Source: a virus. From it: a DNA stretch of 64,000 nt. The notes under the pieces are model-generated. The model had not been told where the DNA came from, made no database searches, and saw only the letters and a list, made by a program, of their open reading frames with translations. The DNA lies in the IMG/VR virus record IMGVR_UViG_3300044814_000017, positions 1 to 64,000 of that record; one strand, 5' to 3'. Both the position numbers and the translations under genes were made by a program. Shown piece by piece: positions 1-64,000 of the stretch; positions within the stretch are counted from its first letter, which is position 1, and each line of letters begins with the position of its first letter.

Positions 1-2
1 CA

Positions 3-200
3 CGTTTTCAGACGCGCCGCAAAACCGATCAAGAGTTTGAGCTTGAGAAGCTAAAACTGATCAACCAAGAGGCCGTTAACGTTCGCCAATCAAATGTTGA
101 CCGCGAAGTGAAGCTAGGCCAGATCGCCGCCAATCGACAGATTGAGATCGCCCGCATTGAAGGCGGAATGGTGGATGTGAAAGTCGCAGGAGAAGTATAG
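3..200 (+). CDS. Partial hydrophilic coiled-coil protein (3' end only)
   Basis: An open frame enters from the left edge and ends at TAG 198-200. The 65 visible residues are very rich in Glu, Lys, Arg and Gln with heptad-like spacing, consistent with the C-terminal part of an alpha-helical or coiled-coil protein. The stop shares its last base with the GTG start of the next gene, so the two are translationally coupled. The family cannot be told from this fragment. The rightward direction matches the virion genes at the other end of the window, so it could belong to the tail end of the late region. Confidence 0.6.
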   Translation, partial: RFQTRRKTDQEFELEKLKLINQEAVNVRQSNVDREVKLGQIAANRQIEIARIEGGMVDVKVAGEV

Positions 201-514
201 TGAACCCGGAACTTATCGTTACCGCCATTGGCGGCGTCGTCAGTTTAATTAACACGGTTCTGCCGCTGATCCACAAGGGACCGGCGGGAAGTGTCGCAAT
301 GGGCGGTGTGGTTAATACGCTGACCGCAATCGCACCCTTGGTTGTTGATCAAGTTGGGGTGGTCATTACCGGTGTGAAGAACGTTGTCGCATCGGTAGGG
401 TCTCATCCGGCCACGACCGATGCACAGCGCGCCTCTTTGGCGGCGTTCGATAAGCAAGTTGACGATGCTTGGGACGCTATCGAATTCCAGCTTGATCCGG
501 ATGGAAAAGCCTGA
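200..514 (+). CDS. Small phage protein with hydrophobic segments (unknown)
   Basis: 104 residues, GTG start overlapping the previous stop by one base. The N-terminal half has two hydrophobic stretches (about residues 4-24 and 34-64) rich in Val, Ile and Gly; the C-terminus is acidic and hydrophilic. This could be a membrane-associated lysis-region protein, but no family motif is recognisable. Position next to a protein with a C-terminal membrane anchor and a signal-peptide protein fits a lysis or late-end cassette; that role is inferred from context only. Confidence 0.6.
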   Translation: MNPELIVTAIGGVVSLINTVLPLIHKGPAGSVAMGGVVNTLTAIAPLVVDQVGVVITGVKNVVASVGSHPATTDAQRASLAAFDKQVDDAWDAIEFQLDPDGKA

Positions 515-522
515 GACTGGTT

Positions 523-966
523 GTGGTTGAAAAATCTACCATTATTGATCCGACAAAAAATGTCCTTGATCTAGTCGCAGCGCAAGAGAAGTTTCGCGAT
601 GCATTGCGCGAGTCGGACCATAAATTTCTGACTTCAGAACTTCGACGCATTGAGGAGTCGGACGCGGCGGAAACACGACGGCTTGATCAGTTGCGCGCTC
701 AGGATGCGCGGTACGGCACTCTCATGGAGACAATGCGGAATGAGAAGATAGACTCATCCGCGAAGCTTCTAGCTAATCAGTTGCAGGAGATCAAGGGCGA
801 TATCCAGGTCGAACTTCGCAGTCTGAATCAGTTTCGCTGGGAAAGTGGTGGCAAAACAACCGGCTCAAATTTGATTGCCTACATCATCGTGCAAGTCGTG
901 TTGACGATCGCTGGTCTAGGTACCCTAATCGGCGTGATGTATGCTATTTTTAAGCCAGCACACTGA
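523..966 (+). CDS. Coiled-coil protein with C-terminal membrane anchor
   Basis: 147 residues, GTG start. Residues 20-100 are charged and helical (coiled-coil-like) and the last 30 residues contain one strong transmembrane segment (LIAYIIVQVVLTIAGLG region) followed by a short cytoplasmic or periplasmic tail. Phage proteins of this shape occur next to lysis genes, and a spanin- or holin-accessory role is possible but not shown. It is followed after one base by the amber-containing signal-peptide gene. Confidence 0.6.
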   Translation: MVEKSTIIDPTKNVLDLVAAQEKFRDALRESDHKFLTSELRRIEESDAAETRRLDQLRAQDARYGTLMETMRNEKIDSSAKLLANQLQEIKGDIQVELRSLNQFRWESGGKTTGSNLIAYIIVQVVLTIAGLGTLIGVMYAIFKPAH

Positions 967-967
967 C

Positions 968-1168
968 GTGACTCGCGCCGTCGCCTTCCTATTGCTGCTC
1001 ACCACGCCAGCCCTAGCCGCAGATGTAAACCCTATCCCATGCTAGCAGGTCAGAGCCGCAGTCAAGTTGCTGGGCAGCGCGGATGCCGCTGAGAAAGAAG
1101 CGCTGGCCCGTGGCTATACCAAAGAGCAGATTGCAGTGGCGCGCAGGAAGTGTTTAGCGAAACCTTAG
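968..1168 (+). pseudogene. Small secreted protein with in-frame amber codon
   Basis: GTG start at 968 gives a clean signal peptide (hydrophobic LLLL core, PALAA cleavage region). Codon 26 is TAG (1043-1045), immediately after a Cys. The same frame continues for 40 more codons to a second TAG at 1166-1168, and the continuation looks coding: helical, Ala/Glu/Arg-rich, with a second Cys near the end. A single TGG-to-TAG change would explain it. Many neighbouring genes end in TAG directly before another start, so whole-genome stop recoding is unlikely. Either a recent pseudogene, a suppressed amber, or a sequencing error. It overlaps the convergent minus-strand gene by 4 bases. Confidence 0.5.
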
Positions 1169-1344
1169 CTGGCATTTTCTGGTATAAAGCTCGCTTTCCA
1201 GCCCTTGACCTTGATGTAGTCTCTTGCCTCATCATCGGTTTTTCCAACCAAATATTTGATAATAGGCGCTGCCCGCCTGATTATGCCACCGTCTGTTTCA
1301 AAGCCTGCGACAAAATGTGGCGCGACTACCCGAATAAGCGTCAT
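1165..1344 (-). CDS. Small conserved phage protein (RVVAPHFVAGFE type)
   Basis: 59 residues, ATG at 1344, stop TAA at 1165-1167. The N-terminus RVVAPHFVAGFE resembles a small protein I recall from rhizobial phages; function unknown. It is the last gene of the leftward operon and runs convergently into the end of the amber-containing rightward gene, overlapping it by 4 bases. No clear terminator separates the two converging units. Confidence 0.6.
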   Translation of the reverse strand: MTLIRVVAPHFVAGFETDGGIIRRAAPIIKYLVGKTDDEARDYIKVKGWKASFIPENAS

Positions 1345-1350
1345 GACACG

Positions 1351-1602
1351 CTAATCCGTTCCCGCCCATCCGTCTTCGGTGCATAAATTGCCAAGACAAC
1401 TTCGCCTGCAGTCGTCAATCTTATTGCAAATACCGGCTTTCCGATAAAGCCATACCGGCGGCGCAAACTCGGCCCATTTGCGGTCAACGAGGCGTTGTCC
1501 GATTTGGCGCTTAACTGCTATCCCAACTGGCCAACCCTTTGATCGGCGCTGAACGTCTTTCATCATTTTCAGTTGGGCTGGCGTAGGGCCATCACATGTC
1601 AT
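1351..1602 (-). CDS. Small phage protein, unknown
   Basis: 83 residues; ATG overlaps the stop of the upstream gene as ATGA. The sequence is basic with several Trp and four Cys clustered in the last 30 residues, which could bind metal, but there is no standard zinc-finger spacing. It lies near the distal end of the leftward early operon. Confidence 0.6.
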   Translation of the reverse strand: MTCDGPTPAQLKMMKDVQRRSKGWPVGIAVKRQIGQRLVDRKWAEFAPPVWLYRKAGICNKIDDCRRSCLGNLCTEDGWAGTD

Positions 1603-1991
1603 CGCACGCTAATCCTATGCAAACAGGTTTCATTCGGTGCATACCGCTCCGGTCCATTCCCTGACGGCGACGCCAGCATACCAACAATCAGCAGCGACCG
1701 CTCAATTGATTCCGCGAGAGCAAATATAGGCGCGAACAACATCATCAGCCTGCCGTCAATTATTGTGGCGAGCATGGCGTGGACTTCGCGCTGTACCATT
1801 TTGTGATCCATGATGGGGCCATGCTTGTAGCCAAACTGTTCTCGCCATGCGGCGGATGTGGCCTGCACGGCATTATTCCAGCGCACCATGCGCTCAATCC
1901 GTTCCGCTGCAGCACGTGTCCGGACGGCGGTTATGTGAGAGTCCAGATAATCACCGATGCAACGGCGTTCTGTTTCGGAGAGATATATCAT
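1599..1991 (-). CDS. Hypothetical early protein
   Basis: 130 residues, ATGA overlap with the gene upstream. Mostly helical and basic (Arg and Glu pairs) with a hydrophobic patch around residues 72-92 (IIDGRLMMLFAPIFALAE), which may be a buried helix rather than a membrane segment. No family recognised. Its place in the tightly overlapped leftward operon supports it as a real gene. Confidence 0.6.
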   Translation of the reverse strand: MIYLSETERRCIGDYLDSHITAVRTRAAAERIERMVRWNNAVQATSAAWREQFGYKHGPIMDHKMVQREVHAMLATIIDGRLMMLFAPIFALAESIERSLLIVGMLASPSGNGPERYAPNETCLHRISVR

Positions 1992-2533
1992 TGGTCTTTA
2001 CCAATCCGAAAATCCAGAACCTCGTAACTATTATCATCCAGCCGTCGCAACCGAAGTGTGAAATCATCGCCCTTTGGGTGAGTGATATTCCTTGCTAGTC
2101 GGAGGCATCTGGTTGAGATGAATTCGTTATTTAGCGGGCGCACAAGATAAAACTGATTCACGCCCCCGCTGTTGAGGCGCGTCTTCAACTCAGATGAATG
2201 GACTTGTCGTTTTGCCGCTTCTCGTAAGGCAATGGCATACCGATTGATGTTTGCAGTATGCTCCTCGCCCAAGAATACGTATCGGCAAACGCGCTGGTAA
2301 ATGTCACTTGAGCGCTCAACATATTGTCTATTCTTAGTACCGCGCGGCAACTCCGATATCATCTTGCCCAATAGCACATCTTGATTAATGTCATTGTTGG
2401 CTAACTCGCAGACCTGCATTGCGATTGCGAGCGCGTCATAGAGCGCCGTGTTAGCCCCGCGCTTGCGCATGGGCATCAATGCGCGCGCCTTCAGGAGAAG
2501 ATCAGCTACATTCGCTGGATTGGGTGCTAGCAT
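1988..2533 (-). CDS. Hypothetical early protein, about 181 aa
   Basis: I place the start at the ATG at 2533 because a GGAGG lies five bases upstream of it, inside the longer open frame that begins at 2545. The protein is helical, basic and soluble and ends in a run of strands with several Leu-Arg repeats. No motif recognised. It overlaps the gene upstream by about 30 bases, in keeping with the compact operon. Confidence 0.6.
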   Translation of the reverse strand: MLAPNPANVADLLLKARALMPMRKRGANTALYDALAIAMQVCELANNDINQDVLLGKMISELPRGTKNRQYVERSSDIYQRVCRYVFLGEEHTANINRYAIALREAAKRQVHSSELKTRLNSGGVNQFYLVRPLNNEFISTRCLRLARNITHPKGDDFTLRLRRLDDNSYEVLDFRIGKDQ

Positions 2534-2750
2534 TCTGGCCTCCATTTCGGTTTTGGAGATTGTCTCTCAGTTCATGCCGTCTTTCCATCTCCTGTCTGAG
2601 GACTGAATCAAGGTCCGCGCCCCGCCATCCGAGAATAAAGAGGCTTGCGCGAAGCACGTCTGGCGAGAATTCGCCGTCCCGAAAGCGGCTCAGGATTGCC
2701 GCTTGGCGCTCTGTGGTTTCCTCTGCGGTGCGATATGTCATCGGCTTCAC
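2502..2750 (-). CDS. Hypothetical early protein
   Basis: 82 residues from a GTG that overlaps the upstream stop (GTGA); an internal ATG at 2741 is an alternative start. The centre (SPDVLRASLFILGWRGADLD) looks like a compact helical domain. Function unknown; supported by operon position and overlapping start/stop geometry. Confidence 0.55.
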   Translation of the reverse strand: MKPMTYRTAEETTERQAAILSRFRDGEFSPDVLRASLFILGWRGADLDSVLRQEMERRHELRDNLQNRNGGQNASTQSSECS

Positions 2751-3067
2751 TCGATTAAGCGGGTTGCAATCGGTTCTGTGGATTTTGCGTAATAACCCTC
2801 AAGGTACGCGAGACGTTCGGCGCGCTCAGCGGATTGGGCTCGGAAACCGGCATATTCGGATTGGACCCGCTCAAGCTGGCTTTGAGCTACGGACAGTGAT
2901 GTTTCCAAACCGCTTATTTCTGTGAAATGGCGCTGGTCTCTCTTTTCGAATGAATCGATGCGTTGGCGCAGTACTTCAATCGTCTTAGACGCTTGGATCA
3001 TTTGCCGATGTTGCCACCGGATTGTTGTGGATGACTTCTCGCCCTTTGGTCTTTTCGGAAACGACAT
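2747..3067 (-). CDS. Coiled-coil early protein
   Basis: 106 residues. A basic N-terminus (about 30 residues) is followed by a long heptad-rich coiled coil from about residue 30 to 95 (many Glu, Arg, Gln and Leu). The ATG overlaps the stop of the exonuclease gene (TAATG), so the two are coupled. It may be a structural partner in the recombination cassette, but nothing in the sequence names a function. Confidence 0.6.
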   Translation of the reverse strand: MSFPKRPKGEKSSTTIRWQHRQMIQASKTIEVLRQRIDSFEKRDQRHFTEISGLETSLSVAQSQLERVQSEYAGFRAQSAERAERLAYLEGYYAKSTEPIATRLIE

Positions 3068-3717
3068 TATTCCCTCCCTTTTGCCATATGGATCGCCGGC
3101 ATTTGCAGGCAGTCCAGCTCAATAAGTTTCAATAGAATGGCAGTTGCAGCGCGGGCATCGCCCAAGCCGGTATGCTTCGCATCCTGCTCAATGCCGAAAT
3201 GGGTGCAACAATCGGACAGGCCAGGCCAGCCCTTTTTGCCATTCGCCTTTATGATGCCTAGGCCATGACAACTGCGCATGAGACAAGTGTTTTGAGTTTT
3301 GTTGAACATATCGTCCAGCCCAGCGCGCCGTAACTCGCCGCGAAGAATTTTGCAGTCGAATTGCGCACCGAAGGCGACGACTATTCGTCCGTCATTGATC
3401 GCGTTCCGATATTCTGATAGGGCTTCGGATATCTCGCGGCCGTGCTCATTAAGAAAGTCAGTCGTCAAGCCATTGATGGCGGCGGCCTCGTTGTCCATCG
3501 CCCAATTGTCAGGGCGGACATATAGCGCAACTTCGCGTTCAAATTGCAGGTTCTCATCAAGAAATATCATGGCCAATTCAGCAAGGCGAGGCTGGCCTTC
3601 GGCGTCGGCTGGGACTGGCCTACCCTCTGCGTCCTTATATTTTGGAAGTCCCGATGTTTCTGTATCTATCACCACATAGCGGGGCTTGTCGGATGTGGGC
3701 TGCGCTTGATCGTTCAT
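3067..3717 (-). CDS. DEDDh 3'-5' exonuclease (DnaQ-like)
   Basis: 216 residues. Exo I motif with DTETSGL at residues 18-24 provides the first catalytic Asp and Glu; Exo II is in VAFGAQFDCKIL around residue 118; Exo III is HTGLGDARAA around residue 186, giving the His and Asp of the DEDDh class. The length matches stand-alone epsilon-like exonucleases. It would remove nucleotides from 3' ends of DNA (or RNA) during phage replication or recombination. It sits in the same operon as the RecT/Bet annealase, and exonuclease plus annealase is a usual pairing, although this enzyme is not a classical lambda Exo/RecE partner. Confidence 0.85.
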   Translation of the reverse strand: MNDQAQPTSDKPRYVVIDTETSGLPKYKDAEGRPVPADAEGQPRLAELAMIFLDENLQFEREVALYVRPDNWAMDNEAAAINGLTTDFLNEHGREISEALSEYRNAINDGRIVVAFGAQFDCKILRGELRRAGLDDMFNKTQNTCLMRSCHGLGIIKANGKKGWPGLSDCCTHFGIEQDAKHTGLGDARAATAILLKLIELDCLQMPAIHMAKGRE

Positions 3718-3736
3718 GAGTTGGCTCCTGTGAGGG

Positions 3737-4165
3737 CTAGGAACGGCGCTGGATGCGCTCTAATGGATTTTGGCTCGCCTCTGCGACGAACGTAGGGTGC
3801 TTGATCTTCATGTGTCGGGCCATCTGCCCTACGGTGCGATTACAGCACGGGCAGACTCCAGCAGCGGAGCGTTTCTTGACCTTTGCTGCTTTGGCCCGTT
3901 CTGCGACTAGTTCCCGTTCCTTCGCCCGGATTTCGTCGTCCCGCTGGGCGAGTTGCTGTTTTATTAGGTCTCGTTCGCGGCGGGTTTTCTCGCTCTCAGA
4001 TTGTTCTTTGCTCCAGCCTTGGGAATGACCATTGCAGCAATGATGGTAGCCGCCTCTTTCGCGCTGGTTGTCCATCATTGCCTTTGGCGCGGTATAGGTG
4101 ACGCCGCACGTAATACAGGTTTGCCATTCGTGAACTGCGCCATTGATCAAAACAGTTCCACTCAT
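3737..4165 (-). CDS. Zinc-finger protein with central coiled coil
   Basis: 142 residues. Three parts: an N-terminal CxxC (CITCGVTY) with a later His/Cys pair (HHCCNGH); a charged coiled-coil stretch from about 55 to 100; and a C-terminal C2H2-like finger CPCCNRTVGQMARHMKIKH. Such proteins in phages usually bind nucleic acid. Start ATG at 4165 overlaps the upstream stop (ATGA). Specific target unknown. Confidence 0.65.
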   Translation of the reverse strand: MSGTVLINGAVHEWQTCITCGVTYTAPKAMMDNQRERGGYHHCCNGHSQGWSKEQSESEKTRRERDLIKQQLAQRDDEIRAKERELVAERAKAAKVKKRSAAGVCPCCNRTVGQMARHMKIKHPTFVAEASQNPLERIQRRS

Positions 4166-4647
4166 TTAAAATCCTCATAGGCTGACACGGGAGGCTCAGA
4201 GCGTTCTAACGGCGGCAAGCCACTTCGCCGTCTGCGATAGTTTTCTTCGGCGTATTCCACAATATCAAAGCCCAAAAGTTGATTAAGCACGTAAATCCCG
4301 CGCGCCTTGAAGCGCTGGAATTCGTCCTCCTTCATTGCGGTTTCTGCGATACTCTTGGGCATAAATATCATTTCGCCGTCTAGTTTTTGGATTGGTCTTA
4401 CATGCCCAACCGCTACTTTGATTGCGTCACTCAATGCATCGGTATCTTGGAAGCCCTCAAGGTGGTCTAGAGCTGCGCGAACAATCACATGCCAATGCGC
4501 AAGGTTCTTTGCCGATCTGGATTTGCGATAGGAAAGAACGATAGATTCGCCATCCTTAATCGTTTCGAGCATTTCTTGAGCGGCAAGGTCGGCCGGCACA
4601 AAATGGTTGCCAACTCGCTGAAATAGCCTGCCGTCAAGTTCCGCCAT
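4162..4647 (-). CDS. DUF1367-like phage protein
   Basis: 161 residues. The layout (FVPAD near the N-terminus, a run of charged residues before KNLAHWHVI, then FMPKSIAETAMKEDEFQRF) resembles phage DUF1367 proteins, which sit in early recombination clusters and have no settled biochemical role. It lies between the recT-like gene (its ATG overlaps that stop) and the zinc-finger gene. Assignment is by motif memory, so moderate certainty. Confidence 0.55.
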   Translation of the reverse strand: MAELDGRLFQRVGNHFVPADLAAQEMLETIKDGESIVLSYRKSRSAKNLAHWHVIVRAALDHLEGFQDTDALSDAIKVAVGHVRPIQKLDGEMIFMPKSIAETAMKEDEFQRFKARGIYVLNQLLGFDIVEYAEENYRRRRSGLPPLERSEPPVSAYEDFK

Positions 4648-5978
4648 CAGTCCCCTCCCAACCTGCGGGAATGCTTGTCGTAGATTGCTTGGGCCAGATC
4701 GGTGTCAGGGGGGAATTGGAGTTTGCTTACGAGCGGCTCGCAAACTTTATTCCAGCAATCCTCCAAGTTGTCCGCATCTTCGACTGCGGCGAGTTCACGC
4801 TCGATCGCGGCCAAGATTTCCTCCGGATCGCCGCCGACGCCCAAGGATGGTGCGCCTTTATCATCCATCTCAGATGGCGGCGCAGCTTTGGCAGCCTTGT
4901 CCTCAGCTTTCTTCTGCGCGTCCCGCAGCCTTTGCATGACATTCTCAGTGACCTTGTGGATGGTCGCGTAAACACTAGACTTGCCCTTTTCCAGCCTGAT
5001 AAGCGGCCCGGCTTGCTCGGGGCTGTGATCGTGTTCTTTGAAGGGCTTGGAATTCTTGTCAATCCAGCCGTAGACCGTTGCGATATCTGGCGATGTATTG
5101 ATCAGGTCGATGTATTGATTCGCCCAAGTCTCATAGGAATGCCCCGCGCCGGGGATACGGAAGGGTTCTGGCGGCTTATTGCCAGCCTTGGCGGCAGGGG
5201 TAGGGGTCGCCTTTGGCGCTGTCCTAGGCGGTCCTGAACTAATCGGGTCAGGTTTCTGTTCGCGGGGCGGCGGGGTGTTGTCGTGGGCTTGCTCGGGTTC
5301 TGGATTTTTCGTTGCCTCAATCTGTTTCTGTTCACTTGGCAATACGGTGATTTGGCGTGGCGGGCCGACATCCCTGTTCGGATCAATGGCTGCGATTTTC
5401 TCGCCCTCATCCTCGTCATAGATGCCGGAAAATCCGAACGCATAGCGAGCGGCCTGAATGAGCGATTTGTGGCGCAGCATTCGGTGCTTCATTTTCCACG
5501 GCTCAGTCTGTCGGAAGCATTCCGCATAATATTCTGTCACCACGACGGGGTGCTTGCGGTCTTTCCGATACATGCTGCATGTGCATGAAACCAGCTTCTC
5601 GCCGTCATGCTCCATTTCAAAGCTGAAACCGTCACATTGGCCCTGCGCGTTTACGAGGTTTACCCAGCCATCCACAGACACGATTGGCACAATGCCACCG
5701 CCGCGCGACGGAAACGCATAGATTTCCTTCGTGAGTGGATTGAGGTTATATTCTTTGGCGACCATAAGGAACGCAGCGAATTGTGCCGGAGAACAATCCT
5801 TCGGCACTACGGTAGCGCGCAGCGCAGCCTCGAATGCCGACGCCTCCATGTGAAAGCGGTTCGCCATATCGTTGATGACGGATTTGATCTGCGGTTTTGA
5901 TGGCTCAGCAATAGTCATTTCGGTTGTCTGCACGGCTTCGCCTTTCGGTTTGTTCTTTGAGCCTTTGGTTCTCGGCAT
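4647..5978 (-). CDS. bet: RecT/Bet-family single-strand annealing protein
   Basis: 443 residues from the ATG at 5978, chosen because AGGA lies a few bases upstream; a longer frame from 6032 overlaps the upstream gene. The core at about residues 40-215 has the RecT/Bet pattern: SPAQFAAFLMVAKEYNLNP, a PIVSVDGW segment and RMLRHKSLIQAARYAFG near the end. The C-terminal half is Pro/Lys-rich and low in complexity, then helical and acidic, longer than typical Bet (about 260) and possibly a partner-binding tail. Role: annealing complementary single strands during phage recombination and repair. Confidence 0.88.
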   Translation of the reverse strand: MPRTKGSKNKPKGEAVQTTEMTIAEPSKPQIKSVINDMANRFHMEASAFEAALRATVVPKDCSPAQFAAFLMVAKEYNLNPLTKEIYAFPSRGGGIVPIVSVDGWVNLVNAQGQCDGFSFEMEHDGEKLVSCTCSMYRKDRKHPVVVTEYYAECFRQTEPWKMKHRMLRHKSLIQAARYAFGFSGIYDEDEGEKIAAIDPNRDVGPPRQITVLPSEQKQIEATKNPEPEQAHDNTPPPREQKPDPISSGPPRTAPKATPTPAAKAGNKPPEPFRIPGAGHSYETWANQYIDLINTSPDIATVYGWIDKNSKPFKEHDHSPEQAGPLIRLEKGKSSVYATIHKVTENVMQRLRDAQKKAEDKAAKAAPPSEMDDKGAPSLGVGGDPEEILAAIERELAAVEDADNLEDCWNKVCEPLVSKLQFPPDTDLAQAIYDKHSRRLGGD

Positions 5979-5988
5979 TTGATGATTC

Positions 5989-6261
5989 CTAGAATGGCAT
6001 ATCGTCGTTGAGTTTGGGGCGATTGGCGTCAACCTGATTGCGGATGGCCTTCAGTTCCAGATCAGCTTGCGATATTGCGCCTCGTAATTGATTGCGCTGG
6101 CGATAGAGCGTTTCGACCTCGTTACGAAGTGTCGGAATATCAGCCAAAACCGGACTTTCTCCGCTGACTTGGTTGCGTACCCAAGTGGATAATTCCAGCA
6201 AGACATCCTCTGGCGCGTCGCCCTCTTCCACGGTCGCTAGGAGCAATATTATGTTCATCAC
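5989..6261 (-). CDS. Small coiled-coil early protein
   Basis: 90 residues, acidic N-terminal half and a heptad-rich helix from about 44 to 75. Begins about 10 bases after the end of the next gene upstream and ends 10 bases before the recT-like start. Unknown function; possibly a partner of the annealase or of the adjacent coiled-coil protein. Confidence 0.6.
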   Translation of the reverse strand: MMNIILLLATVEEGDAPEDVLLELSTWVRNQVSGESPVLADIPTLRNEVETLYRQRNQLRGAISQADLELKAIRNQVDANRPKLNDDMPF

Positions 6262-6270
6262 CGCAGTCCG

Positions 6271-7299
6271 CTATCGCGGTATGACGCTGCGCTCTTCGGT
6301 CGTAATGCCATCTACACGAATGCCGGCGGTAAGGGCGGCTTGGCATAGACGGGTGAGCAGTTCATGCACTTCGAAGTGGGTTTTGAAGTGCAGAAATGCC
6401 TTTTCCACATCTATTTCTTTGATGAATTCCTTTGCCGTAACGCTGGCGGTACGACCGCTTGCACCCTTGATCTGTGTTGATGGCGGTGGCGTATTGACGA
6501 TTGGTGCAACGATGACAGGCGTGGGCGGCTCGGGCGCTAACTCGCCAGCAACCAATGCGGCGGCTGCCTCGCGATCATATTTGGCGCGGGCTTCCTCGTT
6601 TTGCTCATCCGCCTTGCGCTTGGCCTCGGCTTCCGCTTTTCGGGTTGCCGTAAGTTTTACATCGTTCCAAGCCTCTTGGGCCTTGCGGATGCGATCGGCG
6701 ACTGAGGCCGCGCCATTTCGCAGCGGAAACCACGTTCGGCGAATAGAGCTAATCTCATCAAGAAGCGGCTGACTCAACGATTCGTATTTCTTTTGTGCCG
6801 AGCCCTTGAGGGTCGTAAGGACCGATCGCAAGGTTTGAGCGCGTGCGGCTGCTTCGTCGGATTCGATTTTGTCGTAAGCTTTTGCGGCCTCAACAGCTTT
6901 GGATATTTCTAGCTTAAGGGATTCTTCTGCGTTAGCGCCGTTGATACCCGGATCAATCTCTGGCCCTTTGGCGGCTTGCGCTGCAGCGGCGTCGTTATCT
7001 AGCCACTCGCCAGTATCCATTCGATGCCAATATGCTTCCGACGAAATGACATTCTTGGTCCCGCAATACTCCCATATCCGTAGCGCTGCCTCTTCAGAAA
7101 CGCTCTTACCGTTAACGTGGCAACGCAGCGGCGCGTCGGGATGGGTTCTGTCGTACCAAAAATATACCGGATATGCGGTTTTGTCTTTGTTGTAACAGCG
7201 GTATTCGCCCTCCGCAGGATGGTCCGCATAACGCGGTCCGACAACACCCTTGAGACAATCGTCGTGCCATTTTCTGGTTTTATCGGACTGGTAGGTCAT
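6271..7299 (-). CDS. Large early protein with coiled coil (unknown)
   Basis: 342 residues. An N-terminal domain (residues 1-95) rich in Trp, Tyr, His and Cys (YRCYNKDKTAYPVYFWYD, then PLRCHVNG) looks like a compact, possibly DNA- or metal-binding fold. It is followed by a long Ala/Glu/Lys coiled coil (about 120-250), a Pro-rich linker, and a C-terminal domain that starts with RTASVTAKEF. Proteins of this design recur beside RecT in phages of alphaproteobacteria; function unknown. Confidence 0.6.
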   Translation of the reverse strand: MTYQSDKTRKWHDDCLKGVVGPRYADHPAEGEYRCYNKDKTAYPVYFWYDRTHPDAPLRCHVNGKSVSEEAALRIWEYCGTKNVISSEAYWHRMDTGEWLDNDAAAAQAAKGPEIDPGINGANAEESLKLEISKAVEAAKAYDKIESDEAAARAQTLRSVLTTLKGSAQKKYESLSQPLLDEISSIRRTWFPLRNGAASVADRIRKAQEAWNDVKLTATRKAEAEAKRKADEQNEEARAKYDREAAAALVAGELAPEPPTPVIVAPIVNTPPPSTQIKGASGRTASVTAKEFIKEIDVEKAFLHFKTHFEVHELLTRLCQAALTAGIRVDGITTEERSVIPR

Positions 7300-7302
7300 T
7301 TT

Positions 7303-7467
7303 CTACCCTCCCCCGGCGTCGACAACTTTGCGGAGCCGCGCAGAGATTTCAGTTAGCATGTCGTAGCGTTCTTGGACCGCCGCCTCAGAGAGGCCCGGCG
7401 GGTTGAGTTCGGCAAGCTCATCGCACCAGCTCGCTATTTCTTCGATTCCAGATTTCAGATCGGCCAT
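7303..7467 (-). CDS. 54-residue acidic helical protein
   Basis: The ATG at 7467 is preceded by AGGAGG at ideal spacing, one of the best ribosome sites in the operon. The 54 residues form two likely amphipathic helices (SGIEEIASWCDELAEL and AAVQERYDMLTEISARL). It ends four bases before the next start. Function unknown. Confidence 0.6.
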   Translation of the reverse strand: MADLKSGIEEIASWCDELAELNPPGLSEAAVQERYDMLTEISARLRKVVDAGGG

Positions 7468-7525
7468 TGTTTCCTCCTGCATTTAGTGGGTTTAAGCGTT
7501 TGCATGTCTTGACCGGATAAGCATG

Positions 7526-7771
7526 TCATTTCCTATCCTTTAATATCAAGCCCGCAAACTCTATCGCCAATTCAGCGCGGCGCATGTTTTTAACAAGGTT
7601 GTCCTCAGATATTTCGTAGGTGGTGAAGCGATTAGGGCAGACACGACATTTGCGGCGACGAATGATTGTCTTTTCGCCCATAAACGTTGTCGGCCTGCTA
7701 TCAATAACTTTCAGCGGGTTGTTGCACTTTGGGCAAAGATATGAGCGCTCACTGAGGGGCGGATTTGTCAT
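7526..7771 (-). CDS. NrdR-type zinc ribbon protein without ATP-cone
   Basis: 81 residues. CPKC at 13-16, DSRPT at 24-28, IRRRKCRVC at 37-45 and RFTTYE at 48-53 match the N-terminal zinc ribbon of the ribonucleotide reductase repressor NrdR. In cellular NrdR this ribbon binds NrdR boxes and is followed by an ATP-cone domain that senses dATP; here the cone is absent and the protein stops after a short basic helix. It may bind DNA at NrdR boxes without nucleotide sensing, thereby affecting host dNTP supply; that is inference. Confidence 0.7.
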   Translation of the reverse strand: MTNPPLSERSYLCPKCNNPLKVIDSRPTTFMGEKTIIRRRKCRVCPNRFTTYEISEDNLVKNMRRAELAIEFAGLILKDRK

Positions 7772-8253
7772 TTAACAAACCCTCGTTTCGGCCACGGATT
7801 TTTGCGGGCCGGAATCTTCACCTTGCGCCGTTTCTTGGTGCGCCCTTCAAGACGATTGAATTTGGCCTTGAGGCCGATATCAGAGCTTTTGGTCGTTATT
7901 GTGCGCTCGGCTCCCGGCTTGCGACCAGTTGTCTTTTGTTGATGATCGGCCTTCTCGCGATAGACCAACGCATTCGGCTCGTGCGCGTGCGGCGAGTATC
8001 TTGCCGCGACGTTTTTGATTCGCGGATTGTATGGACGAAGGATGAGCGCGGGGTCGTGGTCAAGGTGAGGGTGCTCAAATCTTAAGTGCCGAAGTAGATA
8101 AGCGAGATATTGCGGTTTGGTGGTGCCGGGAACGAATGCTTCAATCGCATAGCGAATACGGCAAACCATCCAAACTTGATTTTCCGCCACCTGCACGCGC
8201 ACTGCTAGCGGGGGCATGGGTGGACGCTGGCGTTTCATATGGAGTTGGCGCAT
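7768..8253 (-). CDS. HNH endonuclease-like early protein
   Basis: 161 residues. I take ATG 8253, which overlaps the upstream stop as TGATG, rather than the longer frame from 8283. The central HPHLDHDPALILRPYNPR and ARYSPHAHEPNAL segments resemble the region around the first His of phage HNH proteins that read DHxPAL-x-R-P and YTPxANDP; the usual CxxC zinc pair before it is not visible. The C-terminus is strongly basic (RTKKRRKVKIPARK). Could be a nuclease or a DNA-binding derivative. Confidence 0.5.
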   Translation of the reverse strand: MRQLHMKRQRPPMPPLAVRVQVAENQVWMVCRIRYAIEAFVPGTTKPQYLAYLLRHLRFEHPHLDHDPALILRPYNPRIKNVAARYSPHAHEPNALVYREKADHQQKTTGRKPGAERTITTKSSDIGLKAKFNRLEGRTKKRRKVKIPARKNPWPKRGFVK

Positions 8254-8588
8254 CAGAAGCCGCCGAACCTTATTGGCCAACAAGAACCAATTTCCTGCTG
8301 TTCTCTCAGGTCATCTGGAGGGCATGGATAATTAGGCGATGTTTCAATCGCACATCCGAATCGGCGGGCATCACGCCTTTCATCACGCGCGCGTTTTTCG
8401 ATGCATACCCTGCCGACATTCAAGCATATCAGGGTCCTAGGACTGTCAACCGTGCAATGATAGTTTTCGATATCAATTACCGTGCCTCTAGGAGATAGTG
8501 GCCCAATCTCAGGTTCCCTCCAGGGTGTTCGCTCGGCCGCATGTGCTACGCCGATGAGAAGCATTAACCAAATGGCGGCGATCCTCAT
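8253..8588 (-). CDS. Small secreted protein with signal peptide
   Basis: 111 residues from ATG 8588, fixed by an ATGA overlap with the membrane peptide gene upstream. Residues 1-18 form a signal peptide (IAAIWLMLLIGVAHAA, cleavage after AHA or HAA). The mature part has six Cys (HC, IC, VCIEK, GCAIE, PCPPD, GSCWP), suggesting disulfides in the periplasm. An exported, Cys-rich early phage protein could act at the cell envelope, for example in superinfection exclusion; no family known to me. Confidence 0.6.
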   Translation of the reverse strand: MRIAAIWLMLLIGVAHAAERTPWREPEIGPLSPRGTVIDIENYHCTVDSPRTLICLNVGRVCIEKRARDERRDARRFGCAIETSPNYPCPPDDLREQQEIGSCWPIRFGGF

Positions 8589-8695
8589 GGTAAGGCCGTC
8601 CACCACCCGCAGAACACCGCAATCGCGAAACCAACAGCCAGCGCCTCTGCGGCGCAGATCGCTATGCGATTGGCTAGGGTGAGGTCAGGTTTCAT
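8585..8695 (-). CDS. 36-residue membrane peptide
   Basis: ATG at 8695, stop overlapping the next start (ATGA at 8585-8588). A single hydrophobic span covers about residues 12-34 (IAICAAEALAVGFAIAVFCG). The exact ATGA coupling to a signal-peptide protein suggests a two-gene envelope cassette made early in infection. Confidence 0.5.
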   Translation of the reverse strand: MKPDLTLANRIAICAAEALAVGFAIAVFCGWWTALP

Positions 8696-8698
8696 GAG

Positions 8699-8929
8699 TT
8701 ATTCTTTGGCATCTTCGATGTGGGAGAAAACACTTTCCAATTCTCCGATGGCATCTTCAAGATTGTTAATGGCGGATTCCATGGCAGAACCGCGCTCGCC
8801 TTCTTGCATGTTTTTTGGCATGCCGACGAAGGCTTCCTGCTCTTCGTCCTTGGCGGCTTCGACGACGCTTTTTGCTTCCTCAATCAAGGAAAGCGCCTTA
8901 TCCAGTTCCTTGCGTCTTGCGGCGTTCAC
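8699..8929 (-). CDS. Acidic helical protein, first gene of the leftward operon
   Basis: 76 residues from a GTG at 8929 preceded six bases earlier by GGAG; the frame is also open to a TTG at 8941. Almost entirely alpha-helical and acidic, with heptads (LIEEAKSVVEAAK; INNLEDAIGELESVF). As the first gene after the leftward promoter it would be made earliest. Small acidic early proteins are often host-takeover or DNA-mimic factors, but nothing specific can be assigned. Confidence 0.6.
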   Translation of the reverse strand: MNAARRKELDKALSLIEEAKSVVEAAKDEEQEAFVGMPKNMQEGERGSAMESAINNLEDAIGELESVFSHIEDAKE

Positions 8930-8980
8930 ATCGTTCTCCAATTCTTGATTTTTTGGCGGCGGTCTCGGAACATAAAATTA

Positions 8981-9009
8981 CTCTAAGGGGCGCCGTTGCA
9001 TCCTGTCAA
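8981..9009 (-). promoter_or_regulatory. Leftward early promoter (candidate)
   Basis: Reading leftward, TTGACA is at 9009-9004 (perfect -35). A 17-base spacer leads to TTAGAG at 8986-8981, a weak -10. Transcription would start near 8974 and give a leader of about 45 bases before the first gene. The -35 box is one arm of the 20-bp dyad at 9004-9023. Confidence 0.5.
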
Positions 9010-9023
9010 TAACTAATTTGACA
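9004..9023. promoter_or_regulatory. Shared operator dyad (TGTCAA-8-TTGACA)
   Basis: A perfect inverted repeat with 6-bp arms and an 8-base AT-rich centre. Each arm is the -35 box of one of two divergent promoters, so a dimeric repressor bound here would block both. The likely ligand is the Cro/CI-like protein encoded immediately to the right, but that is inferred from position. Confidence 0.6.
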
Positions 9024-9046
9024 AAGATATTTAGATCGGTTAATAA
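9018..9046 (+). promoter_or_regulatory. Rightward promoter giving a leaderless transcript
   Basis: TTGACA at 9018-9023, 17-base spacer, TAATAA at 9041-9046. The expected start point, seven bases after the -10, is the A of the ATG at 9053. There is no Shine-Dalgarno sequence before that ATG, so the message is probably leaderless, as for lambda cI from PRM. Confidence 0.6.
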
Positions 9047-9052
9047 ATCGCC

Positions 9053-9271
9053 ATGGCCAAGATAAAGACGATTGGTTACGAGAAAATTCTCAGGCAGTTC
9101 TACAAAGATGGGAAGCGCCATGGGGCCAAATCCCGATGGGCGGATGCTTTGGGGGTAAGCCGTGCCGTGACCGATTCGTGGGAGCGGAATGGCATTCCTC
9201 TAAAGTACTCGAATCAGCTTAAAAAGCTGACCGGATTGGAATTTGAGGACATTTGGAAGGTTTCGACATGA
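9053..9271 (+). CDS. Cro/CI-like helix-turn-helix regulator
   Basis: 72 residues, basic. SRWADALGVSRAVTDSWERNGIP forms a helix-turn-helix, followed by the KLTGLEFEDIW tail typical of small Cro/YdaS-like phage regulators. Its gene starts at the predicted transcription start of a strong promoter and sits next to the shared operator, so it probably binds there and sets the balance between the leftward and rightward early operons. The stop overlaps the ATG of the GcrA-like gene (ATGA). Confidence 0.75.
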   Translation: MAKIKTIGYEKILRQFYKDGKRHGAKSRWADALGVSRAVTDSWERNGIPLKYSNQLKKLTGLEFEDIWKVST

Positions 9272-9498
9272 ACAAGTCTTGGTTTATATGCGAGGCTGAA
9301 TTGGTGCCGTCTGGCGCGGCTGATGCCGTGGCTGCGCTACGGGGAACGCCCGGAGCCGAGGGTTCTCAGTGCCGATTTCCGCTTGGTTCGGATGTCCGCG
9401 CTCCAGATTTTCATTTCTGTGATAATAACGCCTACGCTGGCGTTTACTGCCGCGTACACGCCAAAATATCGTATCAACCCAGAGGAGCAACCGCATGA
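9268..9498 (+). CDS. GcrA-like protein, C-terminal domain only
   Basis: 76 residues from ATG 9268 (ATGA overlap). CRFPLG at 35-40, DFHFC at 47-51, YCRVHAKISYQP at 60-71 match the C-terminal sigma-70-interacting domain of the alphaproteobacterial cell-cycle regulator GcrA, in which the pattern is C-x-W/F-P-x-G, DFxFC, YCxxH, AYxP. The N-terminal helix-turn-helix of GcrA is missing; only about 30 residues precede the domain. It may contact host RNA polymerase sigma-70 and redirect or dampen GcrA-dependent transcription. Encoded directly after the Cro-like gene. Confidence 0.7.
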   Translation: MNKSWFICEAELVPSGAADAVAALRGTPGAEGSQCRFPLGSDVRAPDFHFCDNNAYAGVYCRVHAKISYQPRGATA

Positions 9499-10253
9499 CA
9501 GAACAGACCAAAGTCCACAACTTAATCGACCCCGACCTCAAGAAAACCTTCATCGAAATGCGCGATGAATGGGAAAAACTGGATGAGCGTGCCAACTCGA
9601 TTGCGGGCAAGCGGCGGCAATACCAGAAGGAGATCAAGACCGCCGGATATTCGATGCAGCAGATTAAGATATCGCTGCTCTTGCAAACGCCGGAGGGTGA
9701 AGCCGAATTCAAGGCCGAAATGGCGAACCGGCTGCTGGCTGCGGCCTATTCCGACGCTGATATCGGGGACCAACTCTCGCTATTTCTGGATACGCCGCGA
9801 GTTCCCGCCGACGATCGGGCTTACAAGGAGGGCCAGTCCTGCGCTATGAAGAATGAGGCTGCGGTTCCAAAATATGACCCATCCACCTCTCAATATAAAA
9901 GTTTCATGGACGGGTACCATGATGAGCAGGGTCGTCAGGTCAAGACTGGCATCGGCAAACTTGACGCCAAGGCTGGAAATGGGAAATCCCCGAAGGCCAA
10001 GGCCGACAAGAAGCGTGGCCGTCCCGCCAAAGCGGCCGCTGGCGGGGCAGAGAAGCCCGCTGAAGCGACTTTGACCGCAGAGGCGGGAAAGGACGCCAAG
10101 GCAGCAGCGGACGCTCCCAAGGCCGATTCTGGCCCGCCGAGGCGTCCTACGGCACGGCCGGTAACGCGATCGTCACTGGCGGCAAGCAAGGAAGCGGCAA
10201 AGGAAAAGGCCGAAACTTATTTCACGGCCAAGCCGACTACGGACTTGAACTGA
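9495..10253 (+). CDS. GapR-like coiled coil with Rmf-like motif and AT-hook
   Basis: 252 residues, ATGA overlap with the GcrA-like gene. Residues 12-60 (long charged helix ending KEIKTAGYSMQQIK) resemble the DUF2312/GapR nucleoid protein; residues about 107-150 (AYKEGQ then YKSFMDGYHDEQG) resemble the Rmf-type helical repeat seen in many phage proteins; residues about 172-180 hold an AT-hook core, KKRGRPAK; the tail is Ala/Lys/Pro-rich. The set suggests a DNA-coating or AT-rich DNA-binding protein, possibly acting on over-twisted or replicating DNA as GapR does. The domain calls are by eye. Confidence 0.5.
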   Translation: MTEQTKVHNLIDPDLKKTFIEMRDEWEKLDERANSIAGKRRQYQKEIKTAGYSMQQIKISLLLQTPEGEAEFKAEMANRLLAAAYSDADIGDQLSLFLDTPRVPADDRAYKEGQSCAMKNEAAVPKYDPSTSQYKSFMDGYHDEQGRQVKTGIGKLDAKAGNGKSPKAKADKKRGRPAKAAAGGAEKPAEATLTAEAGKDAKAAADAPKADSGPPRRPTARPVTRSSLAASKEAAKEKAETYFTAKPTTDLN

Positions 10254-10307
10254 GGGGTTTCCGCGTTAACACTTCCGTTAAAGTGACCTTTATGCATGAC
10301 TTGTGAT

Positions 10308-10347
10308 GGCCTCGGGTAAAACCGGGGCCGTTTCGCTTAGCGGCCCC
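10308..10347 (+). promoter_or_regulatory. Alternative hairpins in the leader of the rusA-like gene
   Basis: Two GC-rich stems share the same strand: stem A pairs 10308-10315 with 10322-10329 (8 bp, one G-T), stem B pairs 10324-10330 with 10341-10347 (7 bp, all GC). Forming one excludes the other. There is no strong T-run after either. An attenuator or ribosome-access switch between the GapR-like and RusA genes is plausible; a simple terminator hairpin is the alternative. Confidence 0.4.
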
Positions 10348-10372
10348 CTCATTTGGAACCGAAAATATTAAC

Positions 10373-10846
10373 ATGCCTGATCCACTCGTAACGGTTACGC
10401 TTGTCGGATCGCCCCGAGGTAAAGGCAGGCCCCGGTTCCGCATCGTCAAGCCAAAGTTCAAGCCTCAGTTCGTGACCGTTTACACGGATAGCGACACAGT
10501 GGCCTACGAGGCTGCGCTGGCAGCTTGCGGACGGCGAGTTATGGGCGCCCGCCCCCCATTCGAAGGCGCTCTTACGTGCTTCGCTGAGGCATTTATGGAG
10601 ATACCAGCGTCATGGTCGGCCACGAAGCGGAGCGCCGCGTCTGCTGGCGAGATATTCCCGATTTCAAAGCCAGACGGCGATAATATCGCGAAATGTATTG
10701 GAGACGGCCTCAATAAAATATGCTGGGCCGATGATAGCCAAATCGTCATGTGGCAGGTGCTCAAAGCATATTCAGACTTTCCTCGGCTGCGGGTTTCCGT
10801 CTGGCAATTCGACGATATCGGCCCTGCTGAGCCTGAGTTTATCTAG
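10373..10846 (+). CDS. rusA: RusA-family Holliday junction resolvase
   Basis: 157 residues. GKGRPRF at 16-22, KPDGDN at 99-104, the following Asp at 111 and WADDSQI at 118-124 are the RusA signature; the acidic residues coordinate the metal ions for symmetrical cleavage of four-way junctions. It would resolve recombination or replication intermediates before packaging. A 120-base leader with overlapping hairpins separates it from the gene before. Confidence 0.88.
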   Translation: MPDPLVTVTLVGSPRGKGRPRFRIVKPKFKPQFVTVYTDSDTVAYEAALAACGRRVMGARPPFEGALTCFAEAFMEIPASWSATKRSAASAGEIFPISKPDGDNIAKCIGDGLNKICWADDSQIVMWQVLKAYSDFPRLRVSVWQFDDIGPAEPEFI

Positions 10847-11428
10847 TAATGGTATGCCACGCAGCGCGTCGTCTATTTGTTGATTTTAATTGGTGTTGAC
10901 GTTTGTGCGTTCCGCGTTCTACAAAAGCAAACGGTCCCGGGGGCTGATTTCCGGGACCGCGCTTAACTACACCGATGTGTTCTTCGCGGGATCATCGGGC
11001 AGAGATTGATTTAGGCAATTCTACCGCCCTAGTCAATATCCTCTCCCCAAAATCCGCAAAATTCCCATCGGTTCTTCGTCGAAGTCGGCGCGGGGTATTT
11101 TTGGCATGGGGTGGTCCCGTGTAGTCCTAGCCCTCGCACAGTTTGAGGTTGGCAGACTGCGGATAAGCATCGGATAGCGCACTACTCTTGAATAAGCAGT
11201 TTGGCGGTTTCTGTAGGGATAACCGTACCGATGTATAAACGCGCCTATTCCAACTGCCGTGATGTAGGTTTCGGTTCGATTTTTTCGCACCGGACGGCGC
11301 TACAGGACTTTCTTTGAGTAATCAGTAGATAAGTAAATCTATTCTCTAACTGAGACTGTAAGAAAGATTGATGGTTACGCGCGAGGGGACGGGCAACGGT
11401 ATCACGTCGGGCAGAAAAGCAGCAGCAA
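10847..11428. other. Non-coding gap of 582 bases with one strong hairpin
   Basis: No convincing gene in either strand; a minus-strand open frame of 85 codons (11033-11290) has no recognisable family or ribosome site. The only clear structure is a perfect 9-bp stem, 10932-10940 with 10951-10959 (CGGTCCCGG), without a T-run. It could end the transcript after rusA or be a small RNA or origin element. Confidence 0.5.
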
Positions 11429-12820
11429 ATGGGTAAATACGAGGATTTTCTTACGGCGAAGCGATCAGTCGATCCGATGACTGGATTAGATAAGGTTGGG
11501 CGGCTACCGAAGTTTTTCAAACCACATCAATCGGATATCACAAAATGGGCACTACGGCGTGGACGTGCCGCAATATTTGCCGGTACTGGTCTCGGCAAAA
11601 CATTGATGGAATTGGAATGGTCGCGTCAGGTTTCTAAATTCACAGGCAAACCAGTTCTGATTTTGGCACCGTTGGCGGTATCGGCCCAGCATGTTCGCGA
11701 GGGCGAAAAGTTCAATATTCAGACTAAGGTGGTCCGATGGCAGAGCGAGGTCGTCGACGGGTTTTCAGTTACGAATTACCATAAGCTTAATCATTTTGAC
11801 CTATCGGAGTTCGGCGGCATCTGTCTGGACGAGTCGTCAATCCTAAAAAACACCGATGGGCATTACAGGTCGAAGCTAATCCGCGAGGCGGCGCAGATAC
11901 CGTTCCGGCTTGCGGCTACGGCTACGCCAGCGCCAAATGATTTTATGGAACTCGGCAATCACGCCGAATTTCTCGGCATCATGTCTTACACCGATATGCT
12001 CGCGACGTTTTTTGTGCATGACGGTGGGGATACATCGAAATGGCGTCTCAAGGGTCATGCGGAGGATGCATTCTGGAAATGGATGGCGTCTTGGGCGGTG
12101 ATGCTGCGGAAGCCATCGGACTTGGGATATGACGACGCCGGATATGACCTGCCGCCATTGCGGGAGTTTCAACACACGGTAGGCGTGCCATATGCGCCCA
12201 ATATTGATACTGGATTATTATTCCCCATGGAGGCTACGGGCCTCGGCGAACGCATCAAGGCGCGGCGCGGATCAATTGATAGCCGGGTCGAGATGGCGAT
12301 TTCACTGACGCCGCAGGATAAGCCGTTCGTGTGGTGGTGTAATTTGAACGATGAGAGCGCGGCTATTACGACCGGAATTCGTGGCGCGGTTGAATTGCGC
12401 GGGTCGGATGAGGATACAGAAAAAGAGCGAAAGATTATTGATTTTATCGAGGGGCGCACGCGGGTGCTTGTCACCAAAGCGTCGATCTGCGGGCATGGAC
12501 TAAACCTGCAACATTGCTCCGATACGGGTTTTGTGGGGGCCAGCGATAGTTTCGAGCAGACCTATCAAGCGGTGCGGCGGTTCTGGCGCTTTGGGCAGGC
12601 CAATCCAGTTAACGTGCATTTTATTGCGGCCGAAACCGAAGGTGCGGTTGTCGCTAACTATCGCCGGAAAGAGGCGGACGCCGACCGGATGGCTGCGGCG
12701 ATGGTTCGGCATATGGCAGACCTATCATCACAGAATGTTCGCGGACAGGTCAGGGATAAACTTGACTATCATCCGACCCTTAAAATGCAAATCCCGACAT
12801 GGGTAGGAGTTTCGATATGA
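11429..12820 (+). CDS. SNF2-type DEAD/DEAH helicase
   Basis: 463 residues. Walker A AGTGLGKT at 51-58, DEAH-like box DESS at 134-137, TATPAPND (motif III-like), and the C-terminal helicase half with VTKASICGHGLNLQHC and QAVRRFWRFGQ. This is the compact phage SNF2-like helicase, much shorter than cellular remodellers. It uses ATP to translocate on double-stranded DNA and is usually placed beside replication and methylation genes, as here. The stop overlaps the methyltransferase start. Confidence 0.85.
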   Translation: MGKYEDFLTAKRSVDPMTGLDKVGRLPKFFKPHQSDITKWALRRGRAAIFAGTGLGKTLMELEWSRQVSKFTGKPVLILAPLAVSAQHVREGEKFNIQTKVVRWQSEVVDGFSVTNYHKLNHFDLSEFGGICLDESSILKNTDGHYRSKLIREAAQIPFRLAATATPAPNDFMELGNHAEFLGIMSYTDMLATFFVHDGGDTSKWRLKGHAEDAFWKWMASWAVMLRKPSDLGYDDAGYDLPPLREFQHTVGVPYAPNIDTGLLFPMEATGLGERIKARRGSIDSRVEMAISLTPQDKPFVWWCNLNDESAAITTGIRGAVELRGSDEDTEKERKIIDFIEGRTRVLVTKASICGHGLNLQHCSDTGFVGASDSFEQTYQAVRRFWRFGQANPVNVHFIAAETEGAVVANYRRKEADADRMAAAMVRHMADLSSQNVRGQVRDKLDYHPTLKMQIPTWVGVSI

Positions 12821-13851
12821 ATGCTTTAGAGCATCCGAGTATCAAGGCGGTCGATCAGGTCATCACACCGGAATATGCGATTTATCAGGGCGATGCGTGC
12901 GAATTGATCCGTGGCATTCCCGGCGACTCGATTCCTTACGGCATTCATTCGCCACCGTTCGTTGGATTATATAAATTTTCTAATTCCGACCGAGACATTT
13001 CAAACAGCGATGGTGTTGGGTTTTGGGAACATTACCAATTCATCATTTCAGACTTGCTGCGAGTAACCCAGCCTGGCCGGCTGCATTCGGTTCACTGCAT
13101 GAATTTGCCGAGATCTAAAACGCGAGATGGATTTATCGGTATCAAGGACTTTCGCGGCGACGTAGTGCGGGCCTATGAGGACGCTGGTTGGTATTTTCAC
13201 TCCGAGGTTTGCATCTGGAAAGACCCTGTAGTGGCGCAGCAGCGCACCAAGTCGATTCGGCTACTGCACAAGCAGATCGTGAAAGACAGTTCAATGAGCG
13301 GCCAAGGGCTGGCCGACTACATCGTGACGTTTCGCAAGCCCGGAGATAATCTTGAGCCAATCGCTGGCATGTTTGATGAATTCTATGGGGATGGGCTGGA
13401 TATCAGCAGGGAAGCTTATGAGCGGCAGCGGCGATCTTGGACGGATGCGGGCGGTGCGGCTTGGTCTTACGAAATGTGGTGCTCGGTGTTGGTCTGGCAG
13501 CGGTACGCTTCGCCTGTATGGATGGATATCAAGCAGACAAACACATTGCAGTATCGGCAAGCGCGCGATGAGAAGGATGAGGCTCACATTTCCCCGCTGC
13601 AGCTTGATGTGATTGAGCGGTGCATTGACCTTTGGTCAAACCCCGGAGACGTTGTGTTGACGCCGTTTCTAGGGATCGGTAGCGAAGTCGTTGGCGCAAT
13701 TTCTGCTGGTCGACGTGGGATGGGGTTTGAATTGAAAGCCTCCTATTTCAAGCAGGCCATTCGCAATTGTGCCGATGTCAAGAAAAAGGAAGGTGGGCTT
13801 TTGGATTTTGTCGCTCGTGGCGATTTCGATGATGCGGTCGCGGCGGAATAG
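12817..13851 (+). CDS. DNA methyltransferase, N4/N6 beta class
   Basis: 344 residues from ATG 12817, which overlaps the helicase stop (ATGA) with GGAG upstream; a longer frame from 12799 is less likely. Catalytic motif IV SPPF at 45-48 precedes the SAM-binding motif PFLGIGSEVVGAI near residue 285, the permuted order of the beta group. TSPPF/SPPF is commonest in N4-cytosine enzymes but also occurs in N6-adenine ones. No restriction enzyme is adjacent, so it is probably a solitary modifier protecting phage DNA or altering host transcription. Confidence 0.85.
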   Translation: MNALEHPSIKAVDQVITPEYAIYQGDACELIRGIPGDSIPYGIHSPPFVGLYKFSNSDRDISNSDGVGFWEHYQFIISDLLRVTQPGRLHSVHCMNLPRSKTRDGFIGIKDFRGDVVRAYEDAGWYFHSEVCIWKDPVVAQQRTKSIRLLHKQIVKDSSMSGQGLADYIVTFRKPGDNLEPIAGMFDEFYGDGLDISREAYERQRRSWTDAGGAAWSYEMWCSVLVWQRYASPVWMDIKQTNTLQYRQARDEKDEAHISPLQLDVIERCIDLWSNPGDVVLTPFLGIGSEVVGAISAGRRGMGFELKASYFKQAIRNCADVKKKEGGLLDFVARGDFDDAVAAE

Positions 13852-13875
13852 GAGGGCACGAAGGGGGTGAAAAAC

Positions 13876-14208
13876 ATGAGACTGATCATCATAGAATCTC
13901 CCTACGCCGGCGACATTGATGTAAATATTAAATATGCGCGCCGCTGCGTTGGGGATAGCTTATCACGAGGTGAGGCTCCGATAGCGTCACACCTACTCTA
14001 CACGCAGCCTGGAATCCTACGCGACAACGTTCCTGAGGAACGACAATTGGGAATCGGCGCTGGTTTAGCTTGGCTCGTGGTCGCGCAAGCTTGTGTTGTC
14101 TATACCGACTTGGGCATCAGTAAGGGTATGGAATACGGCATTGCTGCCGCCAAATCTGCTGGAATTCCTATTGAGTATCGAAGTATAGGAGGAATGCGTG
14201 ACACTTGA
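13876..14208 (+). CDS. DUF7768/SLOG-like small protein
   Basis: 110 residues from ATG 13876, which has AAGGGGGTG six bases upstream; the GTG at 13867 is part of that site. The sequence has ESPYAG near the start, GEAPIASHLLY, PEERQLGIGAGLAW, and DLGISKGMEYGI, a pattern I recall from phage proteins with a nucleotide-binding SLOG/DUF4406-like fold related to 2-deoxyribosyltransferases. A role in nucleotide metabolism is likely but unproved. Confidence 0.6.
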   Translation: MRLIIIESPYAGDIDVNIKYARRCVGDSLSRGEAPIASHLLYTQPGILRDNVPEERQLGIGAGLAWLVVAQACVVYTDLGISKGMEYGIAAAKSAGIPIEYRSIGGMRDT

Positions 14209-14449
14209 AACAACTCCAGAAACGGAACTATTCCAGCGCGGACGGCAAGTCTTGGGCAAGACTGGCGGCGGCTTGATCGCCAAACTACTCAAGGCAAAAA
14301 ACAACCAAGTCCCTCTCGCGCGATCGGCAATAGAGATCGCCTCTACGAAAGAAAACCCACGCGAATATATCGGCGCGGTGATTCGTGGCGGGGAGCGCTC
14401 GGAAATGGGCGCGGCTCAGCAATCTGGGTATGGCGATGATTGGTGGTGA
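14198..14449 (+). CDS. Replication-protein C-terminal-like fragment
   Basis: 83 residues, GTG start overlapping the previous gene by 11 bases. GRQVLGKTGGGLIAKLLKAK and NPREYIGAVIRG resemble the C-terminal domain of DUF1376-type phage replication proteins, where it follows a longer N-terminal initiator domain. Here it stands alone, so it may be a replication accessory (helicase loader-like) or a reduced form. It lies directly before the primase-helicase genes. Confidence 0.5.
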   Translation: MTLETTPETELFQRGRQVLGKTGGGLIAKLLKAKNNQVPLARSAIEIASTKENPREYIGAVIRGGERSEMGAAQQSGYGDDWW

Positions 14450-14450
14450 C

Positions 14451-14729
14451 ATGATGGATATCGAGGCTGAGCTTGAGCATATCCTTCGCCGCGTTCCGGT
14501 TTCGAACATGGCTACGCTTGAAGCCCTCAACAGCGATGAAATTCAGGAGGGCTATCGGGATGGATTCGATGGCGAGCCTTGCGGTGACAATCGCAGCCGT
14601 TCTTATTGGCATGGTTGGCGCAACGGGATGATCGACAAGGGACGACTTAGGCCGGATTGGGCGAGTATGTCGCTCGTTCGCGAATATGTCGAATCAACCA
14701 AACGCCAGATGGCCCCTACGGACAACTAG
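14451..14729 (+). CDS. Rmf-like small protein
   Basis: 92 residues from ATG 14451, one base after the preceding stop. EGYRDGFDGEPCGDNRS followed by YWHGWRNGMID is the EGxxA-x-G...YWxGWxxG pattern of ribosome modulation factor-like phage proteins. Whether it touches ribosomes is unknown; the same motif recurs in the GapR-like protein of this window. Confidence 0.5.
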   Translation: MMDIEAELEHILRRVPVSNMATLEALNSDEIQEGYRDGFDGEPCGDNRSRSYWHGWRNGMIDKGRLRPDWASMSLVREYVESTKRQMAPTDN

Positions 14730-14730
14730 G

Positions 14731-15039
14731 ATGGACGACCACACAGAGAAGACCCTGCGCGAGGCCGGTATTCCGACCACGAAATTAAAACACGGTGAGA
14801 ATCACCTGACATGCCCGAAATGCTCTCATCTGCGAAAAAAGAAACACGTTCGCTGTCTTTCGGTGAGGCTGGAACATGACGGCTGGAAATGCTACTGCCA
14901 TCATTGTGGATGGCACACCGGCTCGGGTCAGTCCAGCCGCGCTAAAATGGGCAAAAGAAGCGCGCGGGCTATCCCCGGCGACTTTGGGGCAACTGCCCGT
15001 CGCAAGCGGAATAACATTTTTTCCGGAAGTGGGAGCTAA
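14731..15039 (+). CDS. Primase zinc-finger domain, separate frame from the helicase
   Basis: 102 residues. CPKCSHLRKKKHVRCLSV and WKCYCHHCGWHTG form the zinc-binding domain of T7 gp4-type primases (first pair CPKC, second CHHC), which recognises the priming trinucleotide. In related phages it is the N-terminus of the primase-helicase. Here the conserved part ends at about residue 63 and the rest of this frame looks non-coding, while the matching continuation is in the +1 frame (next gene). Either a frameshift joins them or they act as two proteins. Confidence 0.65.
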   Translation: MDDHTEKTLREAGIPTTKLKHGENHLTCPKCSHLRKKKHVRCLSVRLEHDGWKCYCHHCGWHTGSGQSSRAKMGKRSARAIPGDFGATARRKRNNIFSGSGS

Positions 15040-16372
15040 ACGCCATGCGATATTTTTCCGCTACGCTGATGGATGGATGGCACGGTCATTCCCTGAAAAG
15101 GCGTTTGTGTCGGGCGGCGGCTTTAAGCGTTCGTTTTGGAACCTTGAGGCGGTTCTGCAGGCCAAGTCGGATACGGTCTATATAGTTGAAGGTCAGTTGG
15201 ATGTTGGTGCCTTGGTTGAGTGCGGTATTTCGGTCGACGAAGTTTTAGGAGCGCATGGGGCCAAAGACAAGCCCACGATTGGCGACCCGAAGGAAATGGC
15301 TGGATATGCCTATGTCGAGGAAGCGCTTGAGGCGGGTTTAAATAGGGTAAAGCGTTTCGTTTGGTGCGGCGACGGAGACGGCGCTGGGCATATCCTGCGT
15401 GAGGACATGGTGAAATTGCTGGGCGCGGCGCGGTTCTGGTTCATTGAGTGGCCAGAGGGGATCAAAGACGCCAATGACATGCTGCTCAAAGACGGTGCGG
15501 AGGCGCTACGTGAGTTAGTTTCGGATGGGGCGCTACCATGGCCCGTCAACGGGCTGTACCGCCTCAGTGAGCTTCCTGAGCCCGCTCCGATGGTATTGTG
15601 GGAACCGGGCTTTCCTCAATGGGAGCGGAAGATAATGCTGGCACCGCGAACGTTGAGTGTGGTTACGGGGCATCCGGGGATGGGAAAGACTTTTTTGTGG
15701 AATCAAATTTGGTTTAACGTTGTCCAGAAATACGGAATACCGTTTTGCGGGGCGTCATTCGAGACGCGACCCAAGCCTCATATTAGGCGTCAGATCAGGA
15801 CGCTTCTGACGGGCAAGAGAGAGTGGGAGTTGGATCAACCCGAAACAGTTGCCGCCGATCAATGGATAAACGATAGATATCTATTTTTGGTGCATCCTGA
15901 TCAGCGACCCAATTTGGAATGGTTTTTGGATATGGCTGAAGTAGCCGTCGTTCGTCATGGCGCGCGCATCATTCAATGTGATCCATGGAACCGTTTAGAA
16001 GGCGCGCGGGTGTCAGGTGAGAACGAAACCGATTATATTTTGCGTTGCCTGCGGACGCTTTATTCTTTTGCGGTTGATATGAATTGCCATGTCCAGATTC
16101 TGGCCCATCCGTCCAAAATGGAAGGGGCGCGGCGTGGTCAGCCTCCGATGCTGGAGGACATAGCTGGCAGCCGTCATTGGGACAACATTGTTGACCAAGG
16201 CTTTACAGTTCACCGCCCCAAAATGTTTGAAAAAGGCGAGCGCAAAACGGAAGCCTCGCTCTATCAACGCAAGGCGAGATTCGAGGAATTGGGCTATCCC
16301 TGCAAGCTGGAATTGGACTTCAAGGTCAATCTTGGGAAATACGTTTCGGTCGATTATGAGATGGGAGGCTAG
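14876..16372 (+). CDS. T7 gp4-like TOPRIM primase-helicase
   Basis: 498 residues. TOPRIM: VEGQLDV with the catalytic Glu at 105, and DGDGAG at 166-171. RecA-like hexameric helicase: Walker A GHPGMGKT at 265-272, Walker B IIQCDPWN near 375, then HPSKMEGARR and QRKARFEE. It unwinds the fork and makes primers. The N-terminal zinc finger is encoded upstream in another frame. ATG 14876 has GGTGAGG seven bases upstream, so a zinc-less product like T7 gp4B could be started here; real homology begins near residue 18. Confidence 0.85.
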   Translation: MTAGNATAIIVDGTPARVSPAALKWAKEARGLSPATLGQLPVASGITFFPEVGAKRHAIFFRYADGWMARSFPEKAFVSGGGFKRSFWNLEAVLQAKSDTVYIVEGQLDVGALVECGISVDEVLGAHGAKDKPTIGDPKEMAGYAYVEEALEAGLNRVKRFVWCGDGDGAGHILREDMVKLLGAARFWFIEWPEGIKDANDMLLKDGAEALRELVSDGALPWPVNGLYRLSELPEPAPMVLWEPGFPQWERKIMLAPRTLSVVTGHPGMGKTFLWNQIWFNVVQKYGIPFCGASFETRPKPHIRRQIRTLLTGKREWELDQPETVAADQWINDRYLFLVHPDQRPNLEWFLDMAEVAVVRHGARIIQCDPWNRLEGARVSGENETDYILRCLRTLYSFAVDMNCHVQILAHPSKMEGARRGQPPMLEDIAGSRHWDNIVDQGFTVHRPKMFEKGERKTEASLYQRKARFEELGYPCKLELDFKVNLGKYVSVDYEMGG

Positions 16373-16374
16373 GC

Positions 16375-17391
16375 ATGGGCGCGAACAGCAAAATAGAATG
16401 GTGTGATGCGACTTTTAACCCTTGGGTGGGCTGCTCGAAAGTCTCGCCGGCATGCGACGGTTGCTTTGCGGAGCATCTGATGGACACGCGTCTTGATCGT
16501 GTCGAATGGGGACAGCGCAAGACGGAAACCACAAAGGCCAGCGTCGGGACGCGCAGTCGCACCTCTGCCGGAAACTGGAAACAGCCGATCAAGTGGAACA
16601 AGGAAGCCGGAATCGCCGGGACGCGCCCGCGCGTATTCTGCGCCAGCCTTGCCGACGTGTTCGACAACCAAGTCCCGCCCGAATGGCGCGCGGACCTGTT
16701 TGAGTTGATCCGCGTCACGCCGAATCTCGTTTGGCTGTTGCTGACAAAGCGCCCGCAGAACATCGTCAAGATGGTTCATGCGTCAGGCGCCATCGCCGGC
16801 AACGGCACACGGTATCTGCCGCGCAACGCCGCGCTCGGCACCACGATTGAAGATCAGACCCGCGCGGACATCAACGTTCCGGCGCTGCTCGATGCGAAGT
16901 ATAACTGCTTTCCCGCTTTCGTTTTCGTCTCATGCGAGCCGCTGCTTGGCGCAATCGATCTGAGGCGCATCTGCCTTCTTCCGCAAAAGCCCGGATCAAT
17001 CCGTGCCGGCATTCACATCGATGCCCTCAGCGGCCGCTATTGCGAAAGTGGCCTGCGATACACCGGACCATGGGATATCCGCGGTCCCGCGCCGCCGGCG
17101 GATGCGCCAGCCGTTGTTATCGACTGGGTAATTGCTGGCGGCGAAACCGATCAGGGCAAGCACAAGGCGCGGCCGTCTCAAGTCGCGTGGTTTCGCTCCT
17201 TGCGCGATCAGTGCAAGGCTTCCGGTACAGAATTCCACTTCAAACAATGGGGTGAGTACGGCCCCTCAACCAGTGGCTGCTATTCGCCGGACCTAGATTT
17301 TGTGCCGGTCGAGAGATTTGGCAAAAAGGTAACGGGCAGGATACTCGACAACCGTGAGCACAACGGTTTTCCTGAATTGGCGCACGCATAA
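16375..17391 (+). CDS. DUF5131 (phage gp37/gp68) family protein
   Basis: 338 residues. KIEWCDATFNPWVGCSKVSP with CxxxC and a following CFAE, then LLTKRPQNI and VFVSCEPLLG and IDWVIAGGET, are hallmarks of the DUF5131 family, often annotated gp37/gp68. The Cys cluster recalls radical-SAM-like proteins, but the reaction is not established. Follows the helicase after two bases and overlaps the next start by one. Confidence 0.8.
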   Translation: MGANSKIEWCDATFNPWVGCSKVSPACDGCFAEHLMDTRLDRVEWGQRKTETTKASVGTRSRTSAGNWKQPIKWNKEAGIAGTRPRVFCASLADVFDNQVPPEWRADLFELIRVTPNLVWLLLTKRPQNIVKMVHASGAIAGNGTRYLPRNAALGTTIEDQTRADINVPALLDAKYNCFPAFVFVSCEPLLGAIDLRRICLLPQKPGSIRAGIHIDALSGRYCESGLRYTGPWDIRGPAPPADAPAVVIDWVIAGGETDQGKHKARPSQVAWFRSLRDQCKASGTEFHFKQWGEYGPSTSGCYSPDLDFVPVERFGKKVTGRILDNREHNGFPELAHA

Positions 17392-17747
17392 TGCCAACCC
17401 TATCCAAAAGCGACCACCGTGCCGTAGTTCGCTACGCAATGGACCGAATAGACGAAGCATTGGCGCAAGCATTAATGCAAGATTTTTGCGCTGCAAATGG
17501 CATCCTGATCCACACCGTTCGGGATGCGAACAATTCGCCATGGGCGATGGATCAGCGTGTCCGGGTGGCGGTATTTCTCCGTAGCAAGCGCATCAAGCAT
17601 GTCGTGATCGCAAAGTGCATGCATCGGCACGTGGATATGATAAAATACTACACAAGTCCGACGCTGCGCCAGCGCAAGCGGGATTATAACCGGCTCAATA
17701 CCGGACGGTGGAGGGAGAGTGTCCAGCCCTTGGAGACGCGCCCGTGA
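17391..17747 (+). CDS. DnaA domain IV-like HTH protein
   Basis: 118 residues. RVRVAVFLRSKRIKHVVIAKCMHRHVDMIKYY resembles the C-terminal DNA-binding helix-turn-helix of DnaA (signature ending with HSTV), but the Ser/Thr of the signature are replaced. Similar stand-alone HTH proteins occur in phages near methylases and replication genes. Its stop overlaps the GTG start of the C5 methyltransferase (GTGA). Confidence 0.5.
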   Translation: MPTLSKSDHRAVVRYAMDRIDEALAQALMQDFCAANGILIHTVRDANNSPWAMDQRVRVAVFLRSKRIKHVVIAKCMHRHVDMIKYYTSPTLRQRKRDYNRLNTGRWRESVQPLETRP

Positions 17748-18556
17748 ACGTACTAGATTTATTCAGCGGCATTGGAGGATTTAGTCTTGGCCTCGAAAGA
17801 GCAGGAATGCGAACCGTCGCATTTTGTGAAATTAATCCATTCGCCCGACACGTCATCGCAAAGCATTGGCCAACTGTCCCTTGCTATGATGACATCCGAA
17901 CCCTCACTTACGAGCGTCTCGCCGCCAACGCCGCAACTGGCGACATCCAAATTGATGTCATCTGCGGAGGCTTTCCATGCCAAGACGTATCGTTCGCGGG
18001 AAGAAGATTGGGGCTGGACGGCGAGCGCAGCGGACTATGGTCTGAATACGCCAGACTTATTGGCGAGATTCGACCCAAAATCGTCATCGTGGAAAACACA
18101 CCAGGCTTGCTTTCTCTCGGAATGGGAATCGTTCTCGCAGACTTGGCCGCGCTCAGGTATGATGCAGAATGGCATTGCATACCAGCTTGCGCCGTTGGTG
18201 CGGATCATCTCCGGGATCGCGTCTGGATCATTGCTTGGCCCAGTGAGGCATATGCTTCCAACGTTGACGGTGAAGGGCAATTACAACGTCAAAGGCATGT
18301 CAAAAACCAGCGGAGACGGGCTGGCGACGGTTTTGCGGAGAACGCTTCCGACTCTGGTTGCTCACGATTACCGGGGAGGAGCGAAGCCGGAATCGGCGGA
18401 ACGCAAACAACTAGATACGGCTCGTGGATTAGACTTGCCATCAAGTCTGCGAATGATTTTCCCCGAGAGCACTGGAATCATAAACCCGTGCTGGGCCGAA
18501 GGTTACATGGGGTTTCCGATGGGAACTATATACATGACTCCCTTGGCTCATTGTAA
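17744..18556 (+). CDS. dcm: C5 cytosine DNA methyltransferase, 3' end displaced by insertion
   Basis: GTG start at 17744. SAM motif DLFSGIGGFSLGLERAG (5-21), catalytic loop GGFPCQDVSF with Cys79, ENTPGLL (ENV motif variant) at 117-123, and DRVWIIAW at 158-165. Genuine coding ends at Asp259 (GVSD, codon 18518-18520). Residues 260-270 and the stop come from an inserted element. The missing C-terminus with the conserved LGNAVVPQIPE helix lies at 19491-19586 and is in frame if the element plus one target copy is removed, giving 290 residues. As found, the enzyme lacks its terminal SAM-pocket helix and is probably inactive. Its DNA is shared with a second reading frame. Confidence 0.85.
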   Translation: MNVLDLFSGIGGFSLGLERAGMRTVAFCEINPFARHVIAKHWPTVPCYDDIRTLTYERLAANAATGDIQIDVICGGFPCQDVSFAGRRLGLDGERSGLWSEYARLIGEIRPKIVIVENTPGLLSLGMGIVLADLAALRYDAEWHCIPACAVGADHLRDRVWIIAWPSEAYASNVDGEGQLQRQRHVKNQRRRAGDGFAENASDSGCSRLPGRSEAGIGGTQTTRYGSWIRLAIKSANDFPREHWNHKPVLGRRLHGVSDGNYIHDSLGSL

Positions 18557-18566
18557 CACTTCGTGA
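17772..18566 (+). CDS. Second-frame ORF overlapping dcm
   Basis: 264 codons in the +1 frame of the methyltransferase gene, open over almost all of it. Segments FHAKTYRSREEDWGWTAS, SSSWKTHQ, WPRSGMMQNG-AYQL-PLV and a C-terminal MGFP match a family I recall from phages, often found with or labelled as DNA methylases, that ends in MGFPIGWTEL. The insertion cuts it after GFPMG; after precise excision the frame continues as GFPIGWTELK and ends at 19566. So both frames look selected. Function unknown; a target-recognition or accessory role for the methylase is possible. Confidence 0.55.
   Translation: MEDLVLASKEQECEPSHFVKLIHSPDTSSQSIGQLSLAMMTSEPSLTSVSPPTPQLATSKLMSSAEAFHAKTYRSREEDWGWTASAADYGLNTPDLLARFDPKSSSWKTHQACFLSEWESFSQTWPRSGMMQNGIAYQLAPLVRIISGIASGSLLGPVRHMLPTLTVKGNYNVKGMSKTSGDGLATVLRRTLPTLVAHDYRGGAKPESAERKQLDTARGLDLPSSLRMIFPESTGIINPCWAEGYMGFPMGTIYMTPLAHCNTS
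18521..18552 (+). repeat. Left terminal inverted repeat of the 962-bp element
   Basis: 32 bp, identical to the reverse complement of 19451-19482; beyond it the two arms retain only partial similarity for about 15 bases. Starts GGGAACTATA at the boundary with TTTCCGAT. Confidence 0.9.
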
Positions 18567-18577
18567 CTGCGCGGTAC

Positions 18578-18605
18578 TTGCGTATACGCAGGATTAGCGT
18601 ATGTT
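18578..18605 (+). promoter_or_regulatory. Candidate promoter inside the 962-bp element
   Basis: TTGCGT (18578-18583), 16-base spacer, TATGTT (18600-18605). The -35 overlaps a perfect 12-bp palindrome, TGCGTATACGCA (18579-18590), a likely binding site for a dimeric regulator such as the HTH protein encoded in the element. Sequence match is moderate. Confidence 0.35.
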
Positions 18606-18631
18606 GTGTCTATCAGAACCGGAGCAAGCAA

Positions 18632-18919
18632 ATGGACAGCCCATGGGATAGACATCAGGAAATTGAGGACATCCCGCTTATTGAGCGCACCTTTCTTGCT
18701 CGGTGTCCGAACGGAAGAATGACGGCGGTCAATCGCTTTGACTACAATCTGTCGATCTGCACAGGCGGCGATAGCTACGTCCAATGCGTCGATACCGGGC
18801 ATATACAATCCAAGCGGCTTACCTTGTTGACGGAAGAAGAACAGGCTGCCTTTGTGGCGCTAAATGACCGACCTACATACGATGACTGGATTATAGAATT
18901 GCGCGGGGCACCCTTGTGA
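18632..18919 (+). CDS. Element gene 1: unknown protein
   Basis: 95 residues from ATG 18632, preceded by CGGAG; the frame is open further upstream but that part lies in the promoter region. Features: LIERTFLARCPNGRMTAV, a Cys-containing central strand region and LLTEEEQAAFVALNDRPTYDDW at the end. No family recognised. Overlaps the next start by 4 bases, so the element carries a compact phage-style operon. Confidence 0.55.
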   Translation: MDSPWDRHQEIEDIPLIERTFLARCPNGRMTAVNRFDYNLSICTGGDSYVQCVDTGHIQSKRLTLLTEEEQAAFVALNDRPTYDDWIIELRGAPL

Positions 18920-19107
18920 CCGCCACCCAATACAAAGCCACTATAAAGGCGCTGGGCTTGTCCCAGCACCTCGCGGGCGATTGGCTTGGCATCGGCCGGC
19001 GAACCTCTCAGGGCTACGCGCTGGGCGAGTATCCCGTGCCAGAACCGGTGGCCAAGCTGTTGCGGCTTTGTGTGAAGTTGAAACTTAAACCTGCCGACGT
19101 GAAATAG
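18916..19107 (+). CDS. Element gene 2: small HTH regulator
   Basis: 63 residues, GTG start overlapping the preceding stop (GTGA). LGLSQHLAGDWLGIGRRTSQGYALGE is a Cro/CI-type helix-turn-helix of the kind common in rhizobial prophages, with a PVPEPVAKLLRL helix after it. Likely autoregulates the element promoter or acts on phage operators. Confidence 0.7.
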   Translation: MTATQYKATIKALGLSQHLAGDWLGIGRRTSQGYALGEYPVPEPVAKLLRLCVKLKLKPADVK

Positions 19108-19116
19108 GAGAGATAG

Positions 19117-19293
19117 ATGGCCGAACTCCACCTTGTGGTTGGGAAAGACAGCTACGGCGTACAGCGTGTCTATGGGGAGCATCGATCCCTTGATGTTGCC
19201 GAGACGATGGCAAAGGAAGAAGCCGCTACTTACGTCAGGTCTAGGCCAGATACCGGCCCGCTATCGCGTTGGGAATTTGAAATTCTGGAATAG
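19117..19293 (+). CDS. Element gene 3: 58-residue protein
   Basis: ATG 19117 preceded by TAGGAGAG. Beta-rich N-terminus (LHLVVGKDSYGVQRVYGEH) and helical middle. Function unknown. Good ribosome site and tight packing with its neighbours support it. Confidence 0.55.
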   Translation: MAELHLVVGKDSYGVQRVYGEHRSLDVAETMAKEEAATYVRSRPDTGPLSRWEFEILE

Positions 19294-19297
19294 GTGC

Positions 19298-19435
19298 ATG
19301 GGCGACGAACGCGACATTATCGAAAAGCTGCTAGACTTCGAGCGTTGCGGTCAAACGGCAGGAACGCGGGTTAGCCTGCGAGAATGCGCGGCTGTCGAGA
19401 TATTCAGGCTCAGGCAAGAAGTCGAACGACTTTAG
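19298..19435 (+). CDS. Element gene 4: 45-residue acidic helix protein
   Basis: ATG 19298, four bases after the previous stop. Begins MGDERDIIEKLLDFERCG and ends EIFRLRQEVERL, resembling the many small phage proteins of the form 'IVERL...EIERLR', two of which occur at 32700-33150. Ends 15 bases before the right inverted repeat. Confidence 0.5.
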   Translation: MGDERDIIEKLLDFERCGQTAGTRVSLRECAAVEIFRLRQEVERL

Positions 19436-19450
19436 CCACAAAGGACGTAA

Positions 19451-19482
19451 AATGAGCCAAGGGAGTCATGTATATAGTTCCC
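19451..19482 (-). repeat. Right terminal inverted repeat of the 962-bp element
   Basis: Mirror copy of the left repeat, ending TATAGTTCCC directly before the second TTTCCGAT copy at 19483-19490. Confidence 0.9.
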
Positions 19483-19490
19483 TTTCCGAT

Positions 19491-19586
19491 AGGCTGGACA
19501 GAATTGAAGCTCTCGGCAATGCCGTCGTCCCGCAAATTCCGGAAATCATCGGGCGGGCAATCATGAAATACAATTCCGCAAAATAA
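19491..19586 (+). pseudogene. Displaced C-terminus of dcm (and of the overlapping frame)
   Basis: Frame 19491-19583 encodes RLDRIEALGNAVVPQIPEII..., the conserved terminal motif of C5 methyltransferases, with no start codon of its own. In the other frame the same bases encode GWTELKLSAM... and stop at 19564-19566. Both are the natural continuations of the reading frames broken at 18520. Confidence 0.88.
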
Positions 19587-19589
19587 TAA

Positions 19590-19617
19590 TTGACATTCCA
19601 TTTTACCCAGCTATTCT
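19590..19617 (+). promoter_or_regulatory. Candidate promoter after dcm
   Basis: TTGACA at 19590-19595, 16-base spacer, TATTCT at 19612-19617. It would drive the long accessory operon starting at 19671, with a leader containing a short GAGGC/GCCTC stem. Confidence 0.5.
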
Positions 19618-19670
19618 AACCATACGCCAAGGAGGCAGCGAGCCTCAGCCCCCACGGATGGGAGATTTAG

Positions 19671-19931
19671 ATGGTTCCAGCCAAAACAATGTTCCTAGAC
19701 ATCGGCCAGCGCCGATATCAGGTCGCGTCTTTTGAGCAAGCCTCAGTCATGTTTTGCTGCGCCCGCGACAAAATGGGCGAAGGCGCTTCGAAAACTCCCT
19801 CTCCCCATATCACGGGAGAGGATGGTTCCGTTATCGGCTACATCGCCTATAATGGGCGGGTGTTCGCGGGAAAGGCTAGGGCATGGACCGTCGAAACGCC
19901 GCTGCTGTTTGATAATCGCGTGGAGGCCTGA
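19671..19931 (+). CDS. Small accessory protein, first of the 19.7-28 kb run
   Basis: 86 residues, ATG with GGGAGA eight bases upstream. FLDIGQRRYQVASFEQASVMF then GSVIGYIAYNGRVFAG form a beta-rich pattern seen in small rhizobial phage proteins. Unknown function. Confidence 0.55.
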   Translation: MVPAKTMFLDIGQRRYQVASFEQASVMFCCARDKMGEGASKTPSPHITGEDGSVIGYIAYNGRVFAGKARAWTVETPLLFDNRVEA

Positions 19932-19934
19932 GTA

Positions 19935-20114
19935 ATGGGCGTCCTAATCACATCCTCCGACCCGCAGGACATCATTGCGCTATTCGTTGGCGAGCGCCAG
20001 CATGACGCGCACGTCAGCGCTCGGAAATGGCATCTGTATATGGTGCAATTCGACGCGAACTATCTGGTCGCCATCGCGCGGCGGCAGACTTACAAGCGGA
20101 GCATCGGGAAATGA
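19935..20114 (+). CDS. 59-residue protein
   Basis: ATG 19935, three bases after the previous stop, and ATGA overlap with the next gene. The centre reads HDAHVSARKWHLYMVQFDANYLVAI. Unknown; coding is supported by the overlap geometry on both sides. Confidence 0.5.
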   Translation: MGVLITSSDPQDIIALFVGERQHDAHVSARKWHLYMVQFDANYLVAIARRQTYKRSIGK

Positions 20115-20416
20115 CTGAGGGCATGACCTGTTACGAGCGCGACGAAACCCTTTGCGAGGATGGTATGTGCCTTCGCACTGGCTGTCGGCTTCGCAATCAG
20201 CGGTTGGCGGCTAGTATTCCAGAGCGCCTAAATCCGCTACTCAAAGTGGACGCGATACGCGCCGCAGATGAAGCTGCCTGCCGTCGTGACGGTATGTTTC
20301 GCGATCTTTTCAGCGAAGATGATCGGCTTGACCTGATCGTCACCATAATTCGGGCGGCAACGACCGTTGCTTTAGGCGCGCCGTCGCTTTCTACAGCGGA
20401 GCCGCCCGATGCCTGA
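20111..20416 (+). CDS. Cys-containing accessory protein
   Basis: 101 residues from ATG 20111 (ATGA). Early Cys residues (MTCYERD, LCEDGMCLRTGCRLRNQ) may bind metal; the rest is helical. Longer frame upstream is not needed. Unknown function. Confidence 0.5.
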   Translation: MTEGMTCYERDETLCEDGMCLRTGCRLRNQRLAASIPERLNPLLKVDAIRAADEAACRRDGMFRDLFSEDDRLDLIVTIIRAATTVALGAPSLSTAEPPDA

Positions 20417-20579
20417 CCGCAAGATAATCACCAAATACGACCCGCCGCCGATACCTGCGCGGTTCTGCGATTGGAGCGCGGTACGCGATGGCTGGGATTT
20501 GGGAGACCATATCGGTTACGGCGAGACTGAATCTGCGGCGGTTGCCGATCTAATGGTGTGGGAGGAAATGGACGAATGA
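20409..20579 (+). CDS. 56-residue acidic protein
   Basis: ATG 20409 overlaps the previous gene by 8 bases; ends ATGA into the next. DPPPIPARFCDWSAVRDGWD and GYGETESAAVADL follow a small phage family that I recall beginning PPIPxRxxDW. Function unknown. Confidence 0.5.
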   Translation: MPDRKIITKYDPPPIPARFCDWSAVRDGWDLGDHIGYGETESAAVADLMVWEEMDE

Positions 20580-20734
20580 GCCATGGTCGCAGGTTAGGTT
20601 TTATGTGGGGGAGCGCTTTCGGGGCTGGGCTTGCTTTAGCCTTGACTCTGCATTGGGCATTTATTGGAGCGGCGTTTGTAAGCGCATTTGGTGTGGTTGC
20701 TTTTAGTCGCAATGATACGGATGCGCTCCTATGA
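20576..20734 (+). CDS. 52-residue two-helix membrane protein
   Basis: ATGA overlaps at both ends. Two hydrophobic stretches (about 13-29 and 28-43) in 52 residues; probably a small inner-membrane protein or holin-like moron. Confidence 0.5.
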   Translation: MSHGRRLGFMWGSAFGAGLALALTLHWAFIGAAFVSAFGVVAFSRNDTDALL

Positions 20735-20922
20735 CCCAAGCCGCCATAGCCGCTGCCATAGCCCACAAGGTATACGAGGCAGAGCAGATCAACGCCGCCA
20801 TGTTAGGCCACGACCGAGTTGACCGCGCCTTACTTAGTTATGGGGCTTGGACGGAAACATTCGCCCGTGCGTTTGAGGCGGATAGGCCAGCAGTATGGCC
20901 GCGCGGATGTGAGCCGCAGTAA
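20731..20922 (+). CDS. 63-residue helical protein
   Basis: Ala-rich first helix (AAIAAAIAHKVYEAEQI), then a second helix. ATGA start; its stop overlaps the next ATG. Unknown. Confidence 0.5.
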   Translation: MTQAAIAAAIAHKVYEAEQINAAMLGHDRVDRALLSYGAWTETFARAFEADRPAVWPRGCEPQ

Positions 20923-21128
20923 TGCGCAGCGCGATCCTCATAGTTTTAATGGTCATCGCTGTTGGCGCGTCGCTGTTGGTGCATTGTGCGGCATGCGAGC
21001 TTCACGTTTGGGCTGTCGACCGAATGTCCAACGCAGATGAAAAGAAGAAGTATCAAGGTTGGTTTTATCGCTACGCTCAAAAAGTCAGCCGCCCCGTCCT
21101 GTGGCTTGAAAACAAGGGGTGGATTTGA
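20922..21128 (+). CDS. Small membrane-anchored protein
   Basis: 68 residues. An N-terminal hydrophobic segment (ILIVLMVIAVGASLLVHCA) may be a signal anchor or lipoprotein-like leader (HCAAC), followed by a basic, aromatic tail. The stop overlaps the next ATG. Confidence 0.5.
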   Translation: MRSAILIVLMVIAVGASLLVHCAACELHVWAVDRMSNADEKKKYQGWFYRYAQKVSRPVLWLENKGWI

Positions 21129-21196
21129 TGCCCGATAACCCCCTCCAGCACCATCAGCGAGCCGAAGTAATTATATTTCAGCAACAGAAAGGATAA
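21128..21196 (+). CDS. 22-residue leader-like peptide
   Basis: ATG 21128 overlaps the previous stop; ends five bases before the GTG of the repeat protein and contains its ribosome site (AAAGGA). It may couple translation of the next gene rather than make a functional peptide. Confidence 0.3.
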   Translation: MPDNPLQHHQRAEVIIFQQQKG

Positions 21197-21200
21197 GATC

Positions 21201-22067
21201 GTGAAAAAGAGAATTGAGGTTCATTCGCAGGTGGAATTCGACGCCTGCGTAAAACTCGGCAACATCGCCGTTGTGGTCAACTGTAGCGTCGTGGCGTGGG
21301 AGAATTCCAGCGTCGAGGCGTGGGAGAATTCCAGCGTCGTGGCGCGGGGGAATTCCAGCGTCGTGGCGCGGGGGAATTCCAGCGTCGTGGCGCGGGAGAA
21401 TTCCAGCGTCGTGGCGTGGGGGAATTCCAGCGTCGTGGCGTGGGAGAATTCCAGCGTCGTGGCGCGGGGGAATTCCAGCGTCGTGGCGCGGGAGAATTCC
21501 AGCGTCGTGGCGTGGGAGAATTCCAGCGTCGAGGCGTGGGGGAATTCCAGCGTCGAGGCGCGGGGGAATGTGTTCGTCCGGCTTTGGTCCGCGCTTTCGA
21601 TCAAGGCTTCGCTGCGCGTCGCGATCATGGTGCATGGCACCGCCGCAACGCTTGAAGGCGGCAATCAAATCCAGGCGCTCAATCCGCAGATCGGCTCGGA
21701 ATGGTGCGAGTATTTCGAAATTGATCCGGCGACCACGCCGTTCGTGATTCCGGATATCGACGCCGCCATCTTAAAATCCATCGAGGCCAACAAAGCTGCG
21801 GGCACCAACGGCCTAGATATGGGCAGTTGGCACGGCCAGGAGTGCGATGAAACCAACTGGTGCGACACGACGCATTGCCGCGCTGGCTACGCCATCTGTC
21901 TCGCTGGAAAGGCTGGATTTGAATTGGAGCGCAAAGTTGGGGCTGAAACTGCTGGTAAAATGATCTATGCGGCAAGTCGACCGGACAAACCGCTTCCGGA
22001 TTTTCACGCCAGCAATATGCAAGCGATGGAAGATATCATTGCTAGCGCGCGCAATGGCGGTAGTTGA
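21201..22067 (+). CDS. 24-bp-repeat beta-solenoid protein with Cys-rich C-terminal domain
   Basis: 288 residues, GTG start after AAAGGA. Residues 29-124 are twelve copies of an 8-residue unit, S-S-V-V/E-A-W/R-E/G-N, ideal for a regular beta-helix with Val facing inward. The C-terminal domain (about 190-288) contains MGSWHG, CDTTHCRAGYAICLAG and a terminal helix with HASNMQAMEDI, a module that recurs in phages without known function. Only repeat positions 4, 6 and 7 vary, so the repeats are young or homogenised. Its stop overlaps the next HTH gene. Confidence 0.7.
   Translation: MKKRIEVHSQVEFDACVKLGNIAVVVNCSVVAWENSSVEAWENSSVVARGNSSVVARGNSSVVARENSSVVAWGNSSVVAWENSSVVARGNSSVVARENSSVVAWENSSVEAWGNSSVEARGNVFVRLWSALSIKASLRVAIMVHGTAATLEGGNQIQALNPQIGSEWCEYFEIDPATTPFVIPDIDAAILKSIEANKAAGTNGLDMGSWHGQECDETNWCDTTHCRAGYAICLAGKAGFELERKVGAETAGKMIYAASRPDKPLPDFHASNMQAMEDIIASARNGGS
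21285..21572 (+). repeat. Tandem repeat, 12 x 24 bp
   Basis: Unit AGCGTCGTGGCG + TGGGAGAATTCC with changes at three sites only (GTG/GAG, TGG/CGG, GAG/GGG). The last unit diverges at its end (AATGTG). All three plus-strand frames stay open through it because the unit has no stops, producing long shadow frames. Confidence 0.95.
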
Positions 22068-22339
22068 TGACGCCTCAAGAATTCAGCGACATACGGTCAA
22101 CTTTCGGCTTAGGCCGAAAAGAATTTGCGTTGCTACTTGGGTACACGGGCGAGCCTCGGAACAATTGGGTTACCATCAAGCGGTACGAAACCGGAGAACG
22201 TGACATTCCACCAACAATTGGACGCTTGGCATTAATGCTATCGTGGTTCTATTGTGATTTTGGGAGACTGCCTGATCTAGATGCGGGGGAGCGGAACCCT
22301 CCATTAACACACTCGGAGTTTTTGGAGCGCAGGACATGA
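22067..22339 (+). CDS. XRE-type HTH regulator
   Basis: 90 residues from ATG 22067 (TGATG overlap). FSDIRSTFGLGRKEFALLLGYTG followed by TIKRYETGERDIP is a Cro/CI helix-turn-helix; an acidic, aromatic tail follows. Possible controller of the accessory gene run. Confidence 0.7.
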   Translation: MTPQEFSDIRSTFGLGRKEFALLLGYTGEPRNNWVTIKRYETGERDIPPTIGRLALMLSWFYCDFGRLPDLDAGERNPPLTHSEFLERRT

Positions 22340-22788
22340 CTAGAGCACAACGCAGAACGCTAGAAGCCGTCAAGGCGGGCAAGTCTCCCACCCTGGCAGG
22401 CAGAGCGCCGAAAGATGGCGAATGGTTTGTTTGCAAGGGCAGGTTTGGGTATTCGATCCATCAGGCAATCCGCGTTACAGCGGCACTGATTTTCTACAGG
22501 TACGAAACGAACGGTCGCGATCATCGCGCGCGTCAAGATGAAATAGTTTTCTCGGGCGGCAAAGCCAGCGCTGAAAAACTAGCTGCCCAGCTAACGTCAT
22601 CACGCGCTCAATATGACCATGAATGCCGAACGGCTCACGAGCGCAAAGAAAAACGCAACGCTGAGTTAATCGAAGCTGCCCGACAAGCCCTTAACGCATC
22701 CCTCTCACCGCCTCTAGATTGGAAACAAGATCAGGCCGAAACTTCTTGCCTGCCCCGCTCACCGGCAGAGAGGGAGGGACAGCAATGA
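22336..22788 (+). CDS. Hypothetical accessory protein
   Basis: 150 residues, ATGA start. An N-terminal globular part (about 1-75, GEWFVCKGRFGYSIHQAIRVTAALIFYRYE) and a charged helical C-terminal half. No family recognised. Confidence 0.5.
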   Translation: MTRAQRRTLEAVKAGKSPTLAGRAPKDGEWFVCKGRFGYSIHQAIRVTAALIFYRYETNGRDHRARQDEIVFSGGKASAEKLAAQLTSSRAQYDHECRTAHERKEKRNAELIEAARQALNASLSPPLDWKQDQAETSCLPRSPAEREGQQ

Positions 22789-22961
22789 GCCAAGACAAAA
22801 ACGATATCGGCAACATGACCGAAAAGGAAATTCCCGGCGTCCTCGAATATTACAAGGGACGGCTTCTCGAGGTGAAGGATGCAAGTCGCGAGGGTTGGTG
22901 GCGCTTCCATGAACATTACGACCGCCACGGTTATTGCGATAATCCGGCGCGGGGTTACTAG
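22785..22961 (+). CDS. 58-residue accessory protein
   Basis: ATG 22785 overlaps the preceding stop (ATGA), preferred to the longer frame from 22719. Sequence: helix, then WWRFHEHYDRHGYCD, aromatic/His-rich. Unknown. Confidence 0.45.
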   Translation: MSQDKNDIGNMTEKEIPGVLEYYKGRLLEVKDASREGWWRFHEHYDRHGYCDNPARGY

Positions 22962-22963
22962 CC

Positions 22964-23416
22964 ATGACCTCCCCCACCCTCCTATCCCTGGCAGGCAGAG
23001 TAGAATCTCTGACGGGGCGCGATCGGAATATTGCGAACGACGTCCTGTACGCGTGCGGTTGGACGACGCATGAAATCGGTGAAGGTGATAATCGCACCAC
23101 GATTTGGACAGCGCCGCGTGGCGAAGAGTTTACTGACGGCGATCAACCCGACCCGACCGCCTCACTCGACGCCGCGATGACGCTGGTGCCGGAAGGCTGG
23201 GGCTGGAGCGTTGGCGATGTTCATGGGCCGCTAGAAGCATATTCTGGCAGCAGCGTACCTTGGGCTGAGATTTGGACCCGCGATGATCGCGACGTTCAAA
23301 TCCCCGACATGAACTGGGATGGTTGCCGCAACCATCTTAATGCCGCCACGCCTGCGCTCGCACTAACCGCCGCTTCCCTCCGCGCCCGCTCCGCATTGGA
23401 GGCCAGTCATGGGTAA
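22964..23416 (+). CDS. Conserved phage accessory protein, unknown
   Basis: 150 residues. Two blocks (DVLYACGWTTHEIG and MTLVPEGWGWSVGDVHGPLEAY), ending ATPALALTAASLRARSA, resemble small phage proteins that often occur in several copies per genome. Its last codons overlap the tnpB-like start by 8 bases. Confidence 0.55.
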   Translation: MTSPTLLSLAGRVESLTGRDRNIANDVLYACGWTTHEIGEGDNRTTIWTAPRGEEFTDGDQPDPTASLDAAMTLVPEGWGWSVGDVHGPLEAYSGSSVPWAEIWTRDDRDVQIPDMNWDGCRNHLNAATPALALTAASLRARSALEASHG

Positions 23417-24506
23417 GGTGTTGACCTACAAATATCGCATTAAAGACCGGGGCACCCGTAAGGCGCTGCGACGGCATGCGATAGGCATCAATCAGGTCTG
23501 GAACTACCTCAACGGTTACCAGCGCGATATCGAGGAGCGCTATAAGGCCGGCAGGCCTAGCCGCAGATGGCCCAACCATTTTGACCTGACCGGCATGGTG
23601 TCCGGCGTTTCCAAAGAGCTTGAGGTTTCTTCCATCTCTATTGGAGAGGTCTGCCGCACCTATGTGCAGAGCCGGAACGCCAACAAGCGCTCGTTACGCT
23701 TCCGGTCCAGCTTCGGTGCCCGAAGGTCACTCGGTTGGATACCGTTCCGCCGCCCGACTACGGATGGCAACAGCATCACTTACTTGGGAAAGAAATATCG
23801 TTTCTTTGGAGCGAAACGTCGCCCGGTTCCTAATGTCATTAAGACCGGCGCGTTTGTCGAGGACGCGCGAGGCCGCTGGTACGTCTGCTTTACGGTCGAG
23901 GTGCCAGAGCTTCCCGCGGGCGTCGGAGCGATCGGCATAGACCTTGGTCTCAAGACGCTGGCGACCCTCAGCAACGGGGAAACCGTTCCGGCCCTCCAAC
24001 ACTACCGTCGATACCAGGACGCGCTAGCGACCGCCCAGCGGGCCGGGAATAAGCGTCGGGTATCCGCCATTCACGCTAAGATCGCGAACGCGCGCCGCGA
24101 TCATATCCACAAGGCGACCACCAAGATTGCGCGCGAAAACCGTTTGATCGTCGTCGGCGATGTGAACGCGGCTCAGCTTAAGCAGACCAAGATGACGAAG
24201 TCCGTCTCGGATGCAAGCTGGACGATGTTCCGTAAAATGCTTGAATACAAAGCCAGTAGGCACCAAGCAATTTACGTTGAAGCCGACGAACGATTCACTT
24301 CCGTAACCTGTTCTGAGTGCGGTGCGCTCAGTGGCCCGAAAGGTCAAAAAGGGTTGCGAATAAGACAGTGGGAATGCTCGGACTGCGGAGCGTCGCATGA
24401 TCGCGACGTGAACGCAGCCCGAAATATCCTACGTGTCGGGCAAAGCACTTTGCCTCATGCAGATGAAAGCCGGGCGTTCCGGATAGGTGCGACTCATGCC
24501 GGATAG
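23409..24506 (+). CDS. tnpB: TnpB-like RuvC protein, canonical RuvC-II Glu absent, no transposon ends
   Basis: 365 residues, full TnpB length. RuvC-I GIDLGLKTLATLS with Asp178; RuvC-III HDRDVNAARNIL with Asp333; zinc ribbon CSECG (301-305) and CSDCG (323-327). At RuvC-II the usual VVEDL reads VVGDV: Gly250 replaces the catalytic Glu. Glu294 in ADERFTS, just before the ribbon, may substitute, as in TnpB groups reported with a rearranged site. The gene overlaps its neighbours at both ends (8 and 11 bases), leaving no room for IS605 ends or a downstream guide-RNA region. Probably a captured, perhaps domesticated, RNA-guided nuclease or binder. Confidence 0.8.
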   Translation: MGKVLTYKYRIKDRGTRKALRRHAIGINQVWNYLNGYQRDIEERYKAGRPSRRWPNHFDLTGMVSGVSKELEVSSISIGEVCRTYVQSRNANKRSLRFRSSFGARRSLGWIPFRRPTTDGNSITYLGKKYRFFGAKRRPVPNVIKTGAFVEDARGRWYVCFTVEVPELPAGVGAIGIDLGLKTLATLSNGETVPALQHYRRYQDALATAQRAGNKRRVSAIHAKIANARRDHIHKATTKIARENRLIVVGDVNAAQLKQTKMTKSVSDASWTMFRKMLEYKASRHQAIYVEADERFTSVTCSECGALSGPKGQKGLRIRQWECSDCGASHDRDVNAARNILRVGQSTLPHADESRAFRIGATHAG

Positions 24507-24684
24507 GGTGAAGCGCATCAAGACCGTTGAGCACGAACCGGGAGAGGGCTGGATCGCGAGAAACCCATGGACCGGACAAGAAATTTTAGAGACCGGCTGG
24601 CGATGGAATAGCCGAGCGGTTGCGCGAACCGTCGTCGCCGAATGTCGACTGTTTCGCGAGAAATTCGAGGTCCGCCATGGATAG
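24496..24684 (+). CDS. 62-residue protein overlapping the tnpB 3' end
   Basis: ATG 24496 lies inside the last codons of the tnpB-like gene. GEGWIARNPWTGQEILETGWRW is Trp- and Gly-rich and beta-like. Unknown. If a TnpB guide RNA exists it would have to overlap this gene. Confidence 0.45.
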   Translation: MPDRVKRIKTVEHEPGEGWIARNPWTGQEILETGWRWNSRAVARTVVAECRLFREKFEVRHG

Positions 24685-24895
24685 GGTGAAGCTGACGGAG
24701 GCGGATAAGGAACTGATGCGAGATGTTCGGATCGTAAGGTTCGCGCGATTGTTTGGGGATGAAGATTCTCAACATCTGCAGCGGCTGATCAGCGACAAAC
24801 TTGTGTCATGGCGATGGAACGCTGGCCTGCCGGTTTACGAACTCACCGAATCCGGCCGCGCCCTACTCGCATCCAATGCAGGGGATTCGAAATGA
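24677..24895 (+). CDS. Small winged-helix-like protein
   Basis: 72 residues from ATG 24677. LQRLISDKLVSWRWNAGLPVYELTESGRALL has the helix-wing pattern of winged-helix DNA-binding proteins (TxxGxALL ending). Overlaps both neighbours by 4-8 bases. Confidence 0.5.
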   Translation: MDRVKLTEADKELMRDVRIVRFARLFGDEDSQHLQRLISDKLVSWRWNAGLPVYELTESGRALLASNAGDSK

Positions 24896-25077
24896 CGTTA
24901 TCCGAAGCGAGAATGTTCGGCGAAGAAATAAATCAGAGATGCGGCGCCACTATCATATTCCGCGAGCCATCCAAGCGGCTGAGTTTCCAAGCCATAGCCG
25001 GTGACGATGAAAGCTGCCTCCCGCCTGGGGCCGTCATCATCGAACTCATCCTCGCATCCAATGCAAAGGGAGATTGA
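24892..25077 (+). CDS. 61-residue protein
   Basis: ATG 24892 (ATGA). One helix then mixed strands with FREPSKRLSF; ends one base before the next start. Unknown. Confidence 0.4.
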   Translation: MTLSEARMFGEEINQRCGATIIFREPSKRLSFQAIAGDDESCLPPGAVIIELILASNAKGD

Positions 25078-25078
25078 G

Positions 25079-25396
25079 ATGGGATCGAAATTGAAGCCGG
25101 GAAATTTTGACTGTTACGCGAACGCTCTACCCGATGAGCCGATGTTTGTGCTTTTGGGACGCGATCGGCTTGCGCCGCCGCTCACTGCAATATGGGCAGC
25201 AATCCGCGCGGGCAATCGAACGGAAGCGAGGCGAATTTTCAGCGAGCTAGTCGAGGGACGATTAGCCGCGGGCTACGTATTTCAACCTGAGCCCGAGAAG
25301 GCCCTCGAAGCCTCCGACTGCGCCATGACGATGGTCCAATGGCGAAAAGAGAACAACGGCAAGTGGCGCCCATCCAATGCAAAGACGGGGGAGTAG
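25079..25396 (+). CDS. 105-residue accessory protein
   Basis: I use ATG 25079. KPGNFDCYANALPDEPMFVLLGRD followed by PPLTAIWAAIR and a Trp-containing C-terminus (VQWRKENNGKWRPSNAK) resembles small phage proteins of unknown role. Confidence 0.5.
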   Translation: MGSKLKPGNFDCYANALPDEPMFVLLGRDRLAPPLTAIWAAIRAGNRTEARRIFSELVEGRLAAGYVFQPEPEKALEASDCAMTMVQWRKENNGKWRPSNAKTGE

Positions 25397-25397
25397 G

Positions 25398-25583
25398 ATG
25401 AGACGACGCGAACTTATCAGGCGACTACAGAGCGACCACAACGAATTGCGAGCGGCGTCCGGCGGTTTCTTCCCCGGAGGTCAACGGCGGGCGCAGGAAA
25501 TGTCAGCCCGCCGCCTTGAGTTGCTTCACGCCCTCGAAAATCTACTGCCTGAAATTATCGAAAAGATGGAGCCCCAACCATGA
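25398..25583 (+). CDS. 61-residue basic helical protein
   Basis: ATG 25398 after GAGTAGG. Strongly basic at both ends (RRRELIRRLQ; RRAQEMSARRLELL) and helical; could bind nucleic acid. Overlaps the next start (ATGA). Confidence 0.45.
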   Translation: MRRRELIRRLQSDHNELRAASGGFFPGGQRRAQEMSARRLELLHALENLLPEIIEKMEPQP

Positions 25584-25678
25584 CAGCCGCCATCACACCG
25601 GGGAGAGATGAGTTGCTGGCGCTTGCGATTGAGCATTTGCGCGGGACCGAGCCCAAAGCGCCGCGCTGCAAGACATGA
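25580..25678 (+). CDS. 32-residue peptide
   Basis: ATGA start overlapping the previous gene. One helix (RDELLALAIEHL) and a basic tail. Small but positioned as part of the overlapped run. Confidence 0.35.
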   Translation: MTAAITPGRDELLALAIEHLRGTEPKAPRCKT

Positions 25679-25690
25679 GGAGACGGTAAA

Positions 25691-26230
25691 GTGAAGCTAC
25701 CTGTCTGCTTCGAATGCAATGGCACGGGTGCGTCACAGCCTGATTGCTGGCTGTGCAAGGGAGAAATGTTCATATCTGTCCGCAAGGCAAAGCGAAACGG
25801 ATACGCCGTCGAGGATTTAGAAGACATCTACAGGGGCTCATGTCGCTGCCCGACGTATGAATGCAGTGGCAATACATGCGATTGGTGCGAAGGTGATGGG
25901 CGCGTTGATCCTGGTCTATTCGAGCGTGAAGTCACTCGCGTTTTGATCTGCGCCGCCACCGGCCGCATTCCGGATATTCCCGTTCCCTATTATGGCGGCT
26001 GGAGCAAATCCGACTACCTGCTTCTCAGTAGCGTTGCTGGTCGGCATTGCCGCGAGCGTCACTGGATACATTGGTCAACGAGCATTTTAGGTGACGATTT
26101 ATCGTTGACCGATGCTGGGACCGTCGAATTCGAGCGCCGTCATCCGGCGTGGCTGGCGCAATTCGATTCCAACTGGATGCCCTATGACAGCGCCGGTCGT
26201 TGGGCGGATGACGGAGGAAAATCGCCATGA
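25691..26230 (+). CDS. DnaJ-type zinc-cluster protein
   Basis: 179 residues, GTG start. CFECNGTG, CWLCKGE, CRCPTYECSGNTCDWCEGDG are CxxCxGxG-like repeats as in the DnaJ cysteine-rich domain, so it probably binds two zinc ions. The C-terminal 100 residues are unrelated to DnaJ. Possible nucleic acid or protein binding. Confidence 0.6.
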   Translation: MKLPVCFECNGTGASQPDCWLCKGEMFISVRKAKRNGYAVEDLEDIYRGSCRCPTYECSGNTCDWCEGDGRVDPGLFEREVTRVLICAATGRIPDIPVPYYGGWSKSDYLLLSSVAGRHCRERHWIHWSTSILGDDLSLTDAGTVEFERRHPAWLAQFDSNWMPYDSAGRWADDGGKSP

Positions 26231-27255
26231 CCAACTCTCACCCACCCCGCCCGAACCCCGACGCACTCGACATCCTCAAGACGGCTCGCTCTCGAATCCA
26301 TGCAATGAAAGTCGCGCCGTGCTCGGGGCTCGCCAGCAGCCGCAAGGCCGCTGAAGAATTGGAGGAAGCGCTGGATTACCTCGCCAGCGAGCGAGATGAA
26401 TGGAAATCGCGGTGCGTCTCGCTTGATGATCTAAGACGTGAACAGCAAGCGGACGTTGAGAGCTTGCAGGCAGTAGTCGCCGCTCATCAGTCAAGCCGTG
26501 ATGCCGCAGAGGGCGCGGCCGAATATGAAACTGGCGACGAAATCGTTTTTCTTGACAGCAGCGGTGAGCAGCACAGGGTCGTTTACAATCTTACTGAAGA
26601 TCAGTCCGGTCTTGGCAGTGGATGGTTCGTTCACCCGGACGATCCGTTCGAGGACGCCCCACCGAAGCCAGCGCCTGATGCCCCGGGACATACCGATTTA
26701 ATGGTCACACCAGAAAGCCTAGATGCTTGGCTGGAGAAAAATCCGTTGCCCGCGCCTGATGCGATGCGGGGGGCGCTGGAGCGGTTGCTCGCTGCATTCA
26801 AGGGACTGCAGCCGTTTCCTTTAATTGTACAGGCCGTGGCGGAAGGTTTGATCCGCGATGCTGAAGCCGCCCTCTCCGCACCCGCGCCGTCACCCTATGG
26901 GGCAGGCAACGCGCTGAAAATATACGTCGATGGAATGACGGCCGACAACTGGGCCGGTATGCGCCTTCGATGCGAACGGCAGTTAAACGAACTCACCGCA
27001 GCGCTACCAGATCAGGTTGTGGTGGACTCCATGCAATGGCTTGGTGGTGATTACCGACGCCTCCAAAAGTTTTGCGGCTTGAACTTTGGCCGAGCAGATG
27101 CCCACGATGTGGCTTGGTTGGGACCGAACGACGGTGAGCAAGTGGTGATCTGGAATACAGCGCTGGATAAATGGCTGTGCTGCCCAAAAGGGCTTTGGAT
27201 TGATCGACATCGCGATGGCGCTCTATTTCTTCGAACTCCGGAGCCTGGCGAATGA
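26227..27255 (+). CDS. Mosaic accessory protein, unknown
   Basis: 342 residues, ATGA start. A coiled-coil section at about 40-90, a beta-rich segment (GDEIVFLDSSGEQHRVVYNL), a Pro-rich linker, and helical and Trp-rich C-terminal parts. The mixed composition suggests several joined modules. No family recognised. Confidence 0.5.
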   Translation: MTNSHPPRPNPDALDILKTARSRIHAMKVAPCSGLASSRKAAEELEEALDYLASERDEWKSRCVSLDDLRREQQADVESLQAVVAAHQSSRDAAEGAAEYETGDEIVFLDSSGEQHRVVYNLTEDQSGLGSGWFVHPDDPFEDAPPKPAPDAPGHTDLMVTPESLDAWLEKNPLPAPDAMRGALERLLAAFKGLQPFPLIVQAVAEGLIRDAEAALSAPAPSPYGAGNALKIYVDGMTADNWAGMRLRCERQLNELTAALPDQVVVDSMQWLGGDYRRLQKFCGLNFGRADAHDVAWLGPNDGEQVVIWNTALDKWLCCPKGLWIDRHRDGALFLRTPEPGE

Positions 27256-27710
27256 TCCCATACCAGAACGCAACGAGCGGTCAAAAGGCGCGCGGCGAAA
27301 TAACCAAAATGCTGCAAGCCTTCGGCTGCGAATCTGTTGGGTTCATGGACGACTTCGCCGCGCGAACGGTCATCCTGGCATTCAAGCATCGCGGCCGTCC
27401 GGTGCAGCTCAGGGCGTCGGCGAAAGGATGGGCAACGCTCTACCTTAAAGAAAACCCGTGGTCGCCGCAACGGCGATCCACCAGACAACAATGGGAAAAC
27501 TCTGCGCTAGAGCAGGGCCTTCTCGCCATCAACTCGATCTTGCGCGATTGGGTCAAGGGACAAATTACAGCAGTCGAGTGCGGTATTCTTTCGTTCGAAT
27601 CCGTGTTCATGCCGTACATGCTCACAAACGATGGCTGCACTGTCATCGAACGAATTTCCTCAATGGACCTATTGCCCGCGCCCGCCTCTACTGCCGGAGA
27701 GGTGGAATGA
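27252..27710 (+). CDS. Hypothetical accessory protein
   Basis: 152 residues, ATGA overlap. ARGEITKMLQAFGCESVGFMDD and VILAFKHRGRPVQLRASAKGWA resemble a compact alpha/beta domain; the C-terminal part has FMPYMLTNDG. Seen, from memory, in other rhizobial phage genomes without function. Confidence 0.5.
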   Translation: MIPYQNATSGQKARGEITKMLQAFGCESVGFMDDFAARTVILAFKHRGRPVQLRASAKGWATLYLKENPWSPQRRSTRQQWENSALEQGLLAINSILRDWVKGQITAVECGILSFESVFMPYMLTNDGCTVIERISSMDLLPAPASTAGEVE

Positions 27711-28147
27711 CGGACAACGAACAAGAAATTATTGAGATTGCACGCGACCTTGTAGCACTTTGGGAAAGTCCTGCTATAAAAGGACTTGCGCGCTCGGATC
27801 GCAACGCGGCTATTGAAGATACGCGCAACGCTTTAATTCAGGCCTGTAGCTCAACGGTAGAGCCAAGCGCTCGTAACGCTTTGGTTGCTGGTTCGAGTCC
27901 AGCCGGGCCCACCAATGCCACTGTAGCTCAATCGGCAGAGCGGCGTCTTTGTAAGGCGAAGGTTGGAGGTTCGATTCCTCCCGGGGGCACCATTTATTTT
28001 GCGCTTCGCGATAGCGTTCTTGAGCAAGCAGCAAAGAACCTCGCGAAATGGTATCCAGAAAACAATAGCACGAATGCATTCTGCGCGGCTATTCGTTCGA
28101 TGAAATCGCGTCCCTCCAGCTTGGCGGGGGATGAGCGGAATGGGTGA
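27707..28147 (+). CDS. Open frame that runs through two tRNA genes
   Basis: ATGA start at 27707. The first 46 codons (EIIEIARDLVALWESPAIKGL...) look like a normal small phage protein. The frame then stays open through both tRNA-Thr genes and on to 28147 (LEQAAKNLAKWYPENNSTNAF). Either the tRNAs were inserted in an older gene in frame, or the real protein is shorter and the continued opening is chance. Low certainty about the true 3' end. Confidence 0.4.
   Translation: MTDNEQEIIEIARDLVALWESPAIKGLARSDRNAAIEDTRNALIQACSSTVEPSARNALVAGSSPAGPTNATVAQSAERRLCKAKVGGSIPPGGTIYFALRDSVLEQAAKNLAKWYPENNSTNAFCAAIRSMKSRPSSLAGDERNG
27840..27914 (+). tRNA. tRNA-Thr (anticodon CGT)
   Basis: Cloverleaf folds by eye: acceptor AGGCCTG/CGGGCCC with an A-C mismatch at the first pair, D arm GCTC...GAGC, anticodon stem AAGCG/CGCTT with loop CTCGTAA, T arm GCTGG TTCGAGT CCAGC, and encoded CCA. 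Reads ACG codons. Confidence 0.88.
27917..27992 (+). tRNA. tRNA-Thr (anticodon TGT)
   Basis: Acceptor GCCACTG/CGGGGGC with one mismatch, D arm GCTC...GAGC, anticodon loop TTTGTAA (stem has one mismatch at its base), T arm GGAGG TTCGATT CCTCC, encoded CCA. Reads ACA codons. Lies two bases after the first tRNA-Thr. Confidence 0.85.
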
Positions 28148-28250
28148 GCGTGGATTCGGAGCGCCGCTTGAAGGCACCCATGTCATTAAGTTGATTGAAC
28201 GAATGCGCCGCGAAGGGCCTCCGAAAATCAAACGAAAGGGAGCAAAATAG
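28140..28250 (+). CDS. 36-residue basic peptide
   Basis: ATG 28140 overlaps the end of the tRNA-spanning frame. HVIKLIERMRREGPPKIKRKGAK is basic. It ends three bases before the ParB-like gene. Possibly real; short. Confidence 0.4.
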   Translation: MGERGFGAPLEGTHVIKLIERMRREGPPKIKRKGAK

Positions 28251-28253
28251 AAA

Positions 28254-28820
28254 ATGCCCCGTATATCCAAAGCCGAAGAAGCCTGGCCGGTTGCCAACAT
28301 TGAGTGGCGCAAGACTGGCACACTCAAGCAATCCGCTGGTAACCCCAAGGATCACCCTCCGCAACAAGTTGATGAAATCGTAGCCTTAATCAAGGCGTTT
28401 GGCTGGACGCAGCCCATCCTTGTTAACGAAAGGGACGAAATTATAGCTGGCCACGGCAGGGATTTGGCGGCAATCAAGATGAAGCTGCCACGTGAGCCCG
28501 TGATAGTTGCGCGGGGTTGGAGCCCAGCTCAGATATTGGCCTATCGGCTCGCCGATAACCTCGTCCCGACCAAAGCACCATGGAAGCCGGAATTCGTCTC
28601 AGCGGACCTTGCTGCGTTATCGGAGATGAATTTCGATATTCGGCCATTTGGTCTCGACAACATCGAAATACCGGAACTTGAGGCGATCATTCCTGTCGCA
28701 CCCAAGTCAAACCGTTCAAAAACCACGATATTTGTGAGTGTGCTCAATCAAGATGTTGAGAAAGCTCGCAGGGTCATATCAGCGGCGCTGGACAAAGCGC
28801 GTTTGGGGCATAATTTATGA
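28254..28820 (+). CDS. ParB-like nuclease-domain protein
   Basis: 188 residues. NPKDHPPQQVDEIVALIKAFG, PILVNERDEIIAGHGR and LADN follow the ParB/Srx N-terminal domain (GxxR CTP/nuclease motif as GHGR). Phages often place such proteins just before terminase genes, alone or fused to methylases. Likely DNA- or nucleotide-binding; exact role unknown. Confidence 0.75.
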   Translation: MPRISKAEEAWPVANIEWRKTGTLKQSAGNPKDHPPQQVDEIVALIKAFGWTQPILVNERDEIIAGHGRDLAAIKMKLPREPVIVARGWSPAQILAYRLADNLVPTKAPWKPEFVSADLAALSEMNFDIRPFGLDNIEIPELEAIIPVAPKSNRSKTTIFVSVLNQDVEKARRVISAALDKARLGHNL

Positions 28821-29035
28821 AACACCCACCGTTCTTTTGCATGAAAACACTTATGGGCTTTGGTGGCCAAGATTTGAACCGCATTACGCTGAACTGCCCA
28901 GACGGCTCGGAATTCGTCTTAATGGAACTCGGCGAGGCTCGCACTGAGAAGGCTAACTACCGCGCCAATGAACTCGCAACCCATCTCTCTGCTCTCTGGG
29001 CCAAAACCGCACCAGCGCCCTCCCCAGCCCTATAG
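28817..29035 (+). CDS. 72-residue protein
   Basis: ATGA overlap with the ParB-like gene. Beta-rich centre (GFGGQDLNRITLNCPDGSEFVLMEL) and a helical tail. Unknown. Confidence 0.45.
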   Translation: MKHPPFFCMKTLMGFGGQDLNRITLNCPDGSEFVLMELGEARTEKANYRANELATHLSALWAKTAPAPSPAL

Positions 29036-29078
29036 GGAGGCTATTGGGAGCGCGTCAAACCAGTGATAAGCTGAGGGA

Positions 29079-29630
29079 ATGCCCGCTTTTACGAACCCGC
29101 GCTGGGAAAAAGCCTGTCAAGCTCGTGCCGCAGGCACTGAGATTGCCGCCAGCTACGCGCATGGCGGCTTTGTCAGCAAACCTGCTGCCGCAACTAGGTT
29201 TTTCAAACGCCCAGATATCCGCGCTCGTGTGGATGAAATAATCCAACAGCGTTATGACGGAGAGCACAAAGCCCGTGAAATCGCTACGAAAAAGGCTGGT
29301 TTGGAGGAGTCGTGGATTATTGAGCGGACCAAGTATGTTGCGGAGATTGCGATACGTGGCACGCCGATATTGGACGCGCAGGGCAGACCTACTGGCGGGT
29401 TTAGCGGCAAGCCTAATTTGCGGGCTGCGGTGTCGGCGCTGGCGTTATTAAGTGATTTCAAAGGGATGCGCATCCACCGGCTTGAGTTGGGCGCGCCAGG
29501 CGACTTTGCCCGCATGTCTGATCAAGAGTTGGATGATTCGCTGGTAGAGCAGGCGCGGAAGATCGGGCTTCCCGAGCAGGCCGTGACGCGGTTGCTGGAA
29601 CTTCGGGCGAACGAGCCGGCGGCGGAATAG
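29079..29630 (+). CDS. terS: Terminase small subunit
   Basis: 183 residues. Starts with a helix-turn-helix-like region (ARAAGTEIAASYAHGGFVSKPAAATRFFKRPDIRARVDEII), then KAGLEESWIIERTKYVAEIA, a layout typical of small terminases, and ends with an acidic helix. It would bind the packaging site and feed DNA to the large subunit encoded 1.1 kb downstream. Confidence 0.75.
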   Translation: MPAFTNPRWEKACQARAAGTEIAASYAHGGFVSKPAAATRFFKRPDIRARVDEIIQQRYDGEHKAREIATKKAGLEESWIIERTKYVAEIAIRGTPILDAQGRPTGGFSGKPNLRAAVSALALLSDFKGMRIHRLELGAPGDFARMSDQELDDSLVEQARKIGLPEQAVTRLLELRANEPAAE

Positions 29631-29669
29631 AGGCTTGTTTAGTCTTAACGGACGTGTTAGGGCTAAACA

Positions 29670-30164
29670 ATGGATTTGCCGACTTGTAGGACATGCAACA
29701 CAAAGCACCGCTTAGGAGCGATGTATTGTCCTGCACTCAAATCTCGCGGCGGCGGGGAAAGCAGACCCGCACTTAAAAAAGTTGGGATTAAAAAACGTCC
29801 CCGTATGGAGGTGGATTCCTCTGTGGCTACCCAACGCCACACAGCCGGAGTAGCGCCCAGCCCGCGAGATGCCAATCCCGTAGCGAAAGCAACCAAAGGC
29901 AAAACCGGAACGGCTGAGGTCATAGGCCTCGTAAGACGATCTACCGCCGGAACGGGGTTGCGAGTAGGCGAGGCTGACGCGGTTCAGCCTGCAACGTCTG
30001 AGATTATGGGCGTGACAGCCGGAGAGACGGCACCTAAATTCGACCGCGCCACCTATCACCGAAACTACATGCGCGACTACATGCGCAAGCGCAGAGAGGC
30101 TGGCAAGGACTACCAACGCAAAACGACCAATCCGAATTATAAGGGGAGACCTCGTGATGCTTAG
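29670..30164 (+). CDS. Zinc-ribbon protein with basic tail
   Basis: 164 residues. CRTCNTKHRLGAMYC is a likely metal-binding knuckle; the middle is Thr/Ala/Gly-rich and unstructured; the C-terminus (TYHRNYMRDYMRKRREAGK) is a basic helix with the repeated YM-R-Y/M pattern common in phage proteins. Probably nucleic acid-binding. Confidence 0.5.
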   Translation: MDLPTCRTCNTKHRLGAMYCPALKSRGGGESRPALKKVGIKKRPRMEVDSSVATQRHTAGVAPSPRDANPVAKATKGKTGTAEVIGLVRRSTAGTGLRVGEADAVQPATSEIMGVTAGETAPKFDRATYHRNYMRDYMRKRREAGKDYQRKTTNPNYKGRPRDA

Positions 30165-30206
30165 CGTCTGGTATCGACGCCAAGCCGAACGCAAGGCAGA
30201 ACAGAA

Positions 30207-30461
30207 ATGAAAACTCCCCGTCAAGGGCAACCCGGCTGGGAATGCCCAGAGTGTCATCTGAAGCGCGGCAAGGATAGGCATGATCCGTGCTTAGGGGAAT
30301 TGCCGGGAGTTCTATCCGCGTGCTGTGGGCATGGCGGCAAGTCGTCATTGTCGACGATTGGTCATATTTCTTTTGAGAACGGGACTGTCATTCGGTTTGC
30401 CAGCCTAACCGAAACAAGGCATCGCCGCCGCCAAGCCAAAAAGTTGGAGGCTGGGGAATGA
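30207..30461 (+). CDS. 84-residue Cys/His-rich protein
   Basis: ATG 30207 overlaps the stop of a possible 17-codon frame (30156-30209). WECPECHLKRGKDRHDPC and ACCGHGG give four to six Cys/His ligands; then a beta-rich half. Ends ATGA into the membrane protein gene. Confidence 0.5.
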   Translation: MKTPRQGQPGWECPECHLKRGKDRHDPCLGELPGVLSACCGHGGKSSLSTIGHISFENGTVIRFASLTETRHRRRQAKKLEAGE

Positions 30462-30622
30462 GAAACTTTTTGATCTTGGTGCTTATGCTGATGGTATGGG
30501 CCTCGATCTGCGTGTGGGTAGAAGTCAGGGATATTCCGCGCACCTCAGCAATGTGTATTGCGTTCTTTTATGGAGGCTTGGTCAGCCTTGTCACCATTTT
30601 TGTAATAATGAACGCAAGTTGA
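30458..30622 (+). CDS. 54-residue two-helix membrane protein
   Basis: ATG 30458 (ATGA). Hydrophobic segments at about 4-21 and 33-51 separated by EVRDIPRTS. Holin-like topology, but its place between terminase genes does not prove a lysis role. Confidence 0.55.
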   Translation: MRNFLILVLMLMVWASICVWVEVRDIPRTSAMCIAFFYGGLVSLVTIFVIMNAS

Positions 30623-30647
30623 CGCGCCGCAAGGCAGAGGAGGCCGA

Positions 30648-30719
30648 ATGACACTAGAGATGAGAAAGATGCCATACGGGTCCCCATCCAGCCGAACTCA
30701 TCAAGCAGGGCAGGGCTAA
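30648..30719 (+). CDS. Possible 23-codon peptide
   Basis: ATG preceded by GAGGAGG, so translation is likely, but the peptide (EMRKMPYGSPSSRTHQ...) is unremarkable and may be a leader for the large terminase gene 26 bases downstream. Confidence 0.25.
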   Translation: MTLEMRKMPYGSPSSRTHQAGQG

Positions 30720-30745
30720 GCGCAAGAGCCAGTAGGGGCCGGTTT

Positions 30746-32452
30746 ATGAACCACCATGTACCGCGAGAAGATATAGAGCGCTTCACCGCACAGCTAGCCG
30801 AGAAGCGCCGCCGCATGGCGAAGCAGGAGCACTCCCGTCGGGGCTATCGGGATGAAAACGGCGTGTGGCAAGGCGGGTTGTTGGCGTTTGTGCGGTACTT
30901 CTGGCATGTGCTGGAGCCGGGCACGCCGTTCACTGAAGGGTGGATTTTGGAAGCTATTGTAGAGCACCTAGAAGCTGTCACTTTTGGTGAGATAACAAAT
31001 CTCTTGGTCAATGTACCCCCGGGCTGCTGCAAAAGTCTTTTGACGAATGTCTACTGGCCGGCGTGGGAGTGGAGCGCAATGGAGCTTTCACATATTCGCT
31101 ATGTGACGTTCTCCTACAGCGCCAGCAATACAGAGCGGGACAATCAGCGCTTTGGCGATCTCGTTACGTCGTCCGAATTTCAACTCATGTATCCAGAGGT
31201 GAAGATTCGTCAGAACGGAATGACGATGGTTTCCAACTATAACCACGGTTGGAAATTGGCGTCGTCAGTCACAGGCAGCGCTACCGGAAAAAGAGGCAAT
31301 CGGGCGATTTGTGACGATTTGAATAACGTGAAAGAGAGCGAATCAAAGCCTGTCATGGAAGAAACTAATAGGTGGCTGAGGGAGTCGCTATCCTCACGCC
31401 TCAACAATATGGAGACCGATGCGAAGATCGTTATCGCCCAACGTGTAGGGGAGGGGGATGCCTCGGGCGAGATTTTGTCTCTTGGCTTGCCGTATTGCCA
31501 CCTCTGCATTGCGATGGAGTACGTTTGGAGCGCCGACGAAAACGGGCAGCCATATGCGACACAGATAGGGTGGGTTGATCCGCGCTGGCGACCGACGCCG
31601 GAAGAGTGCAACGGCGAGTTGGCGTGGCATGAAAGATTTTCTGAAAATGCCGTTCGCGCTCTAAAGAAAGAGCTTGGCCCCTACGCAACCGCAGCGCAGC
31701 TCCAACAAACCCCTGAGGCACGCGGTGGCGGCATATTCAAGCGTGATTGGTGGCAAGTATGGGACCCGCCAGATGGGAAATTTCCACCGTTCTCATACAT
31801 CGTGGCATCCCTTGACGGCGCATTTACCTCCAAAGAGGAAAATGACCCTTCGGCTCTCACGGTGTGGGGTATTTTTGAAAACGAGATGGGCTACAACCGG
31901 GCCATGCTGATTCACGCATGGAGCAAGAAGCTTCCGTTTTCTGGCGTGAAAGTGGATGTCTTGCCCGGCGAGCATGATTCCGTATACCGCAGGCGCGCAA
32001 TGCCGCATTGGGGCTTGATCGAATGGGTTGCCGATACCTGCAACCGCTTCAAGGCTGATAGACTGTTGATTGAAAATAAAGGACCAGGCATTTCGGCGGC
32101 CCAATCGTTGAGTAATTCGCACGGGCGCTCTGGATGGGCTATTGAATTGGTCGAACCAAAAGGCGATCACACAGCCCGCGCCCTTGCGGTACAGCCGACG
32201 TTCTCTCAACTCATGGTGCATGCGCCTGACCGGGAATGGGCTGACGATACGATTGATGAAATGGCTGTGTTCCCCAAGGGTAGGCACGATGACCGGGTAG
32301 ATTCCGCCACCCAAGCCATCAAGCACTTACGCGACAATGGCATTCTGCGGTCTGATGAGGAGCGACGCGCAGAGGAAATCGAAGCAGTGACGCACAAGGG
32401 TAAGCAGATGCAGAAGCGGCCGCGATATCCCGGCATGCGGGCTACTGGCTAG
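30746..32452 (+). CDS. terL: Terminase large subunit
   Basis: 568 residues. ATPase: Walker A variant NVPPGCCKS (89-97), Walker B AICDD near 187-191, and a C-motif-like region after it. Nuclease: VASLDGAF (first Asp), LLIENKGPG, and KGRHDDRVDS near the end supply the RNase H-like acidic residues. It pumps DNA into the prohead and cuts it. Order small-large terminase-portal downstream is classical. Confidence 0.9.
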   Translation: MNHHVPREDIERFTAQLAEKRRRMAKQEHSRRGYRDENGVWQGGLLAFVRYFWHVLEPGTPFTEGWILEAIVEHLEAVTFGEITNLLVNVPPGCCKSLLTNVYWPAWEWSAMELSHIRYVTFSYSASNTERDNQRFGDLVTSSEFQLMYPEVKIRQNGMTMVSNYNHGWKLASSVTGSATGKRGNRAICDDLNNVKESESKPVMEETNRWLRESLSSRLNNMETDAKIVIAQRVGEGDASGEILSLGLPYCHLCIAMEYVWSADENGQPYATQIGWVDPRWRPTPEECNGELAWHERFSENAVRALKKELGPYATAAQLQQTPEARGGGIFKRDWWQVWDPPDGKFPPFSYIVASLDGAFTSKEENDPSALTVWGIFENEMGYNRAMLIHAWSKKLPFSGVKVDVLPGEHDSVYRRRAMPHWGLIEWVADTCNRFKADRLLIENKGPGISAAQSLSNSHGRSGWAIELVEPKGDHTARALAVQPTFSQLMVHAPDREWADDTIDEMAVFPKGRHDDRVDSATQAIKHLRDNGILRSDEERRAEEIEAVTHKGKQMQKRPRYPGMRATG

Positions 32453-32502
32453 ATTAATGGCGGCGGATGTGATATCGTCGACGCCGCAACGGATTGCCAA
32501 GA

Positions 32503-32703
32503 ATGCGGCTGGGCGTGGTCGTCCCGCCCAATGTGACGGCAAAGGTCGCGTTTAAGCAATATCGTCGCAACAATCGCGATGTTTACCGATGCGAGCATTG
32601 CTTCCTTTGGCATGTCGGCACGCCGGAGCCCAAGATCAAGAAATTCATCAAGCGCCAGAAGTTGGTGCGTCTAGTCGTCGAACCGGAATGGAGATTTGAA
32701 TGA
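32503..32703 (+). CDS. Small zinc-ribbon-like protein
   Basis: 66 residues from ATG 32503. VYRCEHCFLWHVG with basic flanks resembles the small phage proteins ending YRCxxCxxxHxG. Overlaps the next gene (ATGA). Confidence 0.5.
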   Translation: MRLGVVVPPNVTAKVAFKQYRRNNRDVYRCEHCFLWHVGTPEPKIKKFIKRQKLVRLVVEPEWRFE

Positions 32704-32918
32704 GCGATATTGTTGATAGATTATGCCATCCAATACGCATTAGGGTGGCGAAAGTCGCCTCAGCCCTTGACGCATCGGACATTGGCGGGCCGTTGCCCTT
32801 GCATGAGCCGCAGATTATAGCCGATATGGCGGAAGCTGCGGCACTAATTGTGCAGTTGCGTGCCACCATTGAGCAACTGCGCTCCGTGGCTGGCAGCACA
32901 AGAAGCGAGAGGATGTGA
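32700..32918 (+). CDS. MSDIV-family small protein, copy 1
   Basis: 72 residues. Starts MSDIVDRL and ends in a helix IVQLRATIEQLRSVAG. Paralogous to the next gene, which starts MSDIVERL and ends IVLLRSMAGS. Unknown role. Confidence 0.55.
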   Translation: MSDIVDRLCHPIRIRVAKVASALDASDIGGPLPLHEPQIIADMAEAAALIVQLRATIEQLRSVAGSTRSERM

Positions 32919-32919
32919 A

Positions 32920-33150
32920 ATGAGCGATATTGTTGAGCGGCTAAGGGAAGTTGCGAATATCAAAAATGGCGGCCCGATCCCCGATGAACTGGCCCCAAAT
33001 GTTTGGGGGGCTGCCCTCAACGATCTTTGCGCTGGTGCCGCCGATGAAATTGAGCGCCTTCGTGCCGATATTGTGCTGCTGCGATCAATGGCAGGCTCAG
33101 TATCATCGGGCCCAGCCTTCGTTGAGATCAAGAAGGATGCGCGTGGATGA
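32920..33150 (+). CDS. MSDIV-family small protein, copy 2
   Basis: 76 residues from ATG 32920. MSDIVERLREVANI and AADEIERLRADIVLLRSMAG mark it as a tandem paralogue of copy 1. The two-helix pattern with EIERLR recurs in many phage genomes. Confidence 0.55.
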   Translation: MSDIVERLREVANIKNGGPIPDELAPNVWGAALNDLCAGAADEIERLRADIVLLRSMAGSVSSGPAFVEIKKDARG

Positions 33151-33404
33151 ACAAGCCCCGCATCATCACAGGCCAAGGCCCGCTAATTATCCCTAAAACA
33201 ATGCCAGCAGGCGGCGACGAATGTGTTGAGTTGCTGGAAAGCATGCTCGCCAGCGCCAAGAAGGGCGATATGTCATGGCTCGTGGTTATTGCGGGCGGTC
33301 CAAGCGATTATGGCGTGGCGCACGTCGGCAACAATGCGGCCCAGATGAACTTGGGCATTGATGTTGCCAAAGAGGCCATCCTCAAGCGGGTCAAGGTGGG
33401 ATGA
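33147..33404 (+). CDS. Hypothetical 85-residue protein
   Basis: ATGA start. ELLESMLASAKKGDMSWLVVIAGGPSDYGVAHVG is an alpha/beta pattern found in small phage proteins before the portal gene. Unknown. Confidence 0.5.
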   Translation: MNKPRIITGQGPLIIPKTMPAGGDECVELLESMLASAKKGDMSWLVVIAGGPSDYGVAHVGNNAAQMNLGIDVAKEAILKRVKVG

Positions 33405-33631
33405 TGTCACGCAACTTTGGCCTTAGCCGCTCCCCGACGTACCGCATTGAAGGTCGATTTGGTGTGATGGGAGGCGTATCGGCAGAGGATGCCGATTGGT
33501 ACGGCGCAACAGTGCCAGATGCCAAAATCTACCCTGAGCGGGCACGTTTGGCGGGCTGGGTTTACATCCCTCTTATGGTTTTGCTGGTTTCTGTGTTAAT
33601 CATCGGGCTCCGCATCCTCTTTGGGGGCTGA
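33401..33631 (+). CDS. C-terminally membrane-anchored protein
   Basis: 76 residues. A soluble N-terminal 48 residues and one membrane segment (WVYIPLMVLLVSVLIIGLRILF) at the end. ATGA overlap; ends three bases before the portal start. Confidence 0.55.
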   Translation: MMSRNFGLSRSPTYRIEGRFGVMGGVSAEDADWYGATVPDAKIYPERARLAGWVYIPLMVLLVSVLIIGLRILFGG

Positions 33632-33634
33632 GCC

Positions 33635-35908
33635 TTGGCAGAGCCGCAACTTTCCGAACCTATCAACGTCCAGATTGTAGACGATGATAACAGCGCTGCC
33701 CGCGTTGTGGACGGGAATCTGGAAATCCCGACTCCGGACGGTGGCGTGGTGATCAAGTTCAATCCCACGCCCGATTCTGATCCAGATAACGACGATCCAG
33801 CCAAGTTCTACGAAAACATTGCCAGCAAAATACCTGAAGCCAAGCGAATGACGATCGCTGAGGAACTGATGGAAGCCATTGAGGCTGACGATCAGTCCCG
33901 CGCCGAATCGCTCGCCAATCGTGCCAAAGGCATGGATTTACTTGGGCTGCAGATACAAGACCCTAAAGCGGGCGATGGCGCTGCGGCTGCGGACGGTATG
34001 TCTGTGGTGACCAATCCGTTGCTGCTCGATGCCATCCTGAAAGGTTGGGCCAACGCGCAGGCTGAATTCTTGCCGGCGGATGGCCCCTGCAAGGTTGAGG
34101 ATTTTGGAACCAATCCCAGCCAACAGCGCGACGAACTAGCCGACGCTTATGAGCGGGACATGAACTACTTTCTGACCTCAATTGCGACGGAATATGCGCC
34201 AGAGACCTCGCATATGCTGTTGTGGGGGACATTTTTCGGCGGGGCTGGCTTCAAGAAGGTGTACATGCACCCGATGAAGAAGCGGCCTACCTCGGAGAAG
34301 GTCGATAGCAAGGATTTGATTGTTTCCGATGCCACCACGGACCTGAAGTCGGTGGAGCGTATCACCCACGTTATCTCAATGCGCCAATCGGTTATGAAGC
34401 GCATGCAAATGAAAGAGTTTTATCTTGAGGTGACGCTGACACCGCCGACGCCGACGCCGAATGCGGTTGATGAAAAGACAGCCGCTATTCAGGGAGTATT
34501 TGCCAGCAAATCGCGACCGGAAGATCAGCCCTATACGCTATGGGAAACGCAGTGCGAGCTTGATCTAGAAGAGTTTGCACCGAAGGATTTCAAAGGCAAG
34601 GGCATCCCACTTCCGTATCTGGTCACGATCGAGAAGGATTCGCGAGTTATTCTGGCGGTGCGCCGAGATTGGAAACCGGAGGATGAGGACTGCATGCGGA
34701 AGCGCATGTACGTCAAGTATCCTTACGTGCCGGGACCGGGTTTTTATGGCACTGGCCTGCTGAATATCTTGGGCAATTCCACTGCGGCGATGACGGCGGC
34801 GTGGCGGATGTGCCTTGATGCCGGCATGTTGGCGAACTTCCCGGCGTTCTTGATTGCGAAACTGGCGGGGCGGCAGAATACCAGCGATTACACACTCAAC
34901 GCAGGGACTGGCACGCCGATTGAGACAGGCGGCCGTCCAATCAATGAGGTGGTCGCGGACCTTCCGTACAAGGAGGCTGGCCCCGGCCTAATGGCGCTGA
35001 TTGACAAGATCACGGAGCAATCCAAGAGCGTAGGAGCGGCGGCTGAAATTCCTGTCGGAGAGGGCATTCAGAACATCCCCGTAGGCACCATGCTTGCCCA
35101 TATTGAGATGGCTACCAAACTGATGGCGGCCACGCACAAGGGTATGCATAACGCTCAGGATGAGGAACTTGGGCTAATCGCGGACTTGTTCCGGGAGGCC
35201 CCCGAATCGTTTTGGAAGGCCAACAAATCGAAGGCGTCGCGGGCGTTCGGATGGACAGCGGATAAATTACTGCAAGCGCTGGATACCGTGACGCTGGTGC
35301 CTAAGTCGGACCCAAACATTCCGAGCCATATCCATCGAACCATGCGGGCCGTGGCGTTGGTAGAACTGCAATCCGGCCCGCTAGGCGCGTTGATGGACCC
35401 GGTTGAAACGCTCAAGCGGACCCTGCGGGCCATGCGTGAGGACCCGAACGGCTTGGTCAAGCAACCGCCGCCCTCGGATGGCAAGCCATCGCCAGAGGAA
35501 ACGACGGCCAACGCCAAGATGCTTGATGCTCAGACCAAGGCCAAGAAACTAGAGGTGGTTGAGGCGCCGGAGATGGCCCAGAAGGCGCAACTAGACCAGC
35601 AAAAGACCGAAGGCGTCATTAAAGGCAAGACAATTGATCTGGCGCGCACGCTGGTTACCCATGGCGGGGAGCGTGAGGATGCGGCGCATCAGCGCCAAGT
35701 CGATACCGTTGACCATGGTGTGAAAGTTGCGGACCACCTCCACACCCGCGAAATGGATCACAAGACGCATGACCTTGAAGAGCGCAAACATGGTTTGAAT
35801 ATGCAGACCGCAGCGTCTGATGCTGCACTTGGGGCGCAGAAAGCGACAACGGAAACCGCGAAAGCGTTTGCACCGAACTCCGAACCGAAACCAAGAGGCA
35901 AGAAATGA
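33635..35908 (+). CDS. Portal protein (P22-like, podovirus)
   Basis: 757 residues, TTG start. Large size, an all-alpha/beta core with PYVPGPGFYGTGLLNILGN and the helical wing, and a long charged C-terminal helix (about 610-757, Lys/Gln/Thr/His-rich) like the barrel of P22-type portals. It forms the dodecameric ring through which DNA is packaged. Position right after terL supports it. The exact subfamily is not certain. Confidence 0.8.
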   Translation: MAEPQLSEPINVQIVDDDNSAARVVDGNLEIPTPDGGVVIKFNPTPDSDPDNDDPAKFYENIASKIPEAKRMTIAEELMEAIEADDQSRAESLANRAKGMDLLGLQIQDPKAGDGAAAADGMSVVTNPLLLDAILKGWANAQAEFLPADGPCKVEDFGTNPSQQRDELADAYERDMNYFLTSIATEYAPETSHMLLWGTFFGGAGFKKVYMHPMKKRPTSEKVDSKDLIVSDATTDLKSVERITHVISMRQSVMKRMQMKEFYLEVTLTPPTPTPNAVDEKTAAIQGVFASKSRPEDQPYTLWETQCELDLEEFAPKDFKGKGIPLPYLVTIEKDSRVILAVRRDWKPEDEDCMRKRMYVKYPYVPGPGFYGTGLLNILGNSTAAMTAAWRMCLDAGMLANFPAFLIAKLAGRQNTSDYTLNAGTGTPIETGGRPINEVVADLPYKEAGPGLMALIDKITEQSKSVGAAAEIPVGEGIQNIPVGTMLAHIEMATKLMAATHKGMHNAQDEELGLIADLFREAPESFWKANKSKASRAFGWTADKLLQALDTVTLVPKSDPNIPSHIHRTMRAVALVELQSGPLGALMDPVETLKRTLRAMREDPNGLVKQPPPSDGKPSPEETTANAKMLDAQTKAKKLEVVEAPEMAQKAQLDQQKTEGVIKGKTIDLARTLVTHGGEREDAAHQRQVDTVDHGVKVADHLHTREMDHKTHDLEERKHGLNMQTAASDAALGAQKATTETAKAFAPNSEPKPRGKK

Positions 35909-36126
35909 CAGGATCGTCACCCGCAGCGGTATTGCGCTCAATTGCCCACCGGCTGGGCTGTTCTTATGCTGATATCGAATCGGTCATAAACGAAAAAATG
36001 GGCGGGAAACCAATTGTGGCGGTTTCGGATGCTGATGTTAGATTGGACGCGATCCGCAAAAAGCTGATGACCCCAGAGGGCGAGTGCGTGGTTAAGCAAG
36101 CTGCAAGGATGATTGCTAAAACCTGA
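35905..36126 (+). CDS. 73-residue protein after portal
   Basis: ATGA overlap with the portal gene. Helical, with LRSIAHRLGCSYADIESVIN resembling a small HTH or helical hairpin. Unknown, perhaps a portal accessory. Confidence 0.5.
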   Translation: MTGSSPAAVLRSIAHRLGCSYADIESVINEKMGGKPIVAVSDADVRLDAIRKKLMTPEGECVVKQAARMIAKT

Positions 36127-36179
36127 TTTTGGTGCGATATAGAGCCATACAGCTACGTTGCCACACAAAGGAGACCGAT

Positions 36180-36860
36180 GTGGGACACCCTTTTGCAGCT
36201 CATAGGCAAGGCAAGGTCGAGAAATCCCGCGTCGGTCATATTACCAGAGGCTACGCGAGTGGCGGTGCTGTTCATAGCGACGAAAAGCAGGACCGCAAGC
36301 TGATCCGGAAGATGGTTGGCGAGATGGTCCCGGACGGGGACAAATCCAAACATCGCGCGGATCGTCCTCATCGCGCTAAGGGTGGTCGCGTCAAGGGGAA
36401 TTCACGCACCATAGTTAATGTTATCACGGGCGGGAATCCGGCAACCGGAACCCCGCCGCCCCTGCCCCCAGCGCCGCCCATGGGCGGTGCTCCCGCTGGC
36501 GCTATGCCGCCGCCCCACCCGCCGATGGCACTACCGCCCGGCGCTGGCCCGGGGATGGCCCCTCCGATGCCGATGCGGGCCAAGGGCGGTCGGGTCAATG
36601 CTGGTAGCAAAGTATACGAGGAAGGCCGCCGCAACGGCACTCAGGTCCAGCATGATGCTGGCAAAAACGATATCAGCCCGAAGAACCTCAATCGCCCCCG
36701 TGTCGTGACATTCAATACTGGCGGTGGCGTGAAATCGTTCAAGGTTGGCGGTCGCGTTGAATCGCCTGATGGCGTAGCCAAGGCGAGCAAATTACCGGGA
36801 GGCGCAGGCGGCGGCGAGGCGCGGCTTACGAAGGCCCACCGTCAGGCGCGCAAGGGCTGA
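36180..36860 (+). CDS. Low-complexity basic virion-region protein with AKGGRV motifs
   Basis: 226 residues from GTG 36180, chosen for AAAGGAG upstream. Two RAKGGRV copies plus ASGGAV and VGGRV, separated by a Pro/Ala/Gly linker (PPPLPPAPPMGG...) and Lys/His-rich parts. The same KGG/SGG-[RA]-[VL] motif occurs in the proteins at 50328 and 61470, so it may be a shared assembly or DNA-contact tag. Unknown function. Confidence 0.5.
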   Translation: MGHPFAAHRQGKVEKSRVGHITRGYASGGAVHSDEKQDRKLIRKMVGEMVPDGDKSKHRADRPHRAKGGRVKGNSRTIVNVITGGNPATGTPPPLPPAPPMGGAPAGAMPPPHPPMALPPGAGPGMAPPMPMRAKGGRVNAGSKVYEEGRRNGTQVQHDAGKNDISPKNLNRPRVVTFNTGGGVKSFKVGGRVESPDGVAKASKLPGGAGGGEARLTKAHRQARKG

Positions 36861-37090
36861 TGGCTGGTGTTCGACCATTGGCGGCATCTCTGGTCAACAT
36901 GCAGGCCGATGACCACCCGCAACTCGTTAGCCATCTTGAGGCTGGTTTGCTTGAAGAGCGCCAAAGCCAAGTACTGAGCCTGATCGAATCGAAAGACTGG
37001 CCAGATTTTGAGAAGCGCCGGGGCCTGATATTAGGGTTGGACGCTGCGCTTGCGCTTTGCCAATCCGCGCGAAAGAAGCTAGAAGGCTGA
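36860..37090 (+). CDS. Small helical structural-region protein
   Basis: 76 residues; ATG overlaps the previous stop. Helical throughout (HLEAGLLEERQSQVLSLIE; LILGLDAALALCQSARKKL). Proteins like this are common between portal and scaffold genes; unknown. Confidence 0.5.
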   Translation: MAGVRPLAASLVNMQADDHPQLVSHLEAGLLEERQSQVLSLIESKDWPDFEKRRGLILGLDAALALCQSARKKLEG

Positions 37091-37123
37091 AACCGTTCCA
37101 TGCTGGGACGGTAATACGCAGGG

Positions 37124-37519
37124 ATGCACCCTTTGAAGGCCACGAAGGCAAATCAATCCGCGCAACCCGTCAGCGACGATCTGCCGGACACTGCGGTTAA
37201 AATTTACGCCAACAATTGGGTGGCTACAGTTATCGCCTCGCCTGAGGCGGATGAAAACGGATTTTTCAACGTATATGCCACCACTATCGGCAATACGCTT
37301 ACCGATGCTACGACTGCAGCAATGTTTGTTCTGAATGCGTTTGCTTTTGGTAGAACCGCATTTATTCGTGCAGTTCCTGAGGCTCATTCGGAAACCTCAT
37401 TTGATGGTAAAATCACACAACATCGCGGGTTTGTTCGGTTCTGCTATAAGCTGGAACTTGGCACTTGGCGTTATCCTGATCCAGCAGTTAAAATTCCCCT
37501 AATCGGAGAGGCGTCTTAA
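37124..37519 (+). CDS. Hypothetical structural-region protein
   Basis: 131 residues. Beta-rich with an Ala-rich central helix. No motif recognised. Abuts the GroES-like gene with no gap. Confidence 0.5.
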   Translation: MHPLKATKANQSAQPVSDDLPDTAVKIYANNWVATVIASPEADENGFFNVYATTIGNTLTDATTAAMFVLNAFAFGRTAFIRAVPEAHSETSFDGKITQHRGFVRFCYKLELGTWRYPDPAVKIPLIGEAS

Positions 37520-37942
37520 ATGGCTCGTTCCAATGCCATCGGCAAAATGCGTGAGATTGCCGAATCCAGCGACGACCCGCGCACAGCCCTGCTTAATGCC
37601 ATCGGCAAAAAGACGTTGCGGGAATTTACCGTTCTGCATTCTCAGGTGTTGATAGCGACCTACGTCCGTGCCGCCAAGACTGCTGGCGGTATTTTTATGC
37701 CCGATAAGGTGATTGAGGAAGATCGCTGGCAGGGCAATATCGGCCTTGTGATAGCGCTCGGTAAAGGCGCGTTCAAGGACGACGGGGTGGCTCAATTCCA
37801 CGGCGATACGCTCGAAATCGGCGATTGGGTGATGTATGTTCCGGCCGATGGTGTATCGCTGTTCATCCGTCAGGTGCCATGCCGTTTGTTTCAGGATAGC
37901 CGCATTCTGATGAAGGTCACCAATCCGGAGATTTATTACTGA
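37520..37942 (+). CDS. GroES-like co-chaperonin
   Basis: 140 residues. VLIATYVRAAKTAGGIFMPD, then QGNIGLVIALGKGAF, GDWVMYVPADG and CRLFQD parallel the GroES beta-barrel (mobile loop TAGGI-like, then the GxVxxVG strand). Phage T4 gp31 and similar proteins replace host GroES to fold the capsid protein in GroEL. Location among head genes fits that role. Confidence 0.7.
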   Translation: MARSNAIGKMREIAESSDDPRTALLNAIGKKTLREFTVLHSQVLIATYVRAAKTAGGIFMPDKVIEEDRWQGNIGLVIALGKGAFKDDGVAQFHGDTLEIGDWVMYVPADGVSLFIRQVPCRLFQDSRILMKVTNPEIYY

Positions 37943-38229
37943 TGGATGGGCGAATCGAAGCGAAGATTAAAGCGTTTGTTGCTGAGCGTGACGAGATGCT
38001 GCTGGAATGCGATATCGACCGCATGAAGGCATTCCACGCTAAGTATAACCCCAACACAAAACCATTCTCCAATGATGAGGTGGCATGGTTGAGTCTTCAT
38101 AAGGCGCGAACTGGCGCAAAGTCTCTCCCGCTGGAGGCACGACTGCAATCTTATAATTGGCTGAAAGAGCGCGGTTTTTCGTCATTAGACGACGGGGAAT
38201 TGGCTGCGGCTGCACAAGGAGTAAACTAG
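37942..38229 (+). CDS. Helical head-region protein
   Basis: 95 residues, start overlapping the previous stop by one base. Amphipathic helices and a WLSLHKAR segment; typical of small genes between portal and scaffold. Unknown. Confidence 0.5.
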   Translation: MDGRIEAKIKAFVAERDEMLLECDIDRMKAFHAKYNPNTKPFSNDEVAWLSLHKARTGAKSLPLEARLQSYNWLKERGFSSLDDGELAAAAQGVN

Positions 38230-38232
38230 CCC

Positions 38233-39219
38233 ATGCCCGATCTTGACGATGAAGTAGTAACCGTCACCATCCCGCTTGAGGAAGGGGCTGGGACCATAAC
38301 GAAAATCGAAGGGGATGGCGGGGCTGCGAAGTCTGCCGACGAAGCCGATCCTATCGCGGACCTAAAGGGTCAATTCGAAACCCTCAAGGGAACGCTGGGC
38401 CAGACCACCCAACGCCTTGCGGGAGCCGAGCGGCAACTTGTAGTCAAGGACCAAGAGATTGCCGAAGTCCGGGGCCAAGTCGTCGAAAGCCAATTGGATA
38501 CGGTTACGAGCGGCATCGCGGCGGCTGAGGCAGAGGCGGCAAGTGCTGAAGCGGCCTTTATCGCGGCGGCTGAGGCTGGCGACTTCACTGCACAGGCCAA
38601 GGCGCAACGCAAGATATCGGCTGCTGAGACCCGTATCCAGCGGCTTACGGAGGCCAAGGCGGACCTTGAGGACGCCAAGCCCGCCAAGATCACGGCGCGC
38701 ACAGAAGCGAGTCCTGAGCGCCAAGCCCAGCAAGACCCCGTTGAGGCGGTAGCATCCGGCATGGCCCCCCGCGCAGCGGCATGGATACGGTCGCATCCGG
38801 AATGCATCACGGACAAAGCCAAGAACTCCAAGATGATGGCGACGCACTATGCGGCGCTTGCGGACGGGCTGGAGGAAGGCGGCAACGATTATTTCGCTCG
38901 GCTTGACGCTATGGTGAATGTTGCTCCCGTCAAACTCGAAACCAAGCCAGCCGCGCAGCAGTCGACCAATGGCACGCGACCCATGTCAGCGGCGGCATCG
39001 GGGGCTGGTGCGGGCGGCGGCATGAATGGAGGCGGTACTACCGTAACGCTAACGCGGCGGGAGGTCGAAGCGGCCACGGACGGCAGCTTGGTTTATAATT
39101 TCGATGATCCGAATGGGAAATTCAAGAAAAATGACCCGATCGGTATACAGGAATTCGGTCGCCGCAAAGCCGCTCTCACCAAGCAGGGGGCTTACGACCG
39201 TTCGTATAATGAATCATGA
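38233..39219 (+). CDS. Putative scaffolding protein
   Basis: 328 residues, acidic, with a long Ala/Glu/Gln coiled coil (about 45-165), a Gly/Ala-rich linker (SAAASGAGAGGGMNGGG) and a compact C-terminal domain. This composition and its location between portal and capsid gene match scaffolding proteins, which shape the prohead and leave before packaging. No sequence signature confirms it. Confidence 0.5.
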   Translation: MPDLDDEVVTVTIPLEEGAGTITKIEGDGGAAKSADEADPIADLKGQFETLKGTLGQTTQRLAGAERQLVVKDQEIAEVRGQVVESQLDTVTSGIAAAEAEAASAEAAFIAAAEAGDFTAQAKAQRKISAAETRIQRLTEAKADLEDAKPAKITARTEASPERQAQQDPVEAVASGMAPRAAAWIRSHPECITDKAKNSKMMATHYAALADGLEEGGNDYFARLDAMVNVAPVKLETKPAAQQSTNGTRPMSAAASGAGAGGGMNGGGTTVTLTRREVEAATDGSLVYNFDDPNGKFKKNDPIGIQEFGRRKAALTKQGAYDRSYNES

Positions 39220-39923
39220 AACGCGCCCGCGATATCATTGACCGCGAGATAATCGACGACCTATGGGGCGCTGGCTACACGATATTGCCGCGCAATAGGC
39301 ACGTCGATCCGTTCTTTGTGCCGCCAGAGATTATCCCGCAGGGGCGAGCATATCAGTGGATGCACCTTGTTCATGATAAGTTTTGGATTGCCAACGGCTG
39401 GGCTGCGGTGTCGGCATCGCGCCATGACGGCTATTTCATGCCGGCGGGCTTTGTCGGCGATATCGAGGTCAATGGCCTAGGGTTGTTCGAAAAGCCGAAG
39501 TTTGAGGTTGATCGGGACCGCGCTGAGCAGACTGCGACGGCACATAAGCAGGTTGACGACTGGAAAGAGAAATGGGGCGGTCAATTCTCTGGCGAAACCG
39601 TTGTAAGCGGCGAGCGTACTGAAATTGGAGCGACCAAGACGATTGAGGACACGACCAAAATCCCACGCGACCTTACGCCGTACATTGCCCAGATATTCGA
39701 GGAGAGGGATAGGCTTGGCCGTATAGCCGCCGAATGCCTGCAGGACGGCACCGGCGATTCCGAGGTTGACGCTGCGGTAGAGGCCTATAAGAACGCCGTA
39801 GAAAACGACGAAAATCTATCAAAATGGCCAGCCATGAACGCCCTTGTGCTGCCCAAGGCCATCGAAAACGTCCGCAAACGAATCACTAAGGAGGCCAGCC
39901 ATGGCGACGACCGCGCGACTTGA
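39216..39923 (+). CDS. Phage structural-region protein, paralogue A
   Basis: 235 residues, ATGA start. YQWMHL...NGWAAVSASRHDGYFMPAGFVGDIEVNGLGLFEKP matches in order the block in the next gene. A coiled C-terminal half follows. Proteins with this block recur in podovirus head clusters without known function. Confidence 0.6.
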   Translation: MKRARDIIDREIIDDLWGAGYTILPRNRHVDPFFVPPEIIPQGRAYQWMHLVHDKFWIANGWAAVSASRHDGYFMPAGFVGDIEVNGLGLFEKPKFEVDRDRAEQTATAHKQVDDWKEKWGGQFSGETVVSGERTEIGATKTIEDTTKIPRDLTPYIAQIFEERDRLGRIAAECLQDGTGDSEVDAAVEAYKNAVENDENLSKWPAMNALVLPKAIENVRKRITKEASHGDDRAT

Positions 39924-40635
39924 GATTGACCAGTTAACCCCGCCAGCCCCGAAGGGCGGCAAGACGGCAGAAGCGCCATGGGGGTACAAGGCGGATGGTG
40001 TTACGCCCCGGGGTCGACCCGGCAGACAAGCCAAGGCGCATCCGTCAACGGTGCCGAGCGCAGCGCACGCGGCCCCGCCGCTACGTCGCAATAATCCGCG
40101 CCCCGTGCCGCGAGAGCAGCCCCGCGAAATGGTGCGTGAACCAACACGAGGAAACGCCTCTGTGCTGGGGCGCAACGGCGAGGAACTGACCCGCATGCGG
40201 CCTGAGGCTGGCGGCGATATTTACGATAAGGTCAAGGCTCCTGCCGGATGGTCATATCAGTGGAACACGATCACCGTCACCGGCAAGGAGATGGACGAAA
40301 TAGAATTGCAGATGTTTGCGAACGGCTGGCGACCTGTGCCAGCGTCGCGGCATCCAGGCGTGTATACCCCGACTGGATATGATGGTGCGATCATCGTGCG
40401 CGGGCTGCGACTTGAGGAACGCCCTGAGACATTGACCCTTGAGGCAATGTATGAGGATCAGACCCGGGCTCGCCAGCAAACGCGGGATCAGACCGATGCA
40501 CTACGACTTACCCAAGCAAAGTTACCGGGGGCTAACGTTGGCGCGCGGGGCAACAAAGTTGCCATCCAGGTGGATGCATCACTGACACGGGATATCCCGC
40601 GTCCGCAGCATATGATCGATGACGACGGGGAATAA
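39901..40635 (+). CDS. Phage structural-region protein, paralogue B
   Basis: 244 residues from ATG 39901, with AAGGAGG upstream, overlapping paralogue A by 23 bases. Pro/Arg-rich first 90 residues, then YQWNTI...NGWRPVPASRHPGVYTPTGYDGAIIVRGLRLEERP shared with paralogue A, and a helical C-terminus. Confidence 0.6.
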   Translation: MATTARLEIDQLTPPAPKGGKTAEAPWGYKADGVTPRGRPGRQAKAHPSTVPSAAHAAPPLRRNNPRPVPREQPREMVREPTRGNASVLGRNGEELTRMRPEAGGDIYDKVKAPAGWSYQWNTITVTGKEMDEIELQMFANGWRPVPASRHPGVYTPTGYDGAIIVRGLRLEERPETLTLEAMYEDQTRARQQTRDQTDALRLTQAKLPGANVGARGNKVAIQVDASLTRDIPRPQHMIDDDGE

Positions 40636-40636
40636 T

Positions 40637-41344
40637 TTGGCCAACGTTCTAGTTTTTGTCCCCTGTTACGGCCATCAGGTGTCGGCTGCGACGTTTCAGT
40701 CTACGCATCGTATGATGCCAGTGCTCCACGCCAAGGGGCATTCGGTGGCTATTTCGACGGCCTCGAGTCCAGACATCAGCGAAGTTAGAAATGTCGCGTT
40801 AACACATTGGTATGACGGCATGGAAGGGGCTAGCCATCTACTCATGATCGACGCAGACATGGGGTTCCCCCCCGAAGTCGTGATCGACATGCTGGCCCTG
40901 AACGAGCCGATGGTGGGTGTGATCTACCCCAAAAAGCTGCTGGATATCGAATGGGCAGCGTCGGGCTGGGGCAAGGATGCCAATGCCGGCGGCAAAGGCC
41001 ATTTCGTGAAGGTGCGTGGGTTAGGGATGGGGTGTTTCCTGATCCGGCGCGATGCCGTCACGACGATGTTGGGGAAGTTGCCGGATATCGTTGATACAGG
41101 ATTTGATCCAGGGTCGCATCCGAAGGATCGGATGATTCGCGCGTTTGACCCGATGCGTAACGCCATTGGCCATCGCATGTCTGAGGATATCTCGTTCTGC
41201 TATCGCTGGGAACTATGCGGCGGCGAGATATGGGGCGCTGGCGGGTATGAAATCGAGCACGTCGGCATGCATTCGTTCAAAGCGTGCTATGCCAAATGGG
41301 CCGATGAGAAGGCTAAGGCTGAGTTAGTGCAGGCAGCAGAGTGA
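40637..41344 (+). CDS. Glycosyltransferase-like protein
   Basis: 235 residues from a TTG at 40637 two bases after the previous stop (ATG 40619 is an alternative). NVLVFVPCYGHQVSAATFQS, LLMIDADMGFPPEVV (the DxD metal motif) and GVIYPKK, then FLIRRDA, are GT-A fold features. Adjacent to an FkbM-type methyltransferase gene, it may modify sugars on the virion or host surface. The presence of such a pair inside the head cluster is unusual. Confidence 0.7.
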   Translation: MANVLVFVPCYGHQVSAATFQSTHRMMPVLHAKGHSVAISTASSPDISEVRNVALTHWYDGMEGASHLLMIDADMGFPPEVVIDMLALNEPMVGVIYPKKLLDIEWAASGWGKDANAGGKGHFVKVRGLGMGCFLIRRDAVTTMLGKLPDIVDTGFDPGSHPKDRMIRAFDPMRNAIGHRMSEDISFCYRWELCGGEIWGAGGYEIEHVGMHSFKACYAKWADEKAKAELVQAAE

Positions 41345-41984
41345 TCCAGTACGATCCCAAGCAGCCTTTCGCCATCAAACGCTGCAAGCACGGCCTGATG
41401 GCCTACAGCAGGAATGATACGCTAATCGGCCGCTCGCTGGATTCCTACGGCGAATGGTGCGAATATGAGATTGAGCTGCTGCAGACGGTTATTAAGCTGG
41501 GCGATGTTGTTATTGATGTTGGGGCCAACATCGGCACGCACGCGGTAGCGTTGGCGGGATTGGTAGGGCCTACCGGTCATGTTTTTGCTTATGAGCCGCA
41601 GCCTCGCTTGCACAGGTTTTTGGCGGCGAACATCGCGTTAAATGAAATTGATAATGTTTCTGCGTACCAAATCGCCATAGGGGCGCAATTTGGGCATGTA
41701 TGGCTGATTTGCCGCCCGATCATACTGTTTTTAATTTCGGAGCACTTCCACTCAATGCCCCTACTTCTGCCCATGGTCGCACCATGGTCATGGGTATTGA
41801 CGCGACACGAGCCAAACCATCCTTGATCAAGATTGATGTTGAGGGCATGGAGGCCGATGTTATTCGCGGTGCGCGCGAGACAATAGCGCGGCATTCCCCG
41901 GTTCTGTATCTAGAAAACAACGGCGATAACTCGACTGCCATCGCACCAGTGCTAGACGAAATAGGATATCGGGTGCTGTCCTAG
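41341..41984 (+). pseudogene. FkbM-family methyltransferase, 5' part, frameshifted and interrupted
   Basis: Frame from 41341: LGDVVIDVGANIGTHAVALA (SAM motif I), AYEPQPRL, then VSAYQIAIGAQFGHVW. Near 41700-41715 the homology shifts back one base to a frame giving ADLPPDH, FNFGALPL and LIKIDVEGMEADVIRGA, up to DEIGYR at 41971. One missing G explains the shift. At 41971 a transposon-like island begins; the rest of the gene resumes at 45421. ATGA overlap with the glycosyltransferase shows it was part of the phage operon. Confidence 0.75.
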
Positions 41985-42019
41985 TTAGGACACTCGCGAC
42001 CGGGAATTAGGACAGTCTG

Positions 42020-42382
42020 CTACTCAACGATGCGCGGCTTCAGTATGGCCTTTAAGGTCATCGAAACCTCAGTCCTAGTCGTGGACGGAGCGGTCGCAAC
42101 GATGAAGTCGGAGAGTAGGTCCACAATCTCGCTGGAGTCATAGACCAGCTGATTTGGGTATCGGTCAGAAATGTAATCCGGATGCCGAAAGGTGATTACC
42201 TGGGGCCAGTATTGGGCGGCGGCCTCATAGCCCGTCGGCGACGAGCCGTCCTTTTCAAATTGCAAAACTGGATAGTCGTCGATCACGCATTCGTATGAAA
42301 AGCGCTTCATAACGCTTTTCAATGACGGAAGCGGAATAGGGATCAGCGCAATAATTGGCATGACGCCTCGACGGGAACCCAA
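42020..42382 (-). CDS. Island gene: unknown protein
   Basis: 120 residues (or 113 from the internal ATG at 42361). Soluble, mixed alpha/beta, with RFSYECVIDDYPVLQFEKDG. No family recognised. Not overlapped with neighbours, unlike the phage genes. Confidence 0.5.
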   Translation of the reverse strand: MGSRRGVMPIIALIPIPLPSLKSVMKRFSYECVIDDYPVLQFEKDGSSPTGYEAAAQYWPQVITFRHPDYISDRYPNQLVYDSSEIVDLLSDFIVATAPSTTRTEVSMTLKAILKPRIVE

Positions 42383-42408
42383 CTCAAGGGAGATCTGCCA
42401 TAGCAGAA

Positions 42409-42435
42409 AGCCGACCCGCGGGCTGCGAATCGGCT
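42409..42435 (-). terminator. Hairpin after the 42481-42807 gene
   Basis: On the minus strand AGCCGA pairs with TCGGCT around a 15-base loop and is followed by TTCT, a modest rho-independent terminator shape. Confidence 0.4.
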
Positions 42436-42480
42436 GTTGCCCAAAGTCCTAGCAGGGAACCAGAAACTCTAAAAGGCGCT

Positions 42481-42807
42481 TTAACAGTGCATTTCAGGCG
42501 ATTTTGTCGCTATCACCACATTTTTAAGGAGTAGTTCGGACGCATCTTCTTCGTCGTCCGCGCTCAAATGATCTTTGAATGCTGAAAGCGAGGAGTCTAG
42601 ATGATAATCGGTATGAACCTTATACAGGCGTGAAATGTGCATGCTCAGGGCTTTAGCGGCCTCATTGAACGTCTTTTCAAGAGACGTGCTGCCGTAATAG
42701 AAGCCTCCCACGCTCGGGGCGGTGAAAACGTGGGACTTGCCAATCTGCTTGTAGATCAGTTCTATCTCGGCAGGCGGCGCCCCGTGTGGGGTATGTTGAC
42801 CGGTCAT
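42481..42807 (-). CDS. Island gene: unknown protein
   Basis: 108 residues, ATG 42807. EIELIYKQIGKSHVFTAPSVGGFYYGS then a helical half with SRLYKVHTDYHLDSS. No family recognised. Followed by a hairpin, so probably its own transcription unit. Confidence 0.5.
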   Translation of the reverse strand: MTGQHTPHGAPPAEIELIYKQIGKSHVFTAPSVGGFYYGSTSLEKTFNEAAKALSMHISRLYKVHTDYHLDSSLSAFKDHLSADDEEDASELLLKNVVIATKSPEMHC

Positions 42808-43077
42808 TTTTTCCTCGGCGAGAACAACTCAAACGGGGCGGGCTAGTTCCTGAGGAATCGCGCCATATGCGCGGGGACTCCGTTCGGCAGTTCTGTCAAG
42901 CCCTTTTGCGAAAAAAGATTGTATAGGAACTGCCAAATCCACACAATCGGTATGTTTACAACGCCTCATGTGGTGCTTAACCGAGCGTTAACCGTCTATA
43001 TCTAGCTGCATGGCTGATTCTGCAAGTGTGGATACTGTGGACAACCGCTAGATTTGGTGATTAGGGACCTAGATTCC

Positions 43078-43875
43078 CTACATCTTGCCCCCTTGAATTA
43101 CAACGAAGTTGCGCTTGGTGCGAATCGGCCGGTTCGGTTCCAGCGCGAGGGTGGCATCCAGCAAATCGCCAATCGTCCACACGCGATCTGCGATACCCAG
43201 GGCGACGCCCGGGGTGGTCCGCAGGGCCTCGTGAACGCGGCAGAGGTTGTAGTGGGCCACGTACAGGCTCACAGCGGCCTCATGGTGCGCCAGCTTCTTT
43301 GAGAAGCCGCTGGTTAGCCGGGTGAACCGCCGCGACGACATGCGCAGCGTGAGGTTCTGGCGCTCAACGTAGCTCGTACTGATATGCGAGGGGATGCCGC
43401 TTACTACCTCACGGCTTACCGCTACTACAGCGGCGGGGCTGTAGCGAGTCACGGCGTCTTTTGCGAGGTTGGTTACGCTGTAGGTCTTTACGACAACGCC
43501 ATGCGTGGCGCGGTTATTGAAGGCGTCACGGATGGCGTTGCGGTAGGGATGGAAACCGTCCGTGCTGATTTCGGGATTGCCAATCACACGTTCCCGAAGG
43601 TCAAAGAGAAATTCCTGGGTGGTGTCACTGTCGCGCTTGCCGACGCGGTAGCTGATGATCGCTTTGGCGGACGCTGACATTCCGATGAAGGTGTATTGGT
43701 CGCCCTTGTGGCTGATCTCATGGCGCTCAACGCGCTTCTGCTTCTTGCCGACATATCCCCAAATCTCATCGAGTTCTAGGCGGCCGGCGCGAACGCCAAC
43801 CATCATCCGATCGTGCAATTCAGCGCATCCGCGCCAGCCGATGCCGCTTGTCTGGACGAATTGCTCTTCACCCAT
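43078..43875 (-). CDS. IS1-family transposase, N-terminally truncated
   Basis: 265 residues. LDEIWGYVGKKQK, STDGFHPY and TSYVERQNLTLRMSSRRFTRLTSGFSKKL with HYNLCRVHEALR are the catalytic region of the rhizobial IS1-family transposase. The N-terminal helix-turn-helix region (about 45 residues) is missing; homology starts near GWRGCAELHD and the first 15 codons are taken from a neighbouring gene fragment. Probably inactive. IS1-type enzymes make 8-9 bp target duplications and act on ends starting GG, consistent with the island, so it may once have mobilised it. Confidence 0.75.
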   Translation of the reverse strand: MGEEQFVQTSGIGWRGCAELHDRMMVGVRAGRLELDEIWGYVGKKQKRVERHEISHKGDQYTFIGMSASAKAIISYRVGKRDSDTTQEFLFDLRERVIGNPEISTDGFHPYRNAIRDAFNNRATHGVVVKTYSVTNLAKDAVTRYSPAAVVAVSREVVSGIPSHISTSYVERQNLTLRMSSRRFTRLTSGFSKKLAHHEAAVSLYVAHYNLCRVHEALRTTPGVALGIADRVWTIGDLLDATLALEPNRPIRTKRNFVVIQGGKM

Positions 43876-44250
43876 AAGTTTACTGAGGCCGGAGCCCGCG
43901 ATTTTTTGAAGGTTTATGACGCGACTATCGCCTTTGCAGGGCTCACGAGTTCTGATAAACCTGACCAGAATGCAAGCGAACAGCCGGACACAGACGAGGC
44001 CGAAACGGATGGGCAGGATGGAGAAGTTCCGCCGCTCCCGCCACCGCCTCCACCGCCGGGCAACAAGGTGAAAATCATGGCAGGCGAGCGCGAGTTAACA
44101 ACCGGAATGCTGGCAAAGGAAGCGAGCTTCCGCTTGATCGTGAGCGGCAATATCGGCGTGAAGGAAATTGAGCGATTGATTCAGAAGCTTGAAATTGACA
44201 AAGAGATTTTGGCCGACACGACGGACATCACTCCAGAGCTTGAGCAATGA
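43813..44250 (+). pseudogene. 3' part of a bacterial regulatory-type gene
   Basis: Recognisable coding starts near 43865 (FTHKFTEAGARDFLKVYDATIAFAGL), continues through an acidic and Pro-rich linker and ends with VKIMAGERELTTGMLAKEASFRLIVSGNIGVKEIERLI. I recall full-length alphaproteobacterial relatives with an N-terminal winged-helix domain, which is absent here. The 5' part of this frame is antisense transposase. The breakpoint is the same junction that truncates the transposase. Confidence 0.6.
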
Positions 44251-44253
44251 AAG

Positions 44254-44275
44254 AGGCCGCCAACTGAGGCGGCCT
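44254..44275 (+). terminator. Hairpin after the truncated regulatory-type gene
   Basis: AGGCCGCC, six-base loop, GGCGGCCT: a perfect 8-bp GC-rich stem four bases after the stop codon, without a clear T-run. Confidence 0.5.
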
Positions 44276-44330
44276 GACTCGACTCCCGGTAGTGAATTGT
44301 GATCCAGTCTCCAAAACCGGGAGGGTGGCA

Positions 44331-44678
44331 ATGTCTTGGAATAAGGGTAAGGCGAGCGGTTACACGTTGAAGCGATCGGACGCGCCCATAATTTTTGGGA
44401 TGGTTGCGCGAGATGATCGAGATCATGACATCGCGGCTTGGTTCGGGGTCAACCAAGGCCGTATCGCAGAAGTGAAGGACGGCAGCAAGTTTGGCACGCC
44501 AGCGGCGGCGCATACATCTACGCTACCACCGAGCGGACCTCCCGGCATCAAGGGCCGGCGACTGCGAAATTCTTGCGAGGCGATCGCGGCAAGCCTGTCA
44601 AAAGGGCCGACGGGATTGGCCGAAGCCCAAAGCGTGCTCAAGGCCGCGATTGATGCTTACGACGCTAATGAGGCGTAA
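44331..44678 (+). CDS. Island gene: small HTH-like conserved bacterial protein
   Basis: 115 residues from ATG 44331 after GGGAGGG. GMVARDDRDHDIAAWFGVNQGRIAEVKDG is a compact helix-turn-helix motif conserved, from memory, in small Hyphomicrobiales proteins. The C-terminal half is helical. A regulatory role is likely; convergent with the methyltransferase gene. Confidence 0.6.
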   Translation: MSWNKGKASGYTLKRSDAPIIFGMVARDDRDHDIAAWFGVNQGRIAEVKDGSKFGTPAAAHTSTLPPSGPPGIKGRRLRNSCEAIAASLSKGPTGLAEAQSVLKAAIDAYDANEA

Positions 44679-44681
44679 GAC

Positions 44682-45308
44682 CTATTCGGCTGCGCCATAA
44701 TCGGATTTTCGCTCTAGGTTTTTACGGCACGGTGGCACCCACATAAGTCGTGGCAGGCCGTCTGTTTGCTTTTCCCAAACCAACCAAGCGTAGCCGGTAG
44801 CTGTCGAGGCTTTAATATCTAAGCGACCCCGTACCATGGGGACCCGCTCGACAAATTGAGCAAATTTCGTTGGCGGGAACTCGCGAAAAATACCCTGATA
44901 GCGCCCGACACTTTCAAGGAAAACGGTTCGCGCTAAAATCGCAACGCCTTTTCGGGCGATCGGCAATGCAAGCCTGACAAAATCCTCAGCTAGGCGAAAT
45001 GGCGGATTGGTGATCACCCAATCAAAGGCCTTATCGTCGTAAGGGTCATCTACGAAATCCCGGATTTCTCCATACCCATAGGAGAAAGCGTCCGAGGATT
45101 GGACGCTTCTGAAATATTCTTTCAAAACCTTTGCCATGTGCCCCGCACCACATGCAGGCTCAAGGCACGTCAGCTTAGATAGCGACGCCGTATCGGCCAC
45201 AATATGTTCCAGTAGACCCCGCGTTGCCCATGGCGGAGTGGGAAAATCATCCGGGCTGTCCTTTGGCTCTGTGCGCTGAGCCATCACAGCATGGGACGTG
45301 TTCTGCAT
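44682..45308 (-). CDS. SAM-dependent methyltransferase (NPPF type)
   Basis: 208 residues, ATG 45308. LTCLEPACGAGHMAKVL is SAM motif I and VITNPPF the catalytic motif IV of N6-adenine or glutamine methyltransferases. FPTPPWATRGLLEH near the start resembles proteins annotated as SAM methyltransferases in rhizobial genomes and islands. Probably DNA- or RNA-modifying cargo. Its start is about 110 bases from the right end of the island. Confidence 0.75.
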   Translation of the reverse strand: MQNTSHAVMAQRTEPKDSPDDFPTPPWATRGLLEHIVADTASLSKLTCLEPACGAGHMAKVLKEYFRSVQSSDAFSYGYGEIRDFVDDPYDDKAFDWVITNPPFRLAEDFVRLALPIARKGVAILARTVFLESVGRYQGIFREFPPTKFAQFVERVPMVRGRLDIKASTATGYAWLVWEKQTDGLPRLMWVPPCRKNLERKSDYGAAE

Positions 45309-45420
45309 GGTGCTCCTCGAATCAGTTATGCAAGCGTCGGTTGCTGAGGGTTAACAAAATTCTAATTAGGACAAGGCCTTCGGCAAATTAGGACACCGAC
45401 GGTCAAATACGGACAGCACC

Positions 45421-45625
45421 GGATATCGCGCATGGTGGTCGATCGGGCCGTACTTCAATCCAGCGAATCACTTCGGCAATCCGGTCAATATCTGGCCACC
45501 GAAACCTTGTGCCGAGCGCCAACCTGATCGCGGTGCCGCGCAGTTCGGATCGGACATTTGATCTGCCGGAATTTGTCGGCGTGGACGATTCGTGGCATAA
45601 GCACTACGGAACCAAAGTCGCTTGA
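45421..45625 (+). pseudogene. Displaced 3' part of the FkbM methyltransferase gene
   Basis: Immediately after the second GGATATCG the frame gives GYRAWWSIGPYFNPANHFGNPVN, the expected continuation. Around 45490 the frame shifts again, and the true C-terminus (LVPSANLIAVPRSSDRTFDL...) runs to TGA at 45623-45625. Two frameshifts plus the insertion mean the gene is decayed. Confidence 0.7.
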
Positions 45626-45659
45626 CTTCGTTCCGCCCATTCACCCTGAGGGCTACGCC

Positions 45660-45878
45660 ATGCTAGCTACAGTGGTCACGTTTCTGATTTATCTATGCAT
45701 CTTCGTGTTGGTCATATACCTCGCGTTGTGGGTAATCCGCGATGTTCTTGGTATTCCGATTCCGGAGAAGGTTGTTCAAATCTTGTGGGTTATTGTGGCA
45801 CTTGTCGTCATCCTTTGGCTGGTGCAGACGGTAATGGGAGGCGGTGGAGGTGCCTTGCGCTTTCCCTCCCTCCGATAG
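45660..45878 (+). CDS. Small two-helix membrane protein (Thivi_2564-like)
   Basis: 72 residues from ATG 45660. Two strong membrane spans (about 3-24 and 37-57) with a short loop (IRDVLGIPIPEKV) and a Gly-rich end. Similar to the small Thivi_2564-type membrane proteins; in this context a holin-like role is possible but the location among head genes is unusual. Confidence 0.6.
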   Translation: MLATVVTFLIYLCIFVLVIYLALWVIRDVLGIPIPEKVVQILWVIVALVVILWLVQTVMGGGGGALRFPSLR

Positions 45879-45940
45879 TCGGGTAGAACAGCTTCCACCG
45901 TATCCGCCGCCACCGCCATCAATATGCAAGGGATGCTGAA

Positions 45941-46321
45941 ATGCGTAGGCGATGGTATCATCGTTTCTTGCCGGATTACGAGGTCTTGCGCCGGCTAGAT
46001 ACGCTAGAGGACAAGCTGGACCTCATAATTCAAGGACAGGAAACAGTCATCATGCCCACTCTTGACGAACTACAGGCCAAAGCCAAAGCCACTCTGGACA
46101 AGGTTACCAGCGATACGGACATCGACAATGCCATCGCCAAGGTCGTCAATGACCAGAACGCGACCATTGCCGATCTCAAGGCGCAGCTTGCCGCAGCTGG
46201 CACCGACCCAGTAAAGCTTCAGGCGCTCTCCGATACGCTGGACGCAATTCTCAAGACCGATACGTCTAACGCCGCTATCGTGGCCGATGCTGTAACGGCA
46301 GGAACGCCAGCCGCCGTATAA
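45941..46321 (+). CDS. Coiled-coil structural-region protein
   Basis: 126 residues; an internal ATG at 46052 is an alternative start. LRRLDTLEDKLDLIIQGQE and later ADLKAQLAAAGTDPVKLQALSDTLDAIL are helical heptads; Ala/Thr/Asp-rich. Proteins of this kind are common just upstream of capsid genes. Followed by a strong terminator. Confidence 0.55.
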   Translation: MRRRWYHRFLPDYEVLRRLDTLEDKLDLIIQGQETVIMPTLDELQAKAKATLDKVTSDTDIDNAIAKVVNDQNATIADLKAQLAAAGTDPVKLQALSDTLDAILKTDTSNAAIVADAVTAGTPAAV

Positions 46322-46345
46322 TCCGGGCATTACATCAATATCCCA

Positions 46346-46371
46346 GCCGCCCTTCGGGGCGGCTTTCGTTT
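46346..46371 (+). terminator. Rho-independent terminator before the capsid genes
   Basis: GCCGCCC TTCG GGGCGGC, a 7-bp all-GC stem with a stable TTCG tetraloop, followed by TTTCGTTT. The best terminator in the window; it separates the portal/scaffold unit from the capsid unit. Confidence 0.85.
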
Positions 46372-46377
46372 GGGCTA

Positions 46378-46406
46378 TTGACGGTTCCAAATTCTTAGGG
46401 TATTGC
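46378..46406 (+). promoter_or_regulatory. Candidate promoter for the capsid genes
   Basis: TTGACG (46378-46383), 17-base spacer, TATTGC (46401-46406), directly after the terminator. A 170-base leader follows before the first capsid gene. Sigma-70-like; moderate match. Confidence 0.45.
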
Positions 46407-46576
46407 GGAATTGCATAACACACCGTGCCGGTGGGAAATTTCTTCTAAGTTGAGACTGAGCAGCGTTCTCTTTCCTCCTTAGATTCGATCCGCTCCAGCG
46501 CTGAGCGGCACCTAAAGGCACCACACTCCAGCGACGCGCGCCGGACGCCTCCACGCAACAGGGAGCGGTTCTGGCT

Positions 46577-47161
46577 ATGGCCAACACGCAAAGTGCCTTC
46601 GGATTTCGGCATATTGGCTTTACGTCCGGTGCCGGTCCCGACTATCAGCTTGCAACGGCGCTGATTTCATCGGCAAACACCACCAAGATTTACCGTGGCG
46701 ATCCGGTGGTCAAGATCGCATCATCCAAATATATCGGCCAAGGCGCGGACAATACTACGACATTGGTAGGTATATTCGACGGGTGCGTTTACATTCCGGT
46801 CGGCGGCGGAACACCTCAATGGTCGCCGTCTTGGCCCGGGGCCGCAGCATCTGATGTCACGGCGTACATCATCAACGCGCCGAACGCTTTGTTCCTCGCA
46901 GCCGCACTCCTCACGTCCATCGTTGCCTCGAATATTGGCGAGAACGTCGGCTACGCCATCGGCACCGGCTCAGCGGTTGGCGGCGGCTTCTCGGGCGCGA
47001 CCATCGACCAATCCACCCTTGCCACGACGCTCACCCTGCCCTTCCAGCTTTACAGCCTCTATTCGGGCATCGGGAACGGTGCAGATTCGTCAACGAATTA
47101 CGGTTGGGCCGTTGTCGCCTTCAATAACCAGCGGCTCAAGACCCAGACGGGAGTTGTCTAA
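46577..47161 (+). CDS. Putative head decoration or minor capsid protein
   Basis: 194 residues, beta-rich, Gly/Ser/Thr/Ala composition (FRHIGFTSGAGPDY; YIPVGGGTPQWSPSW). It directly precedes and overlaps the major capsid gene (TAATG), the usual place for a decoration protein. A role in stabilising the capsid is inferred. Confidence 0.6.
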   Translation: MANTQSAFGFRHIGFTSGAGPDYQLATALISSANTTKIYRGDPVVKIASSKYIGQGADNTTTLVGIFDGCVYIPVGGGTPQWSPSWPGAAASDVTAYIINAPNALFLAAALLTSIVASNIGENVGYAIGTGSAVGGGFSGATIDQSTLATTLTLPFQLYSLYSGIGNGADSSTNYGWAVVAFNNQRLKTQTGVV

Positions 47162-48075
47162 TGCCCATCGCTTTAGCCTCAATCCGATCTGAGCTTCTGC
47201 CGGGACTGTTCGATGTTCGCGGCTCCTACGACATGATTCCTAGACAATGGGACAAAGTTTTCAAAACCCACAAGTCAGCGATGGCGGTCGAGCGCTCCAC
47301 GCAGATGGCGTTCGTGGCCCTACCGTTCCTCAAAGACGAGGGCGCGGCTACCCAATTCGATAACAATGCCGGCGAGCGCTTCACGTGGGCATTCGTGCAT
47401 ATCGAGGTCGCGCTGGGCTACGCGATTACCCGCAAGGCCATCGACGACAACCTCTACAAGGCGCAATTCAACCCGACGAACCTGAAACTGCAGGAAGCCT
47501 TTGCGCAGTTCAAGGAAATCCAGGGCGCCAACGTTCTCAATCTCGGGAATGTCTACAATTCCAGCCAGATCGGCGACGGGAAGGCCCTGTTTGCCACCGA
47601 TCATCCGATCGATGGCGGATCGTGGGCCAATACATCGGCTACACCGAAGTCGCTCAATGAATCGTCTCTGCTCGCCAACATGACCAATGTGCGAACCTCA
47701 TTCGTCAATGAACGGGGATTGCGCATCATGGCCCGGGCGCGTCGGCTGATCGTCCCGCCGAACCTTGAAGCGGTCGCGATCCGGTTGATGAAAACAGAAC
47801 TACGGCCCGGAACGGCAATGAACGACGTGAACGCCATCCTGACGCTATCCGGAGGTCTCCCCGAGGGCCATCTTGTGATGGACTTCCTCACCTCCAATTT
47901 CGCGTGGTTCCTCACCACCAATATCGAGGGCTTCATTCATATGCTCCGCATTCCGTATGAGAGCGATATGTGGGTTGATAATATTACAGATAATCTTCTT
48001 GTAAAAGCGTATGAACGTTATTCGATGGGCTACAACGATCCACGCTGTTCTTGGGGCGAATTCCCCTCCAGTTAA
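47161..48075 (+). CDS. Major capsid protein (gpT/HK97-like)
   Basis: 304 residues. GERFTWAFVHIEVALGYAITRKAIDDNLY, GKALFATDHPIDGGSWAN and RARRLIVPPNLEAVAIRLM follow the pattern of Mu gpT-type and other HK97-fold capsid proteins, ending with NDPRCSWGEF. No N-terminal delta domain, in line with a separate scaffold and a GroES-like helper upstream. Confidence 0.8.
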   Translation: MPIALASIRSELLPGLFDVRGSYDMIPRQWDKVFKTHKSAMAVERSTQMAFVALPFLKDEGAATQFDNNAGERFTWAFVHIEVALGYAITRKAIDDNLYKAQFNPTNLKLQEAFAQFKEIQGANVLNLGNVYNSSQIGDGKALFATDHPIDGGSWANTSATPKSLNESSLLANMTNVRTSFVNERGLRIMARARRLIVPPNLEAVAIRLMKTELRPGTAMNDVNAILTLSGGLPEGHLVMDFLTSNFAWFLTTNIEGFIHMLRIPYESDMWVDNITDNLLVKAYERYSMGYNDPRCSWGEFPSS

Positions 48076-48139
48076 ATGCTCATAGACATTCCTTCGTATT
48101 GGTGCTAATAGTCGGCAATCAATCCGAAGGAGGGATGAA

Positions 48140-49273
48140 ATGAAGGCGATGAATTCCAAGCTGACCATTGATGCCGTGAGGGATGCGCTGGATTTTGATC
48201 CAGCCATTGGCGTCTTTGTGTGGCGTAATCCGCAATCCAATGCTGTGCAATCTGGGGAGGCCGCTGGCGTCATCGCCGCGAACGGGCGGCGCTACATCAA
48301 CATCGGCGGTGAGAAGCATATGGCTCACCGGCTGGCATGGTTCTACATCCATGGAACATGGCCGTCCGGTGATGTGAAGCAACCCAATGGTGATTACGAT
48401 GATTGCCGCGAGACCAATCTCGTTCTGCAAACGCGCCAAGAGACCGCCTCCAATCGTAGGGTGAATGCAGCCAGCAAGAGCGGGTATCCGGGGGTTAGTT
48501 GGGATTCGAAACGAAACCGTTGGCAGGCTCACATTACTCAGAATTACAAGCAGGTTGCGCTCGGTAACTTCAAAGAATTGGAGGACGCTATTGCTGCGCG
48601 CAAGGAGGCTGAGCAATCGCTGGTCTTAAGCGTTTCCGATGCCGACAAAGAAAAGGCCGCACATGCAATCTCGCGCCGTCGTCGGCAGCGCACCGCATGG
48701 ACGCGGCTAATAGTCTTGGGTCAGCCGTTGGGGTGGGTGTCACTGGATGAATTTTGCAGAGATATCGGCGATATCCCGGAAACCAGAACCACCATTGTAG
48801 CGGTGGATGCATCTCTTCCCATTGGCCCCGGCAACTTCCGATGGTCTCTACCTCTGGACAAGAAGTACGACTTCCAGACTAGGGATGGACGTATTGCGCA
48901 TGGACGCGATCATCGCAAGGCGAACCCTGATATTTATCGCGAACGCGAACTGCGCAAGAGTTTCGGTATCGGGATAGACGATTACAACGCCACGCTAGAG
49001 GCGCAAGGCGGCGTGTGTGCCATTTGCGAGCGTCCAGAGCGCGCTATGCGCGATGGGGAGCCTATACATCTCGCTCAAGACCATGATCATGCCACGATGA
49101 AGAATCGTGGCATTCTCTGTGGCAACTGCAACAAGGCGTTAGGCAAGTTCGAGGATAATCCCGACTTCTTGCGCAACGCCATTGTGTATCTCGCCAAGCA
49201 TTCGTCGCCAGACGCGTTTGTGTGTGATGTGGCCGATGCTGACTGGTACACTGCGCCGATGGTTGGGACGTAA
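48140..49273 (+). CDS. Homing endonuclease fusion: HNH - AP2 - Endo VII
   Basis: 377 residues with AAGGAGGG upstream. Residues 1-110: HNH_3-like module (HRLAWFYIHGTWPSGDVKQPNGDYDD); 118-160: AP2-type DNA-binding domain (SGYPGVSWDSKRNRWQAHI); 270-350: recombination endonuclease VII module (CAICERPE...LAQDHDHATMKNRGILCGNCNKALG). The N-terminal HNH looks degenerate (GDV where DHI is expected), so cleavage may come from the Endo VII part. Free-standing, between the capsid gene and a beta-helix gene. Confidence 0.8.
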   Translation: MKAMNSKLTIDAVRDALDFDPAIGVFVWRNPQSNAVQSGEAAGVIAANGRRYINIGGEKHMAHRLAWFYIHGTWPSGDVKQPNGDYDDCRETNLVLQTRQETASNRRVNAASKSGYPGVSWDSKRNRWQAHITQNYKQVALGNFKELEDAIAARKEAEQSLVLSVSDADKEKAAHAISRRRRQRTAWTRLIVLGQPLGWVSLDEFCRDIGDIPETRTTIVAVDASLPIGPGNFRWSLPLDKKYDFQTRDGRIAHGRDHRKANPDIYRERELRKSFGIGIDDYNATLEAQGGVCAICERPERAMRDGEPIHLAQDHDHATMKNRGILCGNCNKALGKFEDNPDFLRNAIVYLAKHSSPDAFVCDVADADWYTAPMVGT

Positions 49274-49333
49274 CGGTCGTCATGGCCCCCGAAGATCGGT
49301 GACGGGAAGTTCGCCGGATTAGGAGAATGAGCA

Positions 49334-50302
49334 ATGGCGACGCCCGGATTCAACACCGCAGGCAATAACATTTCATCTCAGTTCGGGATGCCTCTGTACG
49401 GCATCTCCGGACTTCTTCCGTTTACGGGAAATTTTTTCTTCGTTGACGAAACCAATGGCAGCGATGGCAATACCGGCGGTCCTGGGGACGCCCTCAAGAC
49501 GATTGGTGCCGCCTATGGCAAGTGCGTGTCTGGCAATAGCGATGTGGTTCTGCTCACCGGCACGGCTCATGTCAGCGCCACTCTCACTTGGGCCAAGAAT
49601 AAAACCCATCTGATAGGTTTGGCTCCCAACCTTCGGTCTCAGGCGCGAGCGCGTATTTCGCAAACCGGATCAAGCGTGTTCACTCCGCTAGTGAACGTTA
49701 CCGCGACGGAATGCATTTTCCGCGACATTGGTTCGTTTCATGGATTCGCCGATGCGTCGGCGCAAATCTGTTGGCAGGATGCCGGCGGGCGCAACGAATA
49801 CACCCGATGTCTATTCGGCGGCATGGGGGACGCGACGGCGGCGGCGCAGGCCGGCGGGCGGTCTCTCAAGATCACCGGGACCACGGGGGAGAACACGTTC
49901 CGTGAATGCCAGATCGGCCTAGACACCATTACCCGCAGTGCGGCCAATGCGAGCGTTGAGTTTGCTGGCGGCACGCCGCGCAACGTATTCGACCGTTGCG
50001 TGTTCCCGGCCCTGACATCAAGCGCTACCGCCTTGATGGGGATCGCCACGGGTGCCGCTGCGATGGATCGTTTCCAGCTATTCCAAGATTGCAGCTTCCT
50101 CAATGCACTCAAGAGCACTGGCATTGCGATGACGGCGGGGTTTTCCTTCACCAGCGCGTCGCCGGGCGGCGAGTTGCTGATGAAAAGCTGCACAGCCATT
50201 GGCCTGACGAAATGGGGAGATACCAACGCGCTGGCTAATATGTATGTTGACGGCGGCGCGCCGACGGCGGCGACCACTGGCCTTGCCGTAGCGCCGACTT
50301 AA
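49334..50302 (+). CDS. Right-handed beta-helix virion protein
   Basis: 322 residues. FFVDETNGSDGNTGGPGDALKTIGAAYGKC is the typical entry to a pectate-lyase-like beta-helix; then rungs such as ECIFRDIGSF, YTRCLFGGMGD, FRECQIGL, FDRCVFPAL, FQDCSFLNA, with a Cys every rung. Probably a head fibre or tail-associated protein; location next to capsid genes favours a head-exposed part. Confidence 0.65.
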   Translation: MATPGFNTAGNNISSQFGMPLYGISGLLPFTGNFFFVDETNGSDGNTGGPGDALKTIGAAYGKCVSGNSDVVLLTGTAHVSATLTWAKNKTHLIGLAPNLRSQARARISQTGSSVFTPLVNVTATECIFRDIGSFHGFADASAQICWQDAGGRNEYTRCLFGGMGDATAAAQAGGRSLKITGTTGENTFRECQIGLDTITRSAANASVEFAGGTPRNVFDRCVFPALTSSATALMGIATGAAAMDRFQLFQDCSFLNALKSTGIAMTAGFSFTSASPGGELLMKSCTAIGLTKWGDTNALANMYVDGGAPTAATTGLAVAPT

Positions 50303-50327
50303 CTTGAACCTGAAAGGGCATACCGAT

Positions 50328-50588
50328 ATGTCGAGATCACGTCACGCCAAGAATTGCAAAGCCAGCGGCGGTCGTCTGCCCGAAAGGGCTGGTGGCAATC
50401 CCGAAGTATTCAAGGAAGCTGAGGAGAAGAAAAAGGGTGGCGCGGTCAAGAAGCAGGTTGGCATGGAGGGTGCGAAGTCCAAGCATCGCATGGACCGCCC
50501 GCGCAGGGCATCCGGTGGCCGTGTGGGCTCGGATAAGAACCCGATGAGTTCGGCGCATAGGACATCAGGTCCGGGCGGCGTGAACTGA
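50328..50588 (+). CDS. Small basic SGGR-motif protein
   Basis: 86 residues from ATG 50328. KASGGRLPER, KKKGGAVKK and RASGGRVGSD repeat the motif seen in the proteins at 36180 and 61470; very rich in Lys, Arg, Gly and Ser and probably unstructured. Possibly binds DNA or packs inside the virion. Confidence 0.5.
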   Translation: MSRSRHAKNCKASGGRLPERAGGNPEVFKEAEEKKKGGAVKKQVGMEGAKSKHRMDRPRRASGGRVGSDKNPMSSAHRTSGPGGVN

Positions 50589-50595
50589 GGCGGCG

Positions 50596-50796
50596 ATGGC
50601 AAAACTTTCCGCATCGGATCGGAGGGAGTTGCCTACCAAGGATTTCGCGGGACCTGACCGTTCTTTCCCGGTAAACGACAGGTCTCACGCGAGAGTAGCG
50701 CTCGGAAGGGCGAGTCAATTTCATCCCGAGTTGAAGGCTAAGATTCGGGAAAAGGTCCGCAAGAAGTTTCCTGACATTGACGTGGACGGCGACTGA
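50596..50796 (+). CDS. 66-residue basic structural-region protein
   Basis: LSASDRRELPTKDFAGPDRSFPVNDRSHARVALGRAS is a conserved small phage sequence (LPxxxFAxPxxRxYPIxDxxHAxxA type). Function unknown; usually linked with capsid genes. Confidence 0.6.
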   Translation: MAKLSASDRRELPTKDFAGPDRSFPVNDRSHARVALGRASQFHPELKAKIREKVRKKFPDIDVDGD

Positions 50797-50819
50797 GGCG
50801 GTCTGAAAAAGAGGATCGC

Positions 50820-51146
50820 ATGGCGCTTACGCATGAACTCACCTATACGACCACCGGGACCAAGACATCAGTCAACCTTGATGCGTCCATTGTCCCATTC
50901 AACGTAAGCGTGGCATGCACGCTCGTTACTGGTCCCGTGTCCTATAAACTGCAGTACAGCCTATCGGACGTGAACGTGTCCGACGCTGATGCGATATGGT
51001 TTGATAGTACCGATTTTCCAGCAGCTACGGCGGCAAGCAAGGTCGCGTCAATCACGTCTCCAGTGACGAGGGTTCGCGCCGTCATCGCAACACTCACGGC
51101 TGGTTCTCTCACTCTGCAAACGCTGCAGGGGTGGACCACGAACTGA
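50820..51146 (+). CDS. Small beta-rich virion-region protein
   Basis: 108 residues, all beta with Ser/Thr/Val repeats (VACTLVTGPVSYKLQYSLSDVNV). Likely a small structural protein (head or neck). No motif. Confidence 0.55.
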   Translation: MALTHELTYTTTGTKTSVNLDASIVPFNVSVACTLVTGPVSYKLQYSLSDVNVSDADAIWFDSTDFPAATAASKVASITSPVTRVRAVIATLTAGSLTLQTLQGWTTN

Positions 51147-51155
51147 GGTGGCGTG

Positions 51156-51848
51156 ATGGCTTCTAGCGGCACGTCGGACTTTGCCCCATCGATAGGACAG
51201 TGCGTCCTATCGGCGTATGAGCGTATTCAGGTCCGCGCACCTTCGATCCGTCAAGAGCACATGAATACTGCGCGCATGGAGAGCAATCTCCAGATGGTGC
51301 ATTTTAGCAACTTGCAGCCGAATCTATGGAAGGTCGAACTGATTTCCGTAGCGATGGTCAGCGGGACTGCAGTCTACAATATTCCATCCCGTGTTGTGAT
51401 GATTCTTGATGCGTGGATCACCGTGAACCAAGGGCAGTCGTCGGCTTCTGACTTGTACATCACGCCGGTCAGCCGAACCGAATACGCATCTTTCTCCAAT
51501 AAACAAACTCCGGGTCGCCCGACGTGCTTTTGGTTTCAGCGAACTATTCCGGCACAGACGATCACGATGTGGCCTGTGCCAAACTCTAGCAGTACCCTTA
51601 ACTACTATGCGTGCTCTCAGGTGCAGGACACGAACTTACCTGGCGGTGAGACGCCAGACGTTCCATTTTTATGGCTTGATGCGTATGTTGCTGGGATGGC
51701 ACATCGGTTTGCTCGCGTGTATAAACCTGAATTGGAGGCGGTTCGAAAAGCTGATGCAAAAGAGGCTTGGGATATTGCCGCTAGTCAGGGAACCGAAAAC
51801 GTAAGCCTCAGCCTTTCGCCAAATTTGAGTTCGTACTACCGGAGATAA
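51156..51848 (+). CDS. gp4-like head-tail adaptor
   Basis: 230 residues from ATG 51156. IGQCVLSAYERIQVRAPSIRQEHMNTARMESNLQMVHFSNLQPNLWKV and DLYITPVSRTEYASFSNKQTPGRPTCFWFQR are characteristic of the P22 gp4-like packaged-DNA-stabilising adaptor family in podoviruses. It closes the portal and starts tail assembly. Confidence 0.7.
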   Translation: MASSGTSDFAPSIGQCVLSAYERIQVRAPSIRQEHMNTARMESNLQMVHFSNLQPNLWKVELISVAMVSGTAVYNIPSRVVMILDAWITVNQGQSSASDLYITPVSRTEYASFSNKQTPGRPTCFWFQRTIPAQTITMWPVPNSSSTLNYYACSQVQDTNLPGGETPDVPFLWLDAYVAGMAHRFARVYKPELEAVRKADAKEAWDIAASQGTENVSLSLSPNLSSYYRR

Positions 51849-51855
51849 ACCCACA

Positions 51856-52230
51856 GTGGCATGGCGTCCTCATCCCCGCAGAACACGCACAGACCCTTTG
51901 TCGCCCCAGGGCTGGGCTACGGATGATCGTAGCGGATTTATCGGTCAGGCTCGGGACTTGGTTGATCAAAAGCAATGGCGCGGCCTTAAATTGATGCCGA
52001 CTGGCATCATGACGTTTCCTGATTTTGTTGATCAGCCACAGCGGCAACTCGGTACAATAATCCTATCGCCTGACCCGATGCCGCTATCTAACGCTCGCCC
52101 TGAGAATTATCCGATTGATGAAATCTGGCCACGACTCTTGCAGCGTGGGCAGCCTCGCTACTTGCAGCGATCGTCATGCACACGCTCAATGCAGGCATCG
52201 GTCTATTTCCAAACGCAGACAGATTACTGA
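51856..52230 (+). CDS. Hypothetical virion-region protein
   Basis: 124 residues, GTG start. GWATDDRSGFIGQARDLVDQKQWRG, DQPQRQLGTIILSPDP and NARPENYPIDE match a phage family whose usual members have CxxC pairs (CDRCGF, CxDxPQRQ); here those Cys are lost, and the C-terminus departs from the family, so it may be degenerating. Stop overlaps the next ATG. Confidence 0.55.
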   Translation: MAWRPHPRRTRTDPLSPQGWATDDRSGFIGQARDLVDQKQWRGLKLMPTGIMTFPDFVDQPQRQLGTIILSPDPMPLSNARPENYPIDEIWPRLLQRGQPRYLQRSSCTRSMQASVYFQTQTDY

Positions 52231-52718
52231 TGGCATTCAACCCGGCCCAGAATCCGCTATTGAATGATTTCCAAGGCGGTCAGATGACTGACCTCCCGGC
52301 TTATGCTGGGGGGGTTGATCTGACGGCATTGGTGGAAATTGTGTCTCCTGGCAATGCTGCGAACGGAGTTAATTATTCGATTACCTTAGCACAATTATTT
52401 GCCATTTTCAGTAGTTATCCAACTCCGACATTTATCATAGATGGATCAGTGTATCATTCCAGCGGATCGGATACGAGAATTCTGGTTAAGAAAACAATCG
52501 GATCAGCAACGTCCGTTCTGCTCGCGAGCAGCACCGCATATTTGTTGCCTGTTCTGGTAAAGGATTTGAAGGGCGACGCCGACGCTAACCCGATTGCGGT
52601 TACGTTCAGTGGGGGTCAATTGTTGGACGGATTAGCGACGATAACGATCAACAATCCCTTTGGATATTTCTGGTTCAATCCTCTCGCTTCTGGGGGCTGG
52701 TATGATGCGGCGTTTTAA
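52230..52718 (+). CDS. Hypothetical fibre-associated protein
   Basis: 162 residues from ATG 52230. A short helical start, then beta-rich parts (NGVNYSITLAQLFAIFSSYP; SVYHSSGSDTRILVKK). It overlaps the fibre start by 17 bases and may be a fibre anchor or chaperone. Confidence 0.5.
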   Translation: MAFNPAQNPLLNDFQGGQMTDLPAYAGGVDLTALVEIVSPGNAANGVNYSITLAQLFAIFSSYPTPTFIIDGSVYHSSGSDTRILVKKTIGSATSVLLASSTAYLLPVLVKDLKGDADANPIAVTFSGGQLLDGLATITINNPFGYFWFNPLASGGWYDAAF

Positions 52719-55700
52719 TATTCTGGTTGCTGCATTCCTGCTCGTTGGGGTGCCGGGCCAAGCCTTCGCGCAGTCGGGTTGCAGCGGTCAATTCCAGTCC
52801 GGGACGCTATGTGGGAATCCTGCGGGAGCCTTGGGCATTCCGGGGCCTACCGCGTCGCCATTGCTAAAGGGCACGTTGACCATCACGCCGCCGTCTGGGG
52901 CCGTGCAAGCTCTCAACATTACGCAAACTGGCCCACCTAGCGGAACCATAAGTTCCGATTTTTCCTATAACATGATCACTATTACCGACACGGCGCGCAT
53001 GGCGCCAGGAACCTTTACCAACGGGGTGCGCGTCCTCTACCAAGTAGACGGAATGCTTCCGCAGTCGGTCGGGAAGATCGCGCTGCAGGGTGATGTCTTT
53101 CATTTCATCGCGGCCAGCGCCACCGGGGGCGACCTGATCGGCGTCGCCGGCGGGGCCAAGGCGGCGCAGCCAAATGGGGGCACCAATACCGGAGCGGGCG
53201 CCGGGGGTACGCTGTACGCCAGCAGCTTTTCGGCGTGGGCCTTCGTCGGCGCGACGAACTACTTGGTGGTCTCAGGCGGCGAGGTCAACGCGCTGATCCT
53301 GCCCGGAGCGTCCGCCGCGCATCGCTGGGGCTGGAGCATCGTCGGGCTCGGCAACTTGCTGGGAGCGCAAACCGATGCCGCGCTGGAGATTGGTGCCGCT
53401 GGTGCCGGCGCACACAAGTTTGGCATCTTGCTCGACAGCGTACATGGAAGCGCGCCTATCACGTCCACCGGAACCGTTTTGGGTACGGATGGCGTTGCAT
53501 TCAACGCCGCCAACGGGATTGACTTCAATGCGATAACGTTTTCTGGTTATATTTTCCGTGGACCGAACGCGAGGTTCTTTGTCGATAACAACGCCAACAT
53601 TGGCGGTGCCACGCTCACGCTCGGGGTCGGCGGCAACGCGGCAACCGCCGCGTTCCTAGGAAGCGGGACCGGCGTTGCCACCATCGTCGCGCAGACCACA
53701 GCCGGGACTCCAACCCTTGTTTTGCCAACATCAAGTGGAACGTTTGCGGTCAGCGCAACATCGCCATTGGCCATCAACGCGACGACGGGGGTTATCACTT
53801 GTACAACCTGCCTGACCGGCAACCAGACGATTACGCTTTCTGGCGACGTGTCCGGCTCCGGCACGACGGCTATTACGACAACGCTTGCGACCGTAAATAC
53901 CAATGTTGGAACGTTTGGCAGTGCTACTCAGGTAGGTCAGTTCACCGTCAACGCAAAGGGGCTAGTTACTGCGGCGTCCAATGTCACGATTACAGGAGCG
54001 CCCCCGGGTGGTTCTGCCGGTGGCGATCTTACGGGAACCTACCCAAACCCGACGCTGGCCGCCATCATTTCCGCTGGCGGGCCTACGGGCAGCGCCACGG
54101 TTGCTCCCATCATCACGTATGACGCCAAGGGGCGCCTGACTGCCGTAAGCTCAGCTACCGTCACCCCAGCGATTGGAAGCATCACGGGGCTCGGTACGGG
54201 CGTGGCGACGGCATTGGCAATCAATATCGGCTCCGCTGGCGCTCCGGTGGTCTTTAACGGTGCAGGTGGAACACCATCATCGATCACACTGACGAATGCG
54301 AGCGGCACGGCGGCGAGCCTGACGGCCGGCAATGTCACGACGAACGCTAACCTCACCGGAGATGTAACCAGCGTAGGCAACGCGACCACGCTGACCAATG
54401 CCCCGGTGATTGCCAAGGTGCTCACCGGATATGTCAGCGGTGCAGGCACGGTTTCGGCGACAGACTCGATCCTGTCTGCATTCCAGAAGATCAACGGCAA
54501 CGATGCGCTGAAACTTCCGCTGGCCGGCGGCACGATGTCCGGCGCGATTGCGATGGGCGGGAATAATATCACCGGCGTGCCGTTGATAACCGGAGGCGGT
54601 GCCGCAGGCTCAACGCTGGTGCTGGAAAGTACATCGGGAGTGGGCACGTCGGACAGCATTGTCTCCAAGACTGGCTCGCAGGTTACCCGTCAGACGATCG
54701 ACACCAATGGGAATTTCTCGTTCGGGGCTAACGTCCCCACGCCGTCGATCTTTGTCGATATCAACTCCAACGCATCGAATGCACTGGGGCCAGCGACTAC
54801 ACCGCTTTTGCGACTGGTGAATGCGGACGGCACCGATACAAAATTACAGATGATCTCGACTGGCGCCACAGGGGGAAATGGCATTCAAGGCGCCGTTGCA
54901 GGTGGCACGTTGGCCTCACCATCCGCCACGGCCAGCGGCAAGACGATGCACAACTTAGTGGGCTACGCGTTCGGCGCGACGGCTTGGCATCTGAACTCCG
55001 CAATCCAGCTACTCACCGCCGAAACGCAATCGGACACGGCGTGGGGCAGCACGATCAAGTTTCTGATAACGCCAAACACCACTGCGACAATCGCAACGGC
55101 GGGGCAGTTTTATAACAGCGGAGGCCTAGCGATCGGCACCGCAGCCGATCCCGGCATCAACGCGCTTGGCGCCGCTACGGTTAAAACCAGCGCGCTTAAC
55201 CTGCGCTCATCCGGCGCCGCGTTCGATACAATCTTTGCGAGCACAGAAGTCCTCACCGCCAACCGCACGCTCACGCTTACGCTCAACGATGCGAACCGCA
55301 CGCTCAACTTGGGCGGCAATCTCACGACGGCGGCGGCATTCACCACGTCGGGCGCGAACTCCCTCACGTTGACCACGACCGGGTCAACCAACGTGACGCT
55401 GCCAACTACTGGCACTTTGGCAACCCTCGCCGGGTCCGAGGAACTTACCAACAAGACGCTGAACGCGTCGATTGGGAAGGGCACATGGACCGCCTCCGGG
55501 ACGTGGACGCTGCCAGTCTTCACGCTGGGCGGCACGGTCTCTGGTGGCGGCAATCAAATCAACAACGTCATCATTGGCACTAGCACGCCGCTGGCTGGGA
55601 CTTTCACGACCCTGACTGCCACCGCTGGCTCGCTAACCGGTCTGACGACTTTTGCCATCCGCGATACTAGCGCCGCTTTTGATGTGACGATTGCGGCCAC

Positions 55701-56508
55701 GTCATCAAGCGCGCTTTCTGCTGGACGCACGCTTACGCTTGATGTGGGCAACGTCGCGCATACCCTGAAGCTAGGCACTACGGCCAATACCATCACATTC
55801 CCCAACGTCGCCTCCGATACCGTGGCCATGCTTGGTGTCACGCAGACCTTGACTGGCGTTAACACGTTCACCAAGAACGCCCACTATCAGGTGGTGGGCG
55901 GCACAGGTGCAGGTTTCTGGCTCGATAGCGTGACGACTGGCGCGGATCGCTGGTTCTTTGGTTCTGATGCTGGTACCGCCGATGTCTTTCGTATTTTTAG
56001 CGTTCTGGCTGGCGGTAATATTTTGCAATATGCGGCAAATGCTACGCCATCTGCAGGGATTATGACAATTCAAGGCAACATCGTTGCAACCGGAGCATTG
56101 ACCGCAACTTTATCCAATGTAGCCACTACCAGCGCCGTTTGCTATAATACCAGCACGGGGGTAATTACCTATGACGGCACGATCGGAACTTGCACGGTCT
56201 CGGATGAGAGACTGAAGAAGCGAGTTGGGCCAATCCAGAATGCGCTGGAAAGACTTCTCACAATCGATGGATTCTATTACACATGGAAAGATGCGTCGCT
56301 GGGAACGGGCTTGCAAATCGGCGTTGGTGCACAGACAGTTGAGCGAGTATTTCCAGAATTGGTGCAGACAGACGCCAATGGACGCAAGAGTGCAGACTAT
56401 CAGCGGCTAACGGCACCAATCATTGAGGCGATACGTGAGTTGAAGGCGGACAATGACAATCTTAGGATAGACGTTCTGGCTCTCAGGACTGCTATAGGAA
56501 AAAGATAG
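52702..56508 (+). CDS. Long tail fibre with signal peptide and S74 autoprocessing domain
   Basis: 1,268 residues from ATG 52702. Residues 1-24 form a clear Sec signal peptide (NILVAAFLLVGVPGQAFAQ), odd for a virion protein. Then a long Gly/Thr/Ala/Asn-rich repetitive beta shaft with many PxxxGTFTTLTA and ANRTLTLTLND-like segments. The last 102 residues are the Peptidase_S74 intramolecular chaperone: SDERLKKRVGPIQNAL with the Ser-Lys pair near 1167-1173, later PELVQTD, YQRLTAPIIEAIRELK. It would trimerise, cleave itself at the Ser and leave a mature receptor-binding fibre. Confidence 0.88.
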   Translation: MMRRFNILVAAFLLVGVPGQAFAQSGCSGQFQSGTLCGNPAGALGIPGPTASPLLKGTLTITPPSGAVQALNITQTGPPSGTISSDFSYNMITITDTARMAPGTFTNGVRVLYQVDGMLPQSVGKIALQGDVFHFIAASATGGDLIGVAGGAKAAQPNGGTNTGAGAGGTLYASSFSAWAFVGATNYLVVSGGEVNALILPGASAAHRWGWSIVGLGNLLGAQTDAALEIGAAGAGAHKFGILLDSVHGSAPITSTGTVLGTDGVAFNAANGIDFNAITFSGYIFRGPNARFFVDNNANIGGATLTLGVGGNAATAAFLGSGTGVATIVAQTTAGTPTLVLPTSSGTFAVSATSPLAINATTGVITCTTCLTGNQTITLSGDVSGSGTTAITTTLATVNTNVGTFGSATQVGQFTVNAKGLVTAASNVTITGAPPGGSAGGDLTGTYPNPTLAAIISAGGPTGSATVAPIITYDAKGRLTAVSSATVTPAIGSITGLGTGVATALAINIGSAGAPVVFNGAGGTPSSITLTNASGTAASLTAGNVTTNANLTGDVTSVGNATTLTNAPVIAKVLTGYVSGAGTVSATDSILSAFQKINGNDALKLPLAGGTMSGAIAMGGNNITGVPLITGGGAAGSTLVLESTSGVGTSDSIVSKTGSQVTRQTIDTNGNFSFGANVPTPSIFVDINSNASNALGPATTPLLRLVNADGTDTKLQMISTGATGGNGIQGAVAGGTLASPSATASGKTMHNLVGYAFGATAWHLNSAIQLLTAETQSDTAWGSTIKFLITPNTTATIATAGQFYNSGGLAIGTAADPGINALGAATVKTSALNLRSSGAAFDTIFASTEVLTANRTLTLTLNDANRTLNLGGNLTTAAAFTTSGANSLTLTTTGSTNVTLPTTGTLATLAGSEELTNKTLNASIGKGTWTASGTWTLPVFTLGGTVSGGGNQINNVIIGTSTPLAGTFTTLTATAGSLTGLTTFAIRDTSAAFDVTIAATSSSALSAGRTLTLDVGNVAHTLKLGTTANTITFPNVASDTVAMLGVTQTLTGVNTFTKNAHYQVVGGTGAGFWLDSVTTGADRWFFGSDAGTADVFRIFSVLAGGNILQYAANATPSAGIMTIQGNIVATGALTATLSNVATTSAVCYNTSTGVITYDGTIGTCTVSDERLKKRVGPIQNALERLLTIDGFYYTWKDASLGTGLQIGVGAQTVERVFPELVQTDANGRKSADYQRLTAPIIEAIRELKADNDNLRIDVLALRTAIGKR

Positions 56509-56519
56509 GACGCAGAACA

Positions 56520-56684
56520 ATGACGAAGGTTCTTTTGATCTTACTATCCTTAGCGAGCGGGAAACACGAGCCAATCCCTAACCCCAATCCGTTCTTTGCC
56601 GACATGGCCGCATGCGGGGAGGCGGGCAAGGCCCATCAGGCGAAGAAGGCGGGCAACTCTTATGCCTGTGTTCCACTATCATGA
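56520..56684 (+). CDS. 54-residue protein with two Cys
   Basis: ATG 56520, 11 bases after the fibre stop. Hydrophobic start (VLLILLSLAS, perhaps a signal peptide), then EPIPNPNPFFADMAACGEAGKAH and YACVPL. A short secreted peptide conserved in design with other fibre-adjacent genes; unknown. Confidence 0.5.
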   Translation: MTKVLLILLSLASGKHEPIPNPNPFFADMAACGEAGKAHQAKKAGNSYACVPLS

Positions 56685-56742
56685 GGGGGACATCATATTG
56701 CCTGCACCCCCCTCCAACTGAACAAACCTTGGTGAGGCTGCC

Positions 56743-57189
56743 ATGATGATCTTGAAAGTGATTGCGGTGTTGATCGCGATGGTTTTGCCCTCTTTTGCCC
56801 AAGGGCCAGAGGGAACTTGCTACGGATGTTTCAGCCTAACCGTGACGTGTAATAAGGATAGTTGCTTAAGAGAATATATGACCATGGCGGGTGAAGAAAT
56901 TGACGCGTCGCCGTGGGTTTTTGCGCAAGCAACATCGCCTCCAATACCCATCTCGCCAACCGATCAAGAAATTACTGAGGCCTATGCGCTCTGCAACAAG
57001 CCCGAGAACCGCGTAGGCATCGGATCGGTTGGAAACAGGCCTTCCGGCGCTGGAGGGTACGAGTTGGAGATAAAGGACAAATGCAGCAAGGTCGATGCAG
57101 AGTACCAGCGGCGCGACATTGCAGCAAAGGCCAAGAAGGTTGATGATTTGAAGAGACTGGATTCGCTTATCGGGAGAATGTCGAAGTGA
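56743..57189 (+). CDS. Small secreted Cys-rich protein
   Basis: 148 residues. Signal peptide (ILKVIAVLIAMVLPSFAQG), then CYGCFSLTVTCNKDSCL, a later LCNK and DKCSK, six Cys likely in disulfides. Its neighbours are also exported, forming a run of signal-peptide proteins after the tail fibre. Overlaps the next start by 4 bases. Confidence 0.6.
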   Translation: MMILKVIAVLIAMVLPSFAQGPEGTCYGCFSLTVTCNKDSCLREYMTMAGEEIDASPWVFAQATSPPIPISPTDQEITEAYALCNKPENRVGIGSVGNRPSGAGGYELEIKDKCSKVDAEYQRRDIAAKAKKVDDLKRLDSLIGRMSK

Positions 57190-57455
57190 AGAAGAATATC
57201 GCAGCATTTCTAGCACGGTGTGGGCTTGCTCTTGTGCTTTCGGCAACGCCGATCCTTGCTCAACAGCAACCCGCACCACGCCAAATGACGGCAACCGAAA
57301 CCACGGGAGCGCTCACTGCGGCCCTTGATCAGGCCAACTACGCCCGGTCCATGCATATACAAGCTGAGGCGCGGGCGGCCGGGCTTGCGGACGAATTGGC
57401 CAAGGCGCAGGCTCGTATCAAGGAGTTGGAAGCGAAGCCTGAGGCCAAGCCGTAA
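57186..57455 (+). CDS. Secreted coiled-coil protein
   Basis: 89 residues, GTG start (GTGA). Signal peptide ending ATPILAQQ, then a helical Ala/Glu/Lys coiled coil. Spanin-like design (exported coiled coil), so a lysis role is possible; unproved. Confidence 0.55.
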   Translation: MKKNIAAFLARCGLALVLSATPILAQQQPAPRQMTATETTGALTAALDQANYARSMHIQAEARAAGLADELAKAQARIKELEAKPEAKP

Positions 57456-58153
57456 TGAGTATGACTTATGCCACGTTCACGGCGTCGACCGCTAACTTCT
57501 TGGTGGTTCCAGTTGCGGACGTGAACTACGTGGACGCTCTTCCGAATATCATTGATGATGCTGAGCAGCGGCTTTACCGTGACTTGGACTTGCTCAATAC
57601 CATCGTGCAAGATTCCTCTCAATTTTTTACGGGTAACCAGATTACAATTCCGTCTGCCTTTCTTGTTGTGCAAGACATCAATGTCTATACGCCAGTAGGC
57701 CCCCCTACGGGAAATTCTTCGCGCAATCCATTATTGCCTGCTTCAAAGGAGATGATTTACGCCCTCTTTCCAGGCACGGTAGGGAGCGCATTTCCTCTGT
57801 ATTTCGCCCCGATCACGCAAAACACGTTCATCGTTGGGCCATTCCCAGATAGGGCATATTATTACGAGGTGGTTGGGACACAGCGGCCCGCGCCATTATC
57901 CCCATCCAATACGACGACCCTGCTTACGGCCTATTTCCCAGACCTGTTTTTAGCGGCTAGCCTTGCGATGGGAGCCGGCTATCTCAAAGATTTTGGCGCT
58001 GCGACGGATGACCCTCAATCCGGCATGTCGTGGGAGAAGAAATATACTACCCAATTGAAATCTGCTATTACGGAAGAGGCACGCAAGAAGTTTCAGGATG
58101 AGGGGTGGGGTTCGCTTTCGACGGGACCGGCTGCGACGCCACCAAGGACGTAG
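57455..58153 (+). CDS. Phage adaptor / tail-connector protein
   Basis: 232 residues; ATG overlaps the preceding stop (TAATG). PNIIDDAEQRLYRDLDLL, then FLVVQDINVYTP, FPLYFAPITQNTFIVGPFPD and PDLFLAASLAMGAGYLKDFG follow the phage adaptor-protein pattern (upper tail or fibre attachment). Likely part of the short tail. Confidence 0.65.
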   Translation: MSMTYATFTASTANFLVVPVADVNYVDALPNIIDDAEQRLYRDLDLLNTIVQDSSQFFTGNQITIPSAFLVVQDINVYTPVGPPTGNSSRNPLLPASKEMIYALFPGTVGSAFPLYFAPITQNTFIVGPFPDRAYYYEVVGTQRPAPLSPSNTTTLLTAYFPDLFLAASLAMGAGYLKDFGAATDDPQSGMSWEKKYTTQLKSAITEEARKKFQDEGWGSLSTGPAATPPRT

Positions 58154-58168
58154 CGCGAGGAGGCATCT

Positions 58169-59146
58169 GTGGTTGACCCGACTACGGTTAATGTTGCGCT
58201 AATTGTCCCGAACACAGGGGCCGATGTTGGAACTTGGGGAGTTGTAGCGCTAAATCCGGATTTTGTCTCCATTGATGGTTTCTTGGGTGGCGTGGTCACT
58301 ATCGGCGTATCCAACATCCCTGTTACGCTCACAGCTCCTGCGGGAGCCATCACACCATCCCAAGGGCCTACGCAATCTCAAAACGCTGTCCTGCGGTTCA
58401 CTGGCGCTATCTCTGCAAATGTGCAGGTTACCCTTCCGTTGCCGGGCTACATGATCATTGAAAACCTGACGACTGGCGCCTTCGTTCTTAGTTTTCGTGC
58501 GGTCGGGTCAGGTCAGGTCATAGGTACGGCGCAAGGGTCCATCCGGCATATTTATAGCGACGGCACGAATGTCAGATTCGTCAATTTGCCTGATCCGGGG
58601 ACTTATTGGGATTTGGCTGCTTCCACGGTCCCGGCATGGGTCTCGGCTTGTACTGTGCCGCCATGGTTGAATTGCGATGGCAGTGTGTTCAGCGCGGCCA
58701 CCTACCCATATTTGAATGCTGTTTTGGGAGGGACGATTCTTCCTGATTTGAGAGGCCGTAATCGTTACAGCCTCAATCAGGGAACGGGGAGGCTTACTTC
58801 CGCTGGCTCTGGTATTGACGGCAACACGTTGCTGGCTGCAGGCGGCACAAACGGCGCAATGCTCGCTGCAAACCAGATACCGGCTGGCGTCCCATCTTCG
58901 AATGGGGCACAGGTTATTGCCGTGACGAGTAATAGACTGCTGATTGATGCCACTGGCGTCTTACAGGATTTCAATCCGGTGACCGCTTCAGGATTTAGAG
59001 CACCAAATAATACAGCAGCGTTGCGGGCTCAAGACTCGTCTGGCAGCAATGCGATTAGTGTCGTTTCCACTAATGCCGGACAAGTAGCCCTTGGGAGCAC
59101 AACCCCAGGCGTTGCGGCGGGGATCACACTCATTAGAGCGGCCTAA
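58169..59146 (+). CDS. Tail collar fibre protein
   Basis: 325 residues, GTG start. A beta N-terminal part (TVNVALIVPNTGADVGTWG), then the collar domain VPPWLNCDGSVFSAATYPYLNAVLGG followed by LPDLRGRNRYSLNQGTGR, the standard phage tail-collar (PF07484-type) sequence. Probably a short fibre on the tail collar. Confidence 0.8.
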   Translation: MVDPTTVNVALIVPNTGADVGTWGVVALNPDFVSIDGFLGGVVTIGVSNIPVTLTAPAGAITPSQGPTQSQNAVLRFTGAISANVQVTLPLPGYMIIENLTTGAFVLSFRAVGSGQVIGTAQGSIRHIYSDGTNVRFVNLPDPGTYWDLAASTVPAWVSACTVPPWLNCDGSVFSAATYPYLNAVLGGTILPDLRGRNRYSLNQGTGRLTSAGSGIDGNTLLAAGGTNGAMLAANQIPAGVPSSNGAQVIAVTSNRLLIDATGVLQDFNPVTASGFRAPNNTAALRAQDSSGSNAISVVSTNAGQVALGSTTPGVAAGITLIRAA

Positions 59147-59164
59147 GCCAAAGGTAAAAGACGG

Positions 59165-61225
59165 ATGCCTTTTGGTTCAGTCAGATTAGTTCCCGGCGTC
59201 AATATTGAGAGGACGCCGACCCTGCTTGAAGCTGGCTACAATGCCACTGCGCTTGGGCGGTTCCGGGATGGCATATTCCAAAAATACGGCGGGTGGTCAT
59301 TGTTCTATGGCCTCACCATCCCCGGTGTGCCGCGCGACATGCACGCATGGAGCGATCTAAATTCGGTCAATCGTCTTTTGGTCGGGACCACGACGCAACT
59401 TGGTGTTATCACAAACGGATCATTGCAGGACATCACGCCGCAGACTTTAACGACAAACGGGCAGTTGTTCCAAACGATATTGGGCAGCCCTCTGGTCGAA
59501 GTCACGGATACTGCAATCTCGAACGTTACCGTTTATGATTCGGCGCTTTTCGATACGCCAGTAGCCATCGGCGGTTTAATTTTGGCGGGCCTTTACCAAA
59601 TCGTATCTGTGACTGGGGCCAACAAATATAAAATAAACGCTGGCGTAAATGCCGCATCAAACGCAGGCCCCGGAGTAAGTGTTCCGGTGTTCACGACTGC
59701 GGTCAGTACGTCATTGATTAACGTCAATTTGACCGCACATAATGCGGCGTTGAACAGCACCGTTGTGTTCCGGACCCCAACAACTGGAAATGGGGTGACA
59801 ATATCAGGTGCTTACACGGTAGCTTCGGTTGTGGATGCCAATAACTTCACGATTAACGGACCAACCATAGCATCGGCATCCGGATCGTTCTCGATGAACG
59901 GCGGGGCATCACAACTGACCTACTACATTGCTTTGGGGCCGCCTCCTATAGGGTCTGGTTATGGTCTGGGCGGCTATGGTCTGGGGGGGTATGGGACTGG
60001 TGTCAGCGCTCCGAACCAGACCGGGAATCCGATTACGTCAACGGATTGCACAAGTGATAATTGGGGGCAGATAGCGATTGCTTGCCCAGAGAACGGAGGT
60101 GTTTATTATTGGGACCCCAACGGCGGATTTACCAATGCGTCGTTGATTGCTTCTGGTCCGACATTCAACCGAGGAATTTTTGTCTCGACCTCACAGCAAA
60201 TCCTTATCGCGTATGGTTCGACTATTAATGAGACAACCAATGGCGGATTCGGGCTACAGCAAGACCCGATGATTGTTGCGTGGTGCGAGCCGGAGGACTT
60301 CTTTACTTGGTTGGCTACGGATACCAACCTTGCCGGAAATTACCGGATACCTACCGGCTCAAGTATTGTTGTCGGACTTGCTGTTGCCAACCAAAACCTG
60401 ATCTGGACCGATCTTGACTTGTGGGTGATGAACTTCATTGGATACCCGGACACATTCGGATTTAACAAGATCGGGTCCGGTGCTGGCGCATGCTCCAGCC
60501 ACTCAGTACAGCCGTTGCGTGGCGGAGTATATTGGATGGGGAAGTCGAACTTCTATGCGTTCACTGGCGGGAACGTGACGGTTATTCCGTGCCCGGTATG
60601 GGATGCTGTGTTCCAGAATTTAAATACGGCTTACATCAAGAACGTGCGCGCCATGCCGAATACGCCGTTCAACGAGGCTGGATGGCTCTATCCATCGGCA
60701 GCGAGCGTCAATGGAGAGAACGATTCGTATGTAAAGTTCAACATCAGCGAGCCTGGTGCGCCATGGGATTATGGCCAGTTGGCGCGGTCGGCATGGATTG
60801 ACCAGACCGTGCTTGGGCCTCCGATTGGCGCGCTGCCCGCAGGCGTGGTCTACCAGCACGAGACGGGGAATGATGCGGCCGGCGCTCCGATGTTCTCAGG
60901 GTTTCGATCGGGTTATTTTGAATTGGGAGATGGCGAGGATTTTATTGAGGTTGACCAAGTGTTCCCGGACTTCAAATGGGGGACGTTTGCCGGTTTACAG
61001 ACGGCGCAAGTCCTTCTGGTATTCTTTGTCCGAGATTCGGCGGGAGATGAAACAGGCACTGGCGTAAGGCAGTATGGTCCATATACAGTGACCGCCAATA
61101 CGCCGTATATTTCGGTCAGGTTCCGGGGGCGGCAGATGGCCGTCGGCGCGGCGTCATCCGACCTTGGAAGCTTCTGGCGGTTGGGCCGGATTAGGTATCG
61201 CTACCGGAAAAGCGGGAGACGTTGA
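59165..61225 (+). CDS. P22 gp10-like tail hub / nozzle protein
   Basis: 686 residues. GVNIERTPTLLEAGYNATALGRFRDG near the start, beta-propeller-like repeats, then IVAWCEPEDFFTWLATDTNLAGNYRIPTGSSIVVG and a C-terminal SFWRLGRIRYRYRKSGRR are the signature of podovirus gp10-like hubs that sit below the adaptor. An extra beta-rich insert at about 100-255 may be a surface decoration. Confidence 0.75.
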   Translation: MPFGSVRLVPGVNIERTPTLLEAGYNATALGRFRDGIFQKYGGWSLFYGLTIPGVPRDMHAWSDLNSVNRLLVGTTTQLGVITNGSLQDITPQTLTTNGQLFQTILGSPLVEVTDTAISNVTVYDSALFDTPVAIGGLILAGLYQIVSVTGANKYKINAGVNAASNAGPGVSVPVFTTAVSTSLINVNLTAHNAALNSTVVFRTPTTGNGVTISGAYTVASVVDANNFTINGPTIASASGSFSMNGGASQLTYYIALGPPPIGSGYGLGGYGLGGYGTGVSAPNQTGNPITSTDCTSDNWGQIAIACPENGGVYYWDPNGGFTNASLIASGPTFNRGIFVSTSQQILIAYGSTINETTNGGFGLQQDPMIVAWCEPEDFFTWLATDTNLAGNYRIPTGSSIVVGLAVANQNLIWTDLDLWVMNFIGYPDTFGFNKIGSGAGACSSHSVQPLRGGVYWMGKSNFYAFTGGNVTVIPCPVWDAVFQNLNTAYIKNVRAMPNTPFNEAGWLYPSAASVNGENDSYVKFNISEPGAPWDYGQLARSAWIDQTVLGPPIGALPAGVVYQHETGNDAAGAPMFSGFRSGYFELGDGEDFIEVDQVFPDFKWGTFAGLQTAQVLLVFFVRDSAGDETGTGVRQYGPYTVTANTPYISVRFRGRQMAVGAASSDLGSFWRLGRIRYRYRKSGRR

Positions 61226-61470
61226 TGGCGGAAAGCGACGATAGTGGCTTGAGTGGAATGCTCGGTACGCTCAATTCCACTCAAGCGCAGGGTGTTAAAT
61301 ATATCGGCCTGCTCATTCAGGCGATTCGCGAGGCATTTCCGAACTGGGTTAATGTGCCAGCGTCGGCGACTGCGCCGGGTGTAGCGGGGCAGGTGGCTTA
61401 CGCGCCTGGATTCCTATACATTTGCGTTAGCTCGAACACATGGCAGCGCGTTGCCATAGCGACATTCTGA
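61225..61470 (+). CDS. Small tail-region protein
   Basis: 81 residues from ATG 61225 overlapping the hub stop. Helical N-terminus and a C-terminal strand unit APGVAGQVAYAPGFLYICVSSNTWQRVAI, common at the ends of phage fibre and tail proteins. Unknown. Confidence 0.6.
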   Translation: MAESDDSGLSGMLGTLNSTQAQGVKYIGLLIQAIREAFPNWVNVPASATAPGVAGQVAYAPGFLYICVSSNTWQRVAIATF

Positions 61471-61901
61471 TGGCTGATGCACTAGAAATTGCCCGCAAGG
61501 TCCGCCGCGCCAAAGGTGGGGCTGTTCATGTTGGGCCGATTGACAGTGACGTTCCCGGCCGCACAGACAAACACGAAATGGACGTAGAGGAAGGCTCCTA
61601 CGTCTTGCCCAGTGAGACGGTATCCCACCTAGGCGAGAACAACACTGAGGCGGGCTACAGGGTTGCCAAGCAAATGTTTCCCCATAGCGGGCGGCGTACC
61701 ATCAAAATCAAGCGAGCGAAGGGCGGCGCTGTCCCCGTGGTTACAGCCGGAGGCGAGTTCATAGTGAGTCCGCGCGACGTTAAACGCATCGGTGGCGGCG
61801 ATCTGGCGCACGGCCACAAAATCCTAGACCACTTCGTTATCATGCAACGCAAGAACCATATCGAAACCTTAAATTCGCTTGAACCTCCAGCGCAGGACTA
61901 A
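61470..61901 (+). CDS. AKGGAV-motif virion-region protein
   Basis: 143 residues from ATG 61470. Two RAKGGAV copies, HVGPI after the first, then SYVLPSETVSHLGENNTEAGYRVAKQMF and GGEFIVSPRDVKRIGGGDLAHGHKILDHFV, which resembles phage-minor-virion proteins with the motif GEYVVPxxxVxxxGxG. Third member of the KGG-motif set. Confidence 0.55.
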   Translation: MADALEIARKVRRAKGGAVHVGPIDSDVPGRTDKHEMDVEEGSYVLPSETVSHLGENNTEAGYRVAKQMFPHSGRRTIKIKRAKGGAVPVVTAGGEFIVSPRDVKRIGGGDLAHGHKILDHFVIMQRKNHIETLNSLEPPAQD

Positions 61902-61903
61902 AA

Positions 61904-62446
61904 ATGGGTGCTACTTTACAAGAGCAAAAAGTCACTGGAACTTTGCTGGATATGTTTTTGTCCTACAATCCTGATACTGGGATGTTTATACGTAAGCTGT
62001 CTACCAATTCCAAGTCTAGAGCAGGGGATTATGTTACAGTAAAAAATGACGAAGGCTACATCATCGTTACGGTGATGGGTGCTCGCCTGCGAGCGCATCG
62101 AGTGGCTTGGGTATGGATGACAGGAAGATGGCCAGAGCTAGACATTGATCACATAAACGGTGATCGATCTGATAACCGTTTCCTTAATTTGAGGCAGGCC
62201 ACACGGTCGCAAAATCTGCAAAACGCTGGGTTACGTCTTAGCAACAAGACTGGGCATAAGGGCGTCCATTTCTGTCACGAGCGGCAGAAGTATGTAGCCC
62301 AGATAAAAATCAACAAATGGCCCAAGGTTCTTGGACGGTTCCAAACATTAGAGGCTGCTATTGAAGCTAGGCAAGCGGCAGAGAAAGAATTCTATGGAGA
62401 GTTTGCGTCTCCAGCCCGACCTATTTTTGAAAAAAGGAGAACCTAA
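61904..62446 (+). CDS. HNH-AP2 homing endonuclease
   Basis: 180 residues. An N-terminal NUMOD-like start, HRVAWVWMTGRWPELDIDHINGDRSDNRFLNLR (HNH catalytic His in DHINGD), then an AP2-type DNA-binding domain TGHKGVHFCHERQKYVAQI. Complete and probably active. Free-standing between two tail-region genes. Confidence 0.88.
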   Translation: MGATLQEQKVTGTLLDMFLSYNPDTGMFIRKLSTNSKSRAGDYVTVKNDEGYIIVTVMGARLRAHRVAWVWMTGRWPELDIDHINGDRSDNRFLNLRQATRSQNLQNAGLRLSNKTGHKGVHFCHERQKYVAQIKINKWPKVLGRFQTLEAAIEARQAAEKEFYGEFASPARPIFEKRRT

Positions 62447-62447
62447 A

Positions 62448-62699
62448 ATGAAAGATGCTGCGCCGATTACTTTCGTAAACACGTTGGCCGTTAGTGGCCA
62501 CAATAATGGCGTTGTCAATTTGGCATTCTCCACCGCGTCCTTCGTTCCAAAACAGGATGGTGAGCAGACTATAGTGGCGATTGACGAGTTCATTTCATCC
62601 AATCTTCGGATGGATTTGTTCTGCGCCCAGCAACTTCACGATTCTTTAGGGAAAATTCTGGCGCAGCAGACAAAGCCGAACCCGCAAGGCATGAACTGA
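62448..62699 (+). CDS. Hypothetical tail-region protein
   Basis: 83 residues from ATG 62448. VNTLAVSGHNNGVVNLAFSTASFVPKQDGEQTIVAIDEFISSNLRMDLFCAQQL resembles phage proteins predicted as virion-associated; beta then helix. Stop overlaps the next ATG. Confidence 0.55.
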   Translation: MKDAAPITFVNTLAVSGHNNGVVNLAFSTASFVPKQDGEQTIVAIDEFISSNLRMDLFCAQQLHDSLGKILAQQTKPNPQGMN

Positions 62700-63172
62700 T
62701 GCTGGTAACGCTTCCCGTTCGCAAGGCCACTCCAAAGGACAGGCCTTCCATCATGGAGATGTGCGCGGAAAATCACCGCGACAACGGGCAATTCTCGCTC
62801 TCGCTTCGCAAGGTAGAAGCGACGGTGGATAAGGCATTTAATGGCGGCGGGGCCGTTATCGGAGTAGTAGGCTCCGGACAAGTTGAGGGCCTTATCCTCT
62901 TGGAAATCGGGCAGTTCTGGTACACTGACGATTGGTGTTTGGAAGAAAAAGAGAATTACGTCCGTCCTCAATATCGAAAATCAACTCACGCTAAGGATAT
63001 GATCCGCTTTGGAAAGCGGTGTTCGGATGAACTAGGTATCCCTCTCGTGATTGGTGTGGTATCCAATGAACGTACACGGGCCAAAATGGAGTTGTACCGT
63101 AGGGAACTTGGCGACTCCGTTGGCGGATATTTTTTTCATCGCCCTGCAGGCGCAGCGGCATTGACAGCATAG
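62699..63172 (+). CDS. GNAT-family acetyltransferase
   Basis: 157 residues. The start VTLPVRKATPKDRPSIMEM, the central strands VIGVVGSGQVEGLILLEIGQFWY and the motif-A-like LEEKENYVRPQYRKSTHAKDMIRFGKRCSDELGIPLVIGV with NERTRAKMELYRRELGDSVGGYFFHR fit GNAT. Related proteins occur in podovirus structural clusters next to the internal virion protein gene. Target unknown. Confidence 0.75.
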   Translation: MLVTLPVRKATPKDRPSIMEMCAENHRDNGQFSLSLRKVEATVDKAFNGGGAVIGVVGSGQVEGLILLEIGQFWYTDDWCLEEKENYVRPQYRKSTHAKDMIRFGKRCSDELGIPLVIGVVSNERTRAKMELYRRELGDSVGGYFFHRPAGAAALTA

Positions 63173-63196
63173 CGCGCCGCTATGTGAAAATGGACG

Positions 63197-64000
63197 TTGG
63201 GAAAAGGGTCGCAGACTACTACAAATCAAACATCGTCATCCGCTGACCCGCAGGCCGCACAAGCCTATCGCGATCTTCTGACCCGTGCGCAAGGCGTGGC
63301 ATCGACGCCATATCAGGCCTACACGGGCGAGCTAACTGCTCCGGTCAACGCCCAGCAACAGTTAGGCATCGGCAACATTAATCAAAATGCCAATTTCGCG
63401 CAGCCGTTTGTACAGCAGGCGGCAGGAATTGCATCTGGAGCGGCGAATCCACTAACGCAGCAACAAATCCAGCAATACCAGAATCCTTATACGCAGAATG
63501 TTGTTGACGCGACGCAGGCGCAGTTCAATCGGAACAATGCGCAGCAGCAGGAGGCGTTAAAGGGCAACCAGATCGCTTCTGGGGCGTTCGGAGGCAACCG
63601 GAACGGCATTGGTGCGGCGAATCTATCGAGCCAACAGGCGACGCAGCAAAATCCAATCATCGCGGGGCTGTATTCCAATTCCTATAATCAGGGTGTGGCT
63701 ACAGCCGGACAGCAGTTCCAGCAGAATCCGCTTGCGGCGGGGAATGCCATTGCGAATTTTGGCTTATCTGGACAGGGTGCCGCGCTGTCTGGCGCTGGGG
63801 CACAACTCGGGGCTGGCACGCTGCAGCAGCAGACGCAGCAGCAGGCCGATACGGCGAGATATGGCCAATATGCGCAAGGACAGGCCTTTCCGTATCAGCA
63901 GGCTCAATGGCTCGCCGGCATTGGTACTGGCGTGGGTTCGCAATTGGGCGGCACGTCCAGCGGTTCAACCACGGGGCCGGCTCCGAATCAATTCGCGCAA
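63197..64000 (+). CDS. Gln-rich internal virion (ejection-like) protein, partial
   Basis: A frame without stops runs from 63188 to the window end; the likely start is TTG 63197 (MGKGSQTTTNQTSS...). The next parts, SADPQAAQAYRDLLTRAQGVA and YQAYTGELTAPVNAQQQ, then FNRNNAQQQEALKGNQIASGAFGGNR, match the N-terminus of large Gln/Ala-rich podovirus proteins I recall from rhizobial phages, thought to be ejected or to line the tail. No ATG and no visible stop, so it is easy to overlook. The 3' end is beyond the window. Confidence 0.75.
   Translation, partial: MGKGSQTTTNQTSSSADPQAAQAYRDLLTRAQGVASTPYQAYTGELTAPVNAQQQLGIGNINQNANFAQPFVQQAAGIASGAANPLTQQQIQQYQNPYTQNVVDATQAQFNRNNAQQQEALKGNQIASGAFGGNRNGIGAANLSSQQATQQNPIIAGLYSNSYNQGVATAGQQFQQNPLAAGNAIANFGLSGQGAALSGAGAQLGAGTLQQQTQQQADTARYGQYAQGQAFPYQQAQWLAGIGTGVGSQLGGTSSGSTTGPAPNQFAQ

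Follow-up and report, generated by a model that had tools for sequence, protein, structure and literature searches.

The locus described here raises the question whether the primase-helicase of a virus is made as one polypeptide interrupted by a shift of reading frame, or as two proteins, one with the zinc-binding domain and the other with the catalytic domains. The window, which is the whole stretch of 64,000 nucleotides analysed, is part of a 70,208-base IMG/VR virus record (IMGVR_UViG_3300044814_000017). Its plus strand contains an ORF for a zinc-binding protein of 102 amino acids (14731..15039), made up of a zinc ribbon, a variable linker and a conserved C-terminal tail and closed by TAA. 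This ORF overlaps by 164 nt with a TOPRIM-helicase ORF of 498 amino acids (14876..16372, plus strand), which is devoid of the zinc domain, resembles the 56-kDa form of T7 gp4 and lies in the +1 frame relative to the zinc frame. An earlier, sequence-only reading had reported the two offset ORFs; their coordinates, frames, starts and +1 offset agree with the sequence, and the observation is confirmed as real. Its suggestion that together they correspond to a T7 gp4-like protein cut in two is also supported, as distant relatives have both halves fused in one frame. Of the three options which it left, the split gene is upheld, together with a dual-coding overlap which it had not seen, while a sequence error is refuted by conservation among relatives and a programmed frameshift is not supported, the linker showing no conserved site and both the helicase start and the zinc tail with its stop being selected. 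Our data favours a split T7 gp4-type primase-helicase encoded by overlapping genes, in which a zinc subunit with a dual-coding tail would act in trans, and we give this reading a probability of about 0.78. Directly upstream lies an ORF of the family phrog_4460, of unknown function (14385..14729, plus strand). It is likely to be translationally coupled to the zinc ORF, because its TAG precedes the zinc ATG by one base.

The product of the longer ORF has the features of a primase-helicase. It matches the primase/helicase family phrog_239 (5.9e-54), and profile comparison and predicted fold alike relate it to T7 gp4 and Twinkle chains, the closest PDB folds to its model being those of T7 gp4 (5ikn and 1q57, full length). 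The catalytic acidic residues of TOPRIM, E105, D166 and D168, are invariant among 33 relatives. The Walker A motif GHPGxGKT is conserved and invariant at most positions in the alignment of relatives, and the C-terminal part is a RecA/DnaB-type helicase (DnaB_C match, 8.2e-7). The model is disordered at residues 1-15, the part encoded opposite the zinc domain. The N-terminal, covalently attached zinc domain of a T7 gp4-type enzyme is absent from this protein, since the zinc domain is in the other frame with its own stop. The core of the zinc ribbon, from the first to the last Cys of CPKC...CHHC, occupies 14812..14907 on the plus strand; its cysteines are residues 28/31/56/59 of the zinc ORF and are invariant in 35 relatives. 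A search of the window's own record gave no match to the Pfam primase zinc ribbon, and the zinc ORF alone matches weakly. The DNA primase family phrog_47 was matched by 24 of the 35 zinc-family members (best 6.6e-7), and the zinc ORF shares 55-59% identity with the zinc domain of two fused relatives (L015/L016). In the predicted structure residues 1-66, the ribbon, are confident, and the linker and tail are of low confidence and disordered, a predicted layout suggestive of a domain tethered via a short binding motif. A PDB fold search with this model gave no significant match (best E 0.2). A replication gene is thereby identified which was left unannotated in both annotated records checked, a Microvirga ossetica plasmid and the complete genome of the cultured Bradyrhizobium phage BDU-MI-1.

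Part of the evidence for two proteins comes from the tail of the zinc ORF (14971..15021, plus strand). In the zinc frame the tail reads [QK][PR]xD[FL]Gx[AS]xRR[LI]R[YN]G[VI], and in the helicase frame the same region reads SxxTLxxLGVASGTxF. It was found that codon identity at conserved helicase residues over 14972-15016 is 0.69 as compared to 0.36 expected (35 non-redundant members). The synonymous-site excess at the tail is 0.34, against a standard deviation of 0.024 and a maximum of 0.076 in the other windows of the helicase gene, so that helicase synonymous sites are frozen over the zinc tail only. A null for the zinc frame was obtained by fixing the helicase amino acids and resampling the codons. 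Against it the zinc-frame identity excess at the tail is 0.33, with a maximum of 0.068 outside. Zinc-frame stops in the linker and tail are at 3% against 51% under the helicase-only null, and the shared zinc stop is present in 77% of the relatives against 12%. The window itself is without this shared stop; it has TCC-GGA there and terminates four codons further on. Because the sequences are related the p-values are nominal, and the rest of the helicase gene in these sequences served as control.

The choice of codons agrees with these figures. At the tail, third-position diversity of the helicase falls under second-position diversity, the opposite of the pattern elsewhere in the gene. A zinc Arg codon is CGG, CGC or AGG in 35/35 members, and the helicase Ser codon TCG, the commonest elsewhere, is absent there. 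A zinc Gly stays GGA, GGC or GGG while the second base of the helicase codon varies. The helicase threonine of this region avoids ACG and ACA, the zinc residue being F or L in 34/35, and the helicase leucine is TTG in 34/35 where 6 would be expected. The zinc tail is conserved far more than helicase coding explains. These comparative statistics show that the last ~17 zinc codons, which lie within the helicase gene, are selected in both frames. The codon pattern indicates that the selection in the zinc frame acts at the amino-acid level, and the stop counts indicate that in most relatives the zinc stop codon is selected as well. The sequence-only reading had placed the end of zinc similarity and the beginning of helicase similarity at 14920-14930. 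As regards zinc ribbon and helicase domain this boundary is correct, but the resumption of zinc-frame selection at 14971-15021 had been missed.

The helicase gene also has a start of its own. A Shine-Dalgarno-like GGTGAGG (14862..14868, plus strand) stands 7 nt upstream of the helicase ATG (14876) and overlaps a helicase-frame TGA (14864-14866), which closes the frame just before the ATG. In 18 of 35 relatives an ATG accompanied by an SD-like sequence occupies the usual place, as compared to 2.8 expected from zinc coding alone. Two members (L011, L063) have a stop in the helicase frame followed directly by GTG or ATG exactly at the helicase domain, and in most loci of a sister lineage an ATG or GTG is found +31 to +37 past the zinc cysteine. 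These counts point to selection on an independent start of the helicase ORF, and they bear out the earlier proposal of an own start with GGTGAGG recalling T7 gp4B. Three members (L050, L054, L058) are without a convincing helicase start near the usual place, and their helicase may begin upstream. It should be noted here that in L049, L054, L058 and L060 the helicase frame is open across the whole zinc domain, with an ATG at -104 to -146.

The alternative that survives best is a programmed +1 ribosomal frameshift in the linker (14923..14970, plus strand), which would yield a full-length zinc-TOPRIM-helicase protein, the helicase start giving the short form. An overlapping downstream ORF in the +1 frame is indeed present, the +1 offset is invariant over more than 100 loci, as a slip would also demand, and some members are without a clear helicase start. 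However, no stretch is more variable than the linker, its nucleotide diversity being the highest of the region (0.49/0.51/0.64) and its zinc-frame identity near the null. In the linker of the relatives no shared motif, conserved slippery or shift site, pausing stop, rare codon at the junction or other conserved pausing feature was found. Selection in the zinc frame, moreover, persists beyond the only place where a slip is possible, through the tail and the stop, and independent start signals are selected. A frameshift in the linker is therefore unlikely.

It could also be argued that the frozen sites constitute a signal at the RNA or DNA level, such as an origin or a regulatory structure, within the helicase gene, and that the zinc tail is merely its shadow. 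In favour of this, the element is short and sits close to where a replication gene begins. But the changes sit at zinc-frame wobble positions and keep the zinc residues (CGG/AGG, GGN), and folding of 12 tail regions found no conserved RNA fold (RNAalifold -0.62 kcal/mol, no covariation). In addition, sites at this position are also frozen in two sister groups (B1, B2), and each group has a tail motif of its own. We regard a nucleic-acid signal as very unlikely. Sites of the type YCC-TGA direct +1 shifts in antizyme and in phage PSA, and a shift of this kind at the end of the zinc ORF would join the zinc protein to the helicase after helicase residue 42. TCC-TGA or CCC-TGA is indeed the ending of many relatives, and there is selection on the T of the stop codon. 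Against this, the TCC-GGA of the window does not fit such a site, other members have CGC, ACA, GTT, CGA or AGC before the stop, and the T/C of YCC shows no excess, its conservation being due to a helicase Phe codon. Such a join would also omit an N-terminal part of the primase domain which the fused relatives keep in frame, and we hold it to be highly improbable.

The split is widespread among relatives. In the close clade, drawn from IMG/VR and GTDB genomes, the same +1 overlap was detected automatically in 40/40 distinct members with a readable zinc motif (39 relatives and the window), and four further members with variant motifs were found by eye to be split likewise. The Microvirga ossetica plasmid copy and phage BDU-MI-1 share it, so that the comparison of homologues proposed earlier has yielded dozens of relatives with the same split. 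The sole exception seen in the close clade is a broken copy on the chromosome of Devosia sp. A8/3-2 (L025, ~3900-4100). Its zinc domain occupies a third frame, different from those of the helicase and the tail; this copy gives a poor helicase match and looks decayed or mis-sequenced. A sequencing error or decaying pseudogene, for which it speaks that a single-base change would rejoin the frames and that the Devosia copy does look broken, has next to no likelihood, as every other readable close relative is split, cultured and complete genomes among them, and purifying selection acts on both frames. That relatives share the split, and that a short piece of DNA is selected in both frames, marks it as real biology rather than a sequencing error.

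When the BDU-MI-1 helicase was used as query, 327 relatives were found. Among them 73 distinct loci were examined, of which 66 have the same -1 zinc frame, 3 are fused and 4 were unread; the split members of the sister lineage number 65, BDU-MI-1 included. A scan by zinc alignment alone covered 61 loci: 32 fused, 26 split +1, 2 other and 1 unplaced. When L063 and L062 were each used as a single-sequence query, they matched only themselves. In L196 the helicase is in the other frame, and in L197 there is a break within the ORF. At 25-30% identity (L015, L016, L071-L081, L088, L089) zinc, TOPRIM and helicase are found in one frame. A tree of 63 helicase parts has one branch which parts the fused from the split members (SH-aLRT 100), so that one change of state suffices. 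The fused state would be the ancestral one, since T7 gp4 and DnaG are fused.

Taken together, the coding sequence shows a zinc domain that would be made as a separate small protein with its own stop, and a helicase predicted to be translated from a separate +1 ORF with its own SD and ATG. In the split-gene reading the helicase protein would assemble as a ring, the counterpart of the zinc-less 56-kDa form of T7, and the zinc protein would be a trans-acting subunit. In T7 an internal start yields, besides the full-length protein, the 56-kDa form, which unwinds DNA but cannot prime (PMC9198812). Because the zinc-less form of T7 alone makes no primers, the model holds only if the zinc protein acts from outside. 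The conserved basic tail could dock the zinc protein on ssDNA or the helicase-primase and so stand in for the covalent linker that was lost; the docked ribbon would then select the priming site. With its TOPRIM residues intact, the product of the helicase ORF would most simply be seen as a working primase-helicase, given template recognition in trans by the zinc protein. The zinc subunit thus probably acts in trans, docked by its tail. In sister group B3 (L140-L169) the tail region is unselected in the zinc frame, and the tail therefore cannot be the sole route to action in trans. The zinc ORF of B3 is mostly open for 90-166 codons beyond the zinc domain, and a small excess in the zinc frame is seen near codons 60-70. 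If the zinc protein acts as a separate subunit in trans, its ratio to the helicase could set priming.

The locus offers a natural experiment on whether a primase zinc domain can work in trans. By a change of frame, what was a linker within an enzyme would have become a new peptide, now selected inside the gene of its partner. It could be that a widespread phage clade primes with a detachable zinc subunit, through an ancient frame change, a new overprinted docking motif and independently dosed recognition of sites in trans; we put the chances of this wider view at about even. In the part of the open-access literature covered by our search, no description of a split primase or of a zinc domain in another frame was found. 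Elsewhere in the window, an ORF at 17708-18556 encodes a C5 cytosine methyltransferase (PF00145, 7.6e-38) and another at 17772-18566 matches the DNA methyltransferase PHROG phrog_1008 (4.2e-16). These long ORFs are in different frames and overlap by ~785 nt. Since both match methyltransferases, there may be a second overlapping gene pair at 17708-18566. A transposase-like gene lies inside the phage region at 23409-24506 (phrog_506, 1.2e-69).

The nearest known system is T7 gp4 with its 63-kDa and 56-kDa forms. It has the same order of zinc ribbon, TOPRIM and RecA-type helicase as seen here, and the helicase product of the window matches gp4 minus the zinc domain. However, T7 encodes the zinc domain in the same frame and has it covalently attached in one form, whereas the zinc domain of the window has an overlapping gene to itself, complete with a tail and a stop codon. 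Cellulophaga, Flavobacterium and Azospirillum elements, as well as L015/L016 and L071-L081, have fused primase-helicases with homologous zinc, TOPRIM and helicase domains, but in a single ORF with a longer in-frame linker and without an overprinted tail. The primase/helicase of Bradyrhizobium phage BDU-MI-1 (ARQ95261) is split by +1 in the same way, the zinc ORF upstream of it being unannotated; its helicase is 27% identical and starts after the zinc domain, and its zinc protein has its own tail motif, YGxLQRASLAR. In phage T4 the functions are likewise split over two proteins, the gp61 primase and the gp41 helicase, and gp61 has a weak zinc-domain resemblance (E 0.047). T4 keeps the zinc and polymerase domains together and the helicase separate, whereas at the present locus the cut falls between the zinc and polymerase domains.

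Follow-up and report, generated by a model that had tools for sequence, protein, structure and literature searches.

The DNA analysed here (the window, 64,000 nucleotides) belongs to a virus record of 70,208 bp whose genes include those for the terminase large subunit, portal, tail and replication. Within it, a C5 DNA methyltransferase gene is interrupted by a 962-bp stretch that has perfect inverted ends, carries four ORFs and is bounded by an 8-bp direct repeat. The features of the locus are as follows:

17744-18520, plus strand: 5′ part of the interrupted C5 DNA methyltransferase gene (PF00145, E 2.9e-38; restored frame)
18513-18520, no strand: left target-site duplication, TTTCCGAT (from the sequence)
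18521-19482, no strand: very probably a non-autonomous IS1595-type element (mobile insertion cassette), 962 bp (from its ends, the duplication and the sharing of the ends)
18521-18552, plus strand: left terminal inverted repeat, 32 bp, perfect
18521-18566, plus strand: left end and subterminal stretch, 46 bp, 87% identical to the L088 end at 3695-3740 (reverse strand)
18632-18919, plus strand: cargo ORF1, 95 aa, no relative found in searches
18916-19107, plus strand: cargo ORF2, 63 aa, HTH-like, homologues at 56% in L302 and at 54% next to the end in L153
19117-19293, plus strand: cargo ORF3, 58 aa, no relative found in searches
19298-19435, plus strand: cargo ORF4, 45 aa, no relative found in searches
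19451-19482, minus strand: right terminal inverted repeat, 32 bp, perfect
19452-19586, plus strand: 44-codon ORF (from the ORF list), with its ATG in the right terminal repeat, in frame into the 3′ part of the methyltransferase
19483-19490, no strand: right target-site duplication, TTTCCGAT (from the sequence)
19491-19586, plus strand: 3′ part of the interrupted methyltransferase gene (restored frame, alignment of relatives)

Boundaries, interrupted gene and cargo

The initial annotation described 32-bp perfect terminal inverted repeats, which are correct to the base, and an 8-bp duplication, TTTCCGAT, which is indeed exact on both sides. When the inverted ends are widened to 18521-18555 and 19448-19482, 34 of 35 bp match. 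The outer 22 bp of the ends are absent from the rest of the window even with 3 mismatches allowed (shuffling expectation 0), no second copy of the element was found in its own record, and no DNA match to it was found among 50,697 phage records. Removal of 970 bp restores, as proposed initially, an open C5-methyltransferase frame (...GVSDRLDRIEALGNAVVPQIPEIIGRAI), with GVSD followed directly by RLDRIEALGNAVVPQIPE at the junction. Comparison with dcm homologues finds viral relatives uninterrupted at this junction: in a tblastn search of the methyltransferase against viral contigs, 49 alignments span it, several without a gap there, and the L246 methyltransferase, for example, is continuous at the insertion point (GVSDRVDRVGSLGNAVVPQIPE). 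The closest relative of the enzyme is 57% identical, and the search for near phage relatives with an empty site, suggested initially, yielded none at the DNA level. The insertion point precedes the conserved C-terminal GNAVVPQ block, and methyltransferase activity is expected to be lost after insertion; the cost seen in this copy is a broken phage methyltransferase gene. The alignment of another dcm homologue (L253:3705-4327) is broken by several hundred bp before GNAVVPQ. This gap is without the ends of the window element's family and is possibly another insertion into the same gene.

Elsewhere in the window, a second methyltransferase gene at 12799-13851 (N6_N4_Mtase, E 2.2e-15) is apparently intact. 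An ORF at 21201-22067 contains a long in-frame repeat of SSVVARGN / SSVVAWEN units and has no Pfam match, and a TnpB-like protein is encoded at 23409-24506 (PF07282 Cas12f1-like TNB, PF01385 OrfB_IS605), with no obvious TnpA among the neighbouring ORFs.

The four cargo ORFs (95, 63, 58 and 45 aa) follow one another on the plus strand, with overlapping or closely spaced ends, and occupy most of the element. They had been described as phage-like, which holds for ORF2 only; among the four it alone has detectable phage relatives, its sole match in deposited phages being to a Bradyrhizobium phage, and it is HTH-like, in keeping with the single HTH gene reported earlier. ORF1 has no relatives in the phages or viral contigs searched, and its single-sequence structure model is too poor for use (mean pLDDT 40.6). 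ORF3 and ORF4 have none in the collections searched. Beyond ORF2, the cargo was not found elsewhere, and no second insertion of the same cassette is known. The earlier statement that the element lacks a transposase also stands: the element contains no transposase ORF of any kind, the whole 70,208-bp record contains no IS1595 transposase, and a transposase remnant was sought inside the element and not found. Of the promoter that had been proposed, the 12-bp palindrome TGCGTATACGCA at 18579-18590 is real, but about 0.2 palindromes of this length are expected by chance in 962 bp, and a sigma-70 scan of the element finds no promoter either at the palindrome or upstream of ORF1. One terminator-like site is present, near the shuffle mean. 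A moron is an ORF with a promoter and a terminator of its own on either side.

Shared ends and the IS1595 family

The outer 22 bp of the ends are present in a further 11 viral contigs, several of them with unrelated context. L004 has this end too, facing a partner at a distance of 1900 bp and with a separate duplication (AAAATTAA); a 307-aa protein encoded between the two ends carries PF12762 (DDE_Tnp_IS1595, E 6.7e-46) and the PF12760 zinc ribbon. For the family scan a degenerate end was used, the consensus GGGAAYTATATANWTNACTCCC, which occurs in at least 117 bacterial and at least 120 viral stretches; two exact end variants, searched as well, added further viral stretches. Among the matches listed, pairing of facing ends gives 208 candidate pairs, and the 8-bp duplication is exact in 131 of them and off by one base in a further 4; in the control, flanks of different elements are identical in 0.05% of comparisons. 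Once identical copies are dropped, the matches listed contain at least 121 distinct elements (81 from viral contigs, the window counted, and 40 from bacterial contigs), of which 59 encode an IS1595-type DDE transposase in full length, 7 encode part of one and 55 encode none, where the sample is bounded by these matches and by the end pattern, ORF calls are mechanical and the counts are of sequences, not of independent events. The same ends with a transposase between them, for which the initial annotation had recommended a search, are thus found many times (at least 59 full-length).

The same element occurs at different duplicated sites in L069/L318 (99.7% identical), L137/L321 (94%) and the transposase-less L305/L307 (91%), and 24 ends are present in one Acidobacteria MAG and 6 in Sphingopyxis indica. 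Among large ORFs flanking the viral loci (n = 88), at least 7 match a profile for the large terminase subunit, and proteins for portal and replication occur too. Insertions show no preference for interrupting genes, as judged by frame restoration (35 of 64, against 44 of 64 random positions). The family is frequent in tailed-phage contigs yet nearly absent from 50,697 deposited phage genomes. The small, phage-sized cargo genes of the window element, and an HTH gene with relatives in phage contigs, would suit a phage moron gained through illegitimate or homologous recombination, with flanking repeats that are coincidental or regulatory. That account deserves almost no credence, being refuted by ends, a shared orientation and 8-bp duplications that are common to at least 120 other elements of mostly unrelated content.

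A profile search of two family transposases finds PF12762 (E about 1e-46) and PF12760 in both. The family transposases are pairwise 51-100% identical (median 65%), with a conserved zinc-ribbon and DDE consensus over 58 of them. Their best-ranked plasmid matches are at most 46.4% identical, most of them annotated as IS1595 family transposases; the best-ranked annotated plasmid IS1595 transposases reach at most 44.7% identity to that of the subgroup. Deposited phages give three matches, all below 36%. A small ORF, conserved and some 45 aa long (LDAIADKVLAYRPKPK..., e.g., L302:2640-2777 and L153:147-284), usually adjoins the transposase; it is present in 49 of 66 elements with a full or partial transposase, and in L057, L067 and L073 the next cargo protein apparently has it as an N-terminal fusion.

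The weakness of the three deposited-phage matches, together with the lack of a transposase in element and record, might be taken to indicate a new phage-specific class that has no kinship with known insertion sequences and depends on a phage recombinase for its movement. This is extremely unlikely, since the same ends flank IS1595-type transposases in both phage and bacterial contigs, and two annotated plasmid IS1595 relatives have related ends (GGGGATTATGTATTTGACAA and GGCGATTATATCCTTTACGC) with an exact 8-bp duplication each. The passengers of these plasmid elements include PIN or VapC genes, and their ends and duplications place the group with known IS1595-type passenger-carrying elements.

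A non-autonomous cassette and its relatives

Ends, duplication and cognate transposase place the window element in the known IS1595 family, and we regard it with high confidence as a mobile insertion cassette, a non-autonomous member of the IS1595-family subgroup with ends GGGAAYTATATANWTNACTCCC. The initial proposal of a transposed, transposase-less element with cargo is thereby retained; its designation as a new class of mobile moron is not, transposase-less cargo derivatives being known already (PMC3129680). The IS1595 family has been described (PMC8101967). Like its zinc-ribbon groups, the subgroup has 8-bp, mostly A/T-rich duplications, ends starting with GG and transposases with PF12760 and PF12762. 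Unlike an IS1595 insertion sequence proper, the window element has no ORF for DDE_Tnp_IS1595, either within it or in the 70-kb record, although the same ends flank full-length transposases in at least 59 distinct elements and the duplication TTTCCGAT is exact.

Mobile insertion cassettes carry passenger genes. They have IS ends, lack a transposase and rely on a cognate one (PMC3129680, PMC6542083). The window element, with IS-like ends, passengers, no transposase and an existing cognate autonomous IS, resembles cassettes such as MIC231, but it is phage-borne and IS1595- rather than IS231-derived, and its sister cassettes hold DNA-modification genes. The transporter ISs of the IS1595 family, tISCpe8 and MTnSag1, also combine IS1595 ends with passenger genes (PMC5704250), but they encode their own transposase. 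Mycobacteriophage mobile elements (MPME) are likewise very small, have inverted ends and interrupt phage genes in phage genomes. However, MPME1 (439 bp) brings at one of its ends an extra 6 bp whose origin is unknown (PMC3029335), whereas the window element has a clean 8-bp duplication and is related to IS1595.

The nearest autonomous end belongs to L088, a 2668-bp element in a Xanthobacteraceae MAG, and the L088 end that resembles the left 46 bp of the window element is the one on the 5′ side of the transposase. Homologues of ORF2 lie inside L302 (56%, E 1e-16), a 1298-bp transposase-less element with the duplication TTTCGCAG, and beside an end in L153 (54%). The two are 99.7-99.8% identical in their common parts, and internal losses in L302 remove the transposase. 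The start of the L153 contig runs into the C-terminus of a transposase, the remainder of which lies beyond the contig. In L302, the terminal repeat is fused straight onto the last codons of the transposase (remnant LDSLFVSGTKGKRLTYKGLIQ). Because of this joint and the identity to L153, L302 is best read as a cassette caught soon after the loss of its transposase, and it would show how such cassettes originate. Transposase remnants persist also in L210, L131 and L112.

The same relatives bear on whether the window element is instead a MITE, a miniature and practically non-coding offshoot of the same IS in which the ORFs are chance frames. It is short and non-autonomous, three of its four ORFs have no homologue and some sister elements measure just 171-330 bp. 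However, its 962 bp are mostly filled by four consecutive one-strand ORFs with overlapping or closely spaced ends, and one of them has its homologue within another cassette with the same ends, so that a MITE is very unlikely.

For a mobile insertion cassette, knowledge of the IS1595 family suggests movement in trans. An IS1595-type zinc-ribbon DDE transposase would be supplied by an autonomous relative residing in the host, in a prophage or in a phage that infects the same cell. It would recognize both inverted ends, and the cassette would be inserted at an 8-bp staggered cut, duplicating TTTCCGAT and breaking the C5-methyltransferase gene ahead of its GNAVVPQ block.

Modification genes in sister cassettes

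At least 17 of the 55 transposase-less elements hold a DNA-modification gene by Pfam: N6_N4_Mtase is found in ten, and C5 methylase, Type ISP, D12, MT-A70, Dam and Mom in others, Mom being carried by two family members. As a control independent of Pfam, the amino-methyltransferase motif [DNS]PP[YF] was counted in cargo ORFs of 120 aa or more. Of 29 such ORFs from viral elements without a transposase, 10 contain it (two of these being related), compared with 9 of the 692 ORFs in the flanks (odds ratio 40, p 1.5e-10) and with 1 of 23 cargo ORFs from viral elements that have a transposase. The larger gene of a 678-bp cassette (L005:6285-6962, duplication CTATTCTG) encodes a Mom-family DNA-modification protein, and this cassette is identical across three viral contigs and one Acetobacteraceae MAG contig (also L009, L044 and L385). 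In L005 (Mom), L023, L079, L164 and L172, the terminal repeat GGGAAYTATATANATGACTCCC provides the start codon of the cargo, whose proteins begin MTP..., and its GGGA is positioned like a ribosome-binding site. In transposase-bearing elements, the long frames that open in the terminal repeat probably run antisense to the transposase and were discounted.

The enrichment of modification genes in transposase-less members suggests that counter-restriction genes may pass between phages by way of transposons. The cargo of the window element matches none of the DNA-modification gene types of the sister cassettes, and a start codon within the terminal repeat does not account for its genes. To judge from the DNA-modification cargo of those cassettes, it most likely provides an accessory function that may benefit the phage, such as counter-defence; for the window copy the case is weak, since none of its genes has a homologue whose function is known. 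A broader reading, which we hold tentatively and at somewhat less than an even chance, is that the phage-adapted IS1595 subgroup constitutes a transposon system for counter-defence genes, with the window cassette as the vehicle of a new four-gene counter-defence/regulatory operon. Autonomous copies would give the transposase and transposase-less cassettes would jump between unrelated phages, many of them made up of just one gene, for a DNA methyltransferase or Mom, in several cases started by the repeat-internal ATG.

The principle of transposase-less cargo cassettes is already known; what looks new is a phage-borne subgroup rich in modification genes. The literature covered, which is partial, gave no account of such a subgroup in phages or of modification genes as its characteristic cargo. 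Apparent near absence from deposited phage genomes would explain how the family was overlooked. Anti-restriction genes swap fast among phages, an exchange usually explained by morons and recombination. A dedicated, directly testable route would be offered by a large family of transposons whose ends are ready-made and whose transposase-less members show a 40-fold odds enrichment of the amino-methyltransferase motif.
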